From the NCBI RefSeq assembly GCF_003144245.1, contig NW_020289983.1, positions 248,001 through 312,000 of the forward strand: a DNA stretch of 64,000 nt. The letters are read 5' to 3'. The stretch's first letter is position 1, and each line of letters begins with the position of its first letter. The notes under the pieces were generated by a model. The model worked only from the letters and a program-made list of their open reading frames with translations. It was not told the DNA's origin and did no database searches. Of this stretch, positions 1 to 64,000 are shown piece after piece. The stretch comes from Jaminaea rosea (taxonomy: Eukaryota > Basidiomycota > Exobasidiomycetes > Microstromatales). A program made the position numbers and the translations under genes.

Positions 1-397
1 TCGCCAGCCGCGCGACACACACACTCGTCCTCACACCTCTCCCTCTCCGAGAACGAGCAGAGCAAGCAAGCGGGAGCAGCCGCATGGCATAGCATGGCCT
101 CGCAGCAGAAAGGAGTAGATCAAGGAAAGCTTTGATTAAAGAGCGAGGGTGGCGGGAGAGAAAAGCTGCATGCACACACGCCACGAGGTGATCACAAGAT
201 CAATTGAGTGAGCTATGAATGGAGACTAGCTCCATCGTCACCCAAGTCACATGGCGTGAATGAAGGAAAGGCGTCGCGTGAGTAACTCACTCATAGCTCA
301 CTCAGTGCGATTATTGGCCGAAGTGAGAGCAGGGTACCAAATGCAAATGCGTCTGAAGTTGCGGCAAGAGAACAAAAATGCCATCACCGCCTCACAC
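1..397. other. no gene seen (left edge)
   Basis: The short open frames here have no recognisable motif and no good start context. The stretch holds the 3' flank of the POL5 gene to its right and possibly flanking sequence of a gene outside the window. I see no RNA gene or long repeat. Confidence 0.5.
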
Positions 398-3300
398 CTA
401 CGCCGCAGCCTGCCCCTTTTTCTTCTGCTTCTTCTTTCCCTGCAAGGCCTTCGCAGCATCACCATTCACCTTCTGCTTCTTGCTCTTGACCGCCCCTTCC
501 TCGACTCCGTTCGCCTCGCTCACACTATTACGACGGTCCTTGTTCTTCTTGCCCTTCGCAGCCCCATTGCTGGCACTGCCGCCCTCTACGAGTGCCAACA
601 TCTGCTTCAGCAAGCCCTGCAGCGATGTTGACTGCTTGAATTGCTCGCTCTGCCCCATCGTCTCGAGAGCGTCGCGGATTTTGGTCGGCTTCCAGACCGA
701 GCGGACAGCCTCCGGGGATGAGGTGGTAGCGCTGACACGCTGAGTGAGGCGTACAGCTTGGAGGGCAAACTTGAGAAGCTCTTTCACCTTGCCTGCACTC
801 GCTCCGCCCTCACTCGAGGTAGAGTGCGAGGCCGTAGCGAAGGCAATTGAGCTGAAGACGACAGTAGCCACCTCGGGCATCGCCTTTGTGACGACCTGCT
901 CCTTCAGCTCCACAGCTCCAGCCGCCTGGTTGAGCACGGCGAGCAGCATCTGGAACGCCTGCTGCTGTCTGAAGGCCTTGATCGAAGCAGAAAGGGAGCA
1001 ACCCTCGAGTAGGACAGAGCGCAGCTGCCAGCCAAGCCGTGGGAAGCGCTTCAGCGCATCGAGGAGGAATGAGGGCTTGAGTTGCGAGGCAGAGCGTGTC
1101 AGGAAGTCCTTGAGCGTCTCCTCATAGAGTCTGATGAGCTTTGCGTTGAGTTCGTCGCCTGCCTCGCCGAGGCAGATGCGAGTGAGATAGAGGTTGACAA
1201 CGCTCGCCAGCGAGGCAAGGTCGCCGGATGTAGTCCGTCTGGCCAGTCCATGTACGGCTTCCAGGTCCTCCAGCACGCCCTCCAGCCCATCCTCGTCCAC
1301 TTGAGGCATCTCCTTGGCCTTGCAGATGCTGCTCCTCAGCACCGTACCGGCTTTTGTAGCCAAGGAGCGATCAATGTCGTCACCCTCGCTGGCAAGGACG
1401 AACAACGGCCGTGCCAGCACGAGCACTTCCGCAGAACTCGATCTTCGCTTGGCGAATATAGCGAGCAAGTCGAGCACCTTGTGCTGGAACGCGACGCTTT
1501 CCGCCTTGGCTTCCTTGGTCTCTTTGCGAGACTGGAGACGAGCACGGAAGATGTCGCCGAGTTGGTCGTCGATTTGCATCATTTGGTCGTCGGTGAGGTC
1601 CGGGACGGACTCATTGTCGCTGTCATCGCCGTTGACCTGGGGACGAGCGACGTCTTTGTCTACACCTTCGGCATCCGGGTCTGCCGCATCTTCGTCCTCG
1701 TCCTCGTCAGCCATGCCGGCGGCTTTGAGCACTTCTGAGACAGCGTTGCGGAGATCCTCGTCTACTTCCTCGTCATCGTCCTCGTCATCTTCATCCTCAT
1801 CATCCGAATCGGACGAAGTAGCCTCACTCGTCTCCCCGGCCTCTTCACGGTCCTCCATCTCGTCGTCCTCATCATCCTCACCCTCCGCACCCTCTGGCTC
1901 CTCGTTCAGGCCCAACTGATCAACCAAATGCTCGACGCTCCCCCTGTTCATATCGGGGACATAAGCTGCAAAGACGTGCTCTGTCACCGCGCGAAGGAAA
2001 GCAGAAGGGCGCTCCAGCAGGCCGACGAGATAGTCCAGAAGAAGCTCGATGCCCGAGATCTCTTCCTCCTCCTCGTCGTTTCTCTTGGCGACGGCAGTCG
2101 CAGGAGCGCTTAGACGCTCATGGCAGTCCGTAAGTTGGGTGATCAGGTCATTCGCATCCTCCGGCCCTGCCTCGTAGATGTAGAGGAGCGTGGCAATCAC
2201 CAACGTCTCGAAGGCCTCTGATCGCTCCTTCTTGCTCTTGTGCACTTTGATCAGCAGCTTTTCGCCATTGGCAACAGCCTCCTTGACTGTCTCGTCTTCG
2301 AGGCTCGAAGAGAAACTCTTGCTGTCCTTCGAGATAGTCTGTAGGCCATTCCACGCATTTCGCAACCACGGGACCCCTTTAGAGTCCACGCCTTGCACCC
2401 TACGTGTCTTGCCCTCTTCGGTGCCAAGCGCGGTTGTGCGGTCCATAAGGTCTGTGAGACAAGAAAGCCATCGTGACCTGCAAAGCCCGCGGATCTCGTC
2501 ACTGAAAGCCGGCTTCGGCTGCAAAGCCAACAGGCCTTTCGCGGGGGGCTTCTTCCAGGCGAAGAGCCCTCCAACGACCAGGTAGCTCAAGATGCTCTCC
2601 ACGCAAGCGTCGCTCGTCGGTACGGCAGTATTGCGTACGAGATTCAGCAGCTGATCCAGGCCCCAACGACGCTTCGCATCCTCGTGGGAGGAAGAGATAC
2701 TCTCCACAACGTAGTGAACGTACTGATCCACCCCTTCGCCATCCATCTGCCCCAACAAGCCCTCGATCGTCTTCGTCTTGGTCAACTTGTCGAAGTTCTG
2801 GTTGCCGTGCTTGCCCAGCAATTGCACGACGAGGGCGAAGCCTGCGCGGGGCTCCTCCTTCACAGTCGCCTGGACCACCTCCGCAGCCTGAACGGCCGCT
2901 TTGTGCAGCAAACGATCTCCTCCGGCGAGCTGGTTGATCCAGGTACGCATGAAATTCGGGGAGAGGAGCAAAGGCTTGTCACTAGCAGGGAGGAGGGGGA
3001 GGGCGCGGGAAAAGATCTGGAAGCCCCAGGATTTGCGCTCCGGTGTTGCGTTTGTTGCAAAGAGGGAGTCATCGACTGCGATACGCCAGAAGTCGCCGAA
3101 TGGGGCTGCGCCCTTTGTCGAGCCAGAGGCGTAGAGGGCGAGAATGGTGTCCCAGACGAAGTGAGCGCGAGGGTTGTGTGCGCCTGTGCGATCTTGCTTA
3201 GTGGCAGCGTCCTCTGCTGCTTCCTTCTCGAGGCTGGAGGAAGCATTGCGCAGAATTTTGGCCACTGCGGGCAGGTTGGCTGAGCTGAGAGGGTGGCTAG

Positions 3301-4048
3301 CTTTGAGATTGGGATGTTGCCTGCCAGGCAGTTGGAGCATGAGGGCGAGCTTCTCTGGCGTAATATCAGAGCTTGTAGCGTAAGCGCCGAGGGAGCTCAT
3401 GACCGCATCTTTGAGCCGCGAGCTTGATCCCTCAGCCTGCGCAGCCTGCAGCATTTCTACGAGCTCCCATGCGGCCGACTCGCGCATCCATGCCTTTGTC
3501 TCTCCCAGCTCAACGAGCAGGTCGACGGCAGCAGCTACTTCTTGTGGTGAAGCTTGCGGGTGGCTGAGCAGCAGACCGGAGCGAACGAGGGAGTGGACGC
3601 CGAAGAGGCGAGCGAATAGGAGATTGCGCTGCTCGAATCCGTCTATACTGCCTGAAGGGGTCGAGTACTTGCGGAGCAGTGTCAGGAAATGGCCGGGTCG
3701 TACGAGGGTGGTGAGGTTAGAAAGGAGCTCAGTAAGGGCTACAGCGAAGCCCACGCGCGATTGTTGGCGCGGCGAAGCCAGGCCGCGGATGAGACGACGG
3801 AGCGAGTAGCTGACTTCCGAGGCCAAGCATCGATCAAGGTAGGCTTCGATGTCTGCTGCGTCCGCATCACTTGGCGGCTGGTCATCGCCGTCGAGCGTGC
3901 TGCGAGACGTCGTGGCCACGAGGGCCGACTGTTGGCCAAGGAGAGTGGACACCAATTGTGAGGAAGATGCGATGCGTTTCTCCTCTTGAGGGGAGGCCAG
4001 ATCCCAGAATAGGGACAGCGATGAGGAAGACGGCTGGGGCCCAGGCAT
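398..4048 (-). CDS. POL5: DNA polymerase phi / POL5 (MYBBP1A-like) nucleolar protein
   Basis: A single uninterrupted frame of 1216 residues. The N-terminus (LFWDLASPQEEKRIASS) and the long helical-repeat body match the POL5/MYBBP1A family. Despite its name, this family acts in the nucleolus in rRNA gene transcription and ribosome production; it is not a replicative polymerase. A strongly acidic Asp/Glu tract lies at about residues 715-830, followed by a helical region (DLTDDQMMQIDDQLGDIFRAR). The tail, about residues 1190-1216, is Lys-rich and should serve as a nuclear or nucleolar targeting signal. The length fits fungal POL5, which is a little over 1000 residues. The start at 4048 gives the conserved N-terminus and lies 299 bp from the divergent SSZ1 start. 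The family call is by sequence resemblance; activity is not shown. Confidence 0.88.
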   Translation of the reverse strand: MPGPQPSSSSLSLFWDLASPQEEKRIASSSQLVSTLLGQQSALVATTSRSTLDGDDQPPSDADAADIEAYLDRCLASEVSYSLRRLIRGLASPRQQSRVGFAVALTELLSNLTTLVRPGHFLTLLRKYSTPSGSIDGFEQRNLLFARLFGVHSLVRSGLLLSHPQASPQEVAAAVDLLVELGETKAWMRESAAWELVEMLQAAQAEGSSSRLKDAVMSSLGAYATSSDITPEKLALMLQLPGRQHPNLKASHPLSSANLPAVAKILRNASSSLEKEAAEDAATKQDRTGAHNPRAHFVWDTILALYASGSTKGAAPFGDFWRIAVDDSLFATNATPERKSWGFQIFSRALPLLPASDKPLLLSPNFMRTWINQLAGGDRLLHKAAVQAAEVVQATVKEEPRAGFALVVQLLGKHGNQNFDKLTKTKTIEGLLGQMDGEGVDQYVHYVVESISSSHEDAKRRWGLDQLLNLVRNTAVPTSDACVESILSYLVVGGLFAWKKPPAKGLLALQPKPAFSDEIRGLCRSRWLSCLTDLMDRTTALGTEEGKTRRVQGVDSKGVPWLRNAWNGLQTISKDSKSFSSSLEDETVKEAVANGEKLLIKVHKSKKERSEAFETLVIATLLYIYEAGPEDANDLITQLTDCHERLSAPATAVAKRNDEEEEEISGIELLLDYLVGLLERPSAFLRAVTEHVFAAYVPDMNRGSVEHLVDQLGLNEEPEGAEGEDDEDDEMEDREEAGETSEATSSDSDDEDEDDEDDDEEVDEDLRNAVSEVLKAAGMADEDEDEDAADPDAEGVDKDVARPQVNGDDSDNESVPDLTDDQMMQIDDQLGDIFRARLQSRKETKEAKAESVAFQHKVLDLLAIFAKRRSSSAEVLVLARPLFVLASEGDDIDRSLATKAGTVLRSSICKAKEMPQVDEDGLEGVLEDLEAVHGLARRTTSGDLASLASVVNLYLTRICLGEAGDELNAKLIRLYEETLKDFLTRSASQLKPSFLLDALKRFPRLGWQLRSVLLEGCSLSASIKAFRQQQAFQMLLAVLNQAAGAVELKEQVVTKAMPEVATVVFSSIAFATASHSTSSEGGASAGKVKELLKFALQAVRLTQRVSATTSSPEAVRSVWKPTKIRDALETMGQSEQFKQSTSLQGLLKQMLALVEGGSASNGAAKGKKNKDRRNSVSEANGVEEGAVKSKKQKVNGDAAKALQGKKKQKKKGQAAA

Positions 4049-4347
4049 GGTGAGAGGGCTGCTGCGTGGTAATGAGCAGCGAGTGAGAGTGCCTTGACGG
4101 GAAGAGCCCTCAGCAATTCTCTCAGCCTCACAAAATCTCGAGGGCTCGATTCAACTTTCTGCAGCGACGGAACGGAGGGTCAGAGCGGACAGGCGAAAGC
4201 CAACTTGGAAGTCGAGTTGGGCCCGCGCTTTCGAGGCGAGGAAATTGAGAAGAAGCAGGCAGCGGAGGGCGTGAGGTGCGTGCAGGTTAAGCTTCCCATT
4301 CCTCATCATCACCACCACCACCACCACCATCACATATCGTTGCCGCC
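4049..4347. promoter_or_regulatory. divergent POL5/SSZ1 promoter
   Basis: 299 bp separate the start codons of POL5 (-) and SSZ1 (+), so both must be driven from here. A (CAC/CAT)n run at about 4303-4335 sits just upstream of the SSZ1 ATG, probably in its 5' leader. No TATA box is obvious. Confidence 0.6.
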
Positions 4348-6186
4348 ATGTCACAGTCGGCAGTCATCGGAGTCAATTTTGGCCACTCCTTCTCGTCCAT
4401 CGCCGCCATCAACCAGCATGGCCGCGCTGATGTCATTGCCAACGAGGATGGAGAGAGGCAGCTGGCCACGAGGATCGCATTCAATCAGGACCAGGTCTAC
4501 ATCGGTAACCAGGCTACCCCTCAGCTTGTCAGGAATGCTCAGAATGTCATTGACAAGTTTGCCAACTTGCTTGGCCGATCGTGAGTTACAGCGTCATTCC
4601 AACCCGCCCTCTCGCTGCGTGTATGCTCACCTCTGGCCTTTCGTGCTCACACCCACAGCTACTCGGACTTGAGCGACTCCGAGATGAAGCGCTCATCTGC
4701 CCCCGTCATCGACAACAAGGGCGTTCCTTCCTTCAAGGTCGAGATTCAGGGCAAGGAGGAGACCCTCTCTGCCCACGACGTAGCCGTACGCTACATCCGC
4801 TCCCTCTTCCTCACTGCAAAGGACTTCCTCTCTGGCGTCCCCATTGCCGGAGCTGTCCTCTCGGTGCCCCTCTCTTACTCCTCGAAGCAGATTGCAGCAC
4901 TCAAGGAGGCATCCGCAGAAGCCGGCTTGATCGTGCTCCAGGTCATCCCCGCCCCTGCTGCCGCTGTCACCGCCTACGGTCTCACCGCCCCAGGTGAGGG
5001 AGGCTCTCTCCCCGCCCACCCGGATGGCATCGAGGCTGCTCCTTACGCCCCCGGCACAGAGCTGGACCGCAACCTTGCCGTCGTCGATGTAGGCGGGTCC
5101 TCCACCACCGTCGCCGTCCTCGCGGCTCGCTCAGGCGTCTACACCCTCCTCTCCTCCGTCACCCAAGCCGGCCTCGGAGGTCAGCAGGTGGACGACGCCC
5201 TCGTCTCCTACTTCGCCAAGGAGTTCACAAAGAAGACCAAGGTCCCCGTCGAGGAGAGCAACGCCCGTGCTTGGGCTAAGCTGCGCAACGAGGCCGAGCA
5301 CACCAAGCGCGCACTCAGCGCTTCATCGTCGGCCCAGTGCGCCGTCGAGTCGCTCGCGGACGGCGTTGACTTCTCTGGACCCATCAACCGCATTCGCCTC
5401 GACCTCCTCGCCGCGCCAGTATACAATGCGATTGTAGGCAAGGTCAAGGAAGCCCTTGCTCAGGCTAAGCTCGACCCCTGCCAGGTAGACGAGGTGGTCC
5501 TTGCTGGTGGATCGGCCCGTCTGCCCGGCCTCACCAACACACTGCTTCACCTCTTCCCCGAGGGAGGCGCGACTAAGTTGACCGACTCAATCGACTCGGA
5601 CCAGGTCATCGCGAGGGGATGCGCTGTCCACGCGTCATGCATCGCTGCTGCGCCTGAAGACTCTGCTGAGCGCAAGTTCCTCCTTGACCTCCCTGCCGCC
5701 CCGCCTAAGGATGTGCAATCCCTTCAGGCTCCCACTACCACCAGGCCACTGGGACTCGTCCTGCCCGCCTCTGGCGCATCAAACGGCCACTCCGGCCCTG
5801 CGGCAGTGGACGGCGAGCTCTTCGTCACTCTTCTCCCTGCCCACACCGCCCTCCCCGCACGACGCGTCTACACCCTCCCCGCCTCTCAGGCCGGGCCTGC
5901 CCTCTTCTCCTTCGCTGAGGGCACTGCAGACGTCAAGGTCGAGCAGGTTCAGCGTGAGCGCGACGAGGACGATGAGGACGATGAGGAAGACGAGGAGGAC
6001 GAGCCTGAGGAGAAGAGGACGCCTATTGTCAAGGCGGACAAGAAGAGGATAGCTGAGGTTGCGTTCGAGGCTAAGAGCAAGGGGGAGAAGGTGCGCGTCG
6101 AGATTGTGGCGCAGGTGGATGGCGCAGTGAGGATTACTGTTGGAGAGGGTGAGGGGAAGAAGGAGCTGGAGCTTCCTAAGCCCTGA
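4348..6186 (+). CDS. SSZ1: Ssz1-type Hsp70, ribosome-associated complex subunit
   Basis: Two exons, 4348-4580 and 4659-6186, joined in phase 2 across a 78-nt GTGAGT...CAG intron, encode 586 residues. The N-terminus (AVIGVNFGHSFSSIAAIN) is the diverged Hsp70 phosphate-1 loop typical of Ssz1. Other ATPase-domain motifs are VVDVGGSSTTVAV near residue 219 and VVLAGGSARLPGL near 357. Ssz1 pairs with the J-protein Zuo1 to form the ribosome-associated complex, which stimulates Ssb on nascent chains in the cytosol. As expected for Ssz1, the substrate-binding part is short and lacks the C-terminal EEVD of canonical Hsp70s. An acidic insert (about residues 513-528) interrupts the C-terminal part. A canonical Hsc70 is unlikely given the changed ATPase motifs. 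It ends 132 bp from the convergent transporter gene. Confidence 0.9.
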
Positions 6187-6318
6187 GCGGATCGTGAAGA
6201 GTAGAGAAGAAGAGCTATAGATGATAGGGAATCGCTGCGGCGATGCTGCTATTGACAAAATGCTATGATCACTAAGGAAACTATGCTACATGTGAAGGAA
6301 GTGTGACTCCCGTCGCTG

Positions 6319-8208
6319 CTACGAAGACGCCGCTTCTCCGCTCGCCTCCTTGCTGGCATCAAGGTCCCGCTTCTTCAGGCCGCGCCCGTTGCGCAAAGAC
6401 CAACCCTGCTCAAACACCCTCTCAATCTCCTCCAACTCACCCATCCCCCTCGTCTCCGGAAAGCTGAACACCACCACCCCAATGAAGACGACGAGCAGCG
6501 CAATGAAGACGGCGTAGTACTTGTATCCGATAGCGTCCAGGGCAATGGGGTTGACAAACTGATTGAAGGCTCCGAGCAAAAAGACGAGGAACTGGTTCAG
6601 CGCCAGACCCTGTGCCCGATTACGATAGGTTGTCACTTCCACTGGGTAGAGGAAGGCGAGAGGCGTAATGGCGAGGGAGTAGAATCCCGAGATGAGGAAG
6701 AGAAACACCACCCCGCTCAACCCAGCGGAATGACTGCCGTCCTGCTGGAATTCGGCGGAGCTGACCGTATACGCCACCTCGGAGGCAAGCATGCCCCCTA
6801 GGCTCGTGAGCCAGAGGGAACGTCGACCGATACGCTCTGTGACCGCCGCGCCCGTGATGGCGGTGATCATGCTCCACACCTGTAGACCCCCGTTGAGTCC
6901 CGCCTGCTGGAGAGGGTCTGTGATGCCGAGCGAGCCTAGGATAGGGGACAGGTAGTACGAGGCTGGAGCTTGGCCAGCCCATTGCACGATGAGGGCAACG
7001 AAGACGATGATCCACAGTCTCCAACGGTCGGCCGGTGAGCGTAGAAAGTCGAAGTAGGAGAAGTTGGAGCGATCCCGAGCCAGGGAGGCGGTGATTGCCT
7101 CTAGCTCCTCCTCGGCGTACGCTGCACTAGTGCCTATCCCTGAGCCGTCGTGTCGCTCTGCGTGTAAATGCACGAGCACCCTTCTCGCCTCTTCGATCCT
7201 TCCCTTGCTGACCAAGAAGCGCGGCGACTCAGGCACGACCGCCAGCACACCTGCTACCAGCAACAGGGGAAAAATTGCCTGCACAAGACATGGCGCTCTC
7301 CAGGCCCAATTGTTGAATCTCAAGCTCGCCAGAGTCCCAAATGTAACCCAAGCGGCTGTGATCGATCCGATGAAGTAGAGCGCATTGTAGAACGCCCCAA
7401 CCACGGCGCGATGTTGTGGGCTGGCAATCTCATTTAACAGGGGGGCGGCGCTCGTTTGTGTGAATGCCAGACCAGCGCCTAGGAAGATGCGTGTGATGAG
7501 GAAGGCGGCAGCGCCGTGCGTAAAGGCTTGGACTACACTTGCTACCAGCATTACCGTTCCTCCCAGTACGGTGGTGAATCGTCGACCCGCCCTATCGGCT
7601 AGATAGGCGGCGGGGAAGAAGAAGGCTACCCCTCCGAGCGCTATGCCCGCTATGATGAGTCCCTTGTAGGCAGAGGAGATGCCCTGGCCCAAGTTGTCAT
7701 TGAATGCTGGTAGGGCTTGGAGCGAGGAGATGAGCGCACCATCGTATCCGTTTGAGCTGGCTGCGATGATCAGGATAGCATAGGAGAGGTGCAAGCGCAG
7801 GCGACCTGGGAGACCGGATGCGAAGGGGACGAGAGGCGTGAACCAGGGTATACCAGAAAAGCTGCCTCCGGTGGGAGGTGAAAGGGAGGGCGGCCCGTCA
7901 GTGGTTGTGGCTGAGGGAGTGACAAGCTTGTCATCTCCCACACTGCGAGGTCCATCGTAGGTGCGCGTGCTGATGGACGTGGGCTTGCGGCCCCACAATG
8001 GAGGGGAGGTGGGGCCCCCACCCCCACCACCAGCGACTTTGGTCTTGGCTGATGAGGCCAATGACAGAGGGGCAAAGCTGTGCAGTTGCGAAGTAGCAGG
8101 GGTAACAGCGCCCGGTTGGACTCCTTCCTGCGCTCCCACATCGGCTTCCGGGGCCACATCGGGCTGTCCCATTGGACCCTGATCGTCGTTCTTGCGCTTT
8201 CGCCTCAT
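6319..8208 (-). CDS. MFS sugar-type transporter
   Basis: An intronless 629-residue frame with about 130 polar N-terminal residues followed by about 12 hydrophobic segments. Family signatures of the sugar porters are present: LADRAGRR in the loop between TM2 and TM3, PESPRFLVSKGR before the central loop, ERIGRR in the second half, and PETRG near the C-terminus. Members of this family (hexose and lactose-permease-like carriers) move sugars across the plasma membrane, usually with protons. The substrate cannot be read from sequence. The long N-terminal extension is rich in Gly, Pro and Ser and is probably cytosolic and disordered; a downstream start is possible but no better one is evident. About 1 kb of non-coding sequence separates it from the divergent SDR gene. 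Confidence 0.85.
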   Translation of the reverse strand: MRRKRKNDDQGPMGQPDVAPEADVGAQEGVQPGAVTPATSQLHSFAPLSLASSAKTKVAGGGGGGPTSPPLWGRKPTSISTRTYDGPRSVGDDKLVTPSATTTDGPPSLSPPTGGSFSGIPWFTPLVPFASGLPGRLRLHLSYAILIIAASSNGYDGALISSLQALPAFNDNLGQGISSAYKGLIIAGIALGGVAFFFPAAYLADRAGRRFTTVLGGTVMLVASVVQAFTHGAAAFLITRIFLGAGLAFTQTSAAPLLNEIASPQHRAVVGAFYNALYFIGSITAAWVTFGTLASLRFNNWAWRAPCLVQAIFPLLLVAGVLAVVPESPRFLVSKGRIEEARRVLVHLHAERHDGSGIGTSAAYAEEELEAITASLARDRSNFSYFDFLRSPADRWRLWIIVFVALIVQWAGQAPASYYLSPILGSLGITDPLQQAGLNGGLQVWSMITAITGAAVTERIGRRSLWLTSLGGMLASEVAYTVSSAEFQQDGSHSAGLSGVVFLFLISGFYSLAITPLAFLYPVEVTTYRNRAQGLALNQFLVFLLGAFNQFVNPIALDAIGYKYYAVFIALLVVFIGVVVFSFPETRGMGELEEIERVFEQGWSLRNGRGLKKRDLDASKEASGEAASS

Positions 8209-9211
8209 CTCATCGCAGTGATCAAAGGAGCGATCTCACCCCCGATGTACGATGTACGTGACGTACGTGACGTGGCGATTTAGGCGTAATAGAGTCACGA
8301 GAAGGCTTGACAGCGCCAGGCTCCGGCGGATCGGTCATCTGAGGACTGAAGAGAGCGCTTGGGCTCTGCCCCCAAAGCCCGTTTTGACTCGCCGCGACTC
8401 CCGCCGCTCCGATCAAGTCGCCTGAGTCTACTTGGCGGCAGCCACGCGGCGACCGACTTAGGTCGTGGTAGGTGCTTTGGCGGTGAGGAGCAAGGCTCAC
8501 GATGGCGCGAGGAGCGGTGCGAGATGGCTCAGAGTGGCGCGGTAACATAGCAAGAAGCTAGTAGCAGCACATGAAGCTGTGACCAATCGTTGTCCTGCTG
8601 GACGAGTGTCTCACCTGCCTACCCAAAGAATTGCCCCTCCCAACGCCCCTCATTTATGTCCGCGTGAACTTGGGCTTCAGATTGAGATCGTCGAGTCTGT
8701 AAAGAGAGCAAAGGGAAAGAGAGAGCACGCGAGCCTTTTGTAAGGCCAAATTGACCATCTGCGATCCAGATAGTGCCTTATCAGTGGTAGCGCTCAGATC
8801 TCTCCGACCTGTGAGCAAGACAGGAAGAATGTCGAGCTCGCTCCACCCATCGCGTGGCACAGGGTCCAGCCCCTCCTCCACCTCCTCATTCGTTCAGGGT
8901 CTCAACGACTGGGTCCCACGGTGTCAAGTCAGCCAAGTCACTCAAGATTCAAGAGGCGCCTTTTCCTGTGGACCCTTGCAGCAGACGAGAAGTTCCGATT
9001 TCGTCAGAGAGAGGTCACGATGCATTTGCCAGAGTTCGGGGAGGAGCCACGATGACGTCCACCTGACCTTGATCTGCCGCGAGAAGGATGTCCCTCTTTG
9101 TCGACTGGTCGGCAGAGTCCACGTTGTCTTCGTCCTTTTCTTTCCATTAGTGCCTCTTGTGCTCCCACTTCTACATTCACCCTTGGCACCTTGCAAAGCA
9201 CCTCAATCGCC
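8209..9211. promoter_or_regulatory. long divergent intergenic region, transporter/SDR
   Basis: About 1 kb between the divergent starts of the MFS transporter and the SDR. The open frames in it lack motifs. It contains a short direct-repeat cluster at about 8244-8275 in which GATGTAC and GTGACGTAC recur, giving TGACGT sites of the bZIP/CRE type close to the transporter start. Regulation by such a factor is inference. Confidence 0.4.
8244..8275. repeat. short tandem GTGACGTAC/GATGTAC repeats
   Basis: Two copies of GATGTAC are followed by two overlapping copies of GTGACGT, 36-65 bp upstream of the transporter start codon. The repeat creates ACGTAC palindromes and two TGACGT half sites. Confidence 0.5.
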
Positions 9212-10304
9212 ATGGCCGGACAAGACAACGACGTCGTGACCGCGTATCCCAACCATGCTCCCAACAAACAGGAGCAGAATCTACCTGGCCTCGGTGAGTA
9301 GCTTCACTCAAGCCGCTTTCCCCGACCTCCTGCTCACCCTCATCCCGCAACGCTCACGTAGACGCCAAGATGGACCCTCTCGCCTCTCACACCCAGCTCG
9401 AGAAGTGGGACGAGAACGGCAAGCCGTACCTGGAAGAGTACGCCGGTAATGGTCGCCTCAAGGGCAAGACGGCTATCGTGACCGGGGGAGACAGCGGCAT
9501 CGGCCGTTCGGTCGCCCTCATGTTCGCTCGAGAGGGCGCCAATGTCTCGATCGTCTACCTCCCTGCCGAGCAGAAAGACGCAGACGACATCGTTGCGATG
9601 TGCGCAAAGAACGCCATGGGATCAAAGGAAATGCACTGCATCCCTGCTGATCTGATGGATGAGAAGGCAGCAAAGGGTGTAGTGGACGAGCACCTGAAAA
9701 AGTGGGGGCGATTGGACATTCTGGTCAACAACGCCTCGAAGCAGATCGAGTGCAAGGATTTCTCCCAGGTCGACCTTGCACAGGCGGAGAGCGTTGTTCG
9801 CTCCAACTTGCTGGGTATGTTCGCTCTCACCAAGTACTCTATCCCTCACTTGGGCCGCGGGGCCTGCATCATCAACTCGTCCTCGGTGACGGCGAGGAAG
9901 GGGTCGTTGGGGATGGTGGACTACTCTTCGACGAAGGGCGCTATCGATACCTTTACGCGCAGTATGGCTGGGCAGCTCATGAAGAAGGGGGTCCGCGTCA
10001 ATGCGGTTGCGCCTGGACCGGTAGTCACACCACTGCAGCCGGCGTCAAGGTCAGGGGAGTCGATGGAAGGATGGGCTGTTGGTGAGCCAGCATTGCTATG
10101 GCAGCGGCCTTCGCAGCCGGCTGAGCAGGGTGAGCAGGCGCGAGAAGACGACGATCTCGTTGACCATTCCATTGCTGACATTCCTTTTCGCCTACCGCGA
10201 TCTCGCCAGGCCCGGCCTACGTCTTCCTGGCCGATGCTGGTCAGTCCAACCAAATCACCGGCTGTGTCCTGCCCGTCAACAGCGGATCCTACTTTACGTC
10301 GTAG
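9212..10304 (+). CDS. short-chain dehydrogenase/reductase (stress-protein SDR type)
   Basis: Three exons, 9212-9293, 9362-10129 and 10210-10304, encode 314 residues. The Rossmann motif is TGGDSGIG, followed by NNAS and a catalytic Ser...Tyr-x3-Lys set (INSSSVTARKG...YSSTKGA). The C-terminal GPAYVFLADAGQSNQITG, recovered only by splicing out the second intron, is typical of the bacterial-style glucose/general-stress SDRs with an N-terminal extension (YghA/GsiB-like). These are NAD(P)-dependent oxidoreductases of uncertain physiological substrate. Reading through the second intron gives a longer frame to 10344 with an unrelated tail, so the spliced form is preferred. Exon 1 supplies the first 27 residues and joins in phase 1. 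No targeting signal is evident, so a cytosolic location is likely. Confidence 0.85.
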
Positions 10305-11538
10305 GGCTTCTTGCCGTGCCGTTGTCAAAAGGAAATCGATGTAGCTTATCAGTGATTGGCGTGATGGCGTTGTTGTGAGGATGCAGTCGCCGGCTCAAAG
10401 CGCAATGCAGCAGTCCTCGCCGGTCCCGCTGTCGAAGCAGTGCAAGCGCTATGCCTCTCATTCGCCTTCTTGCCTTGCTCTGCGCTCCTCGGCGCATCGG
10501 CGTAAAGGAGCAAATCTTAGCTCGGACGTGTGCCCATGAATAGCAGAGCGACGACGCCCAGTGATCACGGTTCTTCTACATACGCCCCGTCACATCTACT
10601 CTGCGAACCAGAGCTGTCTTCCTCCTAGCCTAGGCGAGCCCGGATGCCCGACCCGTTTTCTTCTTTCCACTCGCGAGCAATTCATGATGGAAGCGCCGTG
10701 ATCCTCCGAAAGCTCATTTTCCTCGTCGTGGATACGAGGAGATTGCGGTGTGCACATTCACTCACTGAAGCACGCACGCACGCATTGATACGGCCAGACT
10801 CCTTCGTACGTGTTGTTCTCTGTTGACGTCGACGGTGACCCGGCGGCAGGCTGGTAGCTGACCTGAGTGATCGATGCAAAGCGGGTGGTGGCTGTATGCT
10901 CCTCCTCTACTCCGACCGACGGCTCTGACGTGAAGGCCAGGCAGGCTACTCTGTCTGTGTGCTCTCCGGCAAGCAATTCTCCCAGTCATCCACTTTCTAC
11001 TCTCAACTCAGCCCCGTCCGCCCGGCAGCCGCTCACTCTCCTGCGAGCAAGACCCGTGAGCCTTTCGTGCGCCCTCGCCCGCTTGCCCGCACCCGCCTGC
11101 CGATCCGCGGCTTCAAGCAACGACGATCGTCGACGAGACGAGACGACGACAATTCCACCACCGGGTTCAGGCACACAGCCGCCTCGGATCTCTGCTTCTC
11201 TTCTCTCCTGCATCCTCATTACCATCACGCTTGTCCTTCTTTGTCTCTTTCTCATCTATTCTCGCTCTAGGCACCATCAACAGCGGCGACGACGCCCCGA
11301 ACGAGCATTTGAAGTTCATTGCTGCTCTAGCCGCCGCCTCCGCCGCCAACATCAACTTGCGGCCAATTGTCAGCGATCCGCGATCGGCTCAGCCCCTTTT
11401 ATTTTCTAGTACTTCGCAACGCAACCTTCTCTCACGGCCTGGCCTGCCAAAGGTCTTCTTTGCTGCCTCACAACACATCCATGCAATAGGCTCATTCGAA
11501 CCGATCGCACTCGCACCTCCTGTCGTCGTCTCAGCAGC
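10305..11538. other. intergenic, no gene supported
   Basis: About 1.2 kb between the SDR stop and the next start. Several overlapping frames of 60-210 codons occur on both strands but are Ser/Arg-rich shadow frames without motifs or conserved splice structure. The last few hundred bases, pyrimidine-rich with (C/T)n runs, look like a promoter and leader for the gene at 11539. Confidence 0.45.
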
Positions 11539-13965
11539 ATGGCGTCGGCGGACGGTGCAGCGAGCAGTAGCGGCTACATGCCTGCCGCGCCCTCGCCTTC
11601 AGCACCACGGCGTCGATCGAGGCGCTCACGAGCGGTCGTCATCGCTCTCATCGCTCTCGCCCTCTCGACAAGCGGCGTGGATGCCACGGATCTGCGGTAC
11701 AATACCCATCGCCCTTCAACGTCGTCTCTCGCTGCGATTCCCTTTTCACCGCGGCGGCGCGACTCCCACTTCCCGCCTCCTGCCCATGCGCTGGGAGGCA
11801 AGAGGCCACCAGCGCAGCCTACAACGGATCCCATCTACTTTTCATCCTCGCACTCTTTGATACCCACGAAGGAGCAAGACAAGGTGGGAAAGGGGTCGAT
11901 AGCCGGCGGCAATAACGGCAATGGTAGTGGCCAGGGGCCGAGCAAGGGCAAAGGCAAAGAGCAGCAACAGATTCCACCGCCAGACGCCTTTCCATACCTG
12001 ACAGACATCGGACTGCGGCACAAAGTTCCGTTCAAGTCGGGCATGCCCCAGGCCGGCAGCTCGTGGAACGATGCCGGGCTGCGGCCTAATGTTGATCCGA
12101 ACATGCCCAGCGAGCGTCGGCCAGAGAGGAAGTCGACGCGAAAGACCGGGGCCGCGAAGAGTAGCGACCATGGAGGCTTCCGCGACGATACGCAAGCGTC
12201 CCCACCCTCCTCTGCCTCAGGTGGCGAGGACGACGAGGCTGGCCACTCACATTCGGATCGCTGGACGCTCAAGGCGGAAGACCCCACACATTCTTCGTCA
12301 AGCGACGCAGAAGCAGTCGCTCTCGCCGAAGAGTGGTCGCAGCAACCATCACCTCCGCCACCGCCAGGCACAGACCCATCCTCCTTAGCTGCCCAACCTG
12401 CCCTACTTCGGCTGAGCAGCCAGCTCCTATCCTCCTCCAAGCAGGTCTGGAAATGGATCGCCTCTGCTTCCAAAAATGATCACGATGGCATAGCGCTCAC
12501 GATGCTCAAGCCAAAAGTGCATCGCCCCTACATCTCACGCCTGCCACTGATCCCAAACGACTCCAAGCGGGACTTGGTCGCCACAATTGTGGGGAGTCTG
12601 GTCCTCTTTACGATTCTGGCCATGCTGTGGAACTCGCGCGTGTCGGAGGAGGAGTTTGTGCGGGTAAAGAGGATAAAAGAGTTCGGAAATGCGAGCAGGA
12701 GCCCTGAGATGTTGGCTACCTTGTTTGAGGGTGGAGAGGGGGAGGAGGACGGGGGCTACAGACGCGGCGAAGGAGCTGCGTCGGTTGCGTACTCGAGCTC
12801 GGCGGCGGGAAGAAGACGGAGGAGGGCTGCGACTGCTGGTGGGGGACGACGAGACCCGGATGGCAGTGGAGATGAGAGCGATAGTGATGCGACGCTTCTA
12901 GCTGGGACAATAGCGCCGAGTAGACGGCCGAAGCCCATGAGCAGATCCAGCGCCGAGGCCATCGCGAAGAGAAATCGAGGCAGCGCAGGTTGGCTGGGAG
13001 GCTGGCTTGGCGGATGGGGTTCATCACAGCAGCAACGACGACGTGCGACTCGCAGCGATGGGGCCATCGCCCTCCCACTTCTTGCACGCAGCAGTAGCGG
13101 TGACGCGAGTGGAAGTAGCTGCGCCTCCACGCCGCGCCCACCTCACTTCATCTTCGAGGATCGCGACTTCGAAACACAAGGCGGAATTGCCTCCGCCTCC
13201 GCTTCTGTCACTCCGACGGGGCGTCGCTGGGGACTTCCGACGCCTTCGTCTTTGCAGTCAGCGCTGGCTGCTGCAGCTTCCGCCGCCTCGGGGGCCGTCC
13301 CGTCTACACCGACGTCGACGCTCCCCTCGACTTCTTCCTCCCTGGCATCGACTCCGAGCACAAATGCAGGCGCTAGCGATTCAGGGTTCCTCGGCAAGAC
13401 GTCCCGCCCTTTTCGCTCCCTGACTCCGCAGCCTCCACAAACGCAACGGCAGCGCGAGCGTGAACGTTCGAGGGAGCGAAGGAAGCAACGCCAACAACAG
13501 AGCGGGAGCGACGAAGCTGCAGCAGCAATGGCGAACCTCAGCGACCTCGAGGATGGCAAAGCGCCCAGCGCAACGGCGCACAGGTGGGGCAATATCATCG
13601 ACGAAGATGGCGTGCCACTGCGCAGTGCCAGTGCGAACTCGCATCGAAGCTGGGCTTCCTCCCTCAGGCCGTGGGGTGCTGTGGCGAGTGGAAGTGGGAG
13701 CACGAGCAGCAGCTTGGATGGGTTACCGTCCTTATCGAGCCTCACGCCGGACGAGCCGCTCAAGAGGCCGGGCTACCGCTGGGCCCCCTCCTCGTCGTCA
13801 ACCAGCGAGATACAGCAGACTGGCGCGACGAGCGGCGCTACTGGCGGAGGCGCACAGCTCGAGTCGGTGATTGCTGTACCTCCCCCCGGCGGCGAGTGGC
13901 AGCATACCAACGGCGATGGAGCAGCATCGGCGGCTCGGTGGAAAGGGAAGGGAAGGGATGTGTGA
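11539..13965 (+). CDS. unknown protein with signal peptide and one membrane span
   Basis: An intronless frame of 808 residues that I do not recognise. After a basic N-terminus (RRRSRRSR) a hydrophobic stretch at about residues 31-48 (AVVIALIALALSTSGVDA) looks like a signal peptide. A second one (LVATIVGSLVLFTILAMLW) near residues 345-363 should be a transmembrane helix. That predicts a type I protein with about 300 lumenal or extracellular residues and about 440 cytosolic ones. Both sides are low-complexity, rich in Ser, Gly, Ala and Pro, with an Arg/Gln-rich patch near residues 635-655. The only patterned lumenal segment is around DAFPYLTDIGLRHKVPFKSG (about residues 149-168). No enzymatic motif is visible; the coding call rests on length and the signal/TM layout. 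Confidence 0.7.
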   Translation: MASADGAASSSGYMPAAPSPSAPRRRSRRSRAVVIALIALALSTSGVDATDLRYNTHRPSTSSLAAIPFSPRRRDSHFPPPAHALGGKRPPAQPTTDPIYFSSSHSLIPTKEQDKVGKGSIAGGNNGNGSGQGPSKGKGKEQQQIPPPDAFPYLTDIGLRHKVPFKSGMPQAGSSWNDAGLRPNVDPNMPSERRPERKSTRKTGAAKSSDHGGFRDDTQASPPSSASGGEDDEAGHSHSDRWTLKAEDPTHSSSSDAEAVALAEEWSQQPSPPPPPGTDPSSLAAQPALLRLSSQLLSSSKQVWKWIASASKNDHDGIALTMLKPKVHRPYISRLPLIPNDSKRDLVATIVGSLVLFTILAMLWNSRVSEEEFVRVKRIKEFGNASRSPEMLATLFEGGEGEEDGGYRRGEGAASVAYSSSAAGRRRRRAATAGGGRRDPDGSGDESDSDATLLAGTIAPSRRPKPMSRSSAEAIAKRNRGSAGWLGGWLGGWGSSQQQRRRATRSDGAIALPLLARSSSGDASGSSCASTPRPPHFIFEDRDFETQGGIASASASVTPTGRRWGLPTPSSLQSALAAAASAASGAVPSTPTSTLPSTSSSLASTPSTNAGASDSGFLGKTSRPFRSLTPQPPQTQRQRERERSRERRKQRQQQSGSDEAAAAMANLSDLEDGKAPSATAHRWGNIIDEDGVPLRSASANSHRSWASSLRPWGAVASGSGSTSSSLDGLPSLSSLTPDEPLKRPGYRWAPSSSSTSEIQQTGATSGATGGGAQLESVIAVPPPGGEWQHTNGDGAASAARWKGKGRDV

Positions 13966-14257
13966 AAGCGGCAGAGGCCGTTACTCTCACGTCGCTGTAC
14001 ATAGCGCATACTCCACTCTCTTCACCTATCCGCTGTACATAGCTTGTACATAGCCGCCATCTGGCCTTTTCTCTTTGACCTTTCTTGAGGCAGCACCTCT
14101 TCGCAGTAGCAGCAGCTTCTTGTTGATGATATCACCATCTATTTAGCACAGCGCGTTCGAGAGTGGCGAAATCGCTTGTCTCTGGCGGCCGGAAGACCTC
14201 TTGTCAGGGCGTGGCAAAAGTCACTGGAGTGTATTCTGGCGCTCGCTGCACACAGCA
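13966..14257. other. convergent 3' intergenic region
   Basis: 292 bp between two convergent stops. It holds a twice-repeated CTGTACATAGC motif (about 13996-14053) but no gene; it probably contains both 3' ends. Confidence 0.5.
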
Positions 14258-15157
14258 TCAAGATAAGGTGTCCTTCTCCTGACCCTTCGCCTCCCCATCC
14301 TTGTCCTCCAATGAGGCCTCCTTCGTCTTCTGCTCCAACTCCTTGACATCCTCCTGATCCGGCTTTGTGCTTGCCGGCTCAGCCCCGCCGCCTGCTGCCA
14401 TTCTTGTGAGTAGGAATTGGACGACATTTTCGCGGTCATTCATCTGCGACTCTGATGTCGGGCCGCGACCGAAGTTGTTGCGCAGGTCCCAGAGGGACAG
14501 CTCTGGCGGATCATCCTCCTCATCGTCATCCAGCTCGGCATCGCCATTTGTTGGTGCCGTCTTCTTGTCCTCAGAGGAGCCCGTCGCCGCCTCGCTCTTC
14601 TTGTCCTCGTCAGCTTGCTTCGCCGCCTCTTGCCTCCTCTTCCTCTTGCTCTCTGCTCTTCTCTTCATCTCCTCCTCCCTCTGCTTCTCCCTGATCACCT
14701 TTGCTCCCTCTGTGTCTTCCTTCTCCAGGTCCTCTATCCTCTCTACAAGTGCCTTGACGAGTGGCAAGTGACCATTGAGGCCCGCCCAATGCAGTGGCGT
14801 GTTGCCTGATGAGTTCTGGTGCAACAGGAGCGAGAGGGAGGAGAGTGGGGAGAGAAGGTTGAAGGTATCTGCCACACCAACGGCAAACTGGTGTCAGCAC
14901 GTGCGTACAGACTTGAAGAAATCATCATACTCACCCAGATGTCCATTCGCGCAAACATAATGGAACATGCCATTCCCAGACCCGTCTACCACCTGGGCGA
15001 GGACAGCCTGCTTCACCTTGACGGCTCCCTGCGTGGACGGCGGTACCAGCTCGTCGAGGTAAGCGCCGAGGTCCTCGACCTCGCCTGCTCGGGCACAGTA
15101 GAGGAGATCGTCGATTTGCTCGTCATTGAGCTTGACTGGCTGTGTTGACTGTGACAT
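14258..15157 (-). CDS. small ankyrin-repeat protein (YAR1-like)
   Basis: Two exons, 15157-14935 and 14868-14258 (reverse strand), joined in phase 1, encode 277 residues. The join restores the ankyrin unit GMFHYVCANGHLDTFNLL, followed by a second unit, NTPLHWAGLNGHLPLVKALV. After the ankyrin part comes a long charged Lys/Glu coiled segment (about residues 125-160), an acidic patch (DDDEEDDPPELSLWDLRNN) and a disordered tail. Size, two ankyrin units and acidic C-terminal part resemble yeast Yar1, the chaperone of ribosomal protein Rps3; that identity is an inference, since short ankyrin proteins are easily confused. An intron in the same place, within an ankyrin repeat, is supported by GTGAGT and CAG ends. 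Confidence 0.7.
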
Positions 15158-15385
15158 GACTGTATGCTGATGATGGTGAGGACGCGGAAAGGCGAAGCTT
15201 TTGTCGTACGGCACCAAATTTGAGCGGGAGCAGGGCAAGCAAACCCGCGCAAAGCGACTCGACTCGATCTCCAACTCGGAGCTCCAGAGTCGGACTGGCC
15301 GTGGGCAGAGCCAAAGTCCGTGCGTTGCTTTGCTCTCGTTCCCAACCACCACCTTGACGGCCGCCCTCTCACGCCCGTTCCTACC

Positions 15386-16366
15386 ATGACTTCATCCAAC
15401 CCTTCGAGACGGTCCAAAATCACTCAAGCATCAATCCTGCTCCTCGCGTCAATGGCCGGTGCAGATCCACTCACACGTCGCGCCCCAACAGCGAGCGCAG
15501 CAGCGTTGGACTGCGCACAACCCCTCACCTTCGGATCCAATCAATACGACCTTTCCTCTCTCTCTTCTCTCGACCCTGTCATCATATCAGCCAAGTACGA
15601 TACCCCGCCGAGCATCACAACCTATTCCCTCGCTCTCTCCCTGTGCAAACCGCTCCCCTCCGACCAATCCTGTGGCTCAGGCACGCGTGTATGCCAAAGA
15701 GTCTCTTCCAAACTCTCAGCAGGCGGTGACGACGTAGTCAACCAGATCATCCCTTTCTACGGCGACGGGGCAGCATATCGCTATGAGCTGGAAGACGTAT
15801 CGACCGACGGCAAAGAATGGACACTAGAGCTCAAAGGCCCGGAGTACGCGGGAAGACGGCAGAAATTGGAGATACAGATGTCATGTGACCCCTCGGCGTC
15901 AGTGGAAAGCAAACCGACATTCAAGGGGTACGATCTAATGGAAGGCGAGGGGAAGGTGAGCTGGAGGACGAAGATCGCTTGCCCCATGAGCACGAAGGAT
16001 AAGGATGGGGACCCGGCTGGGGATGGGACGAACCCGCTGCAGCCAGCACAAGGGGGATGGGGGTTCTTTAGCTGGTTCTTTTTCCTGTGAGTTGGGCGAT
16101 GCTCACCTGACGAAGCTTTCGATCAAGACTCACTCGACCTGCTTATATGCGCATGCAGCATTATCATGGGTCTCATCATCTACTTCGTACTCGGTACCTA
16201 CCAGAATCACCAGAAGTACGGCGTCTACGAGATCCCGCATCGCGACTTCTGGAGGGAGGCGCCTTACCTTGTTCAGGACGCTGGAAGACATGCGTGGAAG
16301 TCTATCGCTGGTGGGTCGGGTGGAGGAAGCAGTGGCAGGGGAAGCGGAGGATATGAGCCCCTCTGA
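15386..16366 (+). CDS. ATG27: Atg27-type autophagy membrane protein
   Basis: Two exons, 15386-16086 and 16159-16366, joined in phase 2, encode 302 residues. Features match Atg27, a type I membrane protein that cycles between Golgi, endosome, vacuole and phagophore assembly site and helps Atg9 traffic. There is a signal peptide (ASILLLASMAGADP), a cysteine-containing lumenal MRH-like domain (DCAQPL, LSLCKPL, SCGSGTRVCQR, IQMSCDP, IACPMS), a membrane span created by the splice (WFFFLIIMGLIIYFVLG) and the conserved post-TM segment YGVYEIPHRDFWREAPYL. The protein ends in YEPL, a YxxPhi sorting signal at the very C-terminus, as in yeast Atg27. An upstream in-frame ATG at 15320 would put 22 residues before the signal peptide and is disfavoured. 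Confidence 0.87.
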
Positions 16367-16898
16367 GCCCTGAGGTAGCCTGGTGACGCCGGCAGCGCCT
16401 CAAGATGCTTCCTCGGAGCATGGCCTGGCCAGAAGTCGCTGTGCCGGGCCCTTAGCTTCATCGCCAGCACACGACAAGGTAGCGCTGCTGCTCCAGGCGC
16501 GGAGGACCCTTCGCAGCCTTCGGCGACTATCAGCACCTCGAGCGGTACTACTGCACGGAGCCATGGTCAGCGGCTTCGGCACGCGTTGACAGCGTATGTC
16601 TACCTGCGCATTTTGTTGAGGCGGCATCACGCCTCACTGCTTACTGTACAGACTATCAGCGCATGTCGACTTTCTGGAAAAGCTATTTGGCATTGCTACG
16701 GAGCACGTAGAGGTAGCGCGAGAGAGAACGACAGGATACAGCGTAGTTGCAGGCCGAAGGAGAGAGGGATAATGTTATCGTTGCAAATCCACAGAAACGT
16801 AATCCTAGACATAATTATGTGCAAGAAGACGAGGAGGTGGTGTCCGATTTCATGACTGGCTGGCTGACTGATGAACTGTCGTGTGGCCCGCTGACACT
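16367..16898. other. convergent 3' intergenic region
   Basis: About 530 bp between the convergent stops of ATG27 and the aspartic protease. It is less GC-rich than its flanks near 16780-16830 and contains no frame with a recognisable motif. It presumably carries both 3' UTRs. Confidence 0.45.
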
Positions 16899-19014
16899 TT
16901 ACAGGAGCGAGCCTCCAACGACAATAGCGAAGAGCGTGGCCGCTCCAGCCGAGAGGAGGAGTGCACCAGTGTGTGCGGAGCGCGAGGCGCCCGACGCGTT
17001 ACTGCCGCTGAGGGAGTTGGTGCCCGTCGTCAGGGAGGGCTGTGTCGAGGTAACGAAAGCGGTCGATGTCGAGCGGTTCGAGGAGGAAGGTGTGGATGCG
17101 GCGGCGGAAGAGGGGAGGGGAGAAGAGGAAGTTGGCGCAGCGGCGGCAGCAGGGGAGGAAGATGAGGGTGTCAGATTCTATGTTCGAGGGTTAGGAGAAA
17201 GGTGATGGAAAGCGCTTCGTCAGGCGAATGTGCTTTTGCTCGCAGCCACTTGAGCCTGGCACCGTAACGAAGCGGCAGAAAGGAGAGCGAGATGCCCCCC
17301 TCCTCTGCCACAATGTCACACTACACTGACTCTTTCCCATTCCGCACTGTACTCACCGAAGCAGTGGCTACCGCGTTCGCGGCAACCGGGTTGGGAAGGC
17401 CAGATCCACCGACGATGTTGGTCTGAGTAGCCGCAGCCGAGTCGACGGAGAGGGACGGCGGACCGACGCCACCGCCGGTCGATGCGGTGGCCGAGCTAGC
17501 GGGCGATACTTGCTGCCTGTTGGCTGCAGTCCCCGAGGGCACGAGGCCGATGCTGACGGGAGCGTTCTGGGCCTGGCCGTTCTTGAGCTCAGCGAACCCG
17601 ACGCGCGGCGTAGGCTCGTACTCGTAGACGGAGAAGACGTTCTTGAGGAACGAATCACCGACAATCCATTCGGGAGCACCACTGCCCAAATTAGCTCCGA
17701 AGATAGCCCCCAAACAATAGTTTTGACCAGAGCGGTCCTGTGCAACAGTGCCACCGCTGAAGTCTGCCGAGCTGATGCTCCAAGTCTTTCCGCCGAAGGT
17801 GAATGCGACATTCAAGTTCGTGTCGCACGGGTAGGCGTAGTAACCCTGCTCACCACCGACGTTGACGGGCTGAGCGTTGGGAATCTGCGAGTAGAATTGG
17901 TCGGCAATATCCTCCGGAGCACCAATGAGTGTTGTGCCCGTGTCGATAGCGGCGAGCTGGCCGGACGTGCTGATCGTATTGCCATTCAGCTGGACATTGT
18001 CCAGCGGAATTGCCCAGTAGCCTGCTCGTCCGCGCTGGCTATTCGGCAAGTTCGTGTAGGTGATGTCGCCCTGGTACTGATTGCCATCAATCTCGCCCAA
18101 GGTGAAAACGCCGCCCGAACTGAGGGCGTCCTGACTTGCCATCTTGTTGCGCTGCAGCTGGAAAGTGAACGCCTGCGTCTGAAGAGTGCCAGACTTGGCC
18201 AGCACCTCCCAGAAGGGCGTGGCGCCAGAGGTGGCAAGCTGCTCGAAGCCCATTCCCATGATGCCCGACGTGGGGGAGCGAAGCGTACCCGTAGCCAGCT
18301 GGGTGACACCGGCGACCGTGGTGTTGAAGACGGTGTAGCCAGCGAGGGCTACAGTGTCCGCGTAAAGGGTGCCGCGCACAGCGCCTGAGCCGTACTGGAT
18401 TTGGAAAGGCGTCTGAGACTGGACAGAGCTGCTGGAGGCACCAGTGTTGTACAAGGCGACGTCGGCACATTGACTTGATCTGCAGTCAGCGTCGGTCACC
18501 CAGAAGTCACTAGAGCCGGTGTCGAGAATAATGTTGAAGTTTTGCGCGGGCGTACCAACGGCGACCTGAGCAAAGTAGAAGCTACAGCGGGGAGAAGGAT
18601 AGGAATGAGCGTGCTGTTCCACTCCTCCACATCATCAAGGCAATAGTGGCGTACTCACGAGTCTTGACCGTAGTCGACGAGACCGGCGACTTGCCTCTTC
18701 TCGGCGTCGCTGGCCTTCTTCTTCCCGTACTTTTGCTGAACGTAAGCCTTCTGATTGGCGGCGAACTCCTTGACCTTGTCCATGCTGTCGAGAGGCTGAC
18801 GCTTCGAGTGGTTCAGCTCGAGGCGGATCGACTCGCCCTGGTTGCGCTTCGCGAAGACGCCATCGTTCGTGGAACGCTTGACGTTCTGGGACGACGCGGC
18901 AGCGGCTTCATCAGCGGCGAAGCGTTGGTCACCGACCGATTGAGGGAGGACAATCGAGTTGGCGGTCAACGCCGAGAGGGCCGTCAAGCCGGCGACGGCT
19001 GCGAAGTTCCTCAT
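16899..19014 (-). CDS. secreted, GPI-anchored pepsin-family aspartic protease
   Basis: Three exons on the reverse strand, 19014-18659, 18581-17357 and 17177-16899, encode 619 residues. A signal peptide (NFAAVAGLTALSALTANS) leads a propeptide with several dibasic KR sites (NVKR, FAKR, HSKR, AEKR) that suit Kex2-type processing. The A1 peptidase domain begins SFYFAQVAVGTPAQNF, with catalytic Asp in ILDTGSSDFWV (about residue 139) and AAIDTGTTLIG (about 332) and the flap QIQYGSGAVRG. Exon 3 adds a Ser/Thr/Ala-rich stalk and the tail GALLLSAGAATLFAIVVGG, a hydrophobic GPI-attachment signal. This places the enzyme on the cell surface, like yapsins and other GPI proteases. If exon 3 is ignored the frame ends soon after the donor, at 17321, and no anchor is seen. 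The 179-nt last intron is longer than its neighbours. Confidence 0.87.
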
Positions 19015-19971
19015 GTCGGGGCGCGTGAGGATAGATGAATACGATGGATGAAAGAGAGGATGGAAAATGCGAAGGGGTCGCGACAGATGTTTATGTGATG
19101 TGGTAACAAAGAAAGTTGTGACTAGCTCGGATTCCTGGACCGCTGACTGCTCTCTCAGTGGCAATGACGAGCGAGCGAGCAATGGAGGGGCCGTGGGCGG
19201 GCGGCGGGATCGTACGGGCTTCTTGGCCGAGGCTAAAGCAGGAATTCCACGCTCTTGCTGCTTGCTTGTGCTGCATCGTCGGCGTCCTGCAGCGCAGACC
19301 AGCCTGAGAGCTTAGTCGCCCCCGCATTGCAGACCGTCTCTAACGTCATTGGTTTCCGCGGCCGCCGAGCGCTGAGAGAGGAGAAGCGGTCGGCGCGGTC
19401 TTTGAAAATCGTCCTGACAGTCTGCGAAGGGCAGCAAAAATTGGCACAGCCTCGTCGCCGGCGTGGACGCGGTCGGAGGTCGCGCTTGAATTCAAGTCAG
19501 ACAAGCCGGCGACTCAGGAGGTGAGCTTGGCAGGGCACGAACGACATCAGCAGCAAGCACCAGCTTTGCGACGTCTTTGAATGCGCTGCCAATGCTATCG
19601 ATGGGCGTTATTCGACGGTCACTCACACTGGTCGCTCCATTATTCACGTCTGCACCGTCACGCCGCGGTGCCGAGCTCGGCAGGTGCGTTTGGAGATCGA
19701 CGGCTGCCATTGCCGACTGACTGCCGATTCCAATAAAATGAGGCAGGTGGAGGCCGTAGACGCGCTGCATCCGATCACTTCATACGGCAGGGTTCTACGA
19801 GGACCCCTCACGACATCACATTGCTGGATTGAGGAAGAATATCCGCACGCAGCCCTACCGCCGGCTCTTGAGCGGGGTGCAGCACAGATCTGGCATGCTG
19901 CGTGAATGAAAATGGTATCAGTTGTGCTCAACGTGCATCGTCAAAGATCACCGCGTCCCCTCTTCGAAAGA
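19015..19971. other. upstream region of the aspartic protease
   Basis: About 960 bp between the protease start and the stop of APN1, both on the reverse strand. No supported gene. It should hold the protease promoter and the APN1 3' end. Short frames on both strands lack motifs. Confidence 0.5.
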
Positions 19972-21534
19972 TCACAGCGCCTTCCTCTTCCTCTTGGGTG
20001 CGAGACCACCGTCTGCGGCAGGCCTGTCAATGGCAAGCTCGTCCGTGGCGTGCTGTAAAGCCTGCCCTCTCAATATCTCCTTCTTGACTGCCGTAGCTTT
20101 TTTCACCTTTGCTTGGGCGGTCTTGCCCGTGGCCCCTTTCTTGTCCCCCTCCCCTTTGGTCCTCTGATCCTTGTAGGGCTTCGGCGGCAATCCTTCCGCA
20201 GCCCGCTGTGCATCCTTACCGGCCTTTGCGATATCAGTCCCCGCCATCTCCTTTGGCAATTCGCTCAATGCCTTCAACTTCTCTTTCACCCCCCGCCACG
20301 CCCCTTCCTCTTCCGGCAGCCCCTGCAACTCGTAGAGAGCCTCGATCTCCCCCTTCCATACCCGCCAGCTCGCCGCAGGTGTCTCGAGCACCAGAGGCAT
20401 CCCGGCGAAGCGCTCCTGATTCATGATACACCAAAAGGGCGCCAGGCCGATGTGCCCCTGCCCAATGTTCTCATGCCGATCTTTGCGAGACCCAAGCGCT
20501 TCCTTGGAGTCATTGAGGTGCATGCCGTGCAGGTACTGCGCACCGATGATGCGGTCAAAGTCGGCCATCATCGCGTTGAAGCCTGCGATGGTGTGAATGT
20601 CGAACCCAGCAGCAAAAGCGTGCGCCGTGTCCAGACAGACGCCCACTTTCCCCTTGTCCCTGACTTGGGCGATGACGTCTGCCAGCTCCTCGAAGTATCG
20701 CCCCACTTGCTGACCCTGACCTGCCATGTTCTCGAGTAGAATGATCGGGCACGAAAGGTTTTCTTTTGCGAGTGTGAGGTGGGCTTCATTGATGCACGTG
20801 GCGATATTCGTACAAGCTTGCTCCTTTGTGCACTCGCCTACGCCGGAGCCTGGATGGAAGTTGTACACCGAGATGCCGAGCAGGGCGCACCTTCGCAGAT
20901 CGTCGAGGAAGCTATCCATGGCTTGAGCCCGCTTGACATTGTTCGGATTGCCCAAATTGATCAGGTAGGAGCCGTGTGGCAAGCACCTCTTACCCGTGTA
21001 CCCAAGAGCAGGGAGCCACCGCCTGAAGCGATCGATATTCTCCTGCGCGAGGGGCTTGTAAGTCCAATTCATCTTGGCCTTGAGAAACAGCGCGAAGCCC
21101 TCGCAGGCGTAGCGGCGGGCAGAGGCGATGCTGTTTTCCACGCCGTCAGCGATGCTCATGTGAGCGCCCACCCAGTGTGTGCGGTCGGCGAAGGCGTGTA
21201 GGTCGGGGGCGTCGAGGACGGGAGGGGAGTCGCTCTTGATCTTGCGACGTTTGGGTGACGCTTTATCATCGGACGAGGTCAGAGGCTTGACGTCTTCGCC
21301 GGACTCGACCCCCACAGTCTGAGCTGCTCCGACTTCGCCTTCTGTCGTCGCATCTTCCTTGACGGGCGCCTGACGCTTTTTGCCGCGACCACGCTTGCGT
21401 CGCTTCACGGTCAGCTCTACATCCTGCTCCGGCTCAGCCTTGACGACCACTTGCTCGACGACATGCTGGCCGGCATCATCCTCAGCCTTGATCGTTCGAC
21501 TGCTTGCAATGCGCGTGGAGCGACGCTGTGACAT
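19972..21534 (-). CDS. APN1: AP endonuclease, endonuclease IV family
   Basis: An intronless frame of 520 residues. Residues about 120-410 carry the TIM-barrel endonuclease IV signatures: HWVGAHMSIADGVENS, LPHGSYLINLGNP, YNFHPGS, IILLENMAGQGQQVG, GVCLDTAHAFAAGFD, LHGMHLNDSK and LVLETPA. The His, Glu and Asp residues of the three-zinc site are all visible. The enzyme cleaves DNA 5' of abasic sites and removes 3' blocking groups in base excision repair. The first 110 residues and the last 100 are Lys/Arg-rich, disordered-looking extensions (for example KRRKRGRGKKRQ), likely nuclear localisation signals and DNA contacts; a Lys-rich C-terminal extension is also known for yeast Apn1. It is divergent from CFD1 across about 210 bp. 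Confidence 0.93.
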   Translation of the reverse strand: MSQRRSTRIASSRTIKAEDDAGQHVVEQVVVKAEPEQDVELTVKRRKRGRGKKRQAPVKEDATTEGEVGAAQTVGVESGEDVKPLTSSDDKASPKRRKIKSDSPPVLDAPDLHAFADRTHWVGAHMSIADGVENSIASARRYACEGFALFLKAKMNWTYKPLAQENIDRFRRWLPALGYTGKRCLPHGSYLINLGNPNNVKRAQAMDSFLDDLRRCALLGISVYNFHPGSGVGECTKEQACTNIATCINEAHLTLAKENLSCPIILLENMAGQGQQVGRYFEELADVIAQVRDKGKVGVCLDTAHAFAAGFDIHTIAGFNAMMADFDRIIGAQYLHGMHLNDSKEALGSRKDRHENIGQGHIGLAPFWCIMNQERFAGMPLVLETPAASWRVWKGEIEALYELQGLPEEEGAWRGVKEKLKALSELPKEMAGTDIAKAGKDAQRAAEGLPPKPYKDQRTKGEGDKKGATGKTAQAKVKKATAVKKEILRGQALQHATDELAIDRPAADGGLAPKRKRKAL

Positions 21535-21746
21535 CGAGCTTATGGCTTGCTACTTGTCTTGCATCTTGCAAACTTGTGTTGATGTCAGGAGGCCAGGGCA
21601 AGCTGTTCGCTCTTGGTCGCCCGACAAGTGGAGTGGTGGCATCGCTTATGTCAGCACGGATAACGGAGCGCATTTCGCGGCTCTTACGGCCGGCCGTGCA
21701 GCACATCGTTTCGCTTTCCTTACCACTCGTCTCGATCAATCACAGC
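21535..21746. promoter_or_regulatory. divergent APN1/CFD1 promoter
   Basis: 212 bp separate the two start codons. No binding site is recognised; the shared control region is inferred from geometry. Confidence 0.5.
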
Positions 21747-22949
21747 ATGGCATCCTCAGCTGCATCTTCTTCACAGCAGCCCGCAGTGGACCCAAAGATA
21801 TTCAGCCGCTTCGGTAATGGCAAGATCAAGAACATCATCTGCTCGCTGAGCGGCAAGGGTGGTGAGTAGCGCCCACGCCACGAAGACAACGTCCAGTCGT
21901 CTTCAAGCGCAGCTCACGCGACTACGCACCGCTTCCTCCCCTCCAACGCTTCAGGCGTTGGCAAGTCCTCCGTTGCAACGCAGCTGGCCCTCAGCATCTC
22001 TGCGCAAGGGAAACGCGTAGGCCTGCTCGATCTTGACCTTACTGGGCCCTCCCAAGTACGAATGTGCGGTCTCGAAGGAGCCAAGATCCTTCAATCCTCA
22101 CAGGGTTGGCTACCAGCCTACGTGGACGCCTCACAACGCTTGGCCGTCATGAGTGTGGCGATGCTGCTCAAGGGCAAGAATGATTCCGTCGTCTGGCGAG
22201 GGCCAAAGAAGAATGCGATGATCAAGCAGTTCCTCGGGGACGTCAGGTGGGGCGAGCTTGACTACCTCATCGTCGATACGCCCCCAGGTACGAGCGACGA
22301 GCATATCTCTCTAATGGAGTACCTCCGGCCATTCAGCCCCTGCGCTATCCTCGTCACCACACCGCAGGCCGTCTCCCTTGCGGACAATCTGCGCTCACTC
22401 GACTTCTGCTCTAAGGTCGGGCTGCCAGTCGTGGGGCTGATAGAGAACATGAGTGGATATGTGTGCCCGCATTGTGCTGAGTGTACAAATGTGTGGGGAA
22501 AGGGTGGTGGGCAGGCGCTCGCTGAGAGGGAGGGCATCAGGTTCTTGGGGAGGATACCAATTGATCCGGGGTTGGTGAGGGTGCTGGATGATGCCAAGGA
22601 CGAGGCGGTTGCATTGGCAAAGGGCGCGAGTGCAGGAGAACAGGGGGCCGTCAAGAAAGTCGAGGCAGCCACAGGATCAACATCAGCGGCGACGAATGGC
22701 GTCGATGTGACTGAATCGCTACCAGCAACGTCAACACCTGAGACGGCCGTGGCAAAGGAAAGCGCCACACCCGCAGGCACTCTCCTCAGTCGCACCCTCA
22801 TGCAGCGATATCGCGACTCGCAGACGTTTCCCATCTTCGCCGAGATTGCAACGAAGGCCATCGAGGGTGTGGAAGAGCATGCGCGGAGAGTGAGCGAGCA
22901 GGGGGACGATGTCGCGCAACAGGCGCTATCAACCGCGGAAGGAAGGTGA
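21747..22949 (+). CDS. CFD1: cytosolic Fe-S scaffold P-loop NTPase (Cfd1/Nubp2 type)
   Basis: Two exons, 21747-21861 and 21955-22949, joined in phase 1, encode 369 residues. The intron falls inside the deviant Walker A loop, so that GKGG and VGKSS are on different exons. Other Mrp/NBP35-family motifs are [24 protein letters not shown] and the C-terminal cluster-binding CPHCAEC. There is no N-terminal four-cysteine ferredoxin-like extension, which separates Cfd1/Nubp2 from Nbp35. With Nbp35 it builds 4Fe-4S clusters for cytosolic and nuclear proteins. An Ala/Ser/Thr-rich insert of about 55 residues (about 245-300) precedes the conserved end [15 protein letters not shown]. The start at 21747 is chosen because frames further upstream lie in the promoter. 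Confidence 0.9.
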
Positions 22950-23017
22950 GCAGAAGCAAGCTCGCTTTTGTAGATGTTTCTTCATTTGTTCTCTGTAATA
23001 CCACTGCATTGCACGTC

Positions 23018-23926
23018 TCAGTCTTCGAAGGGCGGCAACCCGAACAGCTCGGGATTGAAATCCTCCAGCCCACCCTTGAGCGTGACCGTCGCTCCAATAT
23101 CCTCGCCAACGACTTTGAGCAGATTGGCGTCCGGAACCCACGCCACCTGCATCCCAGCAGCGATAGCTGCCTCAACGCCATTCGTAGCATCCTCAAAGAC
23201 GAGCACACTCCCCTCTCCGCCCTTCAGTCGCCCGTCATTCTCCTCCCCTTGATCTCGGATGCTGGCAGCGAATGCCTTCCCCAATCCAAGTCCCTCCCTC
23301 GCCGCCAGGAGAAAAATGTCCGGAGCAGGCTTAGCTCTCTTCAGCCTCTCATCACTCCCCGTGATCGCCCTCCCCTCGAAATGCTTGTAGATCTCAGGAT
23401 TGGCTCCACTCTTAATCTCGTAGTTGGGCTTCTTCGACCCCGTAGCCACGCAGATCGGAATCTTGTGCTTGGCCAAATGAGCAACCAAGCGTTGAGCGCC
23501 AGGCATAGGCTTGACGGTCTCGAAAGCCTTGAGGAGGAGGTCGTTGCGGTCTTTGAGGAAAGTGGGAACTTCGAAGGGGCAAGCAGCGATGTCGTACTTC
23601 TCATCGTGCCCGGCACGGGGAGGCCAGAGGGCGCCTAGGAGGATCTCTGTTGCTTCCTTTTCGCTGCGTCCCATGAGACGTTCTGGGGACGTACATCAGA
23701 CTAGTGGTCAGCTTGGGCATCGCCACCACACGGGATGGCAGCAGGCGCCGCCGCCGCCCTTACCCTTGATCTCCCAAGTCTGCTCTTTGCCGTAGGGCCT
23801 GAGCACCTCGTTGACCACGTCCGTGTAGATGGTCTCAGAGTCGATGAGCAACCCATCGCTATCAAACAGCACAGCCTTGACGGTCTGTGGGCCAGGCGCT
23901 CGTGATCTGGCAGGCGCAGCTGACAT
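23018..23926 (-). CDS. HAD-superfamily phosphatase (HDHD1-like)
   Basis: Two exons, 23926-23764 and 23682-23018 on the reverse strand, joined in phase 1, encode 275 residues. All HAD motifs are present: FDSDGLLIDSE with the nucleophile Asp, CVATGSKK, KPAPDIFLLA and the acidic VFEDATNGVEAA. The splice rebuilds IKERLMGRSEKEA in the helical cap. The best family match is the HDHD1 / pseudouridine-5'-phosphatase or 2-deoxyglucose-6-phosphatase group, small soluble phosphomonoesterases; the substrate is not determinable here. It ends 68 bp from the convergent CFD1 stop. Confidence 0.85.
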
Positions 23927-24175
23927 TGCGGTCTTGTTGGACGAGAGAAAGGTGAGTCAAGGGAGGAAGAAGTGTTGGATCGCTCTTCCCGCCCCCAGTC
24001 GCGCTCGGACCTCAGGACCTCAACCTCGGCCTCCTCGCCGGCCGACGGGCGGACAACTTCAAGCGGGAGGGCACGGTATGCTTTGCAGCAAGCTGGTTGA
24101 GATGGTGGTATATTACTCGGGATAGGGACAAGGACGATCGTCAACACATCTAGCAGAACGAGGCAGTGTACACCC
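23927..24175. promoter_or_regulatory. upstream region of the HAD phosphatase
   Basis: 249 bp between the phosphatase start and the stop of the SNARE gene, both on the reverse strand. A readable frame runs through it in continuation of the SNARE exon, but conservation shows the SNARE ends at 24176. Confidence 0.45.
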
Positions 24176-25083
24176 TCAACCGTGCAACACGGACCACAGG
24201 AAAAGGAGGAACACCTGCGGGTGAGAAGGGAGGAGGACGTATGCGTCAGCTTTCCACCCACCTTGCATGGTATTTCGCCTCCTCCTGAACTCACTAGCGC
24301 ACAGAATCCAGCCAATCCCATCACCTTGACATTGCGCCACCACATCGTCCTCCTCAGGCCCTTGGCTCTACGCCTAAAAGCCGTGCTCTGATTCGCAGCC
24401 TCGCCCGTCCTGTCCACCAGCAAGCTGATCCTCTCTCCGCGAGAGAGGACCTGCTCGATGTTCTGCGTCATAATGTCGCGAACGGCACCTAGCTCCGCTT
24501 GAGCAGCTTTGACTGGGTCGGACTCGGGGGAAGAGGAGAAGCGTTTGCGAAGGGCTTGGAGGGTGGGCGCGAAGTGGGCGAGGTGCGGCGCATCGGGGGA
24601 GCTGGGGGAAGGGGTGGGGTTGAGAGAGAGGAACTGTTGGCGAAGAGGCAGGTCCAGTAGCATGTCAGCTTCGCCTCAGGTGGTCGTGAAGTTGTTCGCA
24701 TCGCCTTGGTCGTACACACCTCCTTCTGCACCTCTGACAAAAACGCAAAGGGCAATCTCCTCCCTCCCTGCCCATCAGCAACACAGAGATATACCCATCC
24801 CTCCTCGCTCACGTAGTGAAAGAGCTGCGAGAGTGGGTGAGCAGACAGGGAGATAGAGTATCAGCGCCTGCGCCTCGGTAACAGCGCAAGTAAAACTGCT
24901 ATCAAAATCGCAGCGAATCTTGACACTCACCCACTCCTCAAAGGCATAAGAGAGTCGACTCGAGTTGGGCGGGATGCGCGTCAAGATCGTCGAGGCGGCG
25001 CTGAGGAAGCGATCAGAGCCTTCGTCGTGCGACTCGACGATGATATTCGAGCCGGAGGCGATAAGTGCCAAGGGAATGGGCAT
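24176..25083 (-). CDS. longin-type R-SNARE (VAMP7/Nyv1-like)
   Basis: Four exons on the reverse strand: 25083-24931, 24824-24716, about 24668-24295 and 24214-24176, giving about 224 residues, close to human VAMP7 (220). The longin domain starts MPIPLALIASGSNII and continues LFHYVSEEGWVYLCVAD. The SNARE motif (VRDIMTQNIEQVLSRGERI) has Arg at the zero layer, so it is an R-SNARE. The membrane anchor is assembled by the last splice (VKVMGLAGFCALVFLLFLW), leaving only three residues (LHG) after the span. It acts in fusion at endosome and vacuole membranes. The second intron is very short (about 41-47 nt) and its exact ends are the least certain part. An unspliced reading would run on to 23701 with a meaningless tail. 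Confidence 0.85.
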
Positions 25084-25348
25084 GACGAGTGGTTGAGGCT
25101 GGTGATAGTGGGGTTCGGTGAGGTGTGGAGACGAGGGCAAAGGGGGACGGAACCAGGCCAGGTTGACGCACCGAGGGTCGAGGCGAGACGGGCGCGGCTT
25201 GAGCATCCATCTCCGCTGGAGCCCTGGACGTTACGGTCACGCCAAATTCTCATCACATCGTTAAGTCGATCGACCACTCGTAGCTCGTGCACAATCATGA
25301 CAGGGATGACAAGCGGATCTAGTATTGACAGCTCAGCTCCCTCCATCT
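25084..25348. promoter_or_regulatory. upstream region of the R-SNARE gene
   Basis: 265 bp between the SNARE start and the RSC9 stop on the same strand. No gene or distinctive element seen. Confidence 0.4.
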
Positions 25349-28300
25349 CTATCTCCCAACCCTCTGCGTCGGCCCCTTGCCCTTCACTCGCGCACGTCTC
25401 GTCCGTGCCACATTATCCAGCGTCTCGAGCAGATCCTTCGCCAGAATGTCATTGCACCCGGCCCAGCCTAGCAGCTGGTCCTCAACGGCCTGCAGCTCAC
25501 CTAGAGCGGCCTGAGCTTCGCTGCGAAGCTCCACTTGGGACTGAGCTGCCAACGTGGTCGATCCTTGCCCAGGGCCGAGGGCGATACTGGCGGCGTCCGC
25601 CATGCTTGCGTCCCCCTCACCTGCAGCGGCCTCGTCCTCGGCTTGAGCCTGGGCGGCAACCGCCGCTGCGACGGTAGCCTGGAAGTTCTTGGGAAGGACA
25701 AATGGCATACCGAACTTGGCTTGCTGTTGTCGATCCGTAAAGTCGAGCTTTACGCGCTTGACACCTTTGCCTCCCTTCGGACCGCCTGCTCCTCCCTCAC
25801 CCTCTTCCTCACTTCCCTCTGCCTCTTCATCACTCTCCTCCTCGTCAGCATCGTCTCCCTCACCCAACACTACCCTACACATGTTGCTTGCTGCAAGGAA
25901 AATGCGCGCTGCGTTCGCCGCAATACCATGCGCCTCATTGCGTAAGGGGTCAAAGGGGGTGCGATACACTTTGTAGTCGATGGTGAGTTGTCGCTCGATT
26001 GTGCCGCGTGACGGGCGAGAGGCAGAGCGTGCGTGGATCCCGTCTGGTTGGAGGTGGTGCGTTTGCGGGGCTGAAGGGGTTGAGACGTCGGTAGAGGTGG
26101 ACGAGGCGTTGCGCTTCAGAGTCACCTGGCGGCCCGAGCCTGTTTCGAGGCTCGCAGGAGCAGTGCTGGATTCTGCCTTGTTCGTTGCCGCTGCTGCGCT
26201 CTCTTGCTGAGGCAGATGCGTCCTCACATGTCCTGCAAGCGTCATCGCCTTGTCCCCTCTCTCCACCCTTCCTCCAGGCAACTTGTAATCGCACGTCGCC
26301 CACCGACAACCCTCTCTGCCCTGGCCTGCACCAACTGCGTGCCTAACATGCGCGTCAATATGGCTTCCCTGCCCCTCCCTCGTATCAGTAGCAGGCTGCG
26401 GACATCCCCGCCATTGACAGTTGTATCGTCTGACCTCAGGGCGCAGATTCCCCTCCAAGCCCGAAATGATGAACTTCTGTCCCCCAACTCGCACATCCTC
26501 CTCGGGTCGAAGGATGGCCTGCGTGCCTGGCAAATAGGCCGTCACGCTCGAAATGACGTCGGCAGCTGCCATCAGCGGCGGCAAAGGTTCACCGCCGCTT
26601 CTCTGACTCCCATTGACGAGCGGCTCAAATGTATCGCGATAGCTCGTCCAGATTTGCATCTGCGTAATGTACGCGCCCGTCTCCGCTGGTGGATTGGGCA
26701 CGAGTTTCGTGACCATCTTCAACCACTCCTGTACGCGGTCCGGCTCCTTCATCTTTGCCAGTGCCATCTTCTCCGAAGCCGTTGTGTATTCAACCAGCCC
26801 ACCTTCAGCCTTCATCTCCCGCAGGCGGCGCCAGCGTGCTTTAGCGTCCGCATTTGTGCGGTCAGCCCGTGCGACGATCTCGCGCTCGTGCGTGGCGCGG
26901 TTGGGTATGTAGCGGAGGACGTGCTGCTGGTGCGGGTGAGGCTGTAGCTTCGTAGTGCGATCCCAAGAGGTGGTGTTGATGCCGAGCATGCGGGAGAGGA
27001 TAGTTGCAGTGGGCTGAGAGGGAAGCTGTGCGCGGCTGGAGCTGCTGTCTCCGGGCGAGATGAGCTTGAGGGCATTTGGCCACTCGCGACGGAGTTCAGG
27101 CTCCTCGTCGTCGACTTCGAGCCCGAGCACGCCGGCCGCGGCCTGGTCCGACGCCTTCGATGCTTTGGGGTTGGGCTTCTCCACCACCACATCAACCGTT
27201 GCGGCCAAGCAGTCCATGAGAGTCTCGGCGAGCTGCTCGTCGAGGTCGTACAGGGGCAGGAGCTCCTTGCAGCGCGAGACGATGCCAGGGCTCATCCCTC
27301 CAGTGTCCACATCAACTGCACGCTCTACGAAGATCTCCTGCTTTGTCTTTGATGAGGCGGAGATGAGGATAGCGAGGAAGCGGAGAGAGGCGAGGAGAAG
27401 AGCACGGTCAGAGGTGGTGTGCAGTAGGAGGACCATGTGCGCGTAGAGGCGGTCCGAAGAGTGCAAATGGCGAGGCGAGGCTTCGGTGTCATCAATCGTG
27501 CCTGACGAAGCGGCGATCATCGCGCCGGGCATCCTCTTGACCGATCCATCCGCGAATCTAGCTAGCTCCGCACGATGGTACACCCTTATCCTGGGCGCCA
27601 AGGTCTGAGCGATTTCCGCCCAGTAGAGTCTCATCTCTCTGACGCCCTCCAAGCGCATCTGCTCTTCCACCTCTCCCCCCTCCTTCAAGTCCGTGCCATC
27701 CTCGAAGCCGAAGAGGTCCTCAGGGAGGGCGATGATCTCGTAGGCTACGCGGGCAACGTCGTGTAGCTTGGAGATCCATTCGGCGTTTGATGATGTTTCT
27801 GAGCAGTTGCGCAGGATGAGAGATGCGGACACGGCCGCGTTGAGGATGAAGTAGTGTGAAGGGTTGCGGCGTGGGTCGAAGACGGTGGGCTGCTGCGCGA
27901 GGACGACTGCTCCCTGGCTCTCCTCGTCGCCTTCCTCGTCGTCCTCATCTTCGAAATGGTCATACTGTCGAAGAACGCTTTCCTCCTCATCTGTCTCCCA
28001 GCCTGGCCTTCCTCGTGCTGCCTTGTTGAAGCGATCGACGAAGCTGATCAGCCGGTCTGCCAGCCCACACCACTCTGAGAGGATGAGGTGGTGCGGGTGG
28101 AAGTTGGATGCGTGGATGAGGCGTGAGAGGGACCATGCAATCTCCTCGCGAAAGGGGGACAGGAGAGCGAGGAGAAGACGATTGCAGGGGCCAGGCGGCG
28201 TGAGGTAGCTTGCTGTGCGGGTGCGATCGGAGAAAGATGAGCTTTACATTCGTTCTACAAGAGCACGAAGCGTAGCGACTCACGCTCTGTGCCATCATCG

Positions 28301-28407
28301 AGGCGACGAGGCGGATAATGCTGCGGGTGCTGTTGCGCTGAACGGTACTGCTGCTGTTGTGAGTAGCCGCCCGTAGAGCGATGCACCTGCGGCGAAGGCC
28401 TTGACAT
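25349..28407 (-). CDS. RSC9: RSC chromatin-remodelling complex subunit Rsc9-like
   Basis: Two exons on the reverse strand, 28407-28284 and 28212-25349, joined in phase 1, encode 995 residues. The start (MSRPSPQVHRS) is followed by a Gln-rich segment and then SYLTPPGPCNRLLLAL, a block typical of Rsc9/ARID2-class proteins. A helical-repeat region follows, then an RFX-like DNA-binding part (IWTSYRDTFEPL ... QKFIISGLEGNLRP) and two C2H2-like fingers (YNCQWRGCPQ...HVRH and CRWATCDYKL...HVRTH). The C-terminal third is acidic and disordered. Rsc9 is a nuclear subunit of the SWI/SNF-class RSC remodeler. No clear ARID domain is visible, so it is placed by the RFX and finger regions. In-frame ATGs further upstream would run into the PMM promoter. 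Confidence 0.82.
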
Positions 28408-28685
28408 GGAAGGATGCGAGGGTAGTGACTTGGGAAAGGTGCAGTGAGCGAATGAATGCCATCCGCTCGCGAGGCTCCCACTTCCACCTCGACTCGAGGG
28501 CGAGACGCGCCGCGGCCGAATCGCGACAGGCGACGGGCGGACAGAGCGCCTCGCACTGGCCCGAGCAAGGTTGCCTTGCATGAGCGAGAGCGGGCCTCGA
28601 GCCAAAGCCAATCAACACATTCTCACGCTGCTGCTTGCGCCCTCTTCTTTCCTTTCCTCCTCACCACTACACAGCAAAGCCCAAC
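28408..28685. promoter_or_regulatory. divergent RSC9/PMM promoter
   Basis: 278 bp between divergent start codons. The PMM leader is pyrimidine-rich just before its ATG (about 28620-28665). No known site is assigned. Confidence 0.5.
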
Positions 28686-29565
28686 ATGTCCGCTCCCATT
28701 CCGGCCCCCGTACCTTTGGCTTCGCGCCCGCGCTCAACGACAATCTGCCTCTTCGACGTCGATGGCACGCTCACCCCCGCGCGTCAATCCATTTCGCCCG
28801 CCATGCTCCAGACGCTCCAGCACCTCCGCACGCAATGCGCAATCGGCTTCGTCGGCGGCTCTAACCTCCCAAAGATCCAGGAACAGCTGCAGCTGCCCGG
28901 TGCTGAGCCTTACAATTGCGTGGACCTCTTCGACTATGGTTTCGCCGAGAATGGGCTGACAGCGTACAAGATGGGCAAAGAGCTGGCGAGCCAGAGCTTC
29001 TTGGGTTGGTTGGGTGAGGAGAAGTACCAGAAGCTGGTCAAGTTCTGCTTGAGATACATCAGTGGGCTGGAAATTCCGGTCATGAGGGGGACGTTCATCG
29101 AGTTCAGAGCAGGCATGATCAACGTCTCGCCCATCGGGAGGAACGCATCGTGAGCGCGGGGAAGAGATCAGCGAGGACGGCTACCTCGCGATACTGACCA
29201 CCTTTGAGCCTTCCTCCCACGCTGTCGCCAGCATCCAAGAGCGAATCGAGTTCGAGAAGTACGACCTGCAGCACAACATCCGCCGCGACTTCATTGCTGC
29301 ACTCCAGCGCGAGTTCCCAGACTACGGCCTCACATACAGCATCGGCGGGCAGATCTCATTCGACGTCTTCCCTGTCGGATGGGACAAGACGTACGCCCTC
29401 AACCACATCAAGGACGACGGTTTCCAAACGATTCACTTCTTCGGCGACAAGACGTACAAAGGCGGCAACGACTACGAGATCTTTGAGGATCAGAGGACGA
29501 AAGGGCATACGGTGACGAGCCCGGAGGATACGATCCAGCAGCTGGGCGAGTTGTTTCAGGCCTAG
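28686..29565 (+). CDS. SEC53: phosphomannomutase (Sec53/PMM family)
   Basis: Two exons, 28686-29149 and 29232-29565, joined in phase 2, encode 265 residues. The HAD nucleophile motif is [12 protein letters not shown]. Other family blocks are [63 protein letters not shown] and [17 protein letters not shown]. The enzyme interconverts mannose-6-phosphate and mannose-1-phosphate in the cytosol, feeding GDP-mannose for N-glycans, GPI anchors and O-mannosylation. Length agrees with yeast Sec53 (254) and human PMM2 (246). Nothing is missing from the active site. Confidence 0.96.
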
Positions 29566-29664
29566 ACGCGCTCAAAGGATGTAAAGGTAGAGCTGCTCGG
29601 TATTTGTCGATGTCACCTAGCTGGATTGCAATTAGACTGCAGTGCATGCAATGCTCTCGCCCTT

Positions 29665-30702
29665 CTACGCCTTTGCTTCCTTCTTTTCCTTCTTCTTCTC
29701 CTTCTTCTCTGCCTTTGCTTCCTTCTTGCTCGCCTTGTCCCCCGCTTCCTCCTTCTTGACCTTCTTGTCCTTTCGCGGAGACGGCGAAGCTGCTGGTGCC
29801 ACTCCAGCCGCCGCTGCCTCCTTCTCGGCGGCCTCTACCTCGCCCTTCTTGCGCTTCTTGTCCTTCTTGGCAGGCGTCGAAGTGGCTGTCGTCGTTGCGC
29901 TTGCGGCTTGCGGCCCGGCTTCTGCGGCGGCAACATCGTACATTGCCCCAACGGGCGCAAAGTAGCCTTTGAGGCGACGATGCTTTTCAATGCTGGCCAT
30001 GCGGGCTTCCGCAGGGGTTTGGGCGCCGTTCGTCTTCGTCTTCTTGGAAGAGGACGTTTCCTGCTCATCAGCCGTGCTGGCAGCGGGTGCGCTCACGTCC
30101 AGCAAGAGCTCAAATCGTCTTGCAATCGGCATCTTGCTCTGTCGCAATTGCCCGACGCTGCGTGGCCCAGTAGGGAGGTAGAGGTACGCCCCCGGCGCGA
30201 CTGTGCTAGACGAAGCGGCTGCTCCATCGTCGTCCTCCTCTTGGTCCACGAGCTGGCTCTTCTTCCCTTCCCGCTTCGCTTTACCCTCCAAGTGCCCCGC
30301 CTGAGCATTGCGTGCATCTTGCGACGCCGGAGAAGATCCCTTTGCCTCTACCAATCGGTACGCATCCTCCTTGTTTCGCAGCGAAGCCGCCCTCGTCTTC
30401 TTTCCAACATTGAGCTTCAGCCCATCTAGATCCGCCGCGTTCACTCCTTCGGGGAGCTTGAAGAGCCACACCTGCTTGTCACCGTTTGCGAGAGCATCGT
30501 GCTGCAATGCGCTGCCCGACAGATCGGAAAGTGAGTATCCCTCAGGCGGTTCGTATTCGTGCGTTGCAGAGGACTGGGATTTGCGGGGGCGGGAGGAGGA
30601 GGGCGTCGCGGATGGAGGAGGTGGGGAGGCGGATCCACTGGCTGATGAGCCGGAAGAGGAAGAGGAGCCTGAGGGCGAAGTGTCTCGTTGCTGCGACGCC
30701 AT
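29665..30702 (-). CDS. RPA34: RNA polymerase I subunit RPA34-like
   Basis: An intronless frame of 345 residues. After a Ser/Pro-rich start comes YEPPEGYSLSDLSG, then QVWLFKLPEGVNAADLDGLK, the pattern of the A34.5 dimerisation domain, and GYFAPVGAMYDV further on. The last about 60 residues are Lys/Glu/Ala-rich (KKEAKAEKKEKKKEKK), like the basic tail of yeast Rpa34. That subunit pairs with Rpa49 in a TFIIF-like module of RNA polymerase I, in the nucleolus. The family is poorly conserved, so the call rests on domain order, the WLFKLP block and the tail. The long frame on the opposite strand (29626-30429) is its Leu-rich antisense shadow. Confidence 0.68.
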   Translation of the reverse strand: MASQQRDTSPSGSSSSSGSSASGSASPPPPSATPSSSRPRKSQSSATHEYEPPEGYSLSDLSGSALQHDALANGDKQVWLFKLPEGVNAADLDGLKLNVGKKTRAASLRNKEDAYRLVEAKGSSPASQDARNAQAGHLEGKAKREGKKSQLVDQEEDDDGAAASSSTVAPGAYLYLPTGPRSVGQLRQSKMPIARRFELLLDVSAPAASTADEQETSSSKKTKTNGAQTPAEARMASIEKHRRLKGYFAPVGAMYDVAAAEAGPQAASATTTATSTPAKKDKKRKKGEVEAAEKEAAAAGVAPAASPSPRKDKKVKKEEAGDKASKKEAKAEKKEKKKEKKEAKA

Positions 30703-30923
30703 CGTTGTTGTCGAGGTGTGTGGTGGTACGGTAGTCGAAGAATTCAGGCTTGCTGAATCCTCAACTTTTGCTCGCCTCTCCGGTCCGAACTTGGGTCCAA
30801 AGAACGGAACCAGCCACGCGAGCAGCGCATGGCCGTCGTGGAGCCTGGCTTGAGCGCTCGCTCGCCCGCATAACCGTCTTACCGTCTTGGCTTGCTCGCC
30901 ATCACTTCGCCACTACGCCCGCT
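30703..30923. promoter_or_regulatory. divergent RPA34/YOS9 promoter
   Basis: 221 bp between divergent start codons. No known element assigned. Confidence 0.45.
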
Positions 30924-33149
30924 ATGCTGTCGTGGCCAGCACTCGTTGCGCTCCTCGCTGCAGCCCTGCTGCAGCAGCAAGCGAACGCCGAGGCCCTCCG
31001 CTTGGGCAAGCCAGCCCCCTCGATGGGCCTCTCCTCTTCAACCTCGCAACGCTTTCCCTCTGACCTCCTCGCTCACCCGGCATTCAAGGTGCACTTCGAC
31101 GACCATGCCACTGTATCGAATGGAACGGCAGCAGCGTTGCTCGCAAAGAGTCGCGAAGCACATGGCAATGATTTAGCGGGATGGAATGCAGAGCAGGGAG
31201 AGAGGGGGGGGGAGCATCACATGCTCATCCATTCTTCGCCGCGCCAGGCGCACTTGTGCTCCCTTACTCCGCCAGCAATCTCGTCGTCCAGTGGCGCGTT
31301 TGATGTACAGTCTACTCTCACCCCAAGCACACTTCTCGCTGAGCGCCATCGCGTCATCGAGTCGGGACTGTCCCTCCTCGCACCACTCAAGGGGACCTGC
31401 CTCTACCATACTCTCGACTGGTTCACGTACTCTCTCTGCTTCGGTGAGAGCGTGCGCCAATTTAAAGCTATCGAGGCAACAGTGGGTCCGGGTAGAGTGC
31501 CAGCGCAAGACCCGAGCAAGGACGCATACGTGCTGGGCAGGTGGAAGAGGGAGCTAGAACGGGTAGGCGGGCGACTATGGGATGAACGCTCGGGGTCTAC
31601 CGCCGATCATCATGGTGGAGGCGATCTGTCCACTATGCGATCGCACGACGACCACGACTCCTCGAATGTCTCTTTGGACGACGACAATGGCACGGAGCTG
31701 ATGCAAACGATCCGCTTCGCCACCTCGGGCGTAGAGCAACGCTACCTCAGCCAAGTTTGGTCAGACGGCACCCTCTGCGACATCAACGATCAGCCGCGCA
31801 ACGTCGAGGTGCAGTACCACTGTAATCCTGCTCTTGTTCCGAGCTCGGCGAGCAGGATCGCGCTCATCAAGGAGACGACGACGTGTAGCTACGTGATGGT
31901 CGTGGAGACGGGTCTAATCTGTAGAGAAAGGGAATTGAAGGTTGGCAGGGAGCGTGGCGGGGAAAAGGGTGGAGAAGCGGTTGGGGAGTGGAAGTGTAGG
32001 CGCGTCGTCGAGGGCGAGACCGTCAAAGCTGTGGAGGATGCAGAGCGTGGTGAAGCGTCTCGAGGAGCTGATAAGGAGGATCGCCCCGTCGCAGAGCAGG
32101 AAACCTCGGCTCCTGCCGAAGAGGACCGCGACGCATACCTGCACACGACGAGCACATCACCCTGGCTTCCCTCCGCCGAAAACCCCACCGCCCTCAAGTC
32201 CGACGAGTATTACGCGCTGGACTGGGACGAAGAGGGCAACGCCCTTGTGGAGCCGATTGGCAGCTGGGCCGCCGATTGGATGCAGGCACAGGAAGAACAG
32301 GAGGCAGAGATGCGCGCTGCGGGGCGGGAGGAGGAGGGTGACCCAGAGGCGACGGCGAGGGAGCATTTGCAAGCGAGGCATAGAGCGGGCAAAAGGTTGA
32401 GAGAGCTGGTGGGACGGGGTGAGGGTCGGCGTGAGGGCGAAGCTCAAGGTGCTGGGCGAGAGGAGGGGCTGGAGGAATTGCTGTCGAAGATCCTCTTTGG
32501 AGGACAGGCGCAACAAGACGGAGCCGCTGTTGTTAATGACGGCGTCCGCGTCCACATACTCGATCAAGACGAGGCAGGGCAGCCTGTTGCTGGAGTAGCG
32601 GGACTACGTCGCGGCGAAGAAGGTGTTCCCATCGAGGCTCAAGATTTGCAAGCGGGCCTGGCTCGGGCAATCGAGTCGGAGCTCAACCGCATGAGAGGTA
32701 GAGCGAGCGGAGGGCAGGAGCAGCAGCAGCTAGAGCAAGCGCAAGCGCAGACACAAGACTCAACAGATTCAGCCGCCCAGAGCGTGATGGCGCAACGTCG
32801 CAAGGCGAGGCTCGACCGGCTAGCTGCGGCTCTCGTTGAGGGGATGCAGGGTCGCGGGGCTGAGGCGGACGGCGGCGGCGAGGAGGGAGGCGAGACTGTG
32901 CCTGCTGAAGGTGGAGCGGAGGAGCAACCTCAAGCCGCCCGCGTATTCGCAGAGCTCAATGCCCAAGCAAGGGGCCAGGCGTGGAGACCAAAGCCAGTCC
33001 CTGGTGCTCCGGGGCAGGTGGAGAGGGAAACCCTCGCAGAGAGGGCAGAGCGATTCTATCAAAATCGAGACGGGGATGGGGATGAGCAGGAGCAGAGTCA
33101 AGAGAGCGAGGCAAGTCATGGAGCGAGACGTGGGCACGATGAGCTGTGA
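30924..33149 (+). CDS. YOS9: OS-9 homolog, ER quality-control lectin
   Basis: An intronless frame of 741 residues from the ATG at 30924, chosen because it starts a clean signal peptide (SWPALVALLAAALLQQQANA). The MRH lectin domain spans about residues 157-333, with six cysteines in GTCLYHT, SLCFGES, GTLCDIN, YHCNP, TTCSYVMVV and GLICRE, enough for three disulfides. It binds trimmed N-glycans on misfolded proteins and hands them to the Hrd1 ubiquitin ligase for ERAD. The MRH domain is interrupted by a Asp/His/Ser-rich insert of about 50 residues. The C-terminal half is long, charged and Gln-rich. The protein ends exactly in HDEL, the ER retrieval signal, as in yeast Yos9. Confidence 0.9.
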   Translation: MLSWPALVALLAAALLQQQANAEALRLGKPAPSMGLSSSTSQRFPSDLLAHPAFKVHFDDHATVSNGTAAALLAKSREAHGNDLAGWNAEQGERGGEHHMLIHSSPRQAHLCSLTPPAISSSSGAFDVQSTLTPSTLLAERHRVIESGLSLLAPLKGTCLYHTLDWFTYSLCFGESVRQFKAIEATVGPGRVPAQDPSKDAYVLGRWKRELERVGGRLWDERSGSTADHHGGGDLSTMRSHDDHDSSNVSLDDDNGTELMQTIRFATSGVEQRYLSQVWSDGTLCDINDQPRNVEVQYHCNPALVPSSASRIALIKETTTCSYVMVVETGLICRERELKVGRERGGEKGGEAVGEWKCRRVVEGETVKAVEDAERGEASRGADKEDRPVAEQETSAPAEEDRDAYLHTTSTSPWLPSAENPTALKSDEYYALDWDEEGNALVEPIGSWAADWMQAQEEQEAEMRAAGREEEGDPEATAREHLQARHRAGKRLRELVGRGEGRREGEAQGAGREEGLEELLSKILFGGQAQQDGAAVVNDGVRVHILDQDEAGQPVAGVAGLRRGEEGVPIEAQDLQAGLARAIESELNRMRGRASGGQEQQQLEQAQAQTQDSTDSAAQSVMAQRRKARLDRLAAALVEGMQGRGAEADGGGEEGGETVPAEGGAEEQPQAARVFAELNAQARGQAWRPKPVPGAPGQVERETLAERAERFYQNRDGDGDEQEQSQESEASHGARRGHDEL

Positions 33150-34160
33150 GCTCAAGAGGTAGGCGTGTATCATAATACCATTGCGTTCGCCGATTGCGCC
33201 CGCCTTGTCTCTCTCCTTCTGAGTAGGCATCGTGGGGAAAGAAGACAAGAGCTGCCCTTCGCGTAGTCTGCAGAAGGTGAGTCTCCCTGGTCGGCGGTGC
33301 TATGTGCCGGACACAGGTGGCCACCAGCAGCGAGGGAACGGTTCGTCTGCTCGAATCCTTCGGAGCAGCATTCCGAGTGATTGTCGCCATCGCTCTTGCC
33401 GTCGCTCTTACGGTCACTCTCGCCTCTTTGTTGCTGCGCTCGGGCCGGCACGGAGCACCGTCGATGTTGGGCGCAATCTTTCTCGACGTATCACATCCGC
33501 TTTTGCCCTCGCGACGACGCTGGCGATGAGCTGGACGACACACGCTCGCAATCTTGTCATCCCTTCCATCTCTCCGTCTCTACCCCTCGTATCACCTCTC
33601 GCCCACTCCCCAACTCGCCTTCGCAGAGACCTCCGCAACTCACCACGCTGCCCGCGAGCCTTCGGCTCGCGGGCCTTCGGCTCGCGGGCCTTGATTCGCC
33701 AGTGAAGGCCAAAAGCACTCGCATCGCTGCCCCATTGTCTCTTCATCTTGCCTCGCCCTCTCTACTCGCACACCTGATGAAGATCAGGCAGGTCTCTGCC
33801 AAGGCGTAGAGGCGAGATCAGCATCAAGAGACCTTGCGAAGCACCACCATGCTACGCTACTGCTGTTGTGGAAACGGATACGCAAAGCTTATGGTAAGCT
33901 GCGCAGCAGATCAGTAGATTTGAGTCCGTGACTTCATGCTAAGCAAGCCTCCGTGGCCCCGCGTCTAGCGTTCCCCCTCCCTACAAGGTCGATCCACAAG
34001 CCATGGCAAGTGAAGCACATCGATTCAAAGTGATAAATCACAAGACAGGAAGCTGAAGAGGACACAAAGTCAGGCTCAAGAAGCTAGTTGGGCAAAGAGG
34101 GGGTCTGAGCGCAGGCTAGTCTAGCCCAGCCAAAGCTCAACAACCCAAAAGACCGACGCT
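33150..34160. other. intergenic, with one weak single-helix ORF
   Basis: About 1 kb without a supported gene. One 75-codon frame from an ATG at 33302 contains a hydrophobic stretch (FRVIVAIALAVALTVTLASLLL) that could be a membrane helix, but it has no homologue I know and no clear splice partners. A perfect hairpin and a 15-bp direct repeat lie at 33651-33688. Confidence 0.4.
33651..33692. repeat. GC-rich hairpin with a 15-bp direct repeat
   Basis: CCCGCGAGCC at 33651-33660 pairs perfectly with GGCTCGCGGG at 33664-33673 around a 3-nt loop. The unit CCTTCGGCTCGCGGG occurs twice back to back (33659-33673 and 33674-33688), followed by another CCTT. Confidence 0.8.
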
Positions 34161-35135
34161 ATGGCTACCGCAGAGTGGATGCGCGGAATATCGCCCCTCG
34201 AAGACCACGCCACTCCTACCACTGTCGTCATGAAAGCCCTCTCGAAGCAAGGAGTAGCTCAAGCGCTCGGGCAGGGCAAAAGCCTTGATCAACTTCCGTG
34301 ACGATCCGGGCCCCAGGTCGAAGCTGTGCAAGACGGTCAAGACAGCGGTGCGCAGACAGAAGGGCAACGACGAGCTTGCGCAGTACTACGCGGCCGGCTC
34401 CATTACGGACGACTCGTGAGTGTAGCTCGATGCTAGCGAGTCGCGCACAGCAGCCCTCAACTCACGCTCCATGACCGCACAACCTTCTCGCTCGCGGCCT
34501 GCGCCTAAGGCTTCGACCAGGTAAGCACAGAAGCATGTCAGTGTCACAGCGCCGCATGCCTGACCATCAGTCTCCCTGTTTTGCCTGCTCAGCCATCATC
34601 ACGTGCACAGGGACTTCAGGCCGCCGGTAGCGAGATCCAGCAAGACGTGAGGCAGCTCAGATGATGCAGTGCGCCCTCAGCGAGGGGCAGGGCCGATTCT
34701 CACTGATCATGCTGCTACTGCCGCCCTCATCGCGGTAGGACCCTAGACGATCCCTTCCACCGTCGCACTTCCCCGTGAGAACGCAGAGCTCATCTGACGT
34801 TCAAGTGAGGCAGTGTTGACACCCACTCCTCTTCGCCCCGCCGCTACACTGCACCGCTTTCTACGCCGGGTGCGTTGCATTCGCTCAGTGGCCCCTTCCT
34901 CTCCGGTCTTGGCCGCAAGGCCGTGAAAAGACGCGCAGATGCAGGCAAGACGGGAGATGAGCTGTCATCAAGGGCATGCGAATATCTCGATATGTCATTG
35001 CGATCAAGTCTCAATTCCCCTCGATCACCATCGGCAAGCTGTCTCAATCTCCGGCCTACCGTTACCCCCGCGAGCCCTCTCTGCTACGGTATTGTGGAAT
35101 CGAGCTGCCATCTTCAACAAGCCCTGCGGAAGTGC
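34161..35135 (+). pseudogene. decayed leftmost unit of the HNH-like array
   Basis: At 34161-34415 translated fragments (TAEWMRGISPLEDHATPTT and later KLCKTVKTAVRRQKGNDEL) resemble the segment ISEWAELEKKAPVTQADVLT and what follows it in the next unit. They end at a GTGAGT donor in the same phase as there. At about 35005-35135 a fragment with RYPREPSLLRYCGIELPSS resembles the C-terminal block of the other units. No CxxC core is recognisable between them, and the frame is broken more than once. It is a remnant, not an expressed gene. The alignment is by eye and weak in places. Confidence 0.45.
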
Positions 35136-35159
35136 CCATCTCCTGCAGCGCTGCCAGCA

Positions 35160-35573
35160 CATTCTCGCAGACAGCGTGGAGACGTGGTCGGAGCGAGCGG
35201 ATACCTGTCTGGGGGAGGGGACCTGCAAGTCAGTATGGGTCGGGCATGTTCCGGACGGATATAAGACAAAGATGCACAACCACGACAAGGCAGCAAGGCT
35301 GGCTCTCTTCGAAGGCATCCTCAGCAGGGCACAGGGCTCCCGCAGCCACACATTGGAGAGCTTCAGGCGCAGGTACCCGTAGCGGCACCCAAGCATCAAC
35401 AAGATACTAGACGCAGCCGAGGCTGCCCTTTCTGATCGCCGGCCCTTTCCCGCCCATCCGCCAGCTTTTCCTCCCCTCCTCTTCCCCAACGACGTCATCA
35501 AGCGTGACGCTGAAGTCGACGCAACTGTGTGTCAAGAAGATCTGGGGACGAGAAAGCAGCGTTGCGCGGGGCG
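35160..35573 (+). pseudogene. N-terminal remnant of the middle HNH-like unit
   Basis: Fragments ERADTCLGEG, VWVGHVPDGYKTK, SFRRRYP and FPPLLFPNDVIKRD match, in order, MRKDTCLASE, MWAGRCGDAKDDK, SFKRNWP and FPPTMFPNEARSD of the next unit. They are not in one continuous frame with the open part that begins at 35574. The intact gene at 35574 may therefore be a shortened survivor of a longer ancestor. Confidence 0.5.
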
Positions 35574-36877
35574 ATGAAGTTCTGGGGCACGCCAGGACTG
35601 AGGGCGGCTTACAAGGACGTGCAGCTCACGCACATCCTGAACGCTCTCTTGCTCCAAGACATGAACAAGGCTGGATGGCGCCAGCTTAAAGGGCTGACGG
35701 CGAGCGAGCGTGGGGGCGCAATTAGCGAGTGGGCAGAGCTCGAGAAGAAAGCCCCCGTCACCCAGGCGGACGTCTTGACTCCGGAGCAGCTTCAGCGTCT
35801 CGCGGCCAAATCCAAGGAGAGAGGCAAAGAATTCCGGGCAAAGGGGACGTTCGCCAACGCACCGCTCAAGGCGACGCACGCGGCGAAGGGGACGATTCTC
35901 AGGGTGCTGTGCCGTGGCGCCGCCGACAAAGAAGGCCCCAAGAAGGGCAGCCAGGAGTCGGAGCAGCTGGTCGGGTGAGTGACAGCGCATCTACGTGTAA
36001 GGACAAAGTCGTAGTAATTCGTGAGGAGACAAGAGAGGAGGACGAGTCTACACGGGAGATAGGAGCGAGGCGACGGAACGGACGGTCCGACTGCACACTA
36101 GTACGCCCGCTGACGGTACAATCGCTCACTGGCCTCGCTCTCTCTTGTCTGCGCGCTTGTAGGACCCTCTACGCGGCCTTCCGCCACGTCATCGGCGGGG
36201 CCCACTGCGAGTACTGCGGCGTCGAGCTGACGATGCTGCAGCTCACAAAGGAGGGCGTCAGGCAGCGCAAGGCCTCTGGCGCTGTGGGAAGAGCCAACTT
36301 CCCTTTCAACCTCTCGCTCGACCGTCGAGACCCTGGGCGCTTGGGAGGGCACTATGCCCTGAACAACCTGGCGGTGGTGAGTTGAGCCCGACGCACAGCC
36401 TGCGACTGGCCGCAAATGACGCACATCTCCTCGCTCCTCTCCTCGCAGTGCTGCAAGGGCTGTGACATGACCAACTTCGGCTTCAAAGTCGACAACTTCT
36501 TGGTCATGATGGGCAAGATCGTCGACGAGGCCGACACGCGGGTCGACGACAAAGGCAACCTCTGCTCTCCTCCTCGGGCCCGCCCGCACATTGGGCCGCG
36601 AAACGACGTGTACCTGCGGCAATGGGCCGAGCAGCGTATGTCATCGAAGGAGAATCTCACAAGCAGGCAGCGGAAAGCAGGCAACATGACGGCCGGCGAT
36701 CTGTACAGTCTCGCTCGGGAGCGGTACGCCGGAAACGGCCATTACTTCGACGTCTCCGGTCTTGTCGTTCCGCTCTGCCTCGCCGACGTCAACCGTGTCA
36801 GCTCTGCTCATAAATACGATCGGGACAGAAGGTGCCAAGTACTATCGAATGCGCAAGGACACCTGCCTGGCTTCTGA
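35574..36877 (+). CDS. HNH-like zinc-domain protein, unknown role
   Basis: Three exons, 35574-35974, 36163-36376 and 36449-36877, with canonical GT-AG ends, give an open frame of 347 residues. The core is HCEYCGVEL at about residues 148-156, then NFPFNLSLDRRDPGRLGGHY, NN and CCKGC, about 75 residues in all. This is the CxxC ... DR ... N ... CxxC layout of zinc-ribbon HNH / endonuclease VII-like (beta-beta-alpha metal) domains. The usual catalytic His of HNH is not obvious, Asp-Arg standing in its place, so nuclease activity is uncertain. A C-terminal block (YAGNGHYFDVSGLVVPL) is shared with the neighbouring units. I know no named fungal gene of this build. The start at 35574 is the first ATG in the open frame; conserved sequence upstream is out of frame, so the gene may be truncated. 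Confidence 0.5.
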
Positions 36878-38612
36878 GACGATACCGTGGTCTGAGCAAC
36901 ACCGAATGTGGGCTGGCCGCTGCGGCGATGCAAAGGACGACAAACAGACTCGCATCAAGGCACGCAAGAAGCTTCTGACAGAATGCGAGGCCGCGACAGT
37001 GTCGGTAAGGGTGCGGTGGACCGCCCTCTGACACTAGCTTCCGCGCACGCTATGAGCGACACTGCTGACTCAAGCCTCGTTCGCAACAGTTCAAGAGGAA
37101 CTGGCCCCGCTCGTCCGTCCACGAGTCCGTGTGGCAAGTCGTCGAGCTGGCCTCGCGATTCGCACACAACTCCGGTCCGCCCATCCCAATCAGGTCCGTC
37201 TTCCCTCCCACGATGTTCCCTAACGAGGCCAGGAGTGACAGGGTCGACACGGAGAAGTGCGCCGCGCATTTGCCCACTCAGCTCCCGGCGCTGCGTGCTG
37301 CGATGAATCGAATGGGCAGGGAGGCCTTCCGTGCGGCCTACGGGCACCACCAAATCACGTACATGTTGGACACCATCCTTGAAGCCGACCCACACAGGCC
37401 GAAATGGTCTGAATTGCGCTCCATCGATGACGAAATCCGACTGGACGGTATTTGCAGGTCAGAAAGCAGGATGTCTTCGACGAGCGCCAACTGAAGGCCT
37501 TCGGAGACGCTTCGCGCCTGCGTGGACAAGACATGAGGGCTCGCGAGTCGGCCTTCACCAATGTCTACGAGGGTGCGAGGTACTTCCTGCTGGTCGCGTG
37601 CCAAGACGCGGCCAAGCGCGACGGCCTGAAGCGGAGCAGCGACGAATGGCGGAGGAAGACCTAGTGAGCTCAGTCTGTCTCGTCATGACCACGCGCGCTC
37701 GCTAATGCCTCAATCTTTGTTGGTCCGACAGGGACTCGTACGCTTACTTCAAGTTCGTGCTGGCAGGTACCCGCAAGTGCAAGCACTGCGGCTCTGTGCT
37801 GGCCATGCACAGGCTCAGCCGGGTTGAACGCCAGATGAGGAAGGACGAGAGGATCCGGGAACAAGCGAACTTCCCGTTCAACGTCTCACTGGATCGCCGA
37901 GTACCCGGACGCCTGGACGGCAAGTACTGCGTGATTGATCAAGGTCACAACGTCGACGTCGTCTGCAAGGGCTGCAACTTCGTCAAGAGCGGCTTCCCCA
38001 CGGACAGTCTCATCATGCGATTATGAAAAATCGCCAAAGACGCAACGGTGCAACTCGACGCCAAGGCCTTCCTCGTCGCCAAGCCCTCCTCCTACAAACT
38101 CACGAAGGCAGACAAAGCGTGGCTGGCGGAATGGGCGAGGGCACGGGGGGAGACCCTGAGGGCCAACCATCGTGGGACTTGGAAGAATGGTGACTTGACG
38201 AGCGCACAGCTCCTCAAGATCGTATCATCGCGGTGAGTGCTGTGCTATGCATCACACGCGTGTCTCCTCACTGACCGCCCATACTCTCTCTTCACGTCAA
38301 CATGCGTTGCCATCGCCAGGTACGTGGGCAATGGACTCTACCGAGATCCGAGCGGACTCGAACTGCCTTTGCACTTCGCCGACATCGACAGGTTAAACCC
38401 ATTTGACTAGTACTATGCCAACAACGCTCGCCTCCTCTACCGTCCATTCAAGTACCTCCGAGGCAATTCAGAGAGCGACGAGCACCTTGAAATCGGTCCT
38501 CGCCTTTTTAAAACTAGTGGTGGTTGCGAACCTACTATGCGAACGCAGCGAGAAACCTGTTACGTATTCTCGCTTGAACCTGCCTAGTCCCTGTGATTGT
38601 ACATTGATTCTT
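36816..38612 (+). pseudogene. decayed right-hand unit of the HNH-like array
   Basis: This unit holds all parts in order. They are MRKDTCLASE and MWAGRCGDAKDDK (36850-37015), SFKRNWPRSS after an intron-like gap, FPPTMFPNEARSD, FRAAYGHHQITYMLD and FDERQLKAFGDASRL. The core follows near 37780: KCKHCGSVL, NFPFNVSLDRRVPGRLDGKY, HN and VVCKGCN. Then come a charged helical part, a further intron and YVGNGLYRDPSGLELPL near 38330. The frame is interrupted at several points, so no full-length protein is predicted. The core residues are nevertheless well kept, which suggests that decay is recent relative to the duplication. Sequence like the DTCL block of a further unit follows at about 38530-38600. Confidence 0.55.
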
Positions 38613-38820
38613 GTATTATGAATGATGACACATCTATGGGGGTCAAACGATTGAAGCATCAAGTGATGGGTCGGTCGAAAGCGGTGAGGCATTCCTCCTC
38701 GCGAGTGGCCTTTACGAGGAGAAGCAGCGCAGAATGTCACGATCGACTGCGTGCTGCTGCTGCTGCTGCTGATGTTCCACTCCTCACCTTACCCACTTGC
38801 GGCTCGCTCATAATTCCCCT
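38613..38820. other. 3' flank of asparagine synthetase
   Basis: About 200 bp between the decayed array and the ASN stop, including a short (CTG)n microsatellite at about 38753-38769. No gene. Confidence 0.45.
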
Positions 38821-41129
38821 TTACTTCGCAGCTCTCGCTTCGGCCTGCCATCCGGCGTGCTCAGTGTGGATCGCTTGCGCTCTAGTGGGAAGAGAAGCGT
38901 GTCATGAGTCAGCAAATGAAAACAATGATCGAGAATGGACAGATGGAGCTTACCTTCCGCTTGGGTCGCTAGGAACGCCCTGTTGAGGCGGAGACGGCGA
39001 AGTAGGAGGCAAGCGGTGGGGGCCAATGGTCAGCAATAGAATCGGTCGCCGGTGCTAGGCAGATCAGAATCAACCGAGTAAACTTACCCAGCTGCTCTTC
39101 GGAATCCACTTCTTGACCGTCGATGCTGCTGCTGAAGAAGGGAAATGGGCCTCGAAGAGCTCTCTGTAATGGTAGGCTTCCTTGGTGTCGGGGGTGAGAT
39201 GAGGGAATCGCTCGGCGGCTTTCTGCATCTGCTCGTCGCTGATGACCTTCTCAGCATGCTCTCGCAGCGTATCTATATGCTTATGGCCCACTCCGTCGGA
39301 GAACTGGGTTTTCGAAAGCATGAGGTTGAGAGAGAGAGAGAGAGAGAGATGGTGATCAGCGAGATGCTCGACGAGGAAGGCGAAGACGTGAGAAAAGCCG
39401 GTGGCTCGTGCGTTGCACCGAGCGCTCGCGTGGCCACTTCCGCCCACTCCAAGCCGTGGCTGCGAATACGAGCTATAGATCGTCGTTCGCTCGCTGCCTC
39501 ACTCACCTGCTCCTTTTGTCTCCAAAGAATTGAGTCGGGCAGGTAAGGCTTGTCATCGCCCTCAGGCGTAAGGGCGAAAGCCTCGCGCAGAATGTGTTTC
39601 TCCATAATTGGCCTGCCGTTCTTGTCCATAGCCTGCTCCTTGCCCTTGGCGAACATTTTCTCCTTTGCATCGATGTCGAGGGAGACTTTGACCATTTGCT
39701 TGTCGAGGAACGGAACTCTGGCCTCCAGGCCCCAGCTCATCGTTGACTTGAAGACGGGGTGGGGGGGAGGGGGGTTAGGCGGCGTGAGTACTACCGCTCA
39801 CAGTGCTGATCACGCGCATCGACTCACCTTGTTAGCTCGCAAGCAGTCTGCAGTGTGCAAGTTCTTGACTCGACTGACACACTCTGAATGAAACTCATCA
39901 GCGTTAGGAGCGGCGTGGAAGTAGAGGTATCCGCCGTACAATTCGTCTGACCCCTCGCCGGAGAGAACCATCTTGACTCCCATAGCCTTGATCTTGCGGG
40001 AGAGAAGGTACATGGGGGTGGAGGCGCGGACAGTGGTCACATCGAAGGTCTCGAGGTGGTAGATGACGTCGGAGATAGCATCAAGCGCCTCTTGGGTAGT
40101 GAAGGTGTGCTCGTGATGGACGGTCCCCAGGTACTCGGCGGCCTGACGCGCAGCAATGAGGTCTGGCGCGCCCGGCAACCCGATAGAGAACGAATGCAGA
40201 CGTGGCCAAGCTGCCAAGGTCTCCATCTCATCCTGAGGGATATCATTACCAGCAGCTGCCTGTCGCGAGGCTTTCCTCTGCTCATACCGCTGCCTTTGCG
40301 CCTCTGCGACCTTGTTCGTCTCGCGCGCCGCAATGGCCGCGATCAAGCTCGAGTCCAGACCACCTGAGAGCAAAACGCCATAGGGAACCTCGGACATGAG
40401 ACGCTTGCGCACAGCAGCTTCGAGCGTCTCGCGGATCAACTTCAAGTCCGCGGGTGTAGTCGGACGAGGAGCACCCTCGGCATCATCGTTGATCCAGCGC
40501 GGGTTGTAGTAGCGTTGCAGTTCTTGGCCCTGAGGCTTGGAGCTGTCCCAGTAGTGTCCAGGAGGGAAGCCGTGGATCTCGTCGCATTCGCCTTCAAGGG
40601 CCTTGAGCTCGGAGGAGACCCAGACAGCGCCGGGGACCTTTGAGGAGCGACCGTAGTAGAGGGTCGTGATGCCGATGGGGTCGCGGGCGGCAATCATGCG
40701 CGAGGGAGTGACGCTAGTGTCGACGAGAGTGAAAGAGAACATGCCGTCCAGGAGAGAGGCGAATGGCGTAGCCTCCTCGCCCTTCTCCTCGGCAGCCTTT
40801 TGCTCGCCGTAGAGGTGCAACAGGACCTCGCAGTCCGAGTGAGTCTTGAATGAGGCGTTGGGGTCCTTGAGGTTCTTGCGGAGGAGGCGATGGTTGTAGA
40901 TCTCGCCATTGACGGCGAGCACGAGCTTACCATCCTCGCTGACGAGGGGCTGGGCGCCCGTGTCGACGCCTACGATGGCCAAGCGCTCGTGGCAGAGTAC
41001 CGAGTCTTCAGTGACGACGCAGCCACTCCAGTCGGGGCCGCGATGACGCTGGCAGCGACTCAATTGGAGGGCTCGGCCGCGATACGAGGCCGGGTCAGGG
41101 ATGCGGTGAACGCCAAAGATGCCGCACAT
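38821..41129 (-). CDS. ASN: asparagine synthetase (glutamine-hydrolysing)
   Basis: Five exons on the reverse strand, 41129-39828, 39746-39507, 39303-39088, 38979-38954 and 38881-38821, encode 614 residues. The N-terminal Ntn glutaminase begins MCGIFGVHR, with Cys2 as nucleophile, and includes RHRGPDWSG and NGEIYNH. The synthetase domain has the PPi loop [25 protein letters not shown] and [12 protein letters not shown]. The enzyme makes asparagine from aspartate, ATP and glutamine in the cytosol. Exon 4 is only 26 nt; with exon 5 it gives the conserved tail [16 protein letters not shown], found only when both short exons are spliced. Intron 2 carries a (GA)n run at about 39328-39349, a pyrimidine tract on the sense strand. 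Divergent from RSP5 across about 530 bp. Confidence 0.95.
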
Positions 41130-41658
41130 GTTGGAGCGGCAGCGCGAGATGAAGTTGAAGACGATGTGTTGGTGATAAGGAGGAAGGGCCGGTCGTCAAA
41201 GGAAAACAAGAAGAACCGGTCTTCGCACCTCGCCCTCGGAGTCATGCGATCGGTCCTAGACTAGCCCCCCCTTCGTCGCTGCAAGGCTGCAGGAATGCGA
41301 GCGGGCACAGAGCAGCGCCGAGCACTCAACGCTGTGGGAGCCACGCGCCGCCAAGGGGTCGGATCGGGAGTAAGGGCGGGCGGAATTGTCTCTGGCGGGC
41401 GAGCGGGCGAAAGGATGAGGCTGTGACTAGGTGGCGCGGGTCTGAACGTGGTTAGGCAGGCAAATGGCCCGAGACGCATGGCAGCGAGCGGTCAGCGGCG
41501 ACGACGTCGACGACGAGGGCGGCGATACCATTGGATCGAACTCAACCTCGTACTCATCCACTCCACTCGGCCGTCCCTCCAATTCCCTTGTAGCAAGGAC
41601 TAGGAGTCAGAGCTCTCCTCGCCTTCGCATCCTCGCTCTTAGCCCCTCACGCCCAGCC
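41130..41658. promoter_or_regulatory. divergent ASN/RSP5 promoter
   Basis: 529 bp between divergent start codons. An open frame from 41464 continues into RSP5, but the C2 domain starts properly at the ATG at 41659, so the segment is taken as promoter and leader. No Gcn4-type TGACTCA site stands out. Confidence 0.5.
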
Positions 41659-44400
41659 ATGTCAGCACGCACCGGCGGCCCCGTCTCTCGCAAGGTGCGA
41701 GTTAGCATCGTCGCCGCCGATGGCCTCGTTAAGCGCGACGTCTTTCGTCTACCCGACCCATTCGCCATCGTCACTGTAGACGGCGAGCAGACTAACACCA
41801 CGAGCGTCATCAAAAAGACGCTCAACCCGTACTGGAACGACTCATTCGATGTCACAGTCACCGACTCGAGTGTCATTGCTGTGCAGGTCTTCGACCAAAA
41901 GAAGTTCAAGAAGCAGCATCAGGGTTTCTTGGGTGTCATCAATGTGCGAGTGGCAGATGTACTCGATCTCGAGCTCGGCGGCAAGATCCTCCTCACAAGG
42001 GAACTTAAGAAGTCCAACAACGCTGAGGTCGTGCACGGCAAGCTGGTAAGTTGGTGCCAGCGCTGAGACCCCTGTGATGACATACACTGACACCCTTGCC
42101 CACTCGCGCGCAGATCGTCGACCTGAACACCGACACGTCGACTCGCATCTCAAACAATTCGTCATCTGCTGCCGCTCCCGCAACGAGCTCTGCCAACTCA
42201 ACGGCAGACACTTCTGCGAGCTCATCGACTCCTTCTTCAGCCGCTCCTGCTACTGCAGCTGCAGCAGCTGCTTCTTCATCGTCTGCCAACATGCCCGCAT
42301 CTAACAGCACCGAAAGCAACGGCAATGATGGCGGTCGTTCTACCGCAGCTACGTCAGCTGCCCCTCGCCCACCCGCCGCCGCTGCCGGCAACCGTAGCGA
42401 CGAGCATGGCCCTCTGCCTGCTGGCTGGGAGCGCAGGACCGACCACCTCGGCCGCACCTACTACGTCGACCACAACACTCGATCCACGACTTGGCAGCGC
42501 CCCACCGCATCGACCAGCGCCAACCAAGCAAACGCAACGGCAGCAGAGCGCCAGCGAGTAAACAATCGCACCCTCGCAGACGACATGCTTGGCGTCGATG
42601 GAGGAAGCCGAGTCGTATCCCAGCCTCAGGGCACCACGACTGCATCCACACCCGGCCCTTCAACGCCTTCAGGCACCTCTACCCCCTCTGCTCTGCCCGC
42701 AGGAGCGTCCGGTGCATCCACCACAGCCGGCTCAGGGCCTCTCCCCGCTGGGTGGGAGCAGCGCAACACGCCCGAGGGTCGCCCATACTTTGTTGACCAC
42801 AACACTCGCACCACAACGTGGGTCGACCCTCGTCGTCAGCAGATCCTCCGCATCATGGGTCCCAACAGCAACAACGTCACTGTCCAGCCTCAGAGCGTCT
42901 CGCAGCTCGGCCCCCTGCCCAGCGGCTGGGAGATGCGCCTCACCTCGACGGCGCGCGTCTACTTTGTGGACCACAACACCAAGACAACGACGTGGGACGA
43001 CCCGCGCTTGCCTTCGAGTTTGGACCAGAATGTACCGCAGTACAAGCGCGACTTCCGTCGCAAGCTCATCTACTTCCGTGCGTTCCCCATGCTTCAGGAC
43101 AACACAGCTTCTACCAACGCTCATTCGCTGACCTCTCTTCTCGCACCCGCTTCTCGCAGGCTCGCAACCCGCTCTTCGCCCCATTCCTGGGCAATGCCAC
43201 GTCAAAGTTCGCCGCACGCACATCTTCGAAGACTCGTACGCCGAGATTATGCGTCAGCAGCCCAACGATCTCAAAAAGAGGCTGATGATCAAGTTCGATG
43301 GAGAGGACGGTCTCGACTATGGCGGTGTCTCGCGAGAGTGAGTAGCACACGAGCACAGTAGCGAGCCATGCGAATGCTGACTGAACGCCTCCTTCCCCTC
43401 CTTCATCCCCTCACTTCGCGCCGCTGCTACGCCTCGCCCCACTCGCTTCGCTCCTGGTGCTCTCCGCGCTCGCAGATTCTTCTTCCTACTCTCCCACGAG
43501 ATGTTCAACCCCTTCTACTGCCTCTTCGAGTACTCAGCCCACGACAACTACACGCTCCAAATCAACCCGCACTCTGGCATCAACCCCGAGCATCTCAACT
43601 ACTTCAAGTTCATCGGCCGCATCCTCGGCCTCGCCATCTTCCACCGTCGCTTCCTCGACGCCTACTTCATCGTCTCCTTCTACAAGATGATCCTCAAGAA
43701 GAAGATCACGCTCAGCGACTTGGAGAGCGTGGACGCAGACTACCACCGCTCTCTGCAGTGGATGCTCGACAACCCTATCGAGGACGTGGTAGACGAGACC
43801 TTTACCGCCGTCGAGGACAAGTTCGGCGAGATGGTCACCGTGGAGCTTCGCCCTGGCGGAGAGAACGAGGCTGTCACCGACGAGAACAAGCGCGAGTACG
43901 TCGACTTGATGACCGAGTGGCGTATCTCGAAGCGCGTAGAGGAGCAATTCCGCGCTTTCCAATCGGGCTTCACTGAGCTCATCCCGCAAGACCTCATCAA
44001 CGTCTTCGACGAGCGTGAATTGGAGCTCCTCATCGGCGGTATGAGCGAGATCGACGTCGACGACTGGAAGCGCTTCACGGACTACCGAGGATTCACCGAG
44101 CAGGACGATGTAGTTCAATGGTTCTGGCAGGTCGTCCGCGCTTTCCCTCCTGAGCGAAAGAGTCGCCTACTCCAGTTCACAACGGGCACGTCGAGGATCC
44201 CGGTCAACGGGTTCAAGGACTTGCAGGGCAGTGATGGTCCGCGTCGCTTTACGATCGAAAAGGCTGGTGACCCCTCGCAGCTGCCCAAGTCGCACACTTG
44301 CTTCAACCGACTGGACCTGCCGCCCTACACCACCATGGAGCAGCTGGAGCAGAAGCTGGTCATTGCCGTCGAGGAGACCGTTGGGTTCGGGCAAGAGTAG
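41659..44400 (+). CDS. RSP5: NEDD4-family HECT ubiquitin ligase Rsp5
   Basis: Four exons, 41659-42045, 42114-43077, 43160-43337 and 43476-44400, encode 817 residues (yeast Rsp5 809). Domain order is C2 (about 10-130: [24 protein letters not shown]), a Ser/Ala-rich linker, three WW domains, and HECT. The WW domains begin PLPAGWERR (about 226), PLPAGWEQR (about 337) and PLPSGWEMR (about 395). HECT (about 450-817) has the catalytic Cys in [14 protein letters not shown] and ends in GFGQE. The third exon was found by conservation: the splice gives [19 protein letters not shown] where the unspliced frame is nonsense. Rsp5 ubiquitinates membrane cargo and adaptors bearing PPxY motifs, driving endocytosis and multivesicular-body sorting. 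It also acts in transcription-factor processing. Confidence 0.96.
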
Positions 44401-45192
44401 GACGGTGCGAACATTGAACCTGACTATTCTTCCCGCTCTCTCTCTTTCATCTCGATGCCACACACCCCTTCCCCCGTGTCATACGTCTGTCGCGCTCCGC
44501 CCCCACCTGTCCATTTATCCTCGCCTCCCTCGAGGCTGACGACGTGCGATCTATATGATTTATCCTCACGAAGAGCGAGTAGAGCGTGGCAGTAGTGCAC
44601 TACGGTGGTCCTCCTCGTCGGCACGAATGGCGTGCCAATCGAAGCAGGGGAGACGATGCGCTAGACGATGCGCAGGAGCAGAGTCTCAAGGAACAGACGC
44701 TCTCCCGCAGCAGCAGGGGCATGGGAGAAGAGGATAAAAACGTATGTCGTAGAGATGATAGATAGAGATTACAACAGAGTGGGCGTCGCGATGCCAAGCT
44801 GGATCAGGGGTGGGGTAGGCGCAATGAGCAATGGGCAAAGGAGCGACTGCTTGCATTGCGGGCTGTCGTCGTGTCTTCGACGAACAACCGAGTGATGGAA
44901 CGAGTGACGCTGGATTTTGGTGGTGGATTTAGTCTGCTGGACGTATGCTTGCTTCGTGTCTCGTGTGCTGTCCTTTGTGAGGTAGGGAGTTGAAGATGGG
45001 AAGACCGCTGGTAGCGTCGTCAAAGGATCGTCTCTGTTGAGTCTTGTGCGTGGACGGCGAGCGAGCTTGTGCCTGCCGAGGCCGACGCGGTATCGAGTGA
45101 GGATGATCGGAGAAGATGAGGTCCACCAGCGCCGCCTACTTGTGACTTCCCTGCCTCGCCTCGCGACCCACCTGTCCTCGCCTCGCGCACGC
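44401..45192. other. convergent 3' intergenic region
   Basis: About 790 bp between the convergent stops of RSP5 and the Zn2Cys6 gene. The frames in it have no motif. It should include both 3' UTRs; no RNA gene recognised. Confidence 0.45.
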
Positions 45193-48059
45193 TCATGCCT
45201 CCTTCTCATCATCGCTCCCCGCCTCGTCATCCCCCTGCGTCCTCCTCTCGCTCAGCTTGCTCAACGTCTGCAAGAAATCGCTCATATACCCAAACGCCCG
45301 ACTGGAGTGGCTCGTCCTGTTGAGCAGACTGGAAACCACAAATACCAGCTTGAGCACAAGACTCTGCCCATTCGCTTCCAAGCTCTCAAAGGGCAGCGAA
45401 GCGATGGCAAACGTGCGTGCCGCCTCCTCGATCTCGTCATTGTTGTCCTCGTCGTCCGCGCCAGGCTGGTTGACCTCGCCCTCGGCGATGCGTTGCTGGC
45501 TGAGGTAGCCGCGCAGGAGTTCCTGGTAGTCGACGAGGACGAAGCGCAGCATTGCCTCGGTGACGAGGATGTTGGCACGACAGATTGCGAAGCCCGACAA
45601 GATGGTGACTGGCGCTCGAGCCGGGTCTGCTAGCGGGGGTGAGGGGCGGAATGCGACCACTTGCTCGCGAGCGGCTGTGAGTTGGGCCATCGGTGGGAAG
45701 GGGGGACTGCCCGGTGGAGGTGAGCCACCGCCTGTACCGCTGCCGCTGAAGGAGGGCCCAGCGGCAGCGCTGCTGCTCCCGCCGGGGCCGCCGCCCCAGC
45801 CGTTGGTGGAATACATATTTGCTGTACTCATGCTGGCCCAGGGTGCCGTGGGCGACGCAGCGGCAGAGCTTGACGCTTGGCTCGCTCCGTCCGCACTGGG
45901 AATAGGAAGGCCGTTCTCGTCAAAGGTCCCCGTAGGCCATGGCGTGAAGGGCAGCAACGAATTGACGCCAGCAATTCCATAGCTCGGCAATTGCGGAGGC
46001 TGAGGTCGAGAAGACGACAATGATGACGACGGCCCCGCCTTTGGCATGCTGAGATCTGGCAAACCTCCAGGCGGGCGCGGTGGTGGCTCTGTATGCTCGA
46101 AGCTGGGATTTTGCAGCGGCTCAGGCATGCCCGCCACGATGACTTGAATCTCGCGCAAGATGTCGCGCGCCATCTGCAACTTCCTCCTAGTCGCCTCTGC
46201 ATTAGCAGGCGGAAATTTACGGTCGCTCCTGAAATTCTCCATCAACTTGCTCATGACCTGATGCAGCTTCGTGACAGCCACAAAGCCGCAGAGGATGCTG
46301 GGTCCGCGCTCCGCAGGCTGCTCGCCGACCTTGTGTGGATACAGACAGTCGTCGTCCACGGCCACTGGTATTTCGACGCCCGTCGTGTCGGCATCCCGTA
46401 AACTAATGGGCTCGTCGCTTAAGATCGAAATCGTCTTGTCGCTCCCGTAGATGAGCCAATACATGCGGCGACGAAGCTGACGCTCAATCTCCGTCATCTC
46501 GGGAGCTCCTGGCGCTCTCCCTCCTGCCGGCACACCCGTCGCTGTGGGTAGCGGCCTCGTCTCGTCGTGCAGATTGACGGAGAATGCTGTGCGTACCAGC
46601 TCCCCATGAATGGCATTGGCGGCAAAGGTGCGACCCGTTGACCCCACATAGATGTGCGACGTGTATAGCGTAGCACACTGCGTCAGCGTAGGAGGATCTG
46701 CCGTAGCATGTCGGTCGAGCTGCATCCTTCTAGAGGTCAAGTGGCAGATCTGATGCAACTTGCGGTAAAATGGCCAGGGCGCTGGTATAACGGAGCGTGG
46801 ACACTGAATGAGCGTGTAGGCCGTGAGGCTAAGGACGAATGACAGAAAGTCAACGTCCCGTTCGTCTCTCCGCGTGATGAGATCGTGAGAGAAGGAAGGC
46901 TGATGGACGATGGGCATCAAAGGGTAGAGGTGGTGGAAGTAGAGGGAGATGATGGAGAGGAAAGTAGCGCGAGGTGCTACGTCGTCTAGGCTCCGAGGTC
47001 GGTCGATGGGGGCTGCAAAGACTTTGCCCAGGTGCCTTGCTTTGGGGCGCGATGTGCTAGAAGGGGGCGAGGGCCCTAGGCTCATCGTATGGCTGCCCGG
47101 TTGACTGCTGCTAAGCCTCTTGTGGCCGCTGTTGCTGCCAAAGGGAGGTGGGAAACCAGGAAAAGAGGGCGAGTACCCATCACCGCTTCTCGTCGTCGAG
47201 TCGAGGGGAGAGTGGTGGTTGGATGCAAATCGATGGGCCGAAGGAGAGGGACCCTGCGGAAGCTCAAATGTCACTCCGGGGCTCGACGTCCATCCCATCG
47301 TTGAGCGTGGCTCCATGGGTGGAGGAGGTCGGCCGGCCCTCGACGACGGCGATGAGCTTGATGGAGATGCGCCGGTCAAAGGAGGTGGCATCATGGGAGG
47401 GAAGGACGGATGGTGGTCGTGGTGCGGATGGCTTTCATGCTTGAGACCGTACTGAGATGGCTGGAATGGATTTGGAGGCGGATTGTCAAAGTGCGCCGAC
47501 ATCTGCGCCGCCTCGAGGAAGCCAGAGGTGCGGGGAGAGGGGAGTTGATGCGAATGAGGACTTCTATGAGCGGGATGAGCGATGTGAGGAGGGACAGGCG
47601 GAGGAGGAAGCGCTGGCATCATTGGCGGGCCTGGAGGACCGGCTGCTGCGCTGCTGGGCCCGGCGCCGTTGGTCGCCTCTCGAGATGCGTCCCTTGGAAT
47701 CTTGTCCGTCGACTTCTTCTTTGCACCATTGCCACTCAAATGAGTCTGAGGACCGGGGCCTATGAGCGTGAGGCGAAGAGATGGTGAGCTTCTGCTGCTT
47801 TACGTGACGGCTCCTTGATGTGCTCACGCTTCGGCACATAGGTCCACGAACACTCGATGGCCGCAGAGCGACACGAGAGACAACGCACATCCCCCGATGC
47901 CTCGAGCCCCTCACCAACGGGCACAATACAACGCGTCTTCCTCGTCCTACAGGCATCACAGCTCTGTGGCCTCTTGCGCTTGATGGGCCGGCCCGTATTG
48001 TCGATCAGCGGCCTGCCATCCGGCAGCGTCGTGACCATGTCATCCGAGCGAGCAGCCAT
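45193..48059 (-). CDS. Zn2Cys6 binuclear-cluster transcription factor
   Basis: Two exons on the reverse strand, 48059-47804 and 47759-45193, joined in phase 1 across a 44-nt intron, encode 940 residues. The DNA-binding domain is near residue 30 (CDACRTRKTRC ... CLSCRSAAIEC), with spacing Cx2Cx6Cx15Cx2Cx6C; the middle loop is longer than usual. A Pro/Ser/His-rich linker follows. The fungal-specific regulatory domain then starts around FLSIISLYFHHLYPLMPIVH and includes LYTSHIYVGSTGRTF and RRRMYWLIYGSDK. Such proteins are nuclear activators or repressors; the target pathway cannot be read from the sequence. A TTG-led frame extends further upstream, but 48059 is the first ATG. The gene diverges from the CHID1-like gene over about 1 kb. 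Confidence 0.88.
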
Positions 48060-49072
48060 CGTCGTGGGAGCAGCGGCGTGGTGAGCTGCTGCCACCACGT
48101 CGTGACTGGAGTTGTTGGCCAGCAAATAAGCTCAGCTCGCACCCCGACCTTCTCGAGGACTCAGACCCCGATCTCGGCGTGAGTCGAGGGCGTTTGAGTG
48201 AGGAACACCTTCTGGCGTCGCCTCCCTCCAAGGGACGTGCGCAAATGCAATGAAGCTATCGTCGCCGCTTGTAGCAGCCCGTCTTTACAGCCCTCTTTTG
48301 GCTGTGCCTTGCCGATGCCGCAATCCGTTTGGAGACTTGCCGCCTGGGCGAAGGCAAAGGACGCTGCGCCCCACGTAGAGCGTCGAAGGAGGATGAAAAG
48401 AAGGCAGAGATGGGCGAAGCTTCGCCCCTCGACCCAGTTGCACCCAGGATGGTCAAAGGCCTTAGATCGCGGTGGAGGCGCTGAAGGTGTTGTGTATCGC
48501 GACGATGGTCGAGGAGATTGTATGAGAATAGGATACGATGAGATCGCAGGGCGACGTGGACCGCGAAGCAGCACCTGAATTGGTCCTCTTGCGCAGCTGC
48601 CGCCGTGGTGGTCTGATCGGATGGATGCAGGCAGCGGTCAGTCGAGAGGTGTCCGTCCGTTTCCCATCCCCACGCGAGTCCACAGCCTCGCCTTGCCTTT
48701 GCCCGCCCTGGGTGTGTGCCTGCGTAGCCTGCCAGGCCTGCGTGGCCTGCGTGGCCTGGCCTTGCAGCTTGGCGCACGATGCAGTGTATGCCGTCGCCTG
48801 GACGCTTGGACGCTTGGACGCTTGGACGCTTGGACGCTTGGACGCTCGACGCTCTTCGCGGCTGCGCTGCCGCTCATTGCTTTAGTCTCAGCGCCACGAT
48901 GGATTTAGCGCCACATCACCCTGCTTGACTGGCTCGCCCTTGCGCTCTATCCGTCTCGCGGCTCTCATTTCTTCTCAGCCTGCGCCAGCCAAGCAGGCAA
49001 CCAGGTAGCCTACAAGAAGCTTAGTCACGTACAGCGCAAAGCAAGCAACAGCAAAGCAAGGAGCAGAGTGAG
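48060..49072. promoter_or_regulatory. divergent regulator/CHID1-like intergenic region
   Basis: About 1 kb without a supported gene. It holds two repeat patches: a run of GGCCTGCGT-like units at about 48735-48765 and a six-copy 8-bp minisatellite at about 48800-48846. Confidence 0.5.
48800..48846. repeat. (GGACGCTT)n minisatellite
   Basis: Six head-to-tail copies of the 8-bp unit GGACGCTT, the last one incomplete, with no visible substitution, so the expansion is probably young or unstable. It lies about 230 bp upstream of the CHID1-like start. Confidence 0.9.
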
Positions 49073-50662
49073 ATGGTGATAAGAGGAGCGGCAGCGGCAG
49101 CACAGTCTCGGCCTCACACGATGCTGCGTCACCTCAACACGACGACGATGCTCGCCGCGGTCATAGCGCTGCTGGCGGTCACCGCTGGCTTCGTCAATTC
49201 GCAGTCCGTCTACTCTCTCCACCCTTCCCGCTCCACCATCCTCGCTGCCTCGAGGCGTGGGCCAGTAGAAGCTTCTAACCACACGAGGAATCATCCGGAC
49301 CTCAGTGAGCTCAGGGGCGAGGCTTAGACAGGCTTTGGTAGCAACTCAATTCTGACCGCCATCTTCTTCCCCCGACCCCCGCCAGACGTTCTTGCCTACG
49401 TCACACCGTGGCATACTGACGGCTATCGTTTGGCTGAAGACTACCGCGGCAAGCTCGACACAATCAGCCCCGTATGGTACACCGTAGATGCAGGAGGCGA
49501 TGACTACCAGCGATACCGCGCGCTGGGTGGCCCGCCGAGCAAGGATGAGGTAGACTGGTACAAGCGTCTGAGCCAGCCCGCAGGCAACTTGTCCGCAGTC
49601 AAGATTATGCCGCGCTTCCATCTCGCGCCCAATGACTGGAGCTCAGACAATTTCCGACATCTCCTCTCCCACACCATTGAAGGGATGGGCTTCGCAGAGG
49701 CCATCGTCGCAGAGGTCATGGTACGCGGCTATGACGGCGTAGTACTCGAGACAGGAGCTGCTTGGGCACTCAAGGAGCCCATTCGCCTGCTCGCTGAGCG
49801 ACTTCATGAGGAGAAGAAGCAGCTTGTCGTCGTCTTTCCGCCTTTGCGAGGAGATACGCCCGAAGCAAACGAGATTATCATGCAGGGGGTTTCCGGCCTC
49901 GTATCGATTGCCGACGCCATACATGTCATGACGTACGACTATCTCGGCCAGAACGGCGCCGCCTTCGAGCCGCCAGCCAGCCTCAAACAGGAAAGCATCC
50001 TGCGCAAAGACGGCGTAAGGACCTGGGGTCCCAACACCCCGCTCGACTGGATTGAGCGAAACATTGAAGGATTCAACGCACCGCTCGAGATGCCGCATGA
50101 TGGCTTTGCCGGCGGCTTTTCGCCCACGTACATGGATTCATCTTCCTCCTCTGGCATCCTATCCAAACTGCTCGTCGGCGTAGCGTGCTACGGCTACTCC
50201 TACCCAATCGGCTGGGTCGACTCCGAAGGGAAAGCGCAGCTGGTCACCCCACCCACAAGCCCCATCGCATCAAAAGACAACAACACTGAAGCGCAAGCGG
50301 CGTCTCGCGCGAAAGCCGCCGAGAAAGAAGAAAGACGCGCCCTCTACCCGGTCATGCCGGCCGTGGGCTCACCCTTCCTTCATTCTGAGCTGATCGACGT
50401 CTTGACGAACAACAAGGCCCTCATTCGCAGACACGACGGATCAGGAGAGAACTTCATCGACTACGTCAAGGCGCGAGAGGATGGAAAGACTCAAGTCAGG
50501 CCTGATGGCACGGAAGCGCCGCTGGCTTGGTACCGACGCGCGATTTGGCCTTCTCCGGCGACGATTGAGGCGAGACTGGATGTCGTGGAGCGTAACGGCG
50601 CAGGTGGAATTGCGCTGTGGGACATTGGACAGGGTGGCGACTGGCTGCTACATGTCTTATAG
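49073..50662 (+). CDS. CHID1-like GH18-fold protein, secreted
   Basis: Two exons, 49073-49304 and 49386-50662, joined in phase 1, encode 502 residues. The N-terminus carries a signal peptide (LAAVIALLAVTAGFVNS), best preceded by the ATG at 49073 or 49121. The body starts NVLAYVTPWHTDGY and follows the TIM-barrel pattern of chitinase-domain-containing protein 1: KIMPRFHLAPNDW, GYDGVVLETGAAWAL, IHVMTYDYLG, GVACYGYSYPIGW and GGIALWDIGQGGDWLL. The canonical GH18 catalytic DxxDxDxE is reduced to the last Glu in YDGVVLE, as in CHID1. It is therefore more likely a carbohydrate-binding protein than a classical chitinase. Secretory-pathway location is inferred from the signal peptide. Confidence 0.85.
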
Positions 50663-50836
50663 CTGCGCGAGTGCGGGCGGCACATTGTCTCACCATGCGG
50701 TCTCGCAATCTGACCCCACTGCGGCTGCTATTGCTTCCGTAGCTACCTCGCTACAGCCTGCTCCCGGATGGTGGTCCCTTCGGTAGTATTCACGACCTGT
50801 TCGGGCTCATCGACGATTGATGCCGTGTAGGGGTAT

Positions 50837-52009
50837 ATGAGCGCGCTCTCGACGCTTCGCCCTGCGCGAACACCTTTCCCCTCCATACCTCTTGCCGCCA
50901 TGTTCCTGAACAGTTTCGCTCGCCTCGTCAGTCCCGACCGCAAGCGCACCGCCAACCCCTCCTTCATCGTCAGACGCCGCTACCGCGAACTCCCTGACAT
51001 CGGCGGGGCCGTATCACCGGCCATCGCAGCACCTTTGCCCGACGACACTCTTGAAGCCCCTCGCACCCTTCGCCTCTTCGGTAGACTAAGGCTCCCAAGG
51101 TGGCCAGCAAAGCCGATCACTGCTGTACCTCTACCGGACGAACAGCCGGTTGCGCGTCCACCAGTCCCCCGTCGCCGCTCATGGGCAGCTCAGACGATGA
51201 CCCGACTCTCTAGGCCATTCACGCTACGACGTCACCGCTCAGAGGACTTGCAGCCGCTCCTTGAGCCGAACCTCTGCCTCTCCTCCTCGTCACTCCTTGA
51301 CGACGTCCCGATCCCTGATCCTTCTCTGGGCGACTTCCTCGTCTACCTGGACGGGCTCGACCAGGAGCTTGAAGGCGCTCAAGCCATCTTTGCAGCTCAC
51401 ACCATGGACGTGGATGCCTTTGAGGACGATGAACGCGACGAGGACGCTCAAAACTCCTTTGAGGACAGCAGCAGCAGCAGCTACTCTAGCAGCGGAGAAC
51501 GTACCTTGGCCATCGAGTTCCGCGATCCCATTGACGATGAGGCTCACAGCAGCAACCCTTTCGATGACATGGAGCGTGTGCAGCTGAGCGACGGGCCCGT
51601 GCCCGAATGCACTGGCTCAACGCAACTCAATCCCAACTGTACCGAATTCTACTTTCCTACTCGCAACTACGGATCGATCCGCGAGATCGAGGCCGTCACG
51701 CGCGAAGTCGTCTTAGACAATCCACGGCCGCCCCTGCCGCCCAGGCCGTCCATTGGCCGTCGCCTCTCGTCGCGTGTAGGTGTCTGGAGACCATGTCGTC
51801 CCAGGCAGGGCACGCTAGAGGCTCTGCTGGAGGAGGAAGGGCCGACGCAGGAGCAGTCGATCGAGGTCGACCAGTACCCCGACCGTACCGTTGTGCGTCT
51901 AAGCTGGCGCGATGCTCCCGCCCAATCGATGCCTCCTGAGAATTGGGAGGAAGTGCGCAGCATCGACTACGCACCAACTGTTGTACCGGTTCATGACATC
52001 CATTGCTAG
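50837..52009 (+). CDS. unknown acidic protein with NPF motif
   Basis: An intronless frame of 390 residues, or 369 if the ATG at 50900 (MFLNSFARL) is used; the later start seems equally good. I do not recognise it. The N-terminal third is Arg/Pro-rich with a repeated block ending LPDD/LPDE. A central acidic-Ser region (DDERDEDAQNSFEDSSSSS) follows. SSNPFDDM, near residue 250, matches the NPF motif bound by EH domains of endocytic proteins. The C-terminal 90 residues look more ordered (SIEVDQYPDRTVVRLSWRD). No signal peptide or membrane span. It lies 175 bp downstream of the CHID1-like gene on the same strand. Confidence 0.55.
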   Translation: MSALSTLRPARTPFPSIPLAAMFLNSFARLVSPDRKRTANPSFIVRRRYRELPDIGGAVSPAIAAPLPDDTLEAPRTLRLFGRLRLPRWPAKPITAVPLPDEQPVARPPVPRRRSWAAQTMTRLSRPFTLRRHRSEDLQPLLEPNLCLSSSSLLDDVPIPDPSLGDFLVYLDGLDQELEGAQAIFAAHTMDVDAFEDDERDEDAQNSFEDSSSSSYSSSGERTLAIEFRDPIDDEAHSSNPFDDMERVQLSDGPVPECTGSTQLNPNCTEFYFPTRNYGSIREIEAVTREVVLDNPRPPLPPRPSIGRRLSSRVGVWRPCRPRQGTLEALLEEEGPTQEQSIEVDQYPDRTVVRLSWRDAPAQSMPPENWEEVRSIDYAPTVVPVHDIHC

Positions 52010-52520
52010 AACGAGCGCGTAATTTGTACCTCGTATCATGCCATCTCATCGCATCGCATTCTGCCTTGACATCTCGTCTTGTCGCGGTGATATTTTTGAA
52101 ATTAGAGTCGTTGTCATCGCCCTCGCCAGGCCACGGTGTATGCTGACTAGCGCTCCGCTTCGCCGGCGGAATCAAGTGCCCCGTAGTGCCTGGGCCTCCT
52201 CAACCCCGGCGGCGGCTTCTTTCGAGTTGCAACCAGAGTGAGTGGCGCGCCGCTCGATCGTCGACACGCCCTGGAAATGGCAGCCAGACAGGCAAGCAGC
52301 CTAGCAGGGCGGGCAGGCAAGCAAGCAGGCAGGCAGGAGCTAGCAGCATCGGCGGCGGGGATGCGATCGCCCCCTCGCTCGTGGGTGCGTGGGTGGCACG
52401 CCTCTCCCTGACATTTGTTAACGACTTCACCACTCCTCTGATCATCCTCATCGCGACGGGCAACGCATATTTTCGCCCTTTCTCCTTCTCACCCTCCTCT
52501 TCGGCCATCCTCGCGCCGAG
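52010..52520. other. intergenic, AGGC/AAGC low-complexity repeat
   Basis: About 510 bp between two same-strand genes. At about 52283-52340 it contains an imperfect GCAGGCAAGC-type tandem repeat. No gene supported; likely promoter of the next gene. Confidence 0.45.
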
Positions 52521-55043
52521 ATGGACCCAGTCGCTGGTCCATCGAGGATACCAAATCGGTCCGGCTGTGCAAAGCCGCCGCGGGTACCGCGGTCTCGCGG
52601 CGTCGATGATGACCATTATCATCGTGGGCATAGCGGCGACGGGGCCGGCGTGAACGGGCCGCTTGTCTCGAACGATGATCTCGATGCGGGCCCTTCATAT
52701 CGCACGTTGCAGCAACCAACACGTTCGTCGCCATCATCATCACTCTCGTACGAGAGGCCGCGGCGGCAACATTCATCCACAAGGAGCATGAAAGCCGACA
52801 ATCCTCGCCGCGCTGGCTTGGTCATCACATCAGTCGGCTCGTATCTTCTTGTTGCCTCTCACCTCTACGAAGGCGCAGCAGCGGCTCCCCCATCACCACT
52901 TTGGGATTCCAAGGGCAAAGGTCGTGCCTACGACTTCGACGAGCAAAGAGGAGTCAGCGATAAGCTTAACCGCCGCCCGTCGTCTGGCAACCTGATGAGG
53001 GCAGACACGCTGTTGCCGCCCGCTACGCCCTCTCGTACCACCTCAACACCGACGCTTAGCAGATTAGGCAAAAGACAAGTCGGAGCAGCAGCTGCCTATT
53101 CGAGTGGCATCATCGCAGAGTGAGTAGCTGTTCGGCGAGGAACAAGGCGCCATGTCGACTCATCATACGCACTCCTTACTCTTCCCGCCAGTTGGACTCA
53201 CCAATCACGCAGCGTCTGGTTCCAACGAAAAGGTGAGTTGATAGTGCTCTCAATCATCCGCCACGAGAGGCGAGGCTGACCATTAGTTGACCTCCCCTAA
53301 CGCGCAGCCATCATTATCACCTCGTGCTTCCTCGCAATCTTCATCGTCCTCATCATCGGGGCGACCGTCTTCCTCCGCGATCGTCGCGATGAGAATGACG
53401 TAGACGAGGAAGACGACGACGAGTACTCGGACGAGGCAGCTTTGCGGCGAATGAGAGAGGAGCGGAAGATGAGGTCAGGGGATAGGGCAAAGAAGAAGGA
53501 AAAGAAGGGTAGCGAGAAGGAGGCGAGGGAGAAGGAAGAGAATGGCTCCATGCAACGCAAAGGGAGGCGCAAAGCGGATGGCACAAGTAGCGGATCGTCG
53601 ACCGCATTGAGCAAGCGGTTGGTATCGAGGTGGATTCGATCCTCACCGGGCATGGAGCGCACCGGTAGTGCCACCTCGTCGTCGCAGGCGGCGAACGAGG
53701 CGGGCGCTTCGAGGCGTTCGACAGAATCGTCAAGGTCGTCGCTAAGGAGGGCAGCATCGCGAGGCAGCCGATTGGGAGGGCCAAGACAGGATCGAGTTGA
53801 GGTAGAATACGACGATGGTACGGCAGCGGAGCCCGTGTCGTCACGCGAGACAGGACAGTCGGCTTCTGGATCATCGTCAGGGCCTCGTCATTCTACATCG
53901 CGACCCTCATCATCAAATCGACAGGCGGACCACTCAGCTGCTCTCGATGAAAGCGATATCCAAGCGGCAGACGAGGCTGTCGACATCAACCAGCCACCAG
54001 CATACATCCACCCTCCTTCGGCTTCGTCGCCTCCTCCGCCACCTCCCCCTCCTATGCCAGCGCCGACATCGCAGCCAACATATCACCGACCCTTGGCCGG
54101 CGAGTTCACCGGAGGGGACTCGAAAGAGGGTGCAACTGGGGGAGCGCCTTCAACTTCACCACAGGTGCCTGCACACGTGTTGGCCAATTTGCAGAGGCAG
54201 GACAACGTCGTCACTACCACTGGCCCTTCGCAGGCATTGACGGCTGAGGATGGCATCGCACATCTCGCTACCGATGACAAGGCCCGACTCGCCGCTCTGG
54301 CTGCCGCAGCCAGTTCGCCAACGAGCGTGCCCAGCGCGCCGCAGTACGAGGGCGGCTCGACGAGCGCTTCAGCTCCGCAAATCATTCAAGCGCCCTCTGC
54401 TCCCGACCTCGGCGACGACCACGATGGTGACAGCGCCTTCGAGGCATTGCCACCGCAGCCGTCTGCAGCTGACCTCGAGCACCGCGGCTATCCCAACGAG
54501 AAGGGCAAGGGCAAGAGCAAAGGCGAACAAAACGTCAGCGCCGACTTCTTGCCTGCACCGCCGAGCGCGCATAGGCAACACTACTCGCCATTCGACCAGC
54601 CATACCACCGCGCAACGCTGCGTGAGCCGCCGACGTTGAGCAGGTCCGGCTCGGCGACGTCAATTCCACGCTCACCTGCTGGCGTGCCAGCGGCAGAGCC
54701 TAGCGCTCCGCCTGCCGATGTTGATGAGGGCACCAACCCCACATCTGAACCTCCCGCCCTCAGCTCACGAGCAGCAGAAAAGCAACGCGAAGCCGAGGCT
54801 GAGCTGGCTCTCGTCGCCTCATCGCCCGCGGAGTATGCAGCGAGAGACGGCCATGGCAGCGGTGGCAGCGCTCCTGAGGCCCTTCCTGTGTATCAGCGAG
54901 GGGAGGACGCACAGCAACCCTCTGCGCCTGCACTTGGAGCTGACGCAGAGGAGCAGGCGCCGACAGATGTAAGGGCTAGTGCTCCCCCATTCGCACCGCA
55001 CGAACGCCCACACCCTTCAGCGCCGCCTGCTGAGGACAGTTAG
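52521..55043 (+). CDS. single-span membrane protein with PPxY and PSAP motifs
   Basis: Three exons, 52521-53119, 53192-53232 and 53308-55043, encode 791 residues; exon 2 is 41 nt. A weak hydrophobic stretch lies at about residues 99-118, and a strong membrane helix starts exon 3 (AIIITSCFLAIFIVLIIGATVFL, about 214-236), followed by Arg/Asp-rich and Lys-rich stretches. The long C-terminal tail is disordered. It has one PPAY at about residues 443-446 and five PSAP tetrapeptides between about 54325 and 55025. PPxY is the ligand of Rsp5 WW domains, and P(S/T)AP is the ligand of the ESCRT-I subunit Vps23/Tsg101. The layout recalls membrane adaptors of Rsp5 such as the Rcr and Ssh4/Ear1 proteins, without clear homology. 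I infer a role in endosomal sorting. Confidence 0.72.
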
Positions 55044-55405
55044 AGGCGGTAGCTAGCGGGACTAGAGCTCATTCATCTCCCGTTCCTTCAACCCCTGTTC
55101 ATATATCATTCCCCCACTCCTCCATTAGCCCACCGCGCGACATATTCCACCTCACACTCACCGACTCGTGCATTTGGCTTACCATCTGGCCGGTGTCTCA
55201 TTGCTGCAATCACTCGCATTCTCAGTCCTGCTTCTCATCTTGTTGTATCATCAAATACAGAGTAATTTGGCTTGGCCTCGCCGGTGTGTATGTAAACGTG
55301 ACTGGCGCGACGCACCTGGTGCGTTAATGCGTACTGAAGCTTGTCCCTCAGCGTCGGCGTCTCGTGGCCCTTCCTTCCTTCCATACCTACTTCCACAATC
55401 CCATC
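55044..55405. promoter_or_regulatory. upstream region of the MAPEG gene
   Basis: About 360 bp between same-strand genes, AT-richer than its neighbours at about 55220-55300. No gene. Confidence 0.4.
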
Positions 55406-56106
55406 ATGTCAGGCCTGTACGTCGCTTAGTGCGCATATTTCATAGCCTCTGCCACTCACTCTTCACTTCTTTGCCCCTACCAGAAGCACGTCCTTCCTCG
55501 GGGACATCAGCTCCTGGAGTCGCAAATCTTCCTTTTCAGGCTCGGCCATCATCGTCGCCTTCGTCCTTGGCCATGTGGTCTTCTCGGCGCGCTACCTAAA
55601 GCAGAAGTACGGGCTGGACGATAACACGAGCCCTCGTCGCGATATTGCGGATAAAGGCGAGGAGTACATGAGGAAAGGGAGGATCACGAGGGAACAGGTG
55701 AGACCTGCCAGGCGTGACGAGGCTGAGACGGGAGAAACCCGCTGATCGCTGCCTTCGACCGCATCATGGCTCTACTCGTCATGACCTCCTTTCCCCCCCC
55801 GGCGCCCCACCCCAGCTCAACCTCCTTCACCGCAACCAGGCTCTCCACGAGAATAGCATGGAGCACTTCCCCCTGTTCGCCTCCTCCGTCCTGTTTGCCC
55901 TCATGACGGGAGTCTCCCACATCAATGCCTTCGCTCTTGCGTATCTAGGAATTCGAGCTGGATATGGAGCGAGCTACTTGGCCATTAAGGACAAGAAAGC
56001 TTCTGTGCTCAGAACGGCTTTCTGGTGGTCGGGCAATCTGGTCTGCTTTGCAATGATCGTCAAGGGGGCAAGGAGACTTGTGGGTGTGGGGAGGATGTGG
56101 GAGTAA
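55406..56106 (+). CDS. MAPEG-family membrane protein
   Basis: Three exons, 55406-55416, 55484-55697 and 55816-56106, encode 171 residues. Exon 1 is only 11 nt (Met-Ser-Gly plus two bases). Its use is supported because the join gives MSGLSTSFLGDISSW and no other ATG precedes the first membrane helix (SAIIVAFVLGHVVFSARYL). The family signature is HRNQALHENSMEHFPLFAS in exon 3, matching the Arg/Gln/Glu/Asn pattern of MAPEG proteins (microsomal glutathione S-transferase and relatives). Three more hydrophobic segments follow, giving the usual four-helix bundle. The enzyme would sit in an internal membrane and act with glutathione or on lipid substrates; many fungal members are uncharacterised. Confidence 0.85.
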
Positions 56107-56325
56107 GAGAGCTAGGGGATTGGAGTCTGGTCTCGCAGCACATTTTGTGGACCACTTCCAGCTTCGTCTTGTCAGCTTCATCTACCACCTTTTCTCCTCT
56201 TCTTCGTCGCCTCACACAGTGAATGAAGAGTTTCGCGCCTCATCCCTTCATCCCAGCTCTCCGGATCACGACCATCTTCCCCTTGATTGATTCATCTCGA
56301 CGCCCGTGCGCCGTCCACCTGCAAG
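56107..56325. promoter_or_regulatory. short intergenic region
   Basis: 219 bp between the MAPEG stop and the earliest plausible start of the next gene on the same strand. Nothing distinctive. Confidence 0.35.
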
Positions 56326-59100
56326 ATGGGCTCGACGCGCATCAACTCGCAGCCAATCATCCCCTTCCGCTCCCGCCTCGCACATTTCTCCACTCTACCA
56401 CTATCATCCCCCTCATCACCATACACACCAGCTGACCTCATGCCCGCCGCTCGAAGCTCTCCTAGAGCTACGAGGGCGAGCAGCAGAAGCAAGGCCGCCG
56501 CCTTCCGCTCGTCTCCGGTGGCGAAAGGCGGTGCTGCTGCCGCTGCCAAGGGTGGCGGTGGCATACAATCGCCCTCGCATTTGCGAACTCCCTTGGCTAC
56601 CAAGACGAATATCGCACGTCGTCAAGATGCAAGCGAAGAGGCGGAGCAGCCACTACCTCGTGAAGTAGCAGCCTCAAAACTAGAGCCACGCCCACCAGGA
56701 AAGCAGCGCTTTCTCACCCCCGGCAGCATCGCGCGAGTACAAAGTCTGGACCAGCGCCAGTCCATTGATAGCGACCTCGAGGCAGCTCTGCTCGCCGACA
56801 GCCAAGAGCAGCAGCCACTACCATCGCTGCGCAACGAGGCAGAGCTTCAACTCCGTCAGCTTTCTGTTCCTCCTCCCATCACATCCACGCCGATCAATCG
56901 GCACCGCGTCGCCCACCCCAAGTTAGCAGCAGCCGGGCCATCCAAGGTTGCACCCTCACCAATCCGCCGCCCTGCCTCAGCCACCAAGCTTCGCAAGTAC
57001 GCGCCACCGCTTCGGGAGCGCAGTGCGGACTCAGACGATTTTGAAAATGAATACGTCGAAGAAAGCAGGGACACGCAGGCTCGTACGCAAATCCCCGTCC
57101 CCGCCGCGATTCCATCAAGCCTGCAAACGCAGCAGCAGCAACAGCAGCGGCAGCGTCCAGCCACTCCCAGCAGTGGGCGCGGTCGCATGAGGGAGGGAGT
57201 CCCACGCGCCTCGACTCCAGTACCAGGTCGATCCTACCTCGACGAGCAGATGCTCCATTCTCCGGGTGATCGTGGGCCGGACTTCTTCGCAATGCAGGCA
57301 AGCGGAGGAGGCACGCCTTCTTCTTCAGCACAGCGCCGGCGTCTTCATGAGCAGCAGCGACGCGGCTCAGGCTCAGTTACAGGGCAAAAGCGACGCTTCG
57401 AGTCCCCCTCCCACTCTGCCACCAGCCAAAGCCGTCGACACTTGCAGCTCCCCTCCGACGCGACGGACGAGGAGGTAGCGCGTACGAAGGAGGCAAGGAC
57501 TGCTGCTTTCGTTCGCAGCGCGAGTCAGGCAGCAAGGAGCAGCTCGCAACAGCGTCAGCTGTATCATCACAAGGGAGCAGCGAGGACACCTGCTGGTAGT
57601 CGCGACCGCGACTCGGCACACAAGGCTGGACAGGGTAGCGAGCGCCGCAGTATTGCCGGAGAGCCTAGGTCTGAACACAAACGCCGAGACCGCGGTGATA
57701 GGAGAGACACTGCAGCGGACATTGAGGATTCACAAGACCCCTTTGGATTTTTCCGAGCTGAAGAGCGCATCAAGCGAAGGAGGATGGTGAGCGCAGGCTA
57801 CGCGGCGTTGGTGCCTGAAGGCATGGGTGCTGGAGACAGGAATGAGGATACGGCCTTTGAGGAGATGATCGAGAAGCAAAATGAGACGCTGCGGTCGATT
57901 CGAGAGGGAGGGCTGGGGATTGGTGATGATACTGGAAACGGCAGCGACGAGCTGCAGATGGAGGGTACGGGACGGGAAGAGGTACGCGAAGAGGGCCGTG
58001 AAGACGGTGACGAGGACATGCCCGACGTGCTGGGCGTACTCACGAGTACTCGTCGCGCTATAGGGAACGTTGGTCAGAGCAGAAACGACGAAGACGAAGA
58101 CGATGACGATGATGCCATCCTACGGCGCATCTTGGGTTCAGCCGACGATGCTTCGTCCGACCCTGCAGCAGGTGCCGCTGACAAAAGACAGAAGGGGGAT
58201 CAAGAGGGCAACAGCAGCTCAAGCGATACGGACGATTATGCTGCTCCGTCAACTAGCAAGAGGCCAGCAAGAGGAGGTCAGAAGGGGATAAAGGGACAGC
58301 AAGGCAAGGCTCTCCCGGCGCAAGAGAAGAAGGCCGCTCCTCGACGAGCAGCGGTACAACGAGGCTCGCGACGCGCCACCGCGCGTGGCAAGGCTGCCCA
58401 AGGCAGCGACGAGGTCAGCACCAGCAGCAGCAGTGACGTCAATGCCCCAGAAAAGTGGCGTGTAGACAAGTTCCTCGACCAAGTGCTGCCGCGACGCTAC
58501 GTGCAGGGTGCCGGCATTACTGCCGCCAGAGAGAAGGCAGCTTCGCCAGAGAAGCGGACAAACAGGAAGAGGGCGAGGTTCGCGGACGACCCTGACGATG
58601 AGGATGAGGAAGACGACTCTCATCTCGGCCCGACGTGGTCCTCCTCACCTGTCACGAGCCCTGTACACAAGGCGAAGGGGAAGGGCAAGCAGACAGCTAA
58701 GAAGAGCAACGACAACAAGAAGGCAAGAGCTACCGCCAAGAGAGGCAAAGCTTCCAGCAAGGTCGGCGCGAAGAGCCAGTCATCACGCGCTGCTGCGGGC
58801 AAGAAGGCTGTCTCATCTGCGTCGCGAGCCACGAAGAAGCCAGACAAAGGCGGTTCGGCCACGAGGAGCAAGCGCGGCGCCTCCGTAGCCTCAGCGCCCA
58901 AACGTGCCGTCTCTGAAGTCTCCACTGCCCTCTCCTCTGCCCCATCCAGTCCCTCCGCCTCACCCGGCGAACAAGCTTCTTCCTCCTCCAACTACGGTCA
59001 GCGGCCCCCCACCCACGCAGCACTAGAAGATCGACGAAGGCGTGGCGATCATAGTTTGGACGGGTACGAGTTTGAGGAGGAGTTGGTGCTTGATCGCTGA
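56326..59100 (+). CDS. large disordered, probably nuclear protein of unknown function
   Basis: An intronless frame of 924 residues from the ATG at 56326; an in-frame ATG at 56440 (MPAARSSPRATRASS) is an alternative start. I do not recognise the family. Most of it is Ser/Arg/Ala-rich and disordered, with a CAG-encoded poly-Gln run near residue 272. One ordered-looking block near residues 470-490 reads SQDPFGFFRAEERIKRRR, a compact aromatic-then-basic motif. It is followed by a probable helix (FEEMIEKQNETLRSIREGG) and an acidic stretch. A second patterned block, EKWRVDKFLDQVLPRRYV, lies at about 708-725. The C-terminal quarter is Lys/Ala-rich (AKGKGKQTAKK and similar), as in chromatin-associated proteins. 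Nuclear location is an inference from composition. Confidence 0.65.
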   Translation: MGSTRINSQPIIPFRSRLAHFSTLPLSSPSSPYTPADLMPAARSSPRATRASSRSKAAAFRSSPVAKGGAAAAAKGGGGIQSPSHLRTPLATKTNIARRQDASEEAEQPLPREVAASKLEPRPPGKQRFLTPGSIARVQSLDQRQSIDSDLEAALLADSQEQQPLPSLRNEAELQLRQLSVPPPITSTPINRHRVAHPKLAAAGPSKVAPSPIRRPASATKLRKYAPPLRERSADSDDFENEYVEESRDTQARTQIPVPAAIPSSLQTQQQQQQRQRPATPSSGRGRMREGVPRASTPVPGRSYLDEQMLHSPGDRGPDFFAMQASGGGTPSSSAQRRRLHEQQRRGSGSVTGQKRRFESPSHSATSQSRRHLQLPSDATDEEVARTKEARTAAFVRSASQAARSSSQQRQLYHHKGAARTPAGSRDRDSAHKAGQGSERRSIAGEPRSEHKRRDRGDRRDTAADIEDSQDPFGFFRAEERIKRRRMVSAGYAALVPEGMGAGDRNEDTAFEEMIEKQNETLRSIREGGLGIGDDTGNGSDELQMEGTGREEVREEGREDGDEDMPDVLGVLTSTRRAIGNVGQSRNDEDEDDDDDAILRRILGSADDASSDPAAGAADKRQKGDQEGNSSSSDTDDYAAPSTSKRPARGGQKGIKGQQGKALPAQEKKAAPRRAAVQRGSRRATARGKAAQGSDEVSTSSSSDVNAPEKWRVDKFLDQVLPRRYVQGAGITAAREKAASPEKRTNRKRARFADDPDDEDEEDDSHLGPTWSSSPVTSPVHKAKGKGKQTAKKSNDNKKARATAKRGKASSKVGAKSQSSRAAAGKKAVSSASRATKKPDKGGSATRSKRGASVASAPKRAVSEVSTALSSAPSSPSASPGEQASSSSNYGQRPPTHAALEDRRRRGDHSLDGYEFEEELVLDR

Positions 59101-59411
59101 AAGAGTTGGCAGGCGGGTATGGAGGTGGGAAAGCGCTTGGTATTCGGGTCGAGATGGTCATGGAAAGAGGACAGAATAGGATACAGAGAAAGGGACGAGA
59201 GCCAGGCAATCAAGACGTGAAGTGGGTATCGAGGAGTAGAGAAAAAGGGGCGCCCGAAGGGTAGCGACTCCTGAGAAGCTATCACACCGTTACTGTCGAA
59301 ATGTTTCCTTCCTTCTGTGCCTCCTTCCCTTTTTCGCCATCGTCACTTCGCCTCACTTCAATACCACAGCCATCGCCGTCATCCACCTCGTGCCTGACCT
59401 GCTCGCACACA
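59101..59411. other. convergent 3' intergenic region
   Basis: About 310 bp between convergent stops. No gene or repeat seen. Confidence 0.5.
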
Positions 59412-62363
59412 TCAAGTCGTAGCCGTCGCTCTCGGCTCCGGAGCCCCAAGCGCAGTAGGCGCTGCGGCTGAAACATCTTCATCAGCATCCAACTCTCCTT
59501 CCTCCTTCTCCTCATTCTCAGCAGCGCCAGTAGTCCACTTCGATCGAGGCATCCAAGGCGGTGGCCCTCCTTTCGCTACTACGACGCGAGATTTGAGACG
59601 AGGGTCCCTCTTGCTGGCGGAGAGCCACGGTGCAGGGGAGCCGCGAGTGATGTGGCTAGGCGTGGGCCGCGCGCGATGGACGTGAGTGATGTTGAGGGGT
59701 GGTAGCGGCTTGGCGGGGAGCGAGCTGTGGGTCTGGTCTGAAGAGGGCGGGACATGCTGCTCTGCTTGCGGCAGCACCGCTTTGGAGCCAGAGACCGCTT
59801 CCGTCTGCTTGTCGCGGCTTTCGTCCGCACTGATATCCATATCGTCGCTCTGGCCCGCGGCAGCCGCAGGCGGAAGAGGTCCAGGCGGAGGACCAGGAGG
59901 AGGACCAGGGGGGAGTGGTGAAGCGGAAAGGGTCGCCATTTCTACCTCGGCCGCTTCGGCGTCTGCCTGTTCATCTCCAGCGTCTCCCTCAGCTGGAGGA
60001 GCGGAGGAGGCGGCCACAGTCTTGGCAGCCGAAAGTCCTGCAGCAGGATCAGATCCCGCCGAAATGACCGACTGCGGGACAATCTCTGGCGACATCGGCG
60101 GCGGTCCATCATCATCAGGCGGCGGCGGAGGGGGCGAGCTGTTCGATAGTGGCAGCTGAGAGGGCGGTGACGGACGGCGAGGCTGATGCTCTCTGCCTGC
60201 CTCTTCCTCTGGCTGTCCATGACCTGCTGCCTGCTGCTCCTGCAACGCCGCGCTAGCCTTTGTCACCCCGGCGGATGGTGAACCCCATCTCCTAGCTCTT
60301 CTTGGATCAAGAGTGGCTTCGTTCGAACCGCGCAAAGGCGCAGCAGTGCTGCCGAAAGGCTGCAGAGGCGGGCGAGTAGCGATGGGGCTGACACTGCTGC
60401 CGCTGCCGCTTCCCGGACGGCGCTCGACGGGGGAGGAATGACGTGCCCCTGTAGCGACCCGATGCTCCATGCGGGGGGAGACGAGCGCATATGGTCTGGG
60501 AGGGTGATAAGATGGGGAGACTGGAGGTGTAGACCCCGAAGAGGCTGGAGGGCTTCCACGGGCCGCAGGTGTTTCGAGAGGACGACGAGAATCCCTGCTT
60601 GCCGCCGGTGCTCCCCAGCTGGTGTTGCGATCCCCATCGCCGGCGCCGATCGGGCTTCTTGGTGTATATTGATCAGGTGACCGAGGTGGGTCGAGCGGTG
60701 CAGAGCGTGTCTGGTGCTGCTGCTGCCGCTGTTGGTACCCCACCGACCTGTCAGCTCCCTGCGCACCGGCAGATGAGCTTGCTTGCTGCTGTTGTCCAGC
60801 ACTCCCACTCCCACTTCCGCTGAGCCCAGTGCCAACAGCAGCTGAAGGCGCCACAGGGGGCGGCCTCACCGGCGGCCCTCTTCCCCGGAATCGGCCTTGC
60901 GGCAAGGGCTCCGCAGGCGCTTTTTCCAGCATCATGGTCTGCTTTCGGTTCTTGTGGGCACCAATGTAGGCACCTTTTGCTTGGGCGTTGGAGGTTGAAG
61001 GGGGAGGAAGAATTGCATCGAGGAAATTGCCCGTGCCGCTGCCGGGCGGGCTAGTCGCCGATGATGGTGCTGAGGAGGGGCCGGCAATGGCATTCTGCTG
61101 GACTGACCGAGGCTGTGTCCCTTGTCTAGGCGGAGATGCCTGCCTCGCCTTCTTAGCGGGATTGCCTGTGCTAGTCGCCCCTGCACCTGCCACCTTTGCT
61201 TCTCGCGCAAGCCTCTCCAGCTCACGTACACTCGCATTGGCCAGGGGCCGGTGATGGTGCTGGGTGGACCATTTAGTAGAAGCTGGCTTGGATACCGGTG
61301 CCACGCTTGGCTGCGGTCTGATCGAGCTATTAGGGCTTGATCGCCGCTCAGCTGTGGCACTCTGAGCGCTCGACCCGGTTCGCGTATCCTTTGAGCGCGA
61401 CGCTGGCTCGACCTCTTCGCTGATAATGCGCGGCAGGCCAGGTCGTGACGCCGAAGGAGACAGAGGTGTAGCGGCTGCAGCTGCCAACGCGATTGCTGAA
61501 CTTGGCCTCACAGTCGGCTCTGCAATGGCCAATTGCGGTCTCCTGCGAGCCATTGGTTGGTCAGAGTCCGATGCCGAACAGGGGCCGCTACTCAGCTCGC
61601 TGCTGAGCTCCGGGCTGTCGCGCTTGCGCTTTTTTGAGTCTGTCCCTGGACTTGCTCGAGCGCGAGGTTTGGGCCTTTGAATACTGACGTCGCCGTCATC
61701 GTCGTCTAAGTCGTCCTCCGCATCCGACCCTACCACCTGAGCGCGCCTCTTGCGCTGCTTCTCCGCAAGCTCCTCTTGTGCCTTCTTACGCTTGTACTCT
61801 CTGAAGAGCTTCTTATCCCTCCTGAATTCGAGCCTGAGCCTTCGTCTGGCATCCACGCCAACGGAGCTGTCTTCGTACTTTTGTCGATCGGTATCGTCTT
61901 CATCGAGAACGGGTGTATCATCCCCGCTGTCCGGCTCAGGAATGTCCTCTGGCCTGCCTCCCCTTGACTCCCAGAACTCATCCATGGCCTCCTTGCTGAA
62001 GCATTGTTCTGGCTCCCACGTGTTTGAGTGAATGTTGAATCCATTCCACTTGGTGCGATATTGCGTGTAGCCCTTGCGCGGGTGTCGCCTCCACCGAAGG
62101 ATCGTTTCGATTTCGTACTCTGGAGGGCCGGATTCGCCCTCCTCGTTGATTTGCAGCTGTGCTTCGAGCTGCGAGACATCGACAAAAGACCATTTCTCAT
62201 CATTCTCGCTCCAGGATGCCAGGCTGCCTTCGCTCTCTTCGAATGGCATCGGCGTCACTCGATAATCCTCTCCCCAGTCCGTCTTCTCCCACCGTACGGG
62301 CTTGCCATCCTTGGTGCGGCCTTTGCCCTTTACTTTTCCCTTGCTGCCCTTTTTGCGTGGCAT
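59412..62363 (-). CDS. chromodomain protein with long disordered tail
   Basis: An intronless frame of 983 residues. A chromodomain occupies about residues 81-133 (YEIETILRWR ... QYRTKWNGFNIHSNTWEPE). The three aromatic cage positions expected to hold methyl-lysine are present as Tyr83, Trp106 and Phe109. The 80 residues before it are Lys-rich, then acidic. After it come a charged segment with probable nuclear localisation signals (KKLFREYKRKKAQ, DSKKRKRD) and about 700 residues of Pro/Ser/Ala-rich sequence with Pro runs near the C-terminus. There is no visible chromoshadow, SET or helicase domain, so it is not a canonical HP1/Swi6, Clr4 or CHD protein. It is likely a nuclear reader of H3K9 or H3K27 methylation; partners are unknown. 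Confidence 0.8.
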   Translation of the reverse strand: MPRKKGSKGKVKGKGRTKDGKPVRWEKTDWGEDYRVTPMPFEESEGSLASWSENDEKWSFVDVSQLEAQLQINEEGESGPPEYEIETILRWRRHPRKGYTQYRTKWNGFNIHSNTWEPEQCFSKEAMDEFWESRGGRPEDIPEPDSGDDTPVLDEDDTDRQKYEDSSVGVDARRRLRLEFRRDKKLFREYKRKKAQEELAEKQRKRRAQVVGSDAEDDLDDDDGDVSIQRPKPRARASPGTDSKKRKRDSPELSSELSSGPCSASDSDQPMARRRPQLAIAEPTVRPSSAIALAAAAATPLSPSASRPGLPRIISEEVEPASRSKDTRTGSSAQSATAERRSSPNSSIRPQPSVAPVSKPASTKWSTQHHHRPLANASVRELERLAREAKVAGAGATSTGNPAKKARQASPPRQGTQPRSVQQNAIAGPSSAPSSATSPPGSGTGNFLDAILPPPSTSNAQAKGAYIGAHKNRKQTMMLEKAPAEPLPQGRFRGRGPPVRPPPVAPSAAVGTGLSGSGSGSAGQQQQASSSAGAQGADRSVGYQQRQQQHQTRSAPLDPPRSPDQYTPRSPIGAGDGDRNTSWGAPAASRDSRRPLETPAARGSPPASSGSTPPVSPSYHPPRPYALVSPRMEHRVATGARHSSPVERRPGSGSGSSVSPIATRPPLQPFGSTAAPLRGSNEATLDPRRARRWGSPSAGVTKASAALQEQQAAGHGQPEEEAGREHQPRRPSPPSQLPLSNSSPPPPPPDDDGPPPMSPEIVPQSVISAGSDPAAGLSAAKTVAASSAPPAEGDAGDEQADAEAAEVEMATLSASPLPPGPPPGPPPGPLPPAAAAGQSDDMDISADESRDKQTEAVSGSKAVLPQAEQHVPPSSDQTHSSLPAKPLPPLNITHVHRARPTPSHITRGSPAPWLSASKRDPRLKSRVVVAKGGPPPWMPRSKWTTGAAENEEKEEGELDADEDVSAAAPTALGAPEPRATATT

Positions 62364-62587
62364 AGCAGCAGTGGCGCCGGGCTAAAGGAGTGAAGGGAGT
62401 CAAGTCAAGGAGTTGAAGCTGCCAGTGATTCGGAGCTTGATTGGTGCGGGGACGGCGGACTGAGGGCCGTGCGGTGCTGCGTGTTGGACTGGACGCCGTC
62501 TTCCGTGTCGCGGCAGGCTGCGTCCCAATCTTGGCCTCACTCACTTCCTCTTTTCGCCGATAAGCATTCGCTTTGGCAATCACCACA
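62364..62587. promoter_or_regulatory. divergent chromodomain/paladin promoter
   Basis: 224 bp between divergent start codons. No known site assigned. Confidence 0.45.
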
Positions 62588-64000
62588 ATGCTCGACCCGC
62601 CTGCGCCTATTGACCAGGCAAACACGGGCGCAGATGTTTCTTCCCTCGCAGATCCGCCGCCCAATGTCAAGCTGCCAGACTCAGAGACGACGGAAGCTCG
62701 CCCAGCTCCTACGCCTCGACCCTCGGACGATCTTTCCATCCTCGCTACACTCAACAGAGCTGCAGCTCGCCCAGCATCAAAGTCGCCACTATGGTCTCGA
62801 AAGGCAGGAGAGGCCAACGTCGTTCGATCTCGTCAAGGTAGCGTCTTGACTCGAGGTCTCGTCCTCAAGACAGACCATTTCGAGGGCACGCGCGTTCGCC
62901 CCACGAAGCTCGATCTGTCTTTGCAAGGTGCTCCGAATTTCCGCAAAGCCGATGCACCGCTTGAAGTCTATGGTACCGCTCAGCCCACTATCACGGGTCT
63001 GCGCACAATATTAGCCGTTTTGGGCGCAGCACCCCCTCCAGCAGCAGCTGCAAATAAGAGGCCATGGCAGAGGACGCCATCCGGCATGACGCTCAAATCA
63101 CCGCCAGTCTCGCGTCAGGCGTCGCATCAGCTCAATAAACAGGCCGCATCGCCCATCGAGTCTCCTGATATGCGTCCCATTACTCAGCAGGCCAAGAAGA
63201 AGACCACAGTCTGGGTCTGTACCCGTGAAGAGCCAATGTGAGTGGGCGCACATGCGAAGCTACCTTTCCATCCTGCATCTGACTCAACTTTCTTCTCCGT
63301 CCCTCGCTCGTAGCATCTACATTGGCGCTCGACCCTTTGTACTCCGCGAGCAGACGAGCCCAATTAACACCTTCTCCCTCTCGTCTCGTGCCGACAACTT
63401 GGAGGCCATCGAGGGCAGGCTCAAGGACGACATCCTGCGCGAGGCTGCGCGCTTCGGCGGCCTGATCATGGTGCATGAGGAAGAAGGAAAAGGTGACGAG
63501 CCCAAGCTCAAGCCGACTTGGATCGCTGTAGACACAGAGACCGTCAAGACGGTTCGAGATGTCTTCGAGGATCTACGCAGTCAAGGATGGGCGTGCGACT
63601 ACCATCGCGTACCAATCGCGCCTGACCAACCCATAGAGAACAACTACCTTGATGCATACACGCGCATTCTTCAGTCCCTCGACCCTGAGACGTCGGCAGT
63701 CGTTGCCAACTGCGGTGCGGGAGTCACGCGAACCACCTTCGCTATGGTAGCGGCACAGATCGTCAGGCGAAGACAGTGGATCCTGCGTGGCCATCCTGAT
63801 CCTTTCAACTTGGCCGACGGGACGATGAGTCCTAGCAATCCAAACTCATCCGGTGCGGCCAACAGTCCTAGCCTGGCAGCCACCGCTGTCACTTCGCCGG
63901 CTCTAGAAGCACAAAGAAGAAGTACTGGCATCAAGGGCAGCGCCGACTCGTCGATGGCAAAGAGCCTGCGAGCCGTTTGGGAGAAGCAGGCTCAGGCTCA
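62588..64000 (+). CDS. paladin-type phosphatase-domain protein (5' part)
   Basis: Two exons seen, 62588-63237 and 63314 to the window edge, joined in phase 2; the gene continues beyond 64000. After a Pro/Ala-rich start come RGLVLKTDHF, NFRKADAPLEVYGTAQPT and, across the splice, EEPIIYIGARPFVLRE. Then come WACDYHRVPIAPDQPIENNY and NCGAGVTRTTFAMVAAQ. This is the order found in one phosphatase repeat of paladin (PALD1), a phytase-like dual-specificity phosphatase family. The P-loop has Cys, Gly, Arg and Thr in the Cx5R spacing (CGAGVTR), so the catalytic Cys and Arg are kept in this repeat. Paladins usually carry two or more such repeats, so at least one more is expected outside the window. Substrate is unknown; inositol phosphates or phosphoinositides are plausible from the fold. 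Confidence 0.8.

Follow-up and report, generated by a model that had tools for sequence, protein, structure and literature searches.

Two units of a multi-copy gene family were located in the window, the whole 64,000-nt stretch of DNA analysed here, at 35.36–36.88 kb (unit 2) and 37.09–38.48 kb (unit 3). The numbering follows the original prediction, which had described a tandem array of three units (unit 1 at 34.16–34.9 kb) with a period of about 1.65–1.7 kb; all features given below lie on the + strand. Translated self-comparison of units 2 and 3 revealed four matches with scores of 125, 82, 78, and 69 at spacings of 1572, 1729, 1596, and 1512, respectively, while two reversed controls reached at best 65 and 53. 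For non-overlapping stretches of the two units, a gapped protein score of 264 was obtained, compared with at most 82 in 50 shuffles, along with a nucleotide score of 253, which none of 200 shuffles equalled (maximum 170). Units 2 and 3 were thereby confirmed as paralogues. That the array arose by chance or as an artefact, without a genuine family behind it, would be in keeping with the ungapped nucleotide repeats between units, which are short and weak; this reading is extremely improbable, as the protein and gapped nucleotide scores exceed the controls, dispersed copies exist, and phage matches were obtained independently. It was refuted for units 2 and 3 and accepted for unit 1. Selection could not be claimed for units 2 and 3 because their differences at the three codon positions (85, 63, and 91 over 174 codons) were too even.

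Unit 2 begins with an interrupted N-terminal region (35362–35553) that could be aligned with the N-terminal region of unit 3 with a gapped score of 70 (maximum of 200 shuffles, 49); in the translated self-comparison, 35386–35493 matched 37120–37227 with a score of 48. An in-frame TAG at 35380–35382 and then a change of reading frame precede the start at 35574. The spliced frame that follows (35574–35974, 36163–36376, and 36449–36877) is open over 347 residues with GT–AG introns, as originally predicted, an account now amended by the homologous interrupted stretch 5′ of it. The first exon (35574–35974) carries the N-terminal region and ends at a GT donor at 35975; 35559–35696 matched 37288–37425 with the score of 82 given above. 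The next exon (36163–36376) contains the initial portion of module 1 (CxxC...NFPFNLSLDRR...Y...N; family profile E 2.6e-20), in which the positions of PacI D92, R93, and Y100 are conserved. The last exon (36449–36877) consists of the second zinc knuckle of module 1, with D at the PacI N113 position, a linker, and the zinc-free HNH-like module 2 (36602–36874; family profile E 4.2e-29, the unit itself being a profile row), which has N at the D92 position and G at the N113 position. Metal-ligand positions are lost in both modules of unit 2, and its second site is probably not working.

The N-terminal region of unit 3 (37090–37440) matches that of unit 2. The reading frame changes between 37440 and 37458, and the region continues in another frame to a phase-2 donor (37458–37663), a continuation recognised by its donor and phase; the match of 35757–35843 to 37458–37544 in the translated self-comparison (score 45) is at background level when taken alone. 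Module 1 occupies one open stretch (37733–38023; family profile E 1.1e-30, the unit itself being a profile row), retains D-R-Y-N and all four Cys, and is followed by a stop codon at 38024–38026. A linker (38126–38239; family profile E 1.4e-5) lies ahead of module 2 (38309–38482; family profile E 1e-20), which has one in-frame stop and K at the PacI N113 position. Among the four window modules, D-R-Y-N is complete in one, module 1 of unit 3. Unit 3 is a pseudogene, in line with the earlier view of one open unit with broken neighbours, although unit 1 was not supported and unit 2 is itself preceded by an interrupted stretch. The first intron lies at an identical position in units 2 and 3, in phase 2 in both, which agrees with the common exon layout and donor phase that had been proposed; however, unit 3 has no counterpart of the second intron of unit 2, and an apparent GT–AG intron ahead of module 2 is present in unit 3 and not in unit 2.

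The claimed first unit (34161–34900) was not supported by the module profiles or by gapped protein comparison. Both module profiles gave at best E 18 in 33.4–35.4 kb, compared with E 1e-20 to 1.1e-30 for the principal hits within units 2 and 3 (both units being profile rows). Gapped protein comparison of 33.5–35.14 kb scored 67 with unit 2, where 30 shuffles reached up to 73, and 69 with unit 3, where shuffles reached up to 84. Short nucleotide matches of unit 2 to the claimed unit (27 nt, 78%; 26 nt, 73%; 25 nt, 72%) lean towards a third unit, at the unequal spacings of 1424, 1583, and 1241. With permissive scoring, the nucleotide score of this pair was reached by one of 100 shuffles and is borderline; this scoring could not set even the pair of units 2 and 3 apart from shuffles (also 1/100, with stretches overlapping by 51 bases). 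Stricter scoring gave 125, with three of 200 shuffles as good, again borderline, and the match sits in the pyrimidine-rich intron 36090–36154. The third unit was therefore ruled out on the profiles and the gapped protein comparison, against the short repeats and the two borderline nucleotide tests. A Pfam match of the ORF at 34927–35382 to HrpB4 (E 0.001) was under the curated cut-off and was taken as chance.

The search of the 16.6-Mb genome revealed 14 further loci (one borderline) and one relic, so the family is multi-copy. The copies are scattered and divergent, several are broken, and some stand in close same-strand pairs; the module trees were poorly resolved, with two of 16 inner branches well supported. 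The copies carry spliceosomal-type introns. Unit 2 DNA gave a single match in the genome, itself, with no near-identical copy elsewhere, and there is therefore no sign of its recent mobility. A family that expands and decays in place, as first described, fits the decay of the window pair, but the family is mostly dispersed. Scattered, divergent, and partly broken copies could also be left by a selfish element, that is, by homing or transposon-borne endonucleases spreading via chromosome cuts, and PMC12724721 interprets HNH genes of PacI-like type in lactococcal phages as likely homing enzymes; this origin is unlikely given the single match of unit 2 and the spliceosomal-type introns. Genes for genome defence or self/non-self recognition under birth-and-death evolution would account for the close same-strand pairs with decay, the strong divergence, and the nuclease-like domains, and such a role is likewise improbable. 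Weak genome matches at C1:1154k (E 0.24), C9:50k (E 0.15), and C3:654k (E 0.056) were dropped after reading. Loci found by pattern only (C1:2020k, C2:1027k, and C5:922k) were rejected as well, the pattern giving six matches compared with eight in the reversed control, and the module profiles being empty there.

Each unit has two HNH-like modules, module 1 with a zinc site and module 2 zinc-free. The zinc-ribbon core (CxxC...NFPFN-SLDRR-PGRL...N...CxxC) is as originally described; the second module (36602–36874 in unit 2; 38126–38239 and 38309–38482 in unit 3) had been missed. Across the family, all four zinc Cys were found in eight of the 10 module 1 rows and in none of the 12 module 2 rows. 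D-R-Y-N is complete in 4/10 and 7/12 rows, respectively, and the His position is occupied by Arg in 9/10 and 12/12 rows, with Gln in the one remaining row. At least one module lacks a catalytic residue in five of the eight copies that could be aligned in both. In a nuclease fold that has been retired, the HNH scaffold would be kept for binding nucleic acid or protein with DNA cleavage gone. The loss of metal-ligand positions in unit 2, the loss of D from both modules of C10:413k, and phage relatives that include proteins annotated as Srd anti-sigma factor and as decoys of the host sigma factor make this a possible reading, though a doubtful one, since C8:604k, C15:235k, and C5:772k hold D-R-Y-N in both modules despite low identity to the unit 2 rows (14–42% over the rows compared). 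C5:772k has two zinc Cys missing and a stop between its modules.

Profile comparison by hhalign, using family profiles without C5:772k, matched module 2 to phage HNH enzymes at 93.4% (E 2.4e-7) and module 1 at 95.0% (E 3.9e-8); 40 column shuffles per module gave at most 0.7%, and reversed profiles gave 0.7 and 0.2%. By these sequence profiles, both modules are homologous to phage HNH enzymes at the family level. With the two window units alone, 72.2% and 8.5% were obtained for modules 1 and 2, and the window's own link to phages therefore runs via its paralogues. In PHROGs, module 2 of C5:772k matched the endonuclease phrog_3322 (E 6.1e-11), four further copies matched it at E 2.4e-7, 1.5e-6, 7.1e-6 (two stretches), and 1.7e-5, and C17:379k reached only E 0.026. 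Two stretches of C15:235k matched the phage family, and module 1 of unit 2 matched the phage HNH endonuclease phrog_16726 (E 0.0022). PHROGs gave no match for the final exon of unit 2, which carries module 2, and no HNH family for the frames that hold module 2 in C10:413k, C7:711k, and C7:717k. When module 2 of C5:772k was used in tblastn, 234 phage records out of 50,697 were matched at E ≤10 (best 4e-5), two of the 40 matches listed being below E 1e-3; C15:235k gave a single phage match (E 2), and the C7:379k piece, an approximate query one residue short, gave none. Searching IMG/VR and prokaryote genomes with short, exactly matched peptide patterns recovered no relatives of C15:235k, and A1 and module 2 of C5:772k as queries gave none in IMG/VR.

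The family had been called undescribed, which holds for Pfam and NCBIfam, where the family pieces scanned had no match above the curated cut-offs (Pfam HNH_5 reached E 0.053 and 13.9 bits, its cut-off being 27.5); among phages, however, a family annotated as endonuclease matches several copies. Among the literature matches listed for fungi and eukaryotes, no relevant report of the family was recognised. With phrog_3322 (together with phrog_3118 and phrog_1035), the Jaminaea family shares a helical lead and the S-x-D-R-I-D, G-Y, N, N-x-x-K pattern; it differs from phrog_3322 in its N-terminal region, its introns, and the acidic tails of some copies. Endonuclease VII has a Cys4 zinc site, an HNH-like core, and a DHxH-type motif. 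The proposed kinship with endonuclease VII did not prove to be the closest, with only E 0.003–0.2 in PHROGs (weak even at its best, E 0.003–0.005 for profile phrog_1035) and no Pfam match; the family is without the DHxH-type motif, and the match is weaker than that of phrog_3322 wherever both hit one piece.

The proposal of an HNH-like domain with Asp-Arg in place of His was upheld by the phage HNH profiles, the link to PacI, and the D-R-Y-N positions, with fold comparison as weaker support. Against PDB, the phage profile matched PacI at E 9.2e-7, its sole match at E ≤0.01; PacI was also the top match of the module 1 profile (E 0.017 for the whole sequence, 0.68 for the best stretch), and the module 2 profile gave a weak result (E 0.23). 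In PacI, Arg reportedly stands for His and Tyr is the general base. The match of the phage profile to PacI therefore suggests that Asp-Arg is a PacI-type active site and not the loss of one. PacI D92-R93-Y100-N113 and the surrounding Cys4 site (PDB 3LDY, 3M7K) align with module 1. For module 1 of unit 3, the fold model, in which phage HNH rows were used, had a moderate pLDDT of 67.6; Foldseek placed HNH domains on top (best E 0.045, with no match at E ≤0.001), with Gme and Cas9 HNH among the top matches and ribosomal chains from rank 14, and PacI was absent from the best 50 of 71 matches. The predicted strand-strand-helix arrangement would resemble canonical zinc-ribbon HNH domains (Gme HNH 4H9D, Hpy99I, Cas9 HNH), in which His is the general base, unlike the Arg of this family. 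The model of unit 2 module 2 was of low confidence, with a poor C-terminal half.

The locus probably consists of two degenerating genes in tandem, members of a nuclear family that is divergent and dispersed and has two phage/PacI-type HNH modules per chain. Outside this small fungus-like nuclear genome, the module type is familiar from phages and from the restriction enzyme PacI. The complete protein would carry the N-terminal region, then module 1 (Cys4 zinc) and module 2 (no zinc), both of the beta-beta-alpha-metal type. In an intact module, Asp and Asn would hold one divalent metal ion, Arg would take the place of the His of other HNH enzymes, and Tyr may act as the general base, as for PacI. 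We infer that intact copies may cleave DNA, that the two sites may cooperate, and that turnover of the family could proceed through duplication, both local and dispersed, with subsequent decay. A further proposal, at present quite improbable, is that the family entered the nuclear genome in the distant past, from a source resembling a phage or bacterium, as single-chain two-site PacI-type nucleases, kept by a role in conflict (drive, homing, or protection from foreign DNA) that would explain its repeated duplication and decay. These results offer a concrete fold hypothesis, an active site, and the intact copies C15:235k and C8:604k for a family outside the recognition of Pfam and NCBIfam. Should intact copies prove to cut DNA, they would represent a multi-copy family of eukaryotic proteins in which every chain bears two PacI-type sites, and one would then have to ask how the host genome is protected and what sustains the repeated duplication and death of these genes.

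PacI is a homodimer according to PMC4081073. Unlike the 142-residue chains of that dimer, two modules stand on one chain here, the second without zinc; by analogy, a single polypeptide could match the homodimer and cut both DNA strands. Among 30 phage or viral frames, the D-[RK]..Y..N..N pattern occurred once in 28, twice in one, and not at all in one, while C15:235k has it twice. In the phage or viral frame that has it twice, the second copy lies, by reading, in a Lys/Asn-rich lead.

The locus between a PRKCSH-domain frame (30735-33149, + strand) and an asparagine synthase gene (39810-41195, - strand) had been predicted to hold three decaying HNH-like units at 34161-38612 with a period of about 1.65-1.7 kb. 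Translated self-comparison revealed two paralogous units, unit 2 (35.36-36.88 kb) and unit 3 (37.09-38.48 kb), at a spacing of 1.51-1.73 kb (scores 125, 82, 78, and 69; best control scores 65 and 53). When non-overlapping stretches of the two were compared, a gapped protein score of 264 (maximum of 82 in 50 shuffles) and a nucleotide score of 253 (maximum of 170 in 200 shuffles) were obtained. The proposed unit at 34.16 kb received no support from the module profiles or from gapped protein comparison; short repeat matches do occur there at unequal spacings, and the best match in a stricter nucleotide test, equalled by 3 of 200 shuffles, fell within an intron. The locus is real and, as an array, smaller and more decayed than claimed. 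A repeated stretch, CCTTCGGCTCGCGGG, was also observed at 33650-33689, in the interval separating the pair from the PRKCSH gene, as an inverted repeat with 80% complementarity.

The 347-residue spliced frame predicted for unit 2 was exact. The region upstream of its start (35362-35553) was homologous to the N-terminal region of unit 3 (gapped score 70; maximum of 49 in 200 shuffles) and contained a stop followed by a frame change, so that the 347-residue frame may be a shortened version of a longer ancestral gene. In unit 3 the reading frame changed near 37440-37458; one stop ended its zinc-binding HNH-like module (module 1), and another lay within the module that follows.

No DNA-level near-copy of unit 2 could be found across the genome (16.6 Mb, 21 contigs). 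In addition to the two window units, protein searches revealed at least 14 family loci, a lower bound since only the best candidates were scored. These loci, named by contig number and kb position, were C10:413.6k (E 1.7e-8), C10:360k (5e-7), C8:604k (0.007), C8:607k (1.7e-22, N-terminal part only), C7:711k (5.7e-8), C7:717k (2.8e-20), C7:379k (2e-8), C5:772k (1.2e-7), C5:814k (1.4e-15), C6:662k (1.5e-9), C15:235k (8.8e-7), C17:379k (3.6e-7), C10:110.6k (0.003, module 1 seen), and C19:101k (borderline at 0.0165, module 1 readable), besides a module 2 relic at C5:813.2k. Close same-strand pairs, approximately 1.2 to 7 kb apart, occurred in four groups: the window (contig C9), C8 604/607k, C7 711/717k, and C5 813/814k. 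Module trees grouped C7:711k with C7:717k at 92/94 (module 1) and 99/98 (module 2), while the group of both window units and C10:413k, at 81/96 in the module 1 tree, was absent from the module 2 tree. GT-AG introns were present in the genes studied. C15:235k held both modules within one 262-residue frame; in C8:604k, which has an acidic tail, two open frames (370 and 200 residues) could be joined through a GT-AG intron; the exons of C7:711k appeared open by reading; and C5:772k carried a stop between the modules. Long acidic C-terminal tails were seen in the C8:604k and C17:379k copies (extracted loci L029 1183-1400 and L058 1156-1400, both - strand).

When copies from across the genome were compared, the zinc module proved to be followed by another block, in which most rows show a conserved G and then, in order, x-D-R, Y, N, and a last N. 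This zinc-free module 2 was located by family profile at 36602-36874 in unit 2 and at 38126-38239 plus 38309-38482 in unit 3; the original prediction had seen the zinc module and made no mention of the second. Cross-matches were also seen: at E 2e-5 to 2e-4 the module 1 profile matched module 2 of C8:604k, C15, C17, and C7:379k, and at E 9e-5 the module 1 region of C15 was matched by the module 2 profile. Alignment of the two modules by hhalign gave 76.3% when all rows were included; leaving out C5:772k lowered this to 40.4%. The two modules probably represent an internal duplication.

At E up to 10, module 2 of C5:772k had tblastn matches in 234 phage records out of 50,697 searched, and 91 of the 234 covered 80% or more of the query. 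The best E value was 4e-5, and two of the best 40 of the 234 fell below 1e-3; annotations among the listed matches included hypothetical protein, endonuclease, HNH endonuclease, and anti-sigma factor. The same module matched the phage endonuclease family phrog_3322 at E 6.1e-11, as did four further copies (2.4e-7 to 1.7e-5); C17:379k reached it only at 0.026, and C7:717k gave no match to it. For C8:604k, module 2 matched phrog_3118 HNH endonuclease (E 0.0034), and the frame holding module 1 matched phrog_1035 (E 0.0029); no HNH family was matched by C10:413k in PHROGs. With C5:772k removed, hhalign against eight phage proteins scored module 1 at 95.0% and module 2 at 93.4% (maximum of 0.7% in 40 column shuffles each); when the two window units alone were used, the values were 72.2% and 8.5%, respectively. 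Among PDB sequences, the profile of the eight phage proteins had PacI as its sole match at E <=0.01 (9.2e-7). PacI was also the top PDB match of the family profiles, weakly, at 0.017 for module 1 (best stretch 0.68) and 0.23 for module 2. At the family level both modules are homologous to phage HNH enzymes; the family is a dispersed, double-module relative of phage/PacI HNH nucleases that was missed by the curated libraries searched, and its interest is greater as a gene family than as an array.

According to one paper, Arg replaces the usual His in PacI, whose site is formed by H42-R93-Y100-N113 (PMC3765158), and a review describes the metal as held by Asp and Asn, with Tyr positioned for a general-base role (PMC4081073). 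In a joint alignment, D92-R93-Y100-N113 was complete in 4 of 10 module 1 rows (C9 unit 3, C8:604k, C15, and C5:772k) and in 7 of 12 module 2 rows (C8:604k, C7:711k, C5:772k, C6, C17, C7:379k, and C15). Both modules were complete in three of the eight copies aligned in both (C8:604k, C15, and C5:772k). Among the 15 viral rows D, Y, and N were kept in all, with R in 13 and K in 2. The Tyr of C7:711k module 1 was shifted by one place. In unit 2, D occupied the N113 position of module 1, and the D92 and N113 positions of module 2 held N and G, respectively; in unit 3 module 2, N113 was replaced by K. All four zinc Cys were present in eight of ten module 1 rows (exceptions C5:772k and C10:110k) and in none of the 12 module 2 rows. 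The residue pattern and copy number were established by these comparisons, as were the homology and the decay.

Each intact module would bind one metal, with Tyr acting as the putative general base. With two sites on a single chain, one protein could cleave both DNA strands, a task that PacI performs as a homodimer. In a search for the two-module layout with a simple pattern, 28 of 30 phage or viral frames contained the pattern once, one lacked it, and one had it twice, the second occurrence lying in a Lys/Asn-rich lead. A wider search of IMG/VR and prokaryote genomes using short exact peptide patterns of C15:235k produced no two-module relatives. PacI-like HNH genes of lactococcal phages have been interpreted as likely homing enzymes (PMC12724721). 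For the family described here, homing, defence, and self/non-self recognition are hypothetical roles.

Modelling of unit 3 module 1 by AlphaFold2 with 15 viral relatives produced a strand-strand-helix order (pLDDT 67.6); since phage HNH rows went into it, the model and the profile evidence are not independent of each other. Of the 71 PDB matches that Foldseek reported at E up to 10, none had E <=0.001; Cas9 HNH domains ranked highest (best 0.045), with the Gme HNH enzyme at rank 11 and ribosomal chains from rank 14; PacI was absent from the best 50 of the 71. The unit 2 module 2 model was poor (pLDDT 58.4, final 41 residues below 50).

Near the C5 copies, a frame at L109 4284-4634 (- strand) contained an LGYWLGDG stretch reminiscent of intein or LAGLIDADG-type homing endonucleases; no match to this frame was found in Pfam or PDB. 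Downstream of both C5 copies lay a frame with a GDG-x-CQ-x-RA box (L056 591-1175 / L109 5515-5997, and L020 571-1092, all - strand), reminiscent of OTU cysteine proteases. The longer L056 frame had no Pfam match and the L109 frame (5515-5997) no PDB match; in Pfam, the L109 frame reached OTU at E 0.32 and the L020 frame reached Peptidase_C65 at E 0.093.
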